25,308 bases of DNA from a virus: the IMG/VR virus record IMGVR_UViG_3300025671_000474, positions 1-25,308 of that record; one strand, 5' to 3'. The position numbers and the translations under genes were made by a program. Within the stretch, counting starts at the first letter, position 1; each line of letters starts with the position of its first letter. Below the pieces are notes generated by a model. It saw only the letters and a program-made list of their open reading frames with translations, was not told the origin of the DNA and searched no databases. Shown one piece after another: positions 1-25,308 of the stretch.

Positions 1-762
1 ATAGCAGGCATCGTCATAAGACGGAACTAAGGGCGCGAGCGATCCCCTGAGCACAATACGGTTGCAACTCAACCGGTTAAGTGTGCACGATGCCGAACTT
101 ATCAGGCTGTACCTTGTCAGCTGGCACCTTTAACTAGGTGAACAGTTAATGACAAGAACAGTTGTTGTAGTTGTTGTCAGCTAGTACCGCAAGGGAACGT
201 ACGGATGACACAGCTTAGCCCGCCAGACTCCGGCTACGGTGCAGTGCTAAGTGCCAGACCTTTAAGGTCACAGCGTGGGAATAAGGGTAGGAGAACCCCC
301 ACTAGAGAGTAATGAAGCCCAGACAATAACTACAACAACGTAACTAGAACTGATCAGTAGAGTCGTTCTCTACATTTAACGACGCAAACGGTAGTCGTCA
401 CCGTGGCACGCAGTTAGTTACAGCTTTGCACTTGTCACTTTGCAGGCTTGTCCAGAGTATCTGTCCTTAATGCAGGTACGCTGGACAAGCTGGAGGCAAT
501 TCCCACGCCGTCGATTAACCGCCGATGGCGAATTAAGTCCCGCAACTAGGTGAAACTGTGCAAACTGTAGCTAACTTAGTGCGTACATTTTAGTTTCGGG
601 TGACAATCCCGAACTGTATTAGGGCGGAGCCAGTTAATCACTAGCCTTGTCCGGATGTAGTCTTAAGTTTGATCCGATAGGATCATTTAGGATCATCGTG
701 TTGTGTTCGATTCTCTCCCCAAGCTTATCAGTTTGGTGAGGGATTCTTCCCTCTTTGTTGTT
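1..762 (+). ncRNA. large structured noncoding RNA candidate (GOLLD/ROOL-like class?)
   Basis: The region has no convincing ORF but is rich in Watson-Crick helices. Seen by eye: 60-64/70-74; 78-82/97-101; a composite hairpin 113-156 (113-119/150-156, 120-123/143-146, 125-129/136-140); an 18-bp long-range helix 161-178/322-339 with one G-U; 213-219/246-252; 257-261/265-269; 362-367/378-383; 388-392/400-404; a 10-bp plus 7-bp hairpin 446-490; 515-536; 595-600/608-613; and 671-675/680-684. GNRA loops fit at 35-38 and 189-192. A terminator at 738-762 sets the plus orientation. GOLLD and ROOL are known giant phage RNAs of about 600-800 nt, and assignment to either is a guess. It is not RNase P RNA or tmRNA, because the conserved cores are missing. 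The 5' end may lie outside the window. Confidence 0.7.
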
Positions 763-803
763 AGCTGCCAGCTCTATTGCTGGCGAATGTTATGAACATC
801 AAG
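711..803 (+). repeat. duplicated terminator-leader module, copy 1
   Basis: It shares with 1625-1737 an initial TTCTCTCCCC, a variable hairpin, the terminator, a 21-nt identical run ending in TTAGCTGCC, and then GAATGTTATGAAC at the gene start. In this copy the variable hairpin is small (719-722/733-736). The shared block spans terminator, leader and the first codons, so the whole expression module seems to have been duplicated. Confidence 0.65.
738..762 (+). terminator. rho-independent terminator after the structured RNA
   Basis: GAGGGA (738-743) pairs with TCCCTC (748-753) around a TTCT loop and is followed by TTTGTTGTT. It lies between the structured RNA and the first small gene, so it may end the RNA or act as an attenuator. 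A near copy occurs at 1676-1699. Confidence 0.7.
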
Positions 804-1091
804 ACCAACAATCAACCACGCCGACTGCTGTTTGCGTGTGAGTTCTCTGGCGCTGAACGTGCCAAACTCCGCCAACAGTTTGACTGGATGAGTGATGAGG
901 AGTTCGACTCCGATTGTTCTTTCTTTCGCTACAAAGGTTATTACTACAACCTCGCTGACTTTATGCGGGTTGATTCTTGTCTGGAGTCAGCACTTAGCGG
1001 TTGGCATGGTTACAGCTCCGACTCTTATTTCAGCGGTGTGCTGATCAAACTGTGCGGCGAGGATGTTATTGTCGGCCGTTACTATTCCTGA
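777..1091 (+). CDS. hypothetical small protein following the structured RNA
   Basis: A 104-residue protein of unknown function, acidic and aromatic, with an FFRYKGYYYNLADF segment near the middle and no signal peptide or membrane segment. The start is uncertain. TTG at 777 gives MLANVMN, matching the MLVNVMN start of the gene at 1711 inside the duplicated leader, while ATG at 792 would give 99 residues. No Shine-Dalgarno sequence precedes either. It is the first gene after the terminator at 738-762 and begins a run of small genes on the same strand. It looks real because it shares the expression module with 1711. Confidence 0.65.
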   Translation: MLANVMNIKTNNQPRRLLFACEFSGAERAKLRQQFDWMSDEEFDSDCSFFRYKGYYYNLADFMRVDSCLESALSGWHGYSSDSYFSGVLIKLCGEDVIVGRYYS

Positions 1092-1124
1092 CTGTAACTA
1101 ACTCAATCCCATCGCTATCTGATC

Positions 1125-1382
1125 ATGACTGAACTACGCGAAGCTACCTACACTCTGCCCGCACACTGGGCCAGCATCTTAATCAACCACGACTACACCG
1201 GCACAAGTGATGAAGAAGAACAGGAGATTGATAACTTTATCGATGGTGAGTTTGGTGATTCATTGTTCTGCACTGTAACTATTGCAGATTGGGATGAAGA
1301 ACCATCCTTCCGTAAGTATCACGACGCGCAACCGTATGGTGTGCTCGCTTGTGACTGCATTAACTACACTTTCCTGTTCTGA
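1125..1382 (+). CDS. small phage protein, paralogue of the gene at 4743
   Basis: An 85-residue acidic protein of unknown function. It shares a LPAHW...LIN.D start and a HDA.PYGVL.CD block near the C-terminus with the protein at 4743-5006. I recall this pattern from small proteins of phages and plasmids, without known function. ATG follows a TGATCATG junction that recurs at 1380 and 2737. No Shine-Dalgarno is seen. The stop at 1382 lies two bases before the next ATG, so co-transcription with 1385 is likely. Conservation between the paralogues supports a real gene. Confidence 0.8.
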   Translation: MTELREATYTLPAHWASILINHDYTGTSDEEEQEIDNFIDGEFGDSLFCTVTIADWDEEPSFRKYHDAQPYGVLACDCINYTFLF

Positions 1383-1384
1383 TC

Positions 1385-1624
1385 ATGTTCCCTTTTGAAG
1401 TTACCAAGCTCTGCAAACAGTTCACTGGCCGCGTGTACTTGCAGAAAGAGAGACTCAATCAAGGCGGTTATACCAGCGATGGTATCTACTTTGGTGTGGG
1501 TGATCCGCTCTACTTTGCCCAAGATGAAGAAGGTCTGTGGGCAGACTACTTCCGGGCTTCATGTAGAGATGAAGCTATAGAGATCCTGCGTGATCGCTAT
1601 CCGATTGCCAAGATCAAACGTTGA
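1385..1624 (+). CDS. hypothetical small protein
   Basis: A 79-residue protein of unknown function with a central GGYTSDGIYFGVGDPLYF segment and a basic C-terminus. It starts at ATG in the junction TGATCATG, two bases after the previous stop. A 61-residue ORF in another frame at 1395 is a shadow. The gene ends just before the second duplicated leader, so it probably closes a three-gene unit (777, 1125, 1385). Confidence 0.7.
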   Translation: MFPFEVTKLCKQFTGRVYLQKERLNQGGYTSDGIYFGVGDPLYFAQDEEGLWADYFRASCRDEAIEILRDRYPIAKIKR

Positions 1625-1737
1625 TTCTCTCCCCCAATGATTCCGGAGCTGTATCGCAGTTCCGGTTCATTGTGTGAGGGATTCTCCCTCTTTGTTGTTA
1701 GCTGCCCGCCATGCTGGTGAATGTTATGAACCTGAGC
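1625..1737 (+). repeat. duplicated terminator-leader module, copy 2
   Basis: Second copy of the module at 711-803. Here the variable part is a strong hairpin: CAATGA (1635-1640) with TCATTG (1667-1672), and CCGGAGCTG (1643-1651) with CAGTTCCGG (1657-1665) around TATCG. The shared terminator and 21-nt run follow, then the ATGCTGGTGAATG gene start. It sits directly after the stop of the gene ending at 1624. Confidence 0.65.
1676..1699 (+). terminator. rho-independent terminator, second copy
   Basis: GAGGG (1676-1680) pairs with CCCTC (1686-1690) around ATTCT, followed by TTTGTTGTT. It ends the 777-1624 unit but lies only 12 nt before the next start codon, so it could also act as a leader attenuator together with the larger hairpin at 1635-1672. 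Confidence 0.7.
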
Positions 1738-2058
1738 CAATCCACGCAGCTCACTGCATCCCACGCAGTAGAGTATCTGATCAATGAAGACAATGGGCTG
1801 CTGACGTTTGAAGATCTGCAGGACATTGCCCGCAAAGGTTGTGCAGCTTGTGCACCTAACGGACTCACCTATTATCACGATACTTGGGAGTTCTTCATCA
1901 AGTTTGAAGACGATGTAGAAGATTATTTCTACGATAAGTACGGTGATGCTTGGCTAGAACGATTCGCCAAGAACAGCACAAGTGTGCGCGGCATGGTTAA
2001 TCATATGGTGTGGACGTTTGTTAATCAGATTGCACAAGAAGTTACAGGCATTAAGTAA
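1711..2058 (+). CDS. hypothetical protein, small phage protein family
   Basis: A 115-residue acidic protein. The central KGCAACAPNGLTYYHDTWEF followed by YFYDKYGDAW resembles small phage proteins with a GC..GM..LIYY.DT..FYD.Y pattern (a DUF7222-type similarity from memory, unproven); function is unknown. ATG at 1711 lies in the duplicated leader; ATG at 1726 is the alternative. It is preceded by a terminator hairpin and followed one base after its stop by a CCCGC/GCGGG stem-loop. Confidence 0.75.
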   Translation: MLVNVMNLSQSTQLTASHAVEYLINEDNGLLTFEDLQDIARKGCAACAPNGLTYYHDTWEFFIKFEDDVEDYFYDKYGDAWLERFAKNSTSVRGMVNHMVWTFVNQIAQEVTGIK

Positions 2059-2071
2059 CCCGCTACGCGGG
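2059..2071 (+). repeat. CCCGC-TAC-GCGGG intergenic stem-loop
   Basis: A five-base perfect stem with a three-base loop, starting directly after the stop of the gene ending at 2058. It has no T-tract, so it is not a standard terminator. A near twin lies at 2959-2972, also right after a stop. Confidence 0.6.
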
Positions 2072-2098
2072 GCCAACTCACACAATCACATCAACATC

Positions 2099-2371
2099 AT
2101 GGCAACCATTCAACATCACTGTGCACCTAACGATCGCAACGGTAACCCTCAACGTTGTTATGTTCTACTTGATCTTGACGATGTAGCTGTAGCCGCATGG
2201 GATGAGGGTTACCTAGGTAACCTCGCTGTCCCTGGAATCTGGCGTGAGGCTGCATACAATGCGCCGCGCATTGAGTGTACAGTTGCAGCTTACCGTCACC
2301 TATTGCGTACATTGCCCGGTCCGGACTATGCTTACCAAGTCCCCGGCTACTCCCATCTCCGCAACCTGTAA
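2099..2371 (+). CDS. small phage/bacterial protein with a DRNGNP motif
   Basis: A 90-residue protein starting MATIQHHCAPNDRNGNPQRC. The PNDRNGNPRR-C/L-YV start is familiar from many short uncharacterised bacterial and phage proteins; function is unknown. ATG at 2099 was chosen over the longer frame from 1982, which would run back through the previous gene and the stem-loop. The leader (ACACAATCACATCAACATC) contains no G and no Shine-Dalgarno, as with several neighbours. Confidence 0.8.
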   Translation: MATIQHHCAPNDRNGNPQRCYVLLDLDDVAVAAWDEGYLGNLAVPGIWREAAYNAPRIECTVAAYRHLLRTLPGPDYAYQVPGYSHLRNL

Positions 2372-2379
2372 CTAAACCA

Positions 2380-2544
2380 ATGTCAGATCGTAAGTACATC
2401 GTGCACGTTGAGACTGCAGATCGTGGCGACTTTAAGATTCACACACTGGCATCTAGTTGCCTAGAAGCTGAATCAATCGCCCGCCACTGTGTGCGCCAAC
2501 AGTTCACCAACGACATCCTCAGTTCCCACGCTTGGCCTAAGTAA
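2380..2544 (+). CDS. hypothetical 54-residue protein
   Basis: It begins MSDRKYIVHVETADRGDF and continues with an ESIARHCVRQQF helix, a small alpha/beta layout of unknown function. ATG at 2380 follows the stop at 2371 by eight bases (CTAAACCA, no G). The longer frame from 2275 overlaps the previous gene and is rejected. Its stop abuts the next ATG directly (TAAATG), so translation of the two is likely coupled. Confidence 0.65.
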   Translation: MSDRKYIVHVETADRGDFKIHTLASSCLEAESIARHCVRQQFTNDILSSHAWPK

Positions 2545-2739
2545 ATGTACGACACTCGCACACACTTAAATAGAGACTTCATGCGTCGCATGATTCGTGC
2601 CTACGAGCAAGATCTCATGCAGTTAGTTGCAGATACTCCAGATCATCCTGGTGGTGATTGGGCAGTCGAACATCTAACTATGCTGGAAGACTTACGCGCC
2701 AAGACTTTTTCATCCTTCGAACAAACCATCACATTCTGA
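2545..2739 (+). CDS. hypothetical 64-residue protein
   Basis: A mostly helical protein (MYDTRTHLNRDFMRRMIRAY...), with an acidic central part and no membrane segment; function is unknown. The start is fixed by the TAAATG junction with the previous gene. It ends in TGATCATG, the same junction found at 1380, leading into the next gene. Confidence 0.65.
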   Translation: MYDTRTHLNRDFMRRMIRAYEQDLMQLVADTPDHPGGDWAVEHLTMLEDLRAKTFSSFEQTITF

Positions 2740-2741
2740 TC

Positions 2742-2957
2742 ATGATGTACAACCACATCCGTGACTTCCACAAAGACCAAATCCTGCACGTTGTTAACAA
2801 CTACATGACATCAGAGATGCGCAACCATCTGATGCGCGAATGTCCGGCCGCATACAATTCACTGTGTGGTCGTGTAGTTATCACGTCGCAGGTACATGAT
2901 ACGGGCCGCAAGATCATCGAGCGCCCTATAGATGTAGACCTTAGCGAGTTTGATTGA
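2742..2957 (+). CDS. hypothetical 71-residue protein
   Basis: It begins MMYNHIRDFHKDQILHVVNN, helical at first and ending in a short strand-rich, acidic tail; function is unknown. ATG at 2742 or 2745 both fit; 2742 lies two bases after the previous stop. The longer frame from 2658 overlaps the previous gene. A CCCGC/GCGGG stem-loop follows right after the stop. Confidence 0.65.
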   Translation: MMYNHIRDFHKDQILHVVNNYMTSEMRNHLMRECPAAYNSLCGRVVITSQVHDTGRKIIERPIDVDLSEFD

Positions 2958-2958
2958 T

Positions 2959-2972
2959 CCCGCTAACGCGGG
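2959..2972 (+). repeat. CCCGC-TAAC-GCGGG intergenic stem-loop
   Basis: A five-base perfect stem with a four-base loop, directly after the stop of the gene ending at 2957 and without a T-tract. It is nearly identical to 2059-2071, which suggests a small dispersed repeat or an RNA processing site between cistrons. Confidence 0.6.
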
Positions 2973-3004
2973 GCGCCTTCATCTACTACCAACAACATCA
3001 CACA

Positions 3005-3304
3005 ATGCTTGAACCTAACCTCGTCTTACTTGACTTCCACGGTGTGTACATCCCGCAGATGTATTGCAGCGATGCTGACGAACACTGGGCTGAATGTGTA
3101 GGCGTTGACTACAACGATGTGCTTACTTGTCAGACTGGCCCAGATCACGAATGGTATTGGGAAGCGTGGCAGAACATCCTAGACAATGCCAGCATAGTTA
3201 GTGACGGTGTTACCTGGAGATTGCATCAAGATGGTGACCTTTGGGAGATTCCTGATGGTTACACTTTCGATGACGATTGTGGTATCCCGATCACTCCTGT
3301 TTAA
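3005..3304 (+). CDS. small acidic protein, HG.YIPQ / QDGDLW family
   Basis: A 99-residue, Trp-rich, strongly acidic protein. The order HGVYIPQ near the start, GPDHEWYWEAW in the middle and LHQDGDLW near the end matches a pattern I recall from short proteins of phages and plasmids with no assigned role. ATG at 3005 is used because the frame from 2954 would read through the stem-loop. The leader (CTACCAACAACATCACACA) has no G. Confidence 0.8.
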   Translation: MLEPNLVLLDFHGVYIPQMYCSDADEHWAECVGVDYNDVLTCQTGPDHEWYWEAWQNILDNASIVSDGVTWRLHQDGDLWEIPDGYTFDDDCGIPITPV

Positions 3305-3343
3305 CCCTGTGGTTGCCCACGCCGCCTACACAAACTAACTCCA

Positions 3344-3517
3344 ATGAATCACTTCCCTTACGACATTTATCAGTTGGATTCGCATAGCCTGGCCTACCAT
3401 TCCCTCGCACAATTCAAACAGATTCTCCTTAAAGAGGAGATGCCTGATGACGTTGTCTACTTAATCGAAGACAAGATCATCCCAGCTCTTGAAGGTATTG
3501 TCTCCCAAGATTACTGA
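3344..3517 (+). CDS. hypothetical 57-residue protein
   Basis: A short gene filling the gap between its neighbours. It begins MNHFPYDIYQLDSHSLAYHS and ends LEGIVSQDY. It is soluble and probably two helices, with no known function. The start has the usual local leader (AACTAACTCCA, no G). Its position, codon-like composition and lack of overlap support a real gene, but at this length coding status is not certain. Confidence 0.6.
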   Translation: MNHFPYDIYQLDSHSLAYHSLAQFKQILLKEEMPDDVVYLIEDKIIPALEGIVSQDY

Positions 3518-3547
3518 CTCTTAACTAACCCAACTCGCACAAACATC

Positions 3548-3895
3548 ATGCGTAAGATCGAATCACAAATGTTGCTCGCAATCCACTCTAAGAAAGATTG
3601 GAAGTGCGCCAACACACAAGTCTCTGTAACTTATTTCGCCCACGCTGATCGACTCATTGATCGCACAACTGTATATCTGCACGGTAGCCCAATCGCTCAG
3701 ATCAGCCCCGATACAGTTACGATCTGCGACTATGGTTACCAAACACCTACAACTAAGTCAAGACTAAATGCTATTCTGCGTGAGCTGTGCGGCGCTGGTA
3801 TCTACCAGAAGAATCACAAGTGGTTTGGCACAGCAATCGAAGAAGCTGATTGGGAGATCGAAAAGAACTCCCGTCACTGTTTTGTGCGAGGTTGA
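3548..3895 (+). CDS. conserved phage/plasmid protein, W..ANTQV / SRLNA family
   Basis: A 115-residue protein beginning MRKIESQMLLAI, with KKDWKCANTQVSV, VYLHGSPIAQI and TPTTKSRLNAILREL. This set and order is familiar from short proteins on bacterial plasmids and phages, with no known function. It is likely a compact beta-rich domain with a C-terminal helix. The leader is CCAACTCGCACAAACATC followed by ATG, without a Shine-Dalgarno. It ends six bases before the GTG of the next gene. Confidence 0.8.
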   Translation: MRKIESQMLLAIHSKKDWKCANTQVSVTYFAHADRLIDRTTVYLHGSPIAQISPDTVTICDYGYQTPTTKSRLNAILRELCGAGIYQKNHKWFGTAIEEADWEIEKNSRHCFVRG

Positions 3896-3900
3896 TCAGC

Positions 3901-4074
3901 GTGGCTTACTACATCCAACGACGAGATTACACCAACACCGTGGAAACAATCGATGAATTTGAAACAGCTAAAGAAGCCTACAGAGCCGCACGTGAATATA
4001 ACTTGGCGGATCCCACGGCTGTCCATTATGTGGCTAAGAGAGCCTGTAAAGCTTGGCTAGAAAGCGCAGCCTAA
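3901..4074 (+). CDS. YYIQRRD small protein, tandem paralogue 1
   Basis: A 57-residue protein, M(V)AYYIQRRD at the start, then EFETAKEAYRAAREYNLAD and YVAKRACKAW. It is clearly paralogous to 4128-4295, which shares YFIQRRD, EAFAAAREYNLSD and YYVTRQPCRAW. GTG at 3901 was chosen because it gives the same N-terminus as the ATG of the paralogue. Function is unknown; similar tiny phage proteins exist in memory only. A GC-rich hairpin at 4086-4100 separates the pair. Confidence 0.75.
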   Translation: MAYYIQRRDYTNTVETIDEFETAKEAYRAAREYNLADPTAVHYVAKRACKAWLESAA

Positions 4075-4085
4075 ATCACTATCCC

Positions 4086-4100
4086 GCGGCGCGGAGCCGC
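4086..4100 (+). repeat. GCGGC-GCGGA-GCCGC intergenic stem-loop
   Basis: A five-base perfect stem between the two tandem paralogues, with no T-tract. It is a third member in position, though not in exact sequence, of the GC-rich intercistronic stem-loops at 2059 and 2959. Confidence 0.5.
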
Positions 4101-4127
4101 CGCATAGTATTCTATCGAGCGTACACA

Positions 4128-4295
4128 ATGCCGTACTTCATTCAACGTAGAGACAACGATCGACTCGAAACTGTTGATCAATTTACAGACAGCAAAGAAG
4201 CTTTTGCTGCTGCTCGTGAGTACAACCTGAGCGATTCGTTCGCCCATTACTATGTCACCCGCCAACCATGCCGAGCATGGAATGACGAGGATTGA
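4128..4295 (+). CDS. YFIQRRD small protein, tandem paralogue 2
   Basis: A 55-residue paralogue of 3901-4074, beginning MPYFIQRRDNDRLETVDQF. About half of the positions match by eye. ATG at 4128 follows GTACACA, the local G-poor leader. The frame reaching back to 4053 overlaps the previous gene and includes the hairpin, so it is rejected. Its end overlaps the start of the next gene by 14 nt if ATG 4282 is used. Confidence 0.75.
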   Translation: MPYFIQRRDNDRLETVDQFTDSKEAFAAAREYNLSDSFAHYYVTRQPCRAWNDED

Positions 4296-4554
4296 TGATA
4301 GTCCCTTTGCCCTCTACCCCTTTTCCCAAATGACACCTGACGTTGAAGCGTTACTTGATTTAGTAACGCCTTATCTTCTAGAACAAGTTATTAAGTACAA
4401 TACAGATGAGTTTGACTCAGTTTGGGAGCCTCAGCACATTGAAGCCGTTAACAACATTTGTGAGTACATCGAGCAGACATATGGGCAACGTATAAACGGC
4501 AGTTTGTTCAGAGCTGCTGCAAAGCTCAAAGCTCGCATCAACCAAATTAACTAA
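4282..4554 (+). CDS. hypothetical helical protein
   Basis: A protein of 90 residues from ATG 4282 or 74 from ATG 4330, mainly helical (MTPDVEALLDLVTPYLLEQV, later YIEQTYGQRINGSLFRAAAK), with a basic C-terminus. Function is unknown. The frame is open from 4252 but that start overlaps the previous gene by 44 nt. ATG 4330 would leave a clean spacer. No Shine-Dalgarno decides between them. Confidence 0.65.
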   Translation: MTRIDDSPFALYPFSQMTPDVEALLDLVTPYLLEQVIKYNTDEFDSVWEPQHIEAVNNICEYIEQTYGQRINGSLFRAAAKLKARINQIN

Positions 4555-4565
4555 GAGGTTACTCA

Positions 4566-4676
4566 ATGGCTTTTTTAATGATCGGTGGATTTCTGATTGG
4601 TCTAGGGTGGGCCACCAAGCTTCCCCTGCTGATCATCTTGGGCGCTCTGTGTTTCTTCCTTCCTAGGCAATCCTAA
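4566..4676 (+). CDS. 36-residue hydrophobic membrane peptide
   Basis: A very short gene starting MAFLMIGGFLIGLGWATKLP and followed by LLIILGALCFFL, so one long or two short membrane segments with a basic tail (PRQS). ATG is preceded by AAGAGGTTACTCA, where AGAGG at 4554-4558 is a plausible Shine-Dalgarno. It may be a small inner- or thylakoid-membrane effector or a holin-like peptide; function is not known. Confidence 0.55.
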   Translation: MAFLMIGGFLIGLGWATKLPLLIILGALCFFLPRQS

Positions 4677-4742
4677 AATGTAGTGGACTATGCAGGCTGT
4701 CTAGTTAAGCTGGATGGCCTACTTAATTTGCCACGGTCTGCC

Positions 4743-5006
4743 GTGACTGATAACAATCACATCTGGTTTCAGATTCCCGAGCATTGGGTTGATGCTCTGA
4801 TTAACGATGACGAAACACGTCTAGATGTTTCTGCACAGGAGCTCAAAGGATACAGGCAGTTTATGTACCACTTCGTGGAAACCAGCGACATTCTATCCGT
4901 AGGACAATCGCCATACTTCAGCAAGCATCACGATGCGCGACCTTACGGAGTGTTACCCTGCGACGTTGTGGACGTGAAAATCGGTTATGATTACGATCCT
5001 TGCTGA
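4743..5006 (+). CDS. small phage protein, paralogue of the gene at 1125
   Basis: An 87-residue protein from GTG 4743; the frame is open from GTG 4683 (107 residues). GTG 4743 gives MTDNNHIWFQIPEHW, which lines up with no gap with MTELREATYTLPAHW of the gene at 1125, so this start is preferred. It also shares LIN.D and F.KHHDARPYGVL.CD. Function is unknown. The two copies flank the whole small-gene island, and a tRNA follows 10 bases after the stop. Confidence 0.75.
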   Translation: MTDNNHIWFQIPEHWVDALINDDETRLDVSAQELKGYRQFMYHFVETSDILSVGQSPYFSKHHDARPYGVLPCDVVDVKIGYDYDPC

Positions 5007-5015
5007 GAAGCGCAC

Positions 5016-5088
5016 GGGGGTCTAGCAATCTAGTGAATGCAGCGAACTCATAATTCGCCATAGGTGAGTGCAATCCTCACGACCCTCA
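5016..5088 (+). tRNA. tRNA with anticodon CAU (Ile2 or elongator Met), atypical loops
   Basis: The cloverleaf is complete. Acceptor GGGGGTC (5016-5022) pairs with GACCCTC (5081-5087, one G-U). The anticodon arm is GCGAA/TTCGC (5042-5046/5054-5058) with loop CTCATAA and anticodon CAT. The T stem is GTGAG/CTCAC (5064-5068/5076-5080) and the discriminator is A5088. The D stem has three pairs (5025-5027/5038-5040), its loop lacks the usual GG, and the T loop is TGCAATC instead of TTC-type. CCA is not encoded. It is not an initiator by its acceptor pair and anticodon stem. It sits 12 nt upstream of the next ATG. Confidence 0.75.
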
Positions 5089-5100
5089 TCATTACACACA

Positions 5101-5451
5101 ATGTTCAAACCAGGAACAAGCAACGAAGCCCTAAGCTGCCCAAAGTGCAAAGCGGTAGCATTCAGAACAATCGAAACAAGAAGGAACAAGTACAAAGCGA
5201 TCAGACGTCGCAGAGAATGCGCAGAGTGCAGCTACAGGCTGACAACGTATGAAGTATCACAGGCTTTCTACGAAGAAGTTATCTTTTTCAGAAAGATAGC
5301 CGAGCAGATCATGAAGAGGAAGTTCAATCCTTTAGCTGAAAGCCCCTGCGGGAGTTGCGAGTACAACCTAAACGGTAGGTGCAACTTTGATTTTCCAGAG
5401 TTCGATACGGAAGACGCTGCAGATTGCAGCTTCAATACCGCAAGAAGCTAA
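5101..5451 (+). CDS. NrdR-like zinc-ribbon protein without ATP-cone
   Basis: A 116-residue protein. The N-terminus has CPKC (13-16) and RRRRECAECSYRLTTYE (35-51), the typical zinc ribbon of NrdR, the repressor of ribonucleotide reductase genes. Full NrdR is about 150 residues with an ATP-cone; here the ATP-cone is replaced by a short basic helix and a second cysteine cluster (C83, C86, C94, C109). It probably binds DNA and metal; whether it acts on host nrd genes or phage genes is inference. ATG 5101 was chosen because the longer frame from 5068 runs into the tRNA. Confidence 0.7.
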   Translation: MFKPGTSNEALSCPKCKAVAFRTIETRRNKYKAIRRRRECAECSYRLTTYEVSQAFYEEVIFFRKIAEQIMKRKFNPLAESPCGSCEYNLNGRCNFDFPEFDTEDAADCSFNTARS

Positions 5452-5486
5452 CTAAGTGAAAACCCTAGAAATTCACGTTAAGTTAG
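5448..5486 (+). other. imperfect inverted repeat at the end of the NrdR-like gene
   Basis: CTAACT (5448-5453) pairs with AGTTAG (5481-5486), and GTGAA (5456-5460) with TTCAC (5472-5476), overlapping the stop codon. There is no T-tract directly after it, so it could be a weak terminator, an operator or an mRNA 3' end. Evidence is limited to the symmetry. Confidence 0.4.
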
Positions 5487-5604
5487 AGCTTATTCTAAAA
5501 TGTTTTCCTATGTGGTTTTAATCCATACATACCAGTGTGTACCTTGTAACTAACACAATGCAAAAGTCAGCGTGTGCTAACCTAACTGAGCTTTTAACTA
5601 AACC

Positions 5605-5778
5605 ATGCAAAAGGAAACTAAAGCAGCGCAAAGCTTCGATGTGTTTAGTAACAAAACCGGTTCGTGGAAATTTCTGTGCGCAGTGGAGGCTCAAGACACT
5701 AGGCACGCAAAGGAAATCGTCATGAATGAGCATCGCATCTCAAACTGGCACGGCCTCTGCGTGTATCCGACCAAGTAG
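5605..5778 (+). CDS. hypothetical 57-residue protein
   Basis: It starts MQKETKAAQSFDVFSNKTGS and ends ISNWHGLCVYPTK. The middle (WKFLCAVEAQDTRHAKEIV) looks like a small strand-helix-strand fold; function is unknown. The overlapping frames at 5537, 5726 and on the minus strand are less protein-like. Leader AACTAAACC is G-free, like its neighbours. An ATG at 5558 in another frame also starts ATGCAAAAG, so a second tiny ORF cannot be fully excluded. Confidence 0.6.
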   Translation: MQKETKAAQSFDVFSNKTGSWKFLCAVEAQDTRHAKEIVMNEHRISNWHGLCVYPTK

Positions 5779-5873
5779 CAGGCGCACCTATTTACAGGAC
5801 TGCTCTGCAGTGCTACTATTTACGGGCGGCACCGGCCCTGAACGTGGTGCGCATCCAACAACATCACATCGCC

Positions 5874-6296
5874 ATGACGATCAAACTACCTTCTATCCTC
5901 AAGCTCGCTGACACAGCAGCATCAGCCTGGTCCGAATGCGACGTGGCTTTAGTTCAAGTGAACGAAGCTTTCGGGACTCCCTTCGAAGCTGCCCGAGACA
6001 ATCTGCTAGCTGACGTTCAGCAAGCGGAAAGCGAGGGTTTCGATCTCGGTCTCTTCAGCGGAGCCGAAAGTAAGTTCAAGTTCCCTCAGTACAAAGCGAA
6101 CATCATTGTGCGGGTAAGCAGAAAGCCCACGCCGCACTCGAAACTTGAGAAACTAGCCGCCAAGGTTGAAGACCTTGAGCAACAACTCAAGCTGGCAAAG
6201 CTTAAGTTGAAGCAGCAGGCTGAACTGCTGGTTCAGTCAGGCGAATGTGACCAAGTCACAGACAAAATTTCTCTCGCATTTACCCGACTCAAATGA
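5874..6296 (+). CDS. hypothetical protein with C-terminal coiled coil
   Basis: A 140-residue protein. The N-terminal two thirds are soluble and mixed; residues from about 88 to 120 are a heptad-rich coiled coil (KLEKLAAKVEDLEQQLKLAK). Function is unknown. ATG 5874 was chosen (leader CAACAACATCACATCGCC); GTG 5844 is an alternative adding 10 residues. Its stop overlaps the ATG of the next gene (ATGA), so it is probably the first gene of the coupled operon running to 10823. Confidence 0.7.
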   Translation: MTIKLPSILKLADTAASAWSECDVALVQVNEAFGTPFEAARDNLLADVQQAESEGFDLGLFSGAESKFKFPQYKANIIVRVSRKPTPHSKLEKLAAKVEDLEQQLKLAKLKLKQQAELLVQSGECDQVTDKISLAFTRLK

Positions 6297-6442
6297 CTGA
6301 CCGTGCAGCTAACGCAGGCGCCGCGCTTATCGCTTCGATTGGCATGGCGTTTGCTGCCCTGGGTCTCATAGGAGCACATCCTTCTATGACAGCCCACCAT
6401 CAACATCCCACTAGCGAAACATCAATCGAGTGCAAACAATGA
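6293..6442 (+). CDS. 49-residue single-span membrane protein
   Basis: It begins MTDRAANAGAALIASIGMAF and continues with one hydrophobic segment (about residues 8-27), then a His-rich polar tail (AHHQHPTSETS). ATGA overlaps at both ends (6293-6296 with the gene before, 6439-6442 with the gene after) argue strongly that it is translated. Function is unknown; it might anchor the operon products to a membrane, but that is inference from position only. Confidence 0.65.
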   Translation: MTDRAANAGAALIASIGMAFAALGLIGAHPSMTAHHQHPTSETSIECKQ

Positions 6443-7635
6443 ATCATTACTTTCTCTCGTGTTCAATCTCCGGCACAGTGCGTCAAAGCGTGCAAATCGC
6501 TTTCGATGATCTAAAGCTTCCGGATCAAACTATCCGCACGCTTAAAGAGAAGAACACGGTCTCTATCCGCCCGTCGCTTTCTAACGCATTGAAGGGCAAA
6601 CTTGACTCGCTTCGTTCTCTACAACGTGAACTGTACGACGAATGCACAATTCACTTCGGCGACGCACACTTCGTAACGGAAAACTACTTCTACAAAGCAC
6701 ACGAATACATCAAAGATATCAAGTATGCGACAGAGGTAGCTAACAACGAACTCCGTGAACTTTGGGATCAAGAGTACGCAGCGTGGCAAGAAACAGCAGA
6801 GAACATTCTTCGACCGCTGTTTGATGATGAGCAGGAATACGATCTTGCTTTCCAGGCATACATGAAAGTATTTCCTACAAAAGCTGCGTACCACGCCCCG
6901 ATTCGTGTTTCGGTTGTAGGCCCCCTCCCTGTTGTTCTTGAGGTTGCCGATGAGCCTGTCCAGGGCGACATTCAATCACTCCTCGCCTATGAGAACAACA
7001 TCAACACTGCGCAAGTTCTTGAAGCTGCTAAAGCTTCAGCTGCTGATCGAGCACTCACGATGGGCGCCGAACTGCTAGACGATCTTGATGCTCGCAACAT
7101 CACAAAGATCGGTAAGCAACAAACAGGTTCCGATAAGAAGCGTGGTTCGTGGGAGATTACAGCAAACAAACTAAAGCTCATCAGCGACTCCGTTCCTGGT
7201 TTTGAGGAGTTGGCGGTGCTATCCACGCGGCTTTTGCAGTGCGGCAAACTGCTGACTTCGCCCGACAAGTCCACCTACAGGCAGGCGCAGCAAGAGTTCC
7301 AGGTGATTCAATCCTCAGTTCGCTCTGAGTTGGAATCCATCTGCAACAATCGAGATCAATCGAAGGGTCTCGAAAAGCTCAAGCAATCCCTTGCACTCTC
7401 TTCTAAGTACAAAACCCTATGTGAACGCATTAAATCAACCGAGAACGTCTCTCATCTGAACCTGCTAGTAGCAGAAGCAAACACTGAGATTGATGTTTAC
7501 GAGCAACGCTCCAAGCACCTTCGCAAACTGATCGAACGCCGCAAAGAACTGATCTCCGCGTCGGCAGACAATCTCGATGGGTTGATTGCTGACGTTAAAG
7601 ACAACCCAAACACTGAAATTGCAGTTGACTTCTGA
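6439..7635 (+). CDS. RavA/ViaA-associated protein, possibly DUF3150-like
   Basis: A 398-residue mostly helical protein, upstream of the MoxR ATPase and VWA genes. The segment LDSLRSLQRELYDECTIHFG, followed by FVTENYF and a FP...APIRVSV stretch, resembles from memory DUF3150-type proteins that accompany MoxR-VWA pairs; this is a weak match. The C-terminal half is coiled coil (about 290-385). ATG 6439 lies in an ATGA overlap; GTG 6430 would add three residues. It is a candidate substrate or adaptor of the ATPase. Confidence 0.75.
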   Translation: MNHYFLSCSISGTVRQSVQIAFDDLKLPDQTIRTLKEKNTVSIRPSLSNALKGKLDSLRSLQRELYDECTIHFGDAHFVTENYFYKAHEYIKDIKYATEVANNELRELWDQEYAAWQETAENILRPLFDDEQEYDLAFQAYMKVFPTKAAYHAPIRVSVVGPLPVVLEVADEPVQGDIQSLLAYENNINTAQVLEAAKASAADRALTMGAELLDDLDARNITKIGKQQTGSDKKRGSWEITANKLKLISDSVPGFEELAVLSTRLLQCGKLLTSPDKSTYRQAQQEFQVIQSSVRSELESICNNRDQSKGLEKLKQSLALSSKYKTLCERIKSTENVSHLNLLVAEANTEIDVYEQRSKHLRKLIERRKELISASADNLDGLIADVKDNPNTEIAVDF

Positions 7636-7838
7636 TGTACCGAACTCTCTACGTATTTCAAACTGACAAAGGTTACTTAACTGAAGACCGCACAACTACG
7701 ACCGATCCCTTCGAAGCGATCACTTTTGTGGATTTCGATTCAGCGTGTAAACGTCTAGCTGCTGCTAGCGGTGTATACGCCGGCGAGGTAAACATCAAAC
7801 CCGTTCAAGCTCAATTCCCTAAGCCTCTAAACAAATGA
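7635..7838 (+). CDS. hypothetical 67-residue protein of the MoxR-VWA operon
   Basis: A small soluble protein beginning MYRTLYVFQTDKGYLTEDRT, with a predicted strand-strand-helix start and a proline-containing basic tail. It overlaps the previous stop by one base (TGATG) and the next ATG by four (ATGA), so it is translated as part of the coupled set. Its function is unknown and I recognise no family. Confidence 0.7.
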   Translation: MYRTLYVFQTDKGYLTEDRTTTTDPFEAITFVDFDSACKRLAAASGVYAGEVNIKPVQAQFPKPLNK

Positions 7839-9022
7839 ACACCAAACTCTTCACTCAGCTTCAAAACTTTCGTAGCGCTCTTAACTCCGCCACGCTCGAA
7901 CGAACAGACGTTATTGATGGTCTGCTCAGCTGTCTAATCTCTAGGCAAAACGCATTTCTGCTCGGTGCCCCTGGCACCGGCAAATCCGATCTCGTTCGCA
8001 ACATTTGCAAAGGTATTACAGGAGTCAACTACTTCGGTTACTTGCTGACTCCTACTACCGACCCTTCGGAAGTATTCGGACCTGTCGCAGTAACAAAACT
8101 GCTGAAGGATGAATACGAACGTGATACCGATGGTTACCTCCCCTCGGCACACGTCGGCTTCCTGGACGAGCTGTTCCGTGGCAGCTCAGCCATCCTCAAC
8201 TCTTTACTGACCCTCCTAAACGAGAGGACTTTCAACAACGGCAAATCAACTATCATCACTCCTCTGCAGAGCATCGTCGCTGCAACCAACAGCTGGCCCG
8301 AGGAGGAGTCACTGCAAGCTTTCAGCGATCGTTTTCTATTCCGTCCGACGGTCCACGCACTCAAGAAGCCCGCTTCGAAGCGGATTCTGGATCAATGGGC
8401 ATTAGGCATCGAGCAGCGTCCTGCCGTCGGCGAGCACCTTTCGCTCGAACAACTAAGCGAGCTTCAGGCCGAAGTAGATAAGGTCAAGATCTCCGATGAG
8501 TTTTTAGACAAGTTCACTTCTGTGTGGGAGCTCCTGGCTCAGCGAGGCATCCTGATCAGCGATCGACGTCGCGTTCAGATCCTTAAGTTCCTGCGGGCCT
8601 GGGCTCTGGTTCAGGGCGACGACACAGTGCATCCTGAGCACATGCACAACAGCATCGTACACATTGTGTATAACTCCCCTGACGATCAGGATGTTATACG
8701 CGAAGTGCTTGATCAAGAGATTCCCACGGCGGCTCGTTTGTTCGGCGACGCCAAGCGAGCAGCCTCAGGCGTCATGGCTGAGTTTCAGAGCACTGTGCAT
8801 CGCAGCCGTGGGCAGAACCTTGAGGGACTAAACGAATACGTAGTAATGCTGCGTAAATACCATAAGGACGTAGGCACCATCAAATCAAAAGTCGATGAGC
8901 TCTTGACCAGTGATCGCGTTAAGATCGGTGCATCTGATCGTATGAACGGCGTAAAGCTCACACAACAACTTCAGAACAACCTAGACACCATCGCCCGCGA
9001 AATCTCAGAGGTAGCTCAATGA
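7835..9022 (+). CDS. MoxR/RavA-like AAA+ ATPase
   Basis: A 395-residue ATPase. Walker A is GAPGTGKS (44-51), Walker B is VGFLDE (107-112), sensor 1 is in VAATN (148-152) and DRFLFR (165-170) follows. The FLDELFRGSSAILNSLLT block (109-126) is very close to the RavA type of MoxR enzymes, which work as hexamers with a VWA partner in remodelling other proteins. The C-terminal part has a helical lid and an extra helical tail. It overlaps its neighbours by ATGA on both sides, including the VWA gene that follows. The target is unknown. Confidence 0.92.
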   Translation: MNTKLFTQLQNFRSALNSATLERTDVIDGLLSCLISRQNAFLLGAPGTGKSDLVRNICKGITGVNYFGYLLTPTTDPSEVFGPVAVTKLLKDEYERDTDGYLPSAHVGFLDELFRGSSAILNSLLTLLNERTFNNGKSTIITPLQSIVAATNSWPEEESLQAFSDRFLFRPTVHALKKPASKRILDQWALGIEQRPAVGEHLSLEQLSELQAEVDKVKISDEFLDKFTSVWELLAQRGILISDRRRVQILKFLRAWALVQGDDTVHPEHMHNSIVHIVYNSPDDQDVIREVLDQEIPTAARLFGDAKRAASGVMAEFQSTVHRSRGQNLEGLNEYVVMLRKYHKDVGTIKSKVDELLTSDRVKIGASDRMNGVKLTQQLQNNLDTIAREISEVAQ

Positions 9023-10566
9023 CACAGACACGCCGCGAGTTCCTTCGCCTCATCGAGAACGAACCACTAACTCTGGGCTGCAGCGCTCTCGCCGACTTCC
9101 TCTGGGAAGATTTTGTGCGGGACCAGCGCCCCAGTGTTAATTATTTGATCAACACTTACAAAATTACGCAGCTGAGCCGATTTGGAAAAGAAATTTTCGA
9201 GCGGCTGTACAACGAAGACAACGTTAAGTGGCTGATAAGCGAGCAGGATGTTGAGGACTACTTCAGAGCAGTCTGTAACGGCTTGCCGCCTAAAATGCCA
9301 GAGGGGTACAAACCCGAGAACGGTGTGTGGTGGGCGATCATGCAGGAGCTCACTAACGCGGCGGGCTGGCCCTATCTGCTGAACCGGTGCGTCGGGGATC
9401 AATTCGCATCCGGCAATAATGCTGTGATGCTGCTTAACGAGCTGGCCGAGGAGATCGAACAAGCAATCGCCGAGGGCACGTTCGACGTAGAGCTGCTGAC
9501 GCAGGCGGGAGAAAAGCTGCAGGAACTGCGCGACAAATTCCGACAGGCCGTGAAGGAAGGACAGACCGACAAGGCTGCGAGCTTCCGTCAGCAGGCGAAG
9601 GAGATGATTAACCAGATCAACGACGCTGTACAACAGACAGCTGAACAGATCGGTGCTCAGACCGGTAATGCAGTGGATCGGGTTAACAAGGCCCACGACA
9701 AGCTTCAGGAGCAGATAGGCAACCTGTTCGGGGACACAGCAGGCACGGGCACGTCGACAGGAACTCTGGCCGAGAAGAAAGCCCTAGCCAAGCGCCTTTC
9801 GAGGAACCAGACCCTGCGCAAGGTGGCTGAGCGCTTAGGCACACTGCGGCGGGTATGGGCGGAACGCAAACGGGCTCGTAGGGCAAAGAGCAATTACGAG
9901 AACATCGTCGGCGCCAAGTTTGATAACAATGTCGTGCAGGCGTTCCCTAGCGAAATTGCCTTAGCGGCTACGCCGCAGGGCCGCGCATTATTTGCTCTCA
10001 AATACTCAGAACGTACACTCCTTACTAAAGACTACACTGCAGACCGTAAAGACCTTGGTAAAGGTCCAATCGTGATGTACGTGGATGTATCCGGTTCCAT
10101 GACAGGTGCTAACGAGATTTGGTCTAAGGCCATCACGTTCGTCATTGCGGAGGAAGCACTCAAACAGAACCGAACAGTGCAGATCAACCTGTTTGATACG
10201 CACATTCAAAACTCCGTCACGATCGCTCCTAACAAAAGCGATACTGGAAAGCTGCTGGACTTCGTGGGCGACTGGTTCTTGCAAGGAGGTACCAGTTTCA
10301 ATAGCGTGATCGGCCACGCTCTCTCGAACGAGGAGCTAACTAAGAACAGTGACGTGCTGATGATCACGGACGGGGAGTCTTCGGTAAACGACGCGTTCGT
10401 AAAGCGCATCAATTCTTTTAAAGATGACACAGGTACACAGTGGACCACATTCTGCATCGCTCGCTACCTGCCGCCCATCGTTGCTACATTCAGTGACGAA
10501 AGCTACCTCGTAGACACATCCGATGACAATAATGTCGTCGATGTAATTCAGAAAGCGATCCGATGA
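9019..10566 (+). CDS. VWA-domain protein, ViaA/CoxE-like partner of the MoxR ATPase
   Basis: A 515-residue protein. The N-terminal half is helical with a long charged coiled-coil region (about 155-240) and a basic stretch (about 250-300). The C-terminal VWA domain has a complete metal site: DVSGSM (356-361), T425 in GGTSF and D451 in ITDGE. The spacing and the words around DVSGSM match ViaA-type proteins, which bind RavA-type ATPases. The gene starts within the stop of the ATPase gene (ATGA), which supports a complex. It acts in the cytoplasm by lack of signal or membrane segments. Confidence 0.9.
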   Translation: MTQTRREFLRLIENEPLTLGCSALADFLWEDFVRDQRPSVNYLINTYKITQLSRFGKEIFERLYNEDNVKWLISEQDVEDYFRAVCNGLPPKMPEGYKPENGVWWAIMQELTNAAGWPYLLNRCVGDQFASGNNAVMLLNELAEEIEQAIAEGTFDVELLTQAGEKLQELRDKFRQAVKEGQTDKAASFRQQAKEMINQINDAVQQTAEQIGAQTGNAVDRVNKAHDKLQEQIGNLFGDTAGTGTSTGTLAEKKALAKRLSRNQTLRKVAERLGTLRRVWAERKRARRAKSNYENIVGAKFDNNVVQAFPSEIALAATPQGRALFALKYSERTLLTKDYTADRKDLGKGPIVMYVDVSGSMTGANEIWSKAITFVIAEEALKQNRTVQINLFDTHIQNSVTIAPNKSDTGKLLDFVGDWFLQGGTSFNSVIGHALSNEELTKNSDVLMITDGESSVNDAFVKRINSFKDDTGTQWTTFCIARYLPPIVATFSDESYLVDTSDDNNVVDVIQKAIR

Positions 10567-10823
10567 CCGAAGATGCCGGCCAGATCTTTAAAGGTCTGAT
10601 CAATGAGTACAAGGGTAAAGCAGAGCGCTCTGACCAGCAGCAGGCGGGTATGCCAATACCTCCCGGTCTGGGAGCCTTCTGGCTTGACTCTGAGACAGGC
10701 ATCCTTTACATCGCATCAGTAGGTGACGATGGTGAAGCTTTATGGCGACGTATGGAGGATGTAATGGGTCCTAAACCTCTGAAACCTCTAAGTGCAGACG
10801 ATCCCGATCAGTTTTGGATTTGA
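10563..10823 (+). CDS. hypothetical protein ending the MoxR-VWA operon
   Basis: An 86-residue acidic protein, MTEDAGQIFKGLINEYKGKA at the start, then a strand-rich GAFWLDSETGILYIASVGDD. Its function is unknown. The ATG is inside the stop region of the VWA gene (ATGA), so it is coupled. A hairpin at 10827-10841 right after its stop may end the unit. Confidence 0.75.
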   Translation: MTEDAGQIFKGLINEYKGKAERSDQQQAGMPIPPGLGAFWLDSETGILYIASVGDDGEALWRRMEDVMGPKPLKPLSADDPDQFWI

Positions 10824-10826
10824 CTC

Positions 10827-10841
10827 AAGGGTTGCACCCTT
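10827..10841 (+). other. AAGGGT-TGC-ACCCTT hairpin
   Basis: A perfect six-base inverted repeat four bases after the stop of the operon ending at 10823. It lacks a T-tract, so it is at best a weak terminator or an RNA-stability element. Confidence 0.45.
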
Positions 10842-10885
10842 AGTGAAAAGCTACTATGGTCTTCTTGTCAAAACCCTTGGCATCC

Positions 10886-11632
10886 ATGTTCACATACACA
10901 CTGAAAGGGAACGCTCTCACCAAAGACGAAGCTGCTGCCCTCGTAGAGGCTTCCTCAACCACGCCGGTTGAGATCGAACTTTCTTCGGTCTTAAATCTCC
11001 GCAAGGTGGACAGCGCAAAGCTGTTCAAAATGTCTGTAGAGAAGAAACTGCCCGAACTGGCAAGCTTGGCGTGGAAAATCTCGGTAAACGACGCACCGAA
11101 AGCCGCGAAGATCACCAAGTCTGGGGTTGAAGTAGTCAGCCTCAGGAAGTCTACGGACAAGCTGCTGGAGGACCTCCACAAAACGAATGCCCTGTGGGGC
11201 GCTGGGGCTGCCATGATCCTGTCCAGCTGCAGTAATGAGCAGTGGTGGACCCTGCGGCAAGTCGCAACCTACTGGGTCAACAATCTCGATAGCAGCCCTC
11301 GGTCAGTGCTCTACCAAGGCTTCGAGATCATGAACGGGACTTGGGAACCGAAGGAACTTCGTGCGGGTGTTGATCGCCGCGAAACTTTCCACGTCTCACC
11401 TGTTTATATCTGTCTGCGTGATGCGCTGCATTGGCTGATGGATAACGGTCTCGTCGATCGCACGAAGAACGTTTCCAAGGGAAGCAGCAACCCCAACGCG
11501 AGTGTCAGCGTTCAATCAATGTCCCGCGTGTATTACGCGATCAAGCTGACTGAGCGGGGACGGCAACTCGTGGAGATGTGGGGCGACATCAACACCTTTG
11601 TCGAAAAGGCGTTCGAGTCCCGTTTGCGCTAA
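10886..11632 (+). CDS. hypothetical protein with winged-helix-like C-terminal half
   Basis: A protein of 248 residues from ATG 10886, or 258 from ATG 10856. The first half (MFTYTLKGNALTKDEAAALV...) is unassigned. The second half has a layout like a winged helix: WWTLRQVATYWVNN, LRDALHWLMDNGLVDRTKN, then AIKLTERGRQLVEMW as the wing and last helix. That suggests DNA binding or transcription control, by inference only. It is followed by a terminator at 11662-11685 and then the polymerase gene. Confidence 0.7.
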   Translation: MFTYTLKGNALTKDEAAALVEASSTTPVEIELSSVLNLRKVDSAKLFKMSVEKKLPELASLAWKISVNDAPKAAKITKSGVEVVSLRKSTDKLLEDLHKTNALWGAGAAMILSSCSNEQWWTLRQVATYWVNNLDSSPRSVLYQGFEIMNGTWEPKELRAGVDRRETFHVSPVYICLRDALHWLMDNGLVDRTKNVSKGSSNPNASVSVQSMSRVYYAIKLTERGRQLVEMWGDINTFVEKAFESRLR

Positions 11633-11661
11633 TCCCTAGTACACTACCCAAACGCTTTGTC

Positions 11662-11685
11662 AGCCCTGCGCAAGCGGGGCTTTTT
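11662..11685 (+). terminator. rho-independent terminator just before the polymerase start
   Basis: AGCCCTGC (11662-11669) pairs with GCGGGGCT (11674-11681, one T-G) around a GCAA loop and is followed by TTTT. The ATG of the polymerase is at 11689, three bases after the T-tract, so the hairpin may also belong to the leader of the polymerase mRNA. Confidence 0.85.
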
Positions 11686-11688
11686 ACT

Positions 11689-13587
11689 ATGAAAATTAAA
11701 GTGATCACAGAAACTGAAAAGCAAGAGCAAGCAATTCGGGAATTAAACGAGATATCCAAAATCTGTTTGGATACTGAGACCACGGGGCTCCAAGCAACTC
11801 TGGCTAAATGCCGTCTGCTGCAGCTATGCGATGCTTCGCCAGACGTTGACGACCGAACGGTTTACGTTTTTGATCTGTTCAAAGTTAAGCCCGACAAAAA
11901 ACTTAAAGACCTTATAGAAAGTCGCGATCTCTTGGTTATACACAACGCGAACTTTGACTTGCAATTTCTTTATCAACTCGGTATCGATTACAAAGGTAAA
12001 GTCTTCGACACCTACCTGGCAGAAAGAGTACTTAGGGCGGGTTTCAAAGAAAAGAGGATTTCTCCGCAAGCGAACAAGCCCTATTTCGCAGACGTTTCTT
12101 GCTCACTCAAAGCAGTAGTAGAAAGACGGTTAGAGCTGCAGATAGATAAAGAACAGCAGGTATCTGATTGGGGCGCCGTTGATTTAGATCTAGAGCAAAT
12201 CGAGTACGCAGCGAAGGATGTCGACCTGCTTCCAAGAATTGCCGCCCTTCAAATAGAGGAACTTAAGCAAGAAGACTTGATGGGGATCTACAGCCTCGAA
12301 TCCAAGGTAATCAGACCTGTAGCTCGAATGTGCTACGAAGGTTTCGCTGTAGACGTAGAGAAACTTAAAAAGTTAGAAGTAGAAATTCAGAATGAATTAG
12401 ACGAAGTAACTAAGAATTTTGTGGAAAATTTGGATTCTCGTCTGCCGGAAGAGCTTAAGCTGCCTCGCTGTGTGGACGGTTCGCTTTCTATCGGTAAGAA
12501 ACCTAAAAAAGAATTTAATCCATCTAGCACTACACAAGTCTGTAACGCATTTACAGCGTGCGGCATCGATCTTCCTGAAGACGATAAAACGAAGAAGAAA
12601 ACATTAAGTCAGATCGCTCTCTCCGAGTTCAACAGTGATGATCCCACGCTGGCTTTGTACAGACAGCGAGTAAAAATCGAAACTAAATTAGAACACATTA
12701 CGAAGCTAATAAGCAATATAAATCCGGTAACCAATCGTATTCACAGCTTCTACAACCAATTCGGCGCGAACAGCGGTCGTTTCACTTGTACCGGGGCAAA
12801 ACAAAGAACCAAAAAAGCTGCGAAAACAACTTATGCGGTAAACCTACAGCAAGTTCCCAGATCCAAAAATTTCAGGGAATGCTTTGTTGCAGGCCCAGGC
12901 CGCAGGCTTGTTATCTGCGACTACTCACAAATGGAGCTGAGACTATTAGCGGAGCTGGCCGATATACCAGAAATGCAACAAGCTTACAACAAGGACATAG
13001 ATTTGCACACATTAACAGCAAGTCTTATGAACGATTGCCGCATCGAAGACGTCAGTAAACAACAAAGACAAATGGCTAAAGGGGCTAACTTCGGAATGAT
13101 CTATGGAATTGGATACGCAAGATTTAAAACTTATGCTGCCGCTTCTTTCGGGTTGATGCTTAGCCTTTCCGAAAGTAAAGTTACACACGCCAAGTTTCAT
13201 TCGTCATATCCACGGTTGCGTCAATGGCACAGAGAAAGGGGCGCACTAGTTCAGGACGGTTGGTGCTTCACCCGAACTGCTTTAGGTAGACGACGTCTAC
13301 TTAGCTACGACGACGCAAAGATGACCATCGCGGCGAACACTCTTATCCAAGGAACAGGTGCAGACATCTTGAAAGTGGCTTTGGGGGAACTAAATGAATA
13401 TGTGGACGACAAGGTTAAGTTAGTAGCGGTAGTACACGATGAAATCGTTCTGGAAGTTAAAGAAGATTTAGCAGCGGAGTGGCAGTCAAAGCTGTCCGAG
13501 ATGATGGTCAGAGCCGGCGATAGCGTCTTCAAAAAAACGATGCTCGTAGCGGAAGCAGGAATCGGAGACGACTGGTCTGCCAAATAG
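11689..13587 (+). CDS. polA: family A DNA polymerase with 3'-5' exonuclease
   Basis: A 632-residue replicative DNA polymerase. The N-terminal proofreading domain has DTE (D28, E30), NANFDLQF and YAAKDVD. The polymerase domain has motif A DYSQMELR (D411), motif B RQMAKGANFGMIYG and motif C HDE (583-585). There is no 5' nuclease domain, as in T7-type phage polymerases. ATG 11689 is used because the longer frame from 11578 overlaps the previous gene and the terminator; that terminator sits only three bases upstream. All catalytic residues are present, so it should be active. Confidence 0.97.
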   Translation: MKIKVITETEKQEQAIRELNEISKICLDTETTGLQATLAKCRLLQLCDASPDVDDRTVYVFDLFKVKPDKKLKDLIESRDLLVIHNANFDLQFLYQLGIDYKGKVFDTYLAERVLRAGFKEKRISPQANKPYFADVSCSLKAVVERRLELQIDKEQQVSDWGAVDLDLEQIEYAAKDVDLLPRIAALQIEELKQEDLMGIYSLESKVIRPVARMCYEGFAVDVEKLKKLEVEIQNELDEVTKNFVENLDSRLPEELKLPRCVDGSLSIGKKPKKEFNPSSTTQVCNAFTACGIDLPEDDKTKKKTLSQIALSEFNSDDPTLALYRQRVKIETKLEHITKLISNINPVTNRIHSFYNQFGANSGRFTCTGAKQRTKKAAKTTYAVNLQQVPRSKNFRECFVAGPGRRLVICDYSQMELRLLAELADIPEMQQAYNKDIDLHTLTASLMNDCRIEDVSKQQRQMAKGANFGMIYGIGYARFKTYAAASFGLMLSLSESKVTHAKFHSSYPRLRQWHRERGALVQDGWCFTRTALGRRRLLSYDDAKMTIAANTLIQGTGADILKVALGELNEYVDDKVKLVAVVHDEIVLEVKEDLAAEWQSKLSEMMVRAGDSVFKKTMLVAEAGIGDDWSAK

Positions 13588-13606
13588 CAACTAAGTCAGT
13601 ATGTTT

Positions 13607-13625
13607 GTGGTACATTAATAACCAC
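13607..13625 (+). promoter_or_regulatory. inverted repeat GTGGT-N9-ACCAC upstream of 13646
   Basis: GTGGT (13607-13611) and ACCAC (13621-13625) flank an AT-rich ACATTAATA. It lies in the 58-base gap between the polymerase and the next gene. It could be an operator or part of a promoter (ATTAATA); there is no T-tract. The evidence is symmetry and position. Confidence 0.35.
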
Positions 13626-13645
13626 TTATGTAAGTACACATTCAC

Positions 13646-14158
13646 ATGGAGCGCATCTTGAGCATCCCTAAAACCATCGAAAAAGAAGTGTTTACCCTCA
13701 AAACCGACGGTAAATATTACGGAATAGTTCAAGGGGCGGATGAATTTTTTGTTTGCCCCGAAGAATTCGATTCTCCTCTTCGCGCTGCTAACCACGCTCG
13801 TTCTGTAGCCAGGCAACTAAGAAAAGAAAACAAACTCGGTAGCACAGCACACATCTTAAAAAAAGTAAAAGCGCCGGTAATTCGTTCTAAAGTACTTAAG
13901 AAAAAGGAATTATTTACCGAGGCTGAGGTGGCCAAAAAGACGCATCTGCGTTTTAGAGAAGTTTGGGTCCTCCTCAACCCCGAGGGTTGTTTTGTGATGG
14001 AAGCTATCAAAAATAAAACACTCGTTCGCTATAGCGCTAAAAAGGAACAAGCTATGGTGTTTAGTTCTTACGAAGATGCTTTGTATACCGCTAATACGTT
14101 AGATATGGTCGTCCGTAAAGGCCATAAGCTGCGTCGCTACTTCGAAAAACACGGTTAG
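13646..14158 (+). CDS. hypothetical basic protein, possibly two repeats of one fold
   Basis: A 170-residue lysine-rich protein of unknown function. Two similar halves can be seen: FTLKTDGKYYGIVQ...FFVCPEEF...AANHARSVARQLRK, and VWVLLNPEGCFVMEA...AMVFSSYEDALYTANTLDMVV. Each is strands followed by a helix, so an internal duplication is possible. It may bind nucleic acid given its charge and its place after the polymerase. The stop is inside a small hairpin (14153-14169). Confidence 0.75.
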   Translation: MERILSIPKTIEKEVFTLKTDGKYYGIVQGADEFFVCPEEFDSPLRAANHARSVARQLRKENKLGSTAHILKKVKAPVIRSKVLKKKELFTEAEVAKKTHLRFREVWVLLNPEGCFVMEAIKNKTLVRYSAKKEQAMVFSSYEDALYTANTLDMVVRKGHKLRRYFEKHG

Positions 14159-14193
14159 TTTTGCTAACCTAGAAATAAGATTAGGCTTCTGGC

Positions 14194-15135
14194 GTGACTT
14201 CTACCCCCGCTTACGGTTTCCGCATCCGCCAAGGTGGCGCCGGTCCCATGCAGACCGCAGTCCAAACCGGCGACATTAAGGATATTCAAACTCTCTTATC
14301 TCAGCGGTACCCCACGCTGAAATTTGATGCGCTAACTGAAGAACCGGAAGAAGTAGCTAAGCCAGAAGAACAAGTAACAGCTGTGTCGACAACTCCGGTA
14401 ACGGAGACTACAGGAGAGGAGACAACCGCCAGTCTTTTCGAAGATTACATGGCGAATCTGCCTGCCGTCACACGGCCTCTTGTTACAACAGATTACAAAG
14501 GCGTGCGCGGCGGTCGCGTAGGCGCAGGTAACTACAGCACGGCAAGCATTATTCCAGGCGCTCAGGTTTCGACTCCTGCTCCTGCTGCTCCTGCTGCGAC
14601 CGGAGGGGGAGCAACCTACAACGCTCCTGTAGTAGGAGGCAACTGGGAACAATATTACGGCGATTATTACGCAGGAGACGTTAATTATGGGACTATAGGT
14701 TACGGTACTGGCGAAACTACGAGTACTGCCGCTCCTGCTGCCGCACAAACCGGCGGTTTGACTCCAGCATGGGCCAGGACTGACAGTCAACAGGCCAAGA
14801 CCACGCAAAAAGCAAGTGCTGGTATGGTTCCATCGACAGCGAGCTACGGTTCTTATGTGGCTCCTTCGAGTCCTCAGGCTCCCGCCACGGCGCAACGTGC
14901 TTCCCAGGTCGTACAAGAAAGAATATCGTCCGGATCCGGTCAAGGAGCTAGGGGCGCCGCCGCAGCAGCAGGCGACCCCGGAAAAATGGGATCCAATGCC
15001 GCTGCCGCTTTGATTTCAGAAGGCGGCCGCAGCTCAGCCAAAGCAGCGTTAAAACAAGCCGAAAAAGGAAATATCGAGCTTAGTAACCAAGCTCGTAAAG
15101 CTTTAGAGAAAGCAGCAGATAGGAAGAAGAAATAA
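14194..15135 (+). CDS. low-complexity, mostly disordered Ala/Gly/Pro/Thr-rich protein
   Basis: A 313-residue protein. A short ordered N-terminus (MTSTPAYGFRIRQGGAGPMQ, then IQTLLSQRYPTLKF) is followed by a long disordered middle with Glu/Thr-rich, Tyr/Gly-rich (NWEQYYGDYYAGDVNYGTIG) and Ala/Pro-rich parts, and a basic helical tail (AKAALKQAEKGN...RKALEKAADRKKK). GTG at 14194 is the start. This looks like a phage scaffold, linker or structural helper, or a phase-separating protein; none is proven. The neighbours are replication genes. Confidence 0.75.
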   Translation: MTSTPAYGFRIRQGGAGPMQTAVQTGDIKDIQTLLSQRYPTLKFDALTEEPEEVAKPEEQVTAVSTTPVTETTGEETTASLFEDYMANLPAVTRPLVTTDYKGVRGGRVGAGNYSTASIIPGAQVSTPAPAAPAATGGGATYNAPVVGGNWEQYYGDYYAGDVNYGTIGYGTGETTSTAAPAAAQTGGLTPAWARTDSQQAKTTQKASAGMVPSTASYGSYVAPSSPQAPATAQRASQVVQERISSGSGQGARGAAAAAGDPGKMGSNAAAALISEGGRSSAKAALKQAEKGNIELSNQARKALEKAADRKKK

Positions 15136-15138
15136 CGT

Positions 15139-15699
15139 TTGGAAAATCACAGCATACTATTTCAATTAAAATCCAAAAAGCTTTCGCTCCCTGTGTGTGC
15201 GTCTGATACGGCCCACGCGCAGGGACAAGCTTTGGATATCGGACGTGCTTTGGATTGCGACCGTTATGAAATCAAATACGGCGCTGCAACTGAAGGAGCA
15301 GTGTCCAAACTTTTTAAAAAATTAGCCTTCAATGAATTCAGTCAACAACAGTGCGAGCTGTGGGGAGGATCCTTCACAAACAACACACCGTGCTTTTACG
15401 CTTTTGGAAAAAGATATTACGTACGAACAACCATACTTAAATATCTAGATATACCGCGTGACGGCGTTATCCCGAAGCCTCGGTGCAAAAATGCGCACTG
15501 TATAAATCCGTATCACTTTGAGTACTGTGCGGAGAAAAACACGAAGTTGTCAGGCGGAGACGTTCGAATGCTGCTAGCCTTCCAAAGCCAAGGCGCTTCT
15601 GCAGCGCAGATCGCCAAGGCACTCAACGTACACCGCTCAACGATTTACAGGAAGCTCAAGGATGAACGTCTTCATTCTGGGACTGCGCGTCACGTCTGA
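15139..15699 (+). CDS. HNH-like zinc finger plus helix-turn-helix protein
   Basis: A 186-residue protein starting at TTG 15139, three bases after the previous stop; no earlier ATG is in frame. C116, H120, C121, H126 and C130 in RCKNAHCINPYHFEYC resemble the second half of HNH-type zinc domains (HC.NP.H). The C-terminal LLAFQSQGASAAQIAKALNV and HRSTIYRKL make a resolvase-type helix-turn-helix. It may be a homing-type nuclease that lost its catalytic histidine, or a DNA-binding regulator. It overlaps the next gene by 38 nt. Confidence 0.75.
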   Translation: MENHSILFQLKSKKLSLPVCASDTAHAQGQALDIGRALDCDRYEIKYGAATEGAVSKLFKKLAFNEFSQQQCELWGGSFTNNTPCFYAFGKRYYVRTTILKYLDIPRDGVIPKPRCKNAHCINPYHFEYCAEKNTKLSGGDVRMLLAFQSQGASAAQIAKALNVHRSTIYRKLKDERLHSGTARHV

Positions 15700-16306
15700 A
15701 GCGCAGACCGACGAAGAAACCCTCAACGTTTTGGCAGAGGCGCTGCCGTCCAACGACAAGCGCGTCGCGACCAAAGTCCAGCTGATACAGAAGAAAGACC
15801 ATTACGTCGGCAAGCTTCTAGCCGGACTCAAGAAAGACCAGACTGTTCTTGCTTTGGGTCCAACCCGAGCAACAGTAGACGGAGTGCTTCAGATGCAGCC
15901 GATGTTGGTTGTGACTCAGGAAAACTTCGACGATCTGCTCGCGATCAACCTGTTCCTAGCCACGGGTGGACTCGGCCCTAAGAGCGATGAAGCAGAAGTA
16001 GGCGACTCGACGGTGACAAACCGTTCGCTTGCATGGCAAACCGAAGACAACGAAACACAGTGGTTTAAAATCACGGCATGGAATGAACTCAGTAAGCAAC
16101 TTAGCGATCTTGCGCCTGGCACGCCAACAATCGCTGTGGGTCGTGTATCTACTTCCGAGAAAGACGACAAGAGCTATCTGAACTACAACCTCGACAAAGT
16201 TCTTTATCTTCCTAAATCCTCTCGCAAAGCTCCGACTAAAGCCGCCGATCCCGAAAAAGGAAAAGTAGCTGCCGCTGCCCTTGGATCTATTGACTTCTCG
16301 CTCTGA
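15662..16306 (+). CDS. SSB-like OB-fold protein
   Basis: A 214-residue protein. The second half has INLFLATGGLG (95-105), WFKITAWNELSKQL (134-147) and PTIAVGRVSTSE, which match the strand pattern of bacterial single-strand DNA-binding proteins; the tail ends GSIDFSL, an acidic-aromatic end as in SSB. The N-terminal part (30-90) may be a second, partial OB fold. It would coat single-stranded DNA during replication with the polymerase and primase-helicase nearby. ATG 15662 overlaps the end of the previous gene. Confidence 0.75.
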   Translation: MNVFILGLRVTSEAQTDEETLNVLAEALPSNDKRVATKVQLIQKKDHYVGKLLAGLKKDQTVLALGPTRATVDGVLQMQPMLVVTQENFDDLLAINLFLATGGLGPKSDEAEVGDSTVTNRSLAWQTEDNETQWFKITAWNELSKQLSDLAPGTPTIAVGRVSTSEKDDKSYLNYNLDKVLYLPKSSRKAPTKAADPEKGKVAAAALGSIDFSL

Positions 16307-16326
16307 TTTCTACCGCTTACCGAACC

Positions 16327-17112
16327 ATGTTTATCGCTGGCGAATTCTCCGAATCGGAAATTCTGTGCAACATTCCTCCGCACACACTTCGCATTGATCT
16401 TCAAGCTCGCCGTTGGAAGTCTGACGTCGACTCTGAATCAGCCATCGTCGACCGTAACGACAACGGCATTCCCATCGAGTTTATCCTCTTGGGTTTCAGC
16501 CCCTTTTACGGGAACCTCGGGATGCGCCAAGGCGAAGAGTTTCTTCGCATTGCCTACATAGGTGTGACTCCGAAACACCGGCTGCTTCCCCCACGCTGCG
16601 TCACAACCAGCATCATTAGCGGTAAGTCCTCCCAAAAGAACTTCATCGCGTACTTCCAGAACTTGTACAACAACCGAATCAACTGTGCTTCGGTCGTCAC
16701 CGGCACTAAATTTGAGCCTCGCTCCTTCAACGAGCGTGATCCCATGACCGGTGCTGACGGCGCCAAGATCAATTACAACGCTCTGGCGTTCAACGATCGT
16801 CCCGCTCAGAACGACGACGAAGAGCAGCTGATCAAAGACGTCAATGAGTGGCTCAAGAACAAAGGTGCAGAGCAGGCAAGCTCGGCGCTTAAGTCAGTTA
16901 TCCCTGGTGCTGACTTGATTGAGCTGCCTCTCGGCGAAGATCACAAGGCACTCAAAGAGGCGTTCCAAGCCTCGCGGCAAGCGGTATCGACCGAGATGTT
17001 GGCGTCGGCTGGCGACCCCAAAGCTATCGCTTCAGCAGCCGAACCTCCGTCGGCAAAAAAAGCTGTAGAGCTGACACCCGAACAAGCAAAAAAGCTCGGG
17101 ATCGATTTTTGA
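16327..17112 (+). CDS. hypothetical protein next to the SSB-like gene
   Basis: A 261-residue protein. The N-terminal 110 residues are strand-rich (GIPIEFILLGFSPFYG, RIAYIGVTPK), the middle has VVTGTKFEPRSFNERDPMTG, and the acidic C-terminal part has a helix with a disordered tail ending in TPEQAKKLGIDF. The short acidic-aromatic end is like SSB tails and like the end of the gene before it (IDFSL), so a role in DNA replication or repair is a guess. It follows the SSB-like gene by 20 bases and ends in a strong terminator. Confidence 0.75.
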   Translation: MFIAGEFSESEILCNIPPHTLRIDLQARRWKSDVDSESAIVDRNDNGIPIEFILLGFSPFYGNLGMRQGEEFLRIAYIGVTPKHRLLPPRCVTTSIISGKSSQKNFIAYFQNLYNNRINCASVVTGTKFEPRSFNERDPMTGADGAKINYNALAFNDRPAQNDDEEQLIKDVNEWLKNKGAEQASSALKSVIPGADLIELPLGEDHKALKEAFQASRQAVSTEMLASAGDPKAIASAAEPPSAKKAVELTPEQAKKLGIDF

Positions 17113-17140
17113 CCTACACTTAGGCAGAAGCCAAGGTCCT

Positions 17141-17166
17141 AGCCTCCTACGCGGAGGCTTTTTTTT
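17141..17166 (+). terminator. strong rho-independent terminator touching the next start codon
   Basis: AGCCTCC (17141-17147) pairs with GGAGGCT (17153-17159) around TACGC and is followed by seven T. The next gene's ATG is at 17167, directly after the T-tract. Confidence 0.9.
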
Positions 17167-17517
17167 ATGAGAAAAATAAAGACGTACAGAACAAAGCACG
17201 ACAAAGTTTGGATCACGATTTACTTGGAGGATCACGGGTTCGCTTCGAACCTCGGCTTGATCCTCTACAAAAGCAAGCGTGCCCAGAACGATTGGTATCA
17301 GCGGAAGAAAAACCGCCGTGCACGCCGAGCAGCCGCGACACATAATGTTGCCGATCTACGTTGTTGGGCAGCTTGCGCTCGTCTCATCAGTCGCGTTATG
17401 GCCTCACATAAAGGAAAAATCTACGCCTTTCCGGATTTTTCGGATCGCGAAGTTCTCACTAAATATCTAAGGCGCTGGGGCTTTGAGTATTCAGACGGAT
17501 TCTGGGTCCGTCTTTAG
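17167..17517 (+). CDS. hypothetical basic protein starting at a terminator
   Basis: A 116-residue, strongly basic protein of unknown function (RKKNRRARRAAATHNV in the middle, GKIYAFPDFSD and LRRWGFEYSDGFWVRL at the end). Its ATG directly follows the T-tract of the terminator. That is either an odd leader arrangement or the gene is made only on read-through. The tail overlaps the 3' end of the NblA-like gene on the other strand by 27 bases. A plus-strand reading in another frame (17279) is a shadow. Confidence 0.7.
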   Translation: MRKIKTYRTKHDKVWITIYLEDHGFASNLGLILYKSKRAQNDWYQRKKNRRARRAAATHNVADLRCWAACARLISRVMASHKGKIYAFPDFSDREVLTKYLRRWGFEYSDGFWVRL

Positions 17518-17739
17518 CCCACCGTCGGATCCCTCGTAAAGCTCGTCAAAAGCCGGTAACGTAACGCCGCTTCGAGCGCACCAGTTAACTAACCTAGTAA
17601 ACAGACCGCCCTTAATCAAGTACAAGCGATGCACGTCAGTAAGAACTTTAACTAAAGCAGCCTTGTCCAGTTTTTCAGCATCCCGAATTACACGTTGATG
17701 CAAGAAGCTTTGTTCGGCTGTGAGTTCAAACAGACGCAT
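17491..17739 (-). CDS. nblA: NblA-like phycobilisome degradation protein
   Basis: An 82-residue protein from the ATG at 17739; TTG 17787 gives 98. The core ELTAEQSFLHQRVI, then LVKVLTDVHRLYLIKG and FTRLVNW, lines up without gaps with NblA (LSLEQQF..., then hydrophobics of L/M, F-L-V-L-Y, V-V, Y, L-L). NblA is a small helical protein (about 60 residues) that directs phycobilisomes to Clp protease, and some freshwater cyanophages carry it. The extra C-terminal tail here (SGVTLPAFDELYEGSDGG) is unusual. The gene is isolated on the minus strand within plus-strand genes, as expected for an acquired accessory gene. The family call is by eye. Confidence 0.55.
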   Translation of the reverse strand: MRLFELTAEQSFLHQRVIRDAEKLDKAALVKVLTDVHRLYLIKGGLFTRLVNWCARSGVTLPAFDELYEGSDGGLKTDPESV

Positions 17740-17825
17740 GAGACTCAAAGACTCTTTGTTAAGGCTAGACGCTGTAGCAGTGACCAAGAGTAGAATTCAG
17801 CTTTTCCTAACGTAATCACATCACA

Positions 17826-18371
17826 ATGAGTACAAACTTTTACCAGCTGCCTCCTGGTCTTGTAAGAGCACTATCATCAAAAATCCCTCTGTCCGGCAAG
17901 TTGCTTTTGCCTTGCGACGACGGAAACCAACTGGCGCAACAGCTCGGCCAAGTGCAGCTGACTTCGGACAGCTATGAACCAGGGATGCACGTTTTCGATC
18001 CCCTGTGGTGGACTCCCAAACAAGGCGTCTATGATTGGGTTATTGCAAACACAACAGGACTAAAAGAAGAAACTCAGTACATATTAGACTACGGTATAGC
18101 AATAGCAAACGAAGGAGTAATCGTACTAGATCGCTTGAGCTTCCTTGAGCCGGTGACAAAACGAAGGAAGTTCCTGCAAAACAATAAGTTGTCTGATCTG
18201 CTCATTCTGTCCCCACGCCCGAAATTCAGCTCCATAAGCAAAGCGCGTGATTCAGTAACGTCCGCATGGTTTGTCTTCAAGAGTCCCACTAATTGGTTTG
18301 ATGGCACAAACATCGAGTATCTTGTAGATTGGCAGGCAGTTCCGCCATTACCTTCAAATCAAAGTGCATAA
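17826..18371 (+). CDS. degenerate DNA adenine-methyltransferase-like protein
   Basis: A 181-residue protein. LLPCDDGNQLAQQL (27-40) fits motif I (the SAM loop), and YDWVIANTTG (69-78) fits the DWVVTNPPF motif of N6-adenine methyltransferases, followed by VIVLDRLSFLEP and SPRPKFSS, both typical of that family. The catalytic NPPF/Y is replaced by NTTG, so methylation of DNA is doubtful. It may be a dead enzyme used for binding or a pseudo-enzyme. Leader AACGTAATCACATCACA is typical for this window. Confidence 0.65.
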   Translation: MSTNFYQLPPGLVRALSSKIPLSGKLLLPCDDGNQLAQQLGQVQLTSDSYEPGMHVFDPLWWTPKQGVYDWVIANTTGLKEETQYILDYGIAIANEGVIVLDRLSFLEPVTKRRKFLQNNKLSDLLILSPRPKFSSISKARDSVTSAWFVFKSPTNWFDGTNIEYLVDWQAVPPLPSNQSA

Positions 18372-18687
18372 GATTGAAAAGCTGCACCGCGAACTGCTCG
18401 AAAAGCTAACGGAGACAAACCGTGCTCTGGATCGAATTGCAGCCCTCCTGGTGTCAAGTCAACTCCTCCAGGAGTGTGTCAGCCCAGAAGGTGAAGTTAG
18501 AAGCGCCGAAGACTGCGCTGAAATCGTTACTGATTCGTATGGTGCTGGACTGTGCCTTCAAGAACAAATGAAAGGCACGCAGAAAGACTTTGCATATCAG
18601 GTAGATGAGTTCTACATCTCCGATGAAGAAGACGATGACGACGAGGAGGAAGACGGCCCTCCGCCGAATATTGCATTGCGTTTTTAA
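18364..18687 (+). CDS. hypothetical acidic protein
   Basis: A 107-residue protein starting at GTG 18364, overlapping the previous gene by eight bases. The first third is a charged helix (KLHRELLEKLTETNRALDRI) and the end has a run of Asp/Glu (EEDDDDEEEDG) before PPPNIALRF. Acidic tails like this often mimic DNA or bind basic proteins; no function is known. Confidence 0.7.
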   Translation: MHKIEKLHRELLEKLTETNRALDRIAALLVSSQLLQECVSPEGEVRSAEDCAEIVTDSYGAGLCLQEQMKGTQKDFAYQVDEFYISDEEDDDDEEEDGPPPNIALRF

Positions 18688-18747
18688 ATCGCTGACTTTC
18701 CTTTAAACTGATCGAAGAAGCAGGGCGGCACTCGTCGTCTTTATAAC

Positions 18748-19530
18748 GTGTCTAGTAGTACTCGGGTTACAGTAAACGGTCTACGTCATTATCGCTGCGA
18801 AGGTGTTAGTGTTCCGCTGCCGTCAGTTACATCAATCTTGTCGGCCACGCAGAGCGAGGAGACGCGGCGGAAACTAGCTCACTGGAACGCGCTTAACCCA
18901 GGTAAGTCGGAGGCGGCCGCTGCACGTGGTAGCTGGATACACGAAGCCGTAGAAAATCATGTGCGTGGTATTACTGTACACCCTAGAGAAGATCTAAAAC
19001 CCTTCTGGAAAGACGTACCGGAAACCGTCGACGAACTGATCGGCACAGGCCGAGTGCTGTGGTCAGAGAAACCGATGAACCAGCCGACGTGGAATCGGTA
19101 TGTCGGAGAAGACGGCGTAGGACGCATACATTATTACGACAGCAATAAACAGCACGGGTGGGCTGGGTGCTGCGACATCATCTACGAAGACAGCAACGGC
19201 GAAATCATACTTGGAGATTTTAAAACATCTGTAGGACCCTACAGCGCTAAGTTTCCATCTTCTAAATCGAATATACCTGAAGATCTACGCAAAGCACTGA
19301 TCAGTGGAGTTTTCAAACTCAAGAAAACAAAACTTCAGTTAGCTGCCTATACAATCGCCGCCGAAGAATGCCTAGGGATTAAGATAACGAAGACTCAGAT
19401 CATCGTGTCCACGCCGCTGCCAGATTACAGCGTCCAAGTCTTTTCATTCGGTGAAAACGAAATTGAAAGAGATAAAGACAACTGGTGGGAGATCGTACGC
19501 AAGTACTACGACATGCACGAATTAACATAG
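18748..19530 (+). CDS. RecB/Cas4-type PD-(D/E)XK nuclease
   Basis: A 260-residue nuclease. The order GSWIHEAVE (H65), HGWAGCCDII (D143), ILGDFKTS (D157, K159) and LQLAAYTIA (Q197, Y201) is the full active site of RecB-family exonucleases. It would trim DNA ends during recombination, replication or host DNA breakdown. GTG 18748 is the start (leader TCTTTATAAC). It precedes the primase-helicase, separated by inverted repeats at 19532-19592. All catalytic residues are present. Confidence 0.88.
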   Translation: MSSSTRVTVNGLRHYRCEGVSVPLPSVTSILSATQSEETRRKLAHWNALNPGKSEAAAARGSWIHEAVENHVRGITVHPREDLKPFWKDVPETVDELIGTGRVLWSEKPMNQPTWNRYVGEDGVGRIHYYDSNKQHGWAGCCDIIYEDSNGEIILGDFKTSVGPYSAKFPSSKSNIPEDLRKALISGVFKLKKTKLQLAAYTIAAEECLGIKITKTQIIVSTPLPDYSVQVFSFGENEIERDKDNWWEIVRKYYDMHELT

Positions 19531-19531
19531 T

Positions 19532-19592
19532 GATTCTCATCTGAGACGATCAATCCTAGAGAGAATCCGTTAATCCAGAGCATTTAGTGCTC
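19532..19592 (+). promoter_or_regulatory. inverted repeats upstream of the primase-helicase gene
   Basis: GATTCTC (19532-19538) pairs with GAGAATC (19561-19567), and GAGCA (19578-19582) with TGCTC (19588-19592). They fill the 106-base gap before 19637. They might be an operator, mRNA leader hairpins or part of an origin. No T-tract is present. AAGGGG at 19628-19633, four bases before the ATG, may be a Shine-Dalgarno. Confidence 0.45.
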
Positions 19593-19636
19593 ATTACGGT
19601 TTTCTGTGTCAGAATGTCCGGGCCACAAGGGGTCTC

Positions 19637-22405
19637 ATGCGGTTCAGTTATTCGTTCAACGAGAAGGTCCGCGAATACCTGAACCCCAAAACGGGAAAGA
19701 TATCGGCTGACGGTAACTTCTCAGCCTTCAACGATAACTGGATAGCATCCAGCGATGAGGCAAAAGTAATAGCTGAAAAAATAGCCCAAGGCGATGGATT
19801 GTGCGCTGCCCATTTAATCGACGGCAAGCGTAAGAAAGGCGACACTGGTTTTATCAAAGCAGGTGTCGTGATCATCGACATCGATAACCAACTCGACGGC
19901 AAGACTGCCGACGGAGAGAAAATAAAGGACATTCAGTTAACAGTCGAACAAGCACTCGAACTAGACGTCTGTAAAAAATACCTTTCGTTCGCCTATTACT
20001 CGCCGAGCAACACACCGGATTGGCCCCGTTTGCGCCTTGTTTTTGGACTCGAACGAGACATCGTTCAGCCAGATTTTTACCGGTGGTTTGTACGTACAAT
20101 CGCCGGCAAAATTCCGGGTTCGGACAAGCGAGCGACCCAGACAGTCAACCTGTTCTACGGCGGTAAGAGTCTTAACGATCTCATCTGCTGCACCGACAAG
20201 TTCATACCCAGCAGCGTGATCGACAACGCTGCTCAGGTGTTCGCCACGCTGCCGACTGAACTCGGCGACAAGGGCGACGCAGCCGAGGCGCTCGAAGTTG
20301 AGGTCGATCCGGCTGGGTGCCCGCTCGAACCGCTGTTGAGCAAGAACGTTCAGAACATGCTGAACGGAGAGCCCGTGGAGGACCGAAGCCTAGCCATGGC
20401 AATCGGTCTCAAGGAAATCATCGGATGGTCAAATTGGTGCCGCACGAACGACGTGCCGCTAAAAGAGGTTCCTCTTGACACGGCGCACCGCTTGTTCTAC
20501 TCTATCTACGAGTACGCCCCAGAGCTTGATGGCAAATTCAACCGGATCCTGACTTCGATCACGAATGCAGATGAGCTGCTTCCTGCAGCGGCAATGGCCG
20601 CCGATGAACCCGAGCTTGCCTGCTGGCGCAAAGTTAAGTACGCAGACCGTTCGCTATTCGCGAATATCTGTCCAGAACAAGTCAGGGATCAGCTCAAGGC
20701 CAAAAAAGCAAAACCAAAAAACTCTGTGCTCTCCGTTGAAGACTTCAGTCTGACCGAAGAGCCGACTCCAAAACAAACATCAAAAACAACATCAACAACG
20801 ACGGAGGAACCCATGGCCGCAACCACGCCGCAGACTCCTGCTCAGCTCATCAACCTGCAGAACAATGAGCGGGCGTTCAGTGAGAACGACATCGCGGAAG
20901 TTATCTCCAGCAACTACGGGGATGAATTTCTGTACGACTCTTCCCTGGACGAGTTCTTTAGCTACGACAAAGACGAAGGCATCTGGTTTCTCAGCGACGA
21001 GCAGCATATAAAACGACGCATCCTGAAAGCCCTGGATACTTTTGTACAGACTGGAATACTGCAGCGTTATAACAGTGGCACTGTAAACAGCATCTTCATG
21101 CTGCTGAAAGCTCGACTGCTGCGTTCAATCAAAGGGGGCCGCCAATCTATCTGGACCTCAAACCGAGGCAAAGTTGCATTCAAGAATGGCGTTCTTGACG
21201 TCAGTGATTTGGAGTTTCAGGACGGGTTTCAACGCGATCTATATTTCCGTAGCCGACTCGGGTTTGATTTCAGCGAAGACACGAACTGTCCCAAGTTTTC
21301 GACCTGGCTTGAATGGGCGGTTGGCAAAGATAACGTCGTGATCATTCGTGCATTCTGCAGGGCTGTGCTTGTCGGTTACTCGACCGGTGAACGGTTCCTG
21401 CACTTGATCGGTGCTGGCGGCTCCGGTAAGTCCACGCTGCAACAGGTGCTCATCGCTTTGGCTGGATATACCGGTACACACACTTCCGACCTGGAGACCA
21501 TTGAGACCAACCGGTTCGAAGGGCACAGTCTGATCGGCAAACGCTTGCTGCTCCTGACTGACGAAGCGTCTTTCAGCCGTCGCCTAGACACCCTGAAAAA
21601 GCTGACCTCAGCAAGTGATACGTTGCGTGCAGAGCGCAAGTACGGCAAAGAAGTCATCAACTTCAAGCCCGAGCTACTTGTGTCGATCGCGTCGAACGAG
21701 CACATCAGCAGCTCCGACATCAGCAGCGGTCTGGAGCGCCGGCGCCTGACCATCGTGATGAACAACGTGGTCAACGCGTCCAAGCGCCGTAATTTGATCA
21801 GCGTGTTCCCTGATCACATCGAAGGCGAGTTCGCTCCTGAGCTGCCGAATATTGCCGCCTGGGCACTTGCCATGGGACATGATCAAATGCGTGAAGTGCT
21901 GGCCAACCCAACTAAGTTTGCTCCCACGCTGAACACGACAAACATCGAAGCGCTGATCTTCAACAACCCGATCGTGGCGTGGCTTGCAGAGTGCACCATG
22001 TACGCACCCAGCTCGTACACAGTTCTAGGTGCCGGAGCCCTCAAGCCGAATATCGACGAACAGGAGAAAGGTCTGTACGTTAAAAACGCTTTCACGGAAG
22101 TTTATGCCAGCTACTGCAACTTTGCCAAGTGCAACGGGTTCCGTACGATTGCCAAACCTCGTTTTGTTGATCGACTACGAGAAACGACTAACAACGTTTT
22201 AAAAGTGCCGGGTGTTCAGTCCAAGTTTATTAATGGCAAGGCTGTGATACAAGGGCTTATAATCAAGCCGTACGATCCAACCACGGATCCCCGCAACCGG
22301 GGCGCCAATCGTCTGCCTTCACCAGTGGACTTCGCGGCAAACCCGAACGTGTGGGACAAAGCATTCGCTGAGCACGATCCCAAACCATCAGATGACAATC
22401 AATAA
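19637..22405 (+). CDS. primase-helicase (PrimPol domain plus SF3/D5-type helicase)
   Basis: A 922-residue replication protein. Residues about 1-200 look like an archaeo-eukaryotic primase: VVIIDIDN (D81, D83) and then SPSNTPDWPRLRLVF. A variable middle and a Lys/Thr-rich linker (about 355-395) follow. The helicase part has Walker A GAGGSGKS (592-599) and LLLTDEAS with Walker B D642-E643, then LVSIASNEH as the sensor. This is the phage P4/D5 type. It would prime and unwind at the fork with the polymerase at 11689. A strong internal Shine-Dalgarno and ATG (20813) could make a helicase-only form. ATG 19637 follows AAGGGG. Confidence 0.9.
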   Translation: MRFSYSFNEKVREYLNPKTGKISADGNFSAFNDNWIASSDEAKVIAEKIAQGDGLCAAHLIDGKRKKGDTGFIKAGVVIIDIDNQLDGKTADGEKIKDIQLTVEQALELDVCKKYLSFAYYSPSNTPDWPRLRLVFGLERDIVQPDFYRWFVRTIAGKIPGSDKRATQTVNLFYGGKSLNDLICCTDKFIPSSVIDNAAQVFATLPTELGDKGDAAEALEVEVDPAGCPLEPLLSKNVQNMLNGEPVEDRSLAMAIGLKEIIGWSNWCRTNDVPLKEVPLDTAHRLFYSIYEYAPELDGKFNRILTSITNADELLPAAAMAADEPELACWRKVKYADRSLFANICPEQVRDQLKAKKAKPKNSVLSVEDFSLTEEPTPKQTSKTTSTTTEEPMAATTPQTPAQLINLQNNERAFSENDIAEVISSNYGDEFLYDSSLDEFFSYDKDEGIWFLSDEQHIKRRILKALDTFVQTGILQRYNSGTVNSIFMLLKARLLRSIKGGRQSIWTSNRGKVAFKNGVLDVSDLEFQDGFQRDLYFRSRLGFDFSEDTNCPKFSTWLEWAVGKDNVVIIRAFCRAVLVGYSTGERFLHLIGAGGSGKSTLQQVLIALAGYTGTHTSDLETIETNRFEGHSLIGKRLLLLTDEASFSRRLDTLKKLTSASDTLRAERKYGKEVINFKPELLVSIASNEHISSSDISSGLERRRLTIVMNNVVNASKRRNLISVFPDHIEGEFAPELPNIAAWALAMGHDQMREVLANPTKFAPTLNTTNIEALIFNNPIVAWLAECTMYAPSSYTVLGAGALKPNIDEQEKGLYVKNAFTEVYASYCNFAKCNGFRTIAKPRFVDRLRETTNNVLKVPGVQSKFINGKAVIQGLIIKPYDPTTDPRNRGANRLPSPVDFAANPNVWDKAFAEHDPKPSDDNQ
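20803..20815 (+). promoter_or_regulatory. internal Shine-Dalgarno and in-frame ATG in the primase-helicase
   Basis: GGAGG (20803-20807) is five bases before ATG 20813, which is in frame as residue 393, exactly after the disordered linker and before the helicase part. Most other starts in this window have no Shine-Dalgarno, so this is notable. It would produce about 530 residues carrying only the helicase. Confidence 0.55.
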
Positions 22406-22988
22406 AAATCTGCTCGCGGCGACTGCTGGCTTAGGGCTTGCAGTCGCCGGGCTCATTCAAAATCCCGCCGTATGGCCGACAATCGGTGCTGCTGCAGGGG
22501 GTTCTGTCGTCAGCCTGTCGTTGCTTTCATCGAAGAAAGACAAAGAACGAATTGAAGCGGAGCGAGCCGCCAAAGTGTCTAAAGCACTTAGCTATTGCTA
22601 CGAAAATTTCAAAGGCTTGGTTTCTCCGCAACAACTAGCTTTCCACGCCGAGCTAGAACTCGAACAGGCTGACCGTCTGTTGGAAAGTCTGGTGGCTCCC
22701 CAGAACGGCGGCCAACGAATCGACACCCCTATGGGGGCTGTCTACTCGTTCGATCACCCGGAACAGGTGCTGACGCAACTGAGCCAAAACGCTCAGGCCT
22801 GGGCAGACAGCCAGACTCAAGAAGTCATTAAAGAAAACGCTGTGCTGAAACAGCAAGTTCAGTGGCTCAGTAGCGCAGTGCAGGCTCGCCAGTTAGTGCC
22901 CACGCCGCCTGCCGCCGCTCAGGAAACATTCAAAAACAACAATGACGCGCCTAGTGTCGTAGGCGATCCGTGGAAAAATATGCTATAG
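22392..22988 (+). CDS. hypothetical membrane-anchored protein with coiled coil
   Basis: A 198-residue protein. The N-terminus has one or two membrane segments (LLAATAGLGLAVAGLIQ, then GAAAGGSVVSLSLL). A helical region follows (ALSYCYENFKGLVSPQQLAF...LELEQADRLLESLV), which could be a winged-helix-like fold, then a coiled coil (SQTQEVIKENAVLKQQVQWL) and a disordered tail. Its function is unknown; it could link the replication complex to the membrane. It overlaps the primase-helicase by 14 bases, so it is coupled to it. A terminator follows. Confidence 0.75.
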   Translation: MTINKNLLAATAGLGLAVAGLIQNPAVWPTIGAAAGGSVVSLSLLSSKKDKERIEAERAAKVSKALSYCYENFKGLVSPQQLAFHAELELEQADRLLESLVAPQNGGQRIDTPMGAVYSFDHPEQVLTQLSQNAQAWADSQTQEVIKENAVLKQQVQWLSSAVQARQLVPTPPAAAQETFKNNNDAPSVVGDPWKNML

Positions 22989-23010
22989 TTAAAGAACCGC
23001 GCGAGAGGAG

Positions 23011-23050
23011 AACCCCCAACGCCCCCATGAAGGGCACCGGGGGTTTTCTT
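23011..23050 (+). terminator. rho-independent terminator at the convergent junction
   Basis: AACCCCC (23011-23017) pairs with GGGGGTT (23039-23045), with an inner GCCC/GGGC stem (23021-23024/23032-23035), followed by TTCTT. It ends the plus-strand block where the minus-strand genes end. Confidence 0.8.
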
Positions 23051-23059
23051 ATAGGGATA

Positions 23060-23215
23060 TTACAAGTCGGCAAGGCGTTTCATGCCCTCGCCATTTTCGG
23101 CATAAAGACGATGGAGAGCCGCTAAGGCAGCAGTTTCTTTTTTGATTTCTTCAGTTTCCTGCCGCACCTGTTTGATCCGGCGATCGAGCGGTTCTAGCCA
23201 GTTGTGTTCAGACAT
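23060..23215 (-). CDS. hypothetical 51-residue coiled-coil protein
   Basis: Starts MSEHNWLEPLDRRIKQVRQE and continues with a heptad-like helix (TEEIKKETAALAALHRLY). A small charged coiled coil, function unknown. It follows thyX on the same strand by 14 bases, and its stop is near the terminator. The composition and the clean ATG make it likely real. Confidence 0.65.
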   Translation of the reverse strand: MSEHNWLEPLDRRIKQVRQETEEIKKETAALAALHRLYAENGEGMKRLADL

Positions 23216-23229
23216 AAAAGTAGACACGA

Positions 23230-23937
23230 TTAATTAATTTCTAAGTTTTCAATAGCCCGCCAGCCTTCAACCGCAGGGTTATCCGAACGAAGCAGCGCTT
23301 TAATCGAAGTCGGGACGTATGCCGACAAAGCCCTGCCAATGTCATGGGCGATGTATTTGTGTTCCTTCTGTGTACCGTTAGCGCCCCTAAGACCAACATA
23401 AAAAATCCAATCCCGTAAGGTGCCCTGCATGTGCAGCTTAGTGGGTGTGCACATAGGAAGAATGTTCCGAGCGCACTCACGAGCCACGCCGGACTCAAGC
23501 AGCGTCTGGTACAGCCCCTCGATCTCAGAAAAGACCTCTTTAACGCGCTCTTTTAAGACCGATTTAACGGTCGGATCAAGCGTATCCAGACTGTTCTGGC
23601 GATCTTTAAAATCTTGAGCTCGGAGCTCAAAATCCCAGCAATCAGCCCAGGCGTCCTCTAATACTTTATCAGGCGTACAGTACCGCTGAGAAAGCTCCTG
23701 GTAATGGAAAGATCTGTGACGAATGATTTGAGCTGAAATTGCACGACTCGTGACGATCTCAAACGAAGCACAGACTTGCTCAAAGATACTCCAGTGACCT
23801 TCGTTAATACAGAAGGTCAACAGCTTTTCGAATTCAGCACGATCGGGATTCTTGGTGCTGACCCGAGCGTGCCGAGCTACAACAGCCTCAGGATCCTGAG
23901 TGATCCAATCAAGCTTAGCGTTGTGCAAACTGTTCAC
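23230..23937 (-). CDS. thyX: flavin-dependent thymidylate synthase ThyX
   Basis: A 235-residue enzyme that makes dTMP from dUMP with methylene-tetrahydrofolate, FAD and NADPH. The ThyX signature RHRSFHYQELS (73-83) is complete and GHWSIFE (47-53) fits the FAD-binding part. The C-terminal LPMCTPTKLHMQGTLRDWIF also matches the family. GTG 23937 is the start. ThyX is common in cyanophages and supplies DNA precursors. It overlaps the end of the upstream gene (23915-24094) by 23 bases, in a minus-strand operon. Confidence 0.96.
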   Translation of the reverse strand: MNSLHNAKLDWITQDPEAVVARHARVSTKNPDRAEFEKLLTFCINEGHWSIFEQVCASFEIVTSRAISAQIIRHRSFHYQELSQRYCTPDKVLEDAWADCWDFELRAQDFKDRQNSLDTLDPTVKSVLKERVKEVFSEIEGLYQTLLESGVARECARNILPMCTPTKLHMQGTLRDWIFYVGLRGANGTQKEHKYIAHDIGRALSAYVPTSIKALLRSDNPAVEGWRAIENLEIN

Positions 23938-24094
23938 CAGACGGCTGTTGGGCTGCAGGTACTATACCGATCGCGGATGCCACGCGCTCCACAATGCCGG
24001 GGTTTTCCTTAATGACCTGGCCTGCCCAGCGATCCCCGTACTGAGGGATAGCAGCTGGATTGATGTTGATCAGAGAACCTGCGAGACGGGTCAT
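23915..24094 (-). CDS. hypothetical 59-residue protein upstream of thyX
   Basis: Starts MTRLAGSLININPAAIPQYG and continues DRWAGQVIKENPGIVERVAS. Small and soluble, function unknown. ATG overlaps the stop of the gene upstream (ATGA at 24094-24091), and its end overlaps the thyX start. This coupling on both sides is the main proof that it is real. Confidence 0.65.
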   Translation of the reverse strand: MTRLAGSLININPAAIPQYGDRWAGQVIKENPGIVERVASAIGIVPAAQQPSGEQFAQR

Positions 24095-24222
24095 GTGCGG
24101 GGAAAAGTTTGTTGGTAACGAAGGCGAGACGTAACTTCAGAAGGCGTGATACGTGCCATGCGTGCGGCGTCTAGACCGAAACGCTGTCCAGCTAAACGAA
24201 TCGGAAAGTCGTTATCGGTCAC
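24091..24222 (-). CDS. hypothetical 43-residue protein
   Basis: MTDNDFPIRLAGQRFGLDAA at the start and RITPSEVTSRLRYQQTFPRT at the end; function unknown. GTG 24222 overlaps the previous stop (GTGA) and its own stop overlaps the next ATG. Its shape, with no other room on this strand, fits a translated link in the operon. Confidence 0.6.
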   Translation of the reverse strand: MTDNDFPIRLAGQRFGLDAARMARITPSEVTSRLRYQQTFPRT

Positions 24223-24710
24223 TTTAAACCCTCTTTCTTCATCTTGGCCAGGGCTAACAGATTGTCAGCCATATTGCTGGATTGAAAGGGGTACGCGTCG
24301 CCAAAAGAAGGTGTTTGAAGCATAGTTTGCTTCGGAACGGAGGTCAACTGGCGCAGCATTTGGCGCGTCTTAGGAGTATCTTCGCTGAGGGAAATCATGT
24401 ACTCAGCCTGACTCATATCGTCAGGCGAGTTAGGAAGAGGAATGTTGCGCTGATTATATCCCGCAGGTCCCGTTAGAGCCGTGGATTTCTTGATATTCCC
24501 CTCCCCAAACTCTACAGGACCTATAGGGGGCCTAGAGTAAAAGCCGCGATCGTGTGCGTACTGTGCCGACACTCGATTGGTGTTGTCCATCTGAGCCACG
24601 CGGCGAATGCCGATCATGGGCTCTTGGTTTAGCGTACCCAGGGTAGGCATCGCCAACTGAGGCATCGCTTCGGGCGCTGTACCTCTATCAGAGCCGGGAA
24701 TGATCGCCAT
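24219..24710 (-). CDS. hypothetical Pro/Met-rich protein
   Basis: A 163-residue protein, largely disordered: MAIIPGSDRGTAPEAMPQLA, then PPIGPVEFGEG and RNIPLPNSPDDMSQAEYM, ending in a basic helix NLLALAKMKKEGLK. Function is unknown; such proteins are often minor virion or assembly factors in phages, but nothing here shows it. It begins two bases after the HNH gene stop and ends in a GTGA overlap. Confidence 0.7.
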   Translation of the reverse strand: MAIIPGSDRGTAPEAMPQLAMPTLGTLNQEPMIGIRRVAQMDNTNRVSAQYAHDRGFYSRPPIGPVEFGEGNIKKSTALTGPAGYNQRNIPLPNSPDDMSQAEYMISLSEDTPKTRQMLRQLTSVPKQTMLQTPSFGDAYPFQSSNMADNLLALAKMKKEGLK

Positions 24711-24711
24711 C

Positions 24712-24936
24712 TTATTTGTTGTCCCCGCGATTAGCGCTTCTAGACCGTACCCTTATGTTAGCGGAGGAATTGTTATGAGGGTTGCGATCACGATGATCCA
24801 CATCCTGGCCATCTCTCTTATGGACCCGACCCTGCTTTTCCAGATGACGACGCGCCTTATTACGCGCAGCTCGCCGCTTCTTTTGTTTCTCAGTGCCTTG
24901 ATACTCCCTATATTCTTTATCGTAATCTCTAGCCAT
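24712..24936 (-). CDS. HNH-type small endonuclease-like protein
   Basis: A 74-residue basic protein. The N-terminal MARDYDKEYREYQGTEKQKK and the core DGQDVDHRDRNPHNNSSANI with a following RVRSRSANR match the short HNH proteins I know from many phages: DH (D47-H48), N52-P53 and N60. Those usually have VDH..GNP.NN...N. The conserved histidine and asparagine are present. A putative -10 box lies 25 bases upstream. It may be a homing or packaging-associated nuclease. Confidence 0.85.
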   Translation of the reverse strand: MARDYDKEYREYQGTEKQKKRRAARNKARRHLEKQGRVHKRDGQDVDHRDRNPHNNSSANIRVRSRSANRGDNK

Positions 24937-24960
24937 CCTGCTAACTAACTACTCACTTAG

Positions 24961-24966
24961 ATTATA
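24961..24966 (-). promoter_or_regulatory. putative -10 box TATAAT for the minus-strand operon
   Basis: Read on the minus strand, a perfect TATAAT follows TTGTTTGA and lies 25 bases before the HNH ATG. It starts just after the stop of the gene at 24967-25203. About 17 bases upstream there is only a weak AT-rich -35. This would be a host sigma-70-type promoter for 24936-23060. Confidence 0.4.
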
Positions 24967-25203
24967 TCAAACAACTGTAGACTTTAAATTCATAGCCGCG
25001 AACTGAACCAGCATAAGATCCGTTTTAACTGAGTTACGCAGGAACACAGCCGTGTCGTTACAAAACTGTTGCCACAATCCGGTATACAAACCGTTCTTAC
25101 GTTCGTATAAATCGTAAAGGAAGTCCAAAAAATCTGCCCGGTTCTGCTCCTCCTTAACGCTCCAGTTTGCAAGAAGCTCTGCGTATTTGTCGGTAGTTGC
25201 CAC
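24967..25203 (-). CDS. hypothetical helical 78-residue protein
   Basis: Starts at GTG: MATTDKYAELLANWSVKEEQ, then FLDFLYDLYERKNGLY and a hydrophobic helix LMLVQFAAMNL. It is probably all-helical and soluble, possibly a small phage regulator or structural helper; unknown. Its stop is followed by the -10 box of the next gene. Confidence 0.6.
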   Translation of the reverse strand: MATTDKYAELLANWSVKEEQNRADFLDFLYDLYERKNGLYTGLWQQFCNDTAVFLRNSVKTDLMLVQFAAMNLKSTVV

Positions 25204-25229
25204 GCGGCGCTGGGGTCGGGCCTTTCAGT

Positions 25230-25308
25230 TTACTCGGTGAGAATGTCTATTCGGATGCCTGTAACTTTTTTGTCAGCAACATCCTGGATCAGATTCGCCT
25301 GATTCAAC
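25230..25308 (-). CDS. C-terminal end of a gene cut by the window edge
   Basis: Reading from the edge on the minus strand, 25 codons give ...QANLIQDVADKKVTGIRIDI and then LTE before TAA at 25232-25230. The composition looks coding. The family cannot be judged from so little. Confidence 0.5.
   Translation of the reverse strand, partial: LNQANLIQDVADKKVTGIRIDILTE

Follow-up and report, generated by a model that had tools for sequence, protein, structure and literature searches.

A large, modular non-coding RNA upstream of the early operon of a probable cyanophage: a candidate new class of phage RNA

Introduction

Why should a viral contig open with more than 700 nucleotides that hold no convincing gene and are dense in potential helices? 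The contig in question (IMG/VR record IMGVR_UViG_3300025671_000474, positions 1–25,308; the whole analysed stretch of 25,308 nt is hereafter the window) raises this question at its left end. An initial annotation had read positions 1–762 as a giant structured RNA, either with the look of GOLLD and ROOL or of a new class, and had named as checks the covariance models of GOLLD, ROOL and OLE, folding against shuffled controls, and a search for compensatory changes in relatives. Beyond ribosomes and ribozymes, the list of known structured RNAs of very large size is short, and no function has been established for its phage members. The explanation that we favour, at somewhat better than even confidence, is a large multi-domain cyanophage non-coding RNA that lies directly upstream of the early operon and acts as an RNA after its release.

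The left end is gene-free, strongly folded and truncated

In the ORF listing there is no convincing reading frame within 1–762, in agreement with the gene-free stretch of over 760 bases described at the outset; the first ORF starts at 777 or 792, and relatives of the region share no conserved frame. The minimum free energy of 1–762 is −284 kcal/mol, compared with −229 ± 7.5 kcal/mol for dinucleotide-shuffled controls (z = −7.3; none of 20 shuffles was as good), placing the region well below the shuffles. The reverse strand is less stable (z = −4.5). A scan of the contig in 300-nt windows, which is rough as it used 15 shuffles per window, finds its lowest z (−8.8) at 301–600, with a mean of −0.9 for the remaining contig. 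The 18-bp long-range helix proposed between 161–178 and 322–339 is present (94% complementary), as is the hairpin proposed at 446–490, which pairs 446–463 with 473–490 (89% complementary).

The proposal of a giant structured RNA at 1–762 holds for structure but not for completeness; the contig begins inside the element. A longer contig, L006, is identical to the window over 1–780 and supplies the missing 5′ part (window position = L006 position − 4224). It contains about 630 nt of further upstream RNA region that is absent from the window, from which we infer that the window holds the last 60% of an RNA of roughly 1.2–1.4 kb in full. The non-coding stretch of L006 extends to an ORF at 5001, and its positions 3597–4980 (1,384 nt) fold at −528 kcal/mol, with z = −12.7 for the strand of the window and −5.7 for its complement (10 shuffles). 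A small gene upstream of the RNA in L006 ends in a strong terminator (3515–3534), so that the RNA needs its own promoter. Also upstream of the RNA, at approximately L006 3548–3670, is a conserved block, TTTTACCCCC..TTTTCCAGCAAGATT...CTCGCCGG..GGCGACG, which is a candidate for the promoter and 5′ end of the RNA. On the minus strand, L006 has an upstream ORF of 940 aa, for which no family match was obtained.

J4, a branched domain with compensatory changes

The domain nearest the left end, denoted J4, is a 90-nt branched structure on the plus strand (window 7–94, within the model match 1–97), closed by a 7–13/88–94 helix. It comprises a GNRA-capped stem (30–33/45–48 and 37–38/43–44) and a two-part arm (51–55/82–86 and 59–64/70–75). 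The loop of the former, GCGA at 39–42, caps a covarying stem and bears out the GNRA loops that had been suggested. By BLAST, window 11–74 matches the non-coding gap of the Synechococcus podoviruses S-CBP1 and DSL-LC07; this J4 stretch, in these two phages only, is the sole DNA similarity of the region to annotated phages. A corrected form of the pattern ACGGAACTANNGNNCGAGNGATCCC, one base longer, occurs in 47 IMG/VR stretches. The covariance model R1, built on 31 J4 sequences, matches window 1–97 at E=3e-19 and gives 51 matches (35 distinct) in 54 loci; there was no J4 match in S-EIV1 or in the fetched stretches of Syn5, P-SSP3, P-SSP10 and 9515-10a, and the fetched stretch of S-CBP3 likewise gave none.

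Across the 51 matches, 16 of the 24 pairs are changed on both sides and standard pairs fill 96.5% of the pair cells; covariation scores 0.522, against 0.123 for shuffled and at most 0.063 for slid controls (0 of 500 shuffles). This alignment is structure-fitted, and an independent MAFFT alignment was counted as well, giving 15 double-sided pairs out of 24 and a score of 0.425 versus 0.129. One J4 pair is mostly U-G, and elsewhere A-U or U-A; since the retention of a U-G pair makes sense in RNA alone, this argues that J4 acts as RNA and not as DNA. An additional hairpin is inserted in the J4 junction of two relatives (L092 and L100). Compensatory changes, which had been named as a check, are found not only in J4 but also in the core domain and pseudoknot described below.

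The core domain and its nearly invariant hairpin

The core domain (407–581, plus strand; covariance model R2) consists of P1 (409–423/565–579), the P2 hairpin (449–487) and P3, all of which recur across three sequence groups. Double changes are seen in 10 of its 37 pairs, with a covariation score of 0.203 against 0.097 when shuffled. P2, with the pattern UGUCCAGmGUAhCUGU...CAGGUACkCUGGACA, is nearly invariant and hence gives little covariation. The pattern occurs in 30 viral stretches and in none of 84,980 prokaryote genomes; conservation of this kind suggests that P2 probably binds something specific. R2 also reaches further groups weakly, and reverse-strand matches appear, which indicates that its weaker scores are driven by the near-palindromic hairpin.

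An optional arm, pseudoknots and peripheral hairpins

Following J4 is a hairpin domain (113–156, plus strand) with the stem CUUGUCA...UGACAAG and an inner CACC/GGUG hairpin, which is conserved in close relatives; the stretch 105–160 on its own folds at −19.9 kcal/mol. The 18-bp helix forms the base of an arm cassette (148–342, plus strand; 195 nt) that is optional, being precisely absent from L007, L024, L025, L018, L020 and L027. In L019, the arm is 96–100% identical to that of the window and the flanking blocks are about 50% identical; this is the single close relative of the arm, so that the inner fold of the arm is a putative one.

Two candidate pseudoknots lie between the arm and the core. 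For the first (a; 347–373, plus strand), a GUAGA/UCUAC stem presents a loop that pairs with GAAC; the candidate is kept in L024, L020, L027 and L032, and in L007 the stem is GUAGG/CCUAC. In the second (b; 379–404, plus strand), the stem is formed by 388–392/400–404, and 379–383 pairs with loop 394–398. The pairing of loop 393–399 with 379–383, raised initially as a possible switch or pseudoknot, is indeed possible and is preserved in relatives by differing complementary letters (GGCG/CGCC, GGGCG/CGCCC and TGACA/TGTCA). For four close relatives the program listed the 347–373 candidate first, with pairing b visible too. The pseudoknot layout is present in 12 of 12 sequences compared with 16 of 400 shuffled 100-nt windows, the 12 being kin that represent perhaps four or five independent cases. 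An alternative reading is that these pairings are mutually exclusive hairpins. Towards the 3′ end, hairpins at 594–613, 622–652 and 659–694 (within 594–694, plus strand) are placed by the consensus fold of seven close relatives and by single-sequence folds.

Taken together with the fold energy (z −7.3), the retained pseudoknot and the lack of a conserved frame in relatives, the covariation refutes the notion that the region is no feature at all, whether an ordinary intergenic stretch with a chance fold or the remains of a former gene; we give this reading practically no weight. Two of the outcomes named initially as refuting a structured RNA, a folding energy like that of shuffled sequence and a lack of covariation, were thus not observed.

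A bistable element ahead of the first early gene

At the 3′ end of the region (709–753, plus strand), three short strands compete: S1, CUCUC (713–717), which is followed by an inner stem; S2, GAGGG (738–742); and S3, CCCUC (749–753). The pairings CUCUC:GAGGG and GAGGG:CCCUC give mutually exclusive folds that share the inner stem, and in ten examples the two folds are 1.0–2.7 kcal/mol apart, the first always being slightly better. The element is found in nearly all relatives, 250–360 nt past P2 and shortly ahead of an ATG, with inner stems that differ in sequence among relatives. It lies approximately 20–35 nt upstream of start codons (about 24–28 nt ahead of the gene in P-SSP10 and 9515-10a), and so has a trait of attenuators and riboswitches, namely two exclusive folds near a start codon. 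In the window the gene that follows (777–1091, plus strand) encodes 104 aa with a weak match to phrog_1845. A second copy, with a much longer inner stem, is located at 1623–1690 (plus strand) before an ORF at 1711–2058; L020 and L032 also have a copy ahead of a second gene.

The terminator that had been described after the region corresponds to the hairpin at 738–753 (L006 4962–4977). The hairpin is terminator-like, but it belongs to the two-state element, and several relatives are without the T-run: hairpin and T-run together end the region in the window (UUUGUUGUU), but not in L011, L012, L015, L060 or L068. As the T-run is found only in some, termination is at most part of the role of the element. 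Among marine viral contigs (L036–L050), small genes have a hairpin, GATTCTCTCC...GAGGGATTC, directly behind their stop codon; it is a relative of the 3′ element. The element, which recurs across several families of cyanophages, is a new and compact candidate for a switch.

These observations bear on whether the whole region is a cis-acting leader, in which the domains would act on RNA polymerase or ribosomes (antitermination, attenuation, timing) and the 3′ element would be the switch. In every case an early gene directly follows the region, the element keeps its short distance to start codons even in P-SSP10 and 9515-10a, the fold energies are nearly equal in all ten examples, and a second copy precedes another gene of the same operon. 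Moreover, the gap between the 3′ element and the first gene is just about 35 nt and leaves little room for a separate promoter, so a single primary transcript probably comprises both the RNA and the early mRNA; for this reason the cis-acting leader keeps about a third of the weight. A cis switch usually needs one compact sensor, however, and a size above 1 kb with loss or gain of a 195-nt cassette is unusual for one; it also fits poorly with the reversed domain order between phage families, and with the replacement of the core by an HNH ORF in L019 (both described below).

Relatives and exchange of modules

The 104-aa ORF has 22 loci in IMG/VR, most of which, where upstream DNA is available, show a non-coding region of similar length. 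The phage of the window is probably, with moderate confidence, distantly related to S-EIV1, a cyanophage from fresh water. The primase of the window phage has S-EIV1 as best phage match (28.9%), its polymerase is nearest to those of Pseudanabaena phages, and its divergent gene layout is like that of S-EIV1; a terminase Pfam family gave no match in the large contigs, so the virus type rests on these three features. Window 7835–10566 encodes a MoxR-type ATPase (bpMoxR, PF20030) and, after it, a VWA-domain protein; the two are unusual neighbours in a phage replication region.

Other relatives differ in their modules. At the J4 position, L018, L019 and L025 have another domain, which is also present in L071 (GCACGGCC..GCGGACTGCGCCGATGG..) and appears to be a further exchangeable cassette. 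In L019, an HNH ORF (PF01844; 4370–4735, minus strand) replaces the part matching window 452–558, i.e. the core hairpin. In the podovirus contigs L084 and L089, P2 lies some 520–620 nt before J4 (at 3486–3516 in L084; about 617 nt ahead of J4 in L089), which is the order opposite to that in the window.

In the podoviruses, the J4 region is flanked by thyX and the first early gene. As a whole, this region is little better folded than shuffled sequence (z 0 to −3.4) and so the giant form is a trait of the phage group of the window; podovirus J4 is one module within a leader of ordinary kind and does not belong to a giant RNA. The podovirus contigs have a conserved sigma70-like sequence, TTTTTGACATAAATTT....AAGCCTTATATCG (TTGACA ... 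TATATC), 470–850 nt upstream of J4, which would fit early transcription by the host polymerase. In P-SSP3 (L115 3129–3908) the early genes are preceded by a 780-nt non-coding gap, which contains a near-perfect hairpin of great length around CTCTCCCTTTAGGGTGAGAG; this is possibly another leader RNA.

The podovirus location also invites a reading at the DNA level, according to which the inverted repeats serve as a replication origin, genome end or packaging site. That podovirus interval is where the genome ends of P-SSP7 lie (PMC3350473), and P2 is strongly conserved in sequence. The compensatory changes, the U-G pair, the single favoured strand, the GNRA loop and the pseudoknots nevertheless all point to RNA, and we regard a DNA element as very improbable.

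Comparison with RNA families

A cmscan search of the window with 4,227 Rfam families gave no match at gathering scores, and in 14 relatives tRNAs alone were matched. When the threshold was relaxed to E up to 10, no relevant family appeared; the models for GOLLD, ROOL and OLE, named beforehand, and that for HEARO all remained unmatched. Relaxed-threshold matches to sR45 and HOTAIR_2 are unrelated and due to chance, and a tRNA-like reading of 700–720 was dropped after ARAGORN. The only tRNA of the window is a tRNA-Met (CAT) at 5016–5088, approximately 4.3 kb downstream of the RNA; some relatives have tRNAs upstream. Of the initial comparison, the large ornate RNA and the new class are retained, and membership of GOLLD or ROOL is not, given that no Rfam model matched. 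In the open literature, to which the search was confined, no description of the RNA was found.

Kinship apart, the RNA could still be a nanocage or other RNA-only oligomer of the GOLLD and ROOL kind, which would be a special case of the released RNA that we favour. It is large, of phage origin and rich in hairpins and pseudoknots, and no protein is known to partner it. Both GOLLD and ROOL form cages even though neither is related to the other (PMC12286853). Neither family was matched here, the lone tRNA-Met is no tRNA island, and the domains seem to vary more among relatives than those of a cage subunit would; we consider a cage unlikely.

Discussion

The stability of the fold, the covariation of its helices, the loss, swapping and reordering of its modules and the lack of any matching Rfam family are best read as marking a new class of large, modular cyanophage RNA. 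In the mechanism that we favour, early transcription would produce the RNA as the leading part of the early transcript. The 3′ element would determine whether the RNA is released or processed, or whether the early genes are reached by read-through or translated. Once released, the RNA may serve as a scaffold or decoy for host factors, which J4 and the UGUCCAG hairpin would bind; the optional arm and the swapped domains would be peripheral cassettes.

More tentatively, and with clearly less confidence than in the released RNA itself, we envisage a mosaic RNA in which exchangeable cassettes are traded among unrelated cyanophages, combining early expression, host-factor binding and a three-strand switch. 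Cassette exchange, if true, would mean that RNA domains are shuffled in the manner of protein domains, which is rarely seen. In the relatives seen here the RNA exceeds both GOLLD and ROOL in length. Two isolated phages (S-CBP1, which grows on Synechococcus CB0101, and DSL-LC07) carry part of it, making its expression, partners and the effects of deletion testable.

Among known systems, GOLLD, which is often near or contains tRNA genes and forms a 14-mer nanocage, is similar in its size, phage origin, ornate fold and many hairpins. The RNA described here differs in having no Rfam match and no tRNA island, in being the leader of an early operon and in the permutation of its modules among phage families. 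GOLLD has been described as a very large phage RNA with many hairpins, a conserved and a variable part and a function that is unknown (PMC12286853). ROOL (659 nt for env-120; PMC12286853) is likewise a large phage RNA with pseudoknots, but the present RNA has about twice its length, variable cassettes and no match to its Rfam model. OLE shares the large, ornate character, but comes from bacteria and has protein partners that are known (PMC12286853), whereas the RNA here is of phage origin and without an Rfam match. The HNH ORF (PF01844) within the RNA region of L019 recalls HEARO; there is again no Rfam match, however, and the ORF occurs in 1 of about 17 relatives, on the opposite strand and replacing the core.

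Hairpins between early genes and close to start codons are also a feature of T7, whose early mRNA carries RNase III processing hairpins shortly before start codons; the element here differs in having three strands and two mutually exclusive pairings. The closest parallel in position is the left-end leader of T7-like cyanophages (P-SSP7, S-CBP1, DSL-LC07), which is found in the same place before the early genes and contains J4 in S-CBP1 and DSL-LC07. The genome of P-SSP7 ends in 206-bp repeats and has a 728-bp region upstream of ORF1 (PMC3350473). The podovirus region overall is not unusually stable, and the open literature searched holds no description of it as an RNA, whereas in the phage group of the window the same position before the early genes is occupied by a giant, strongly folded RNA.
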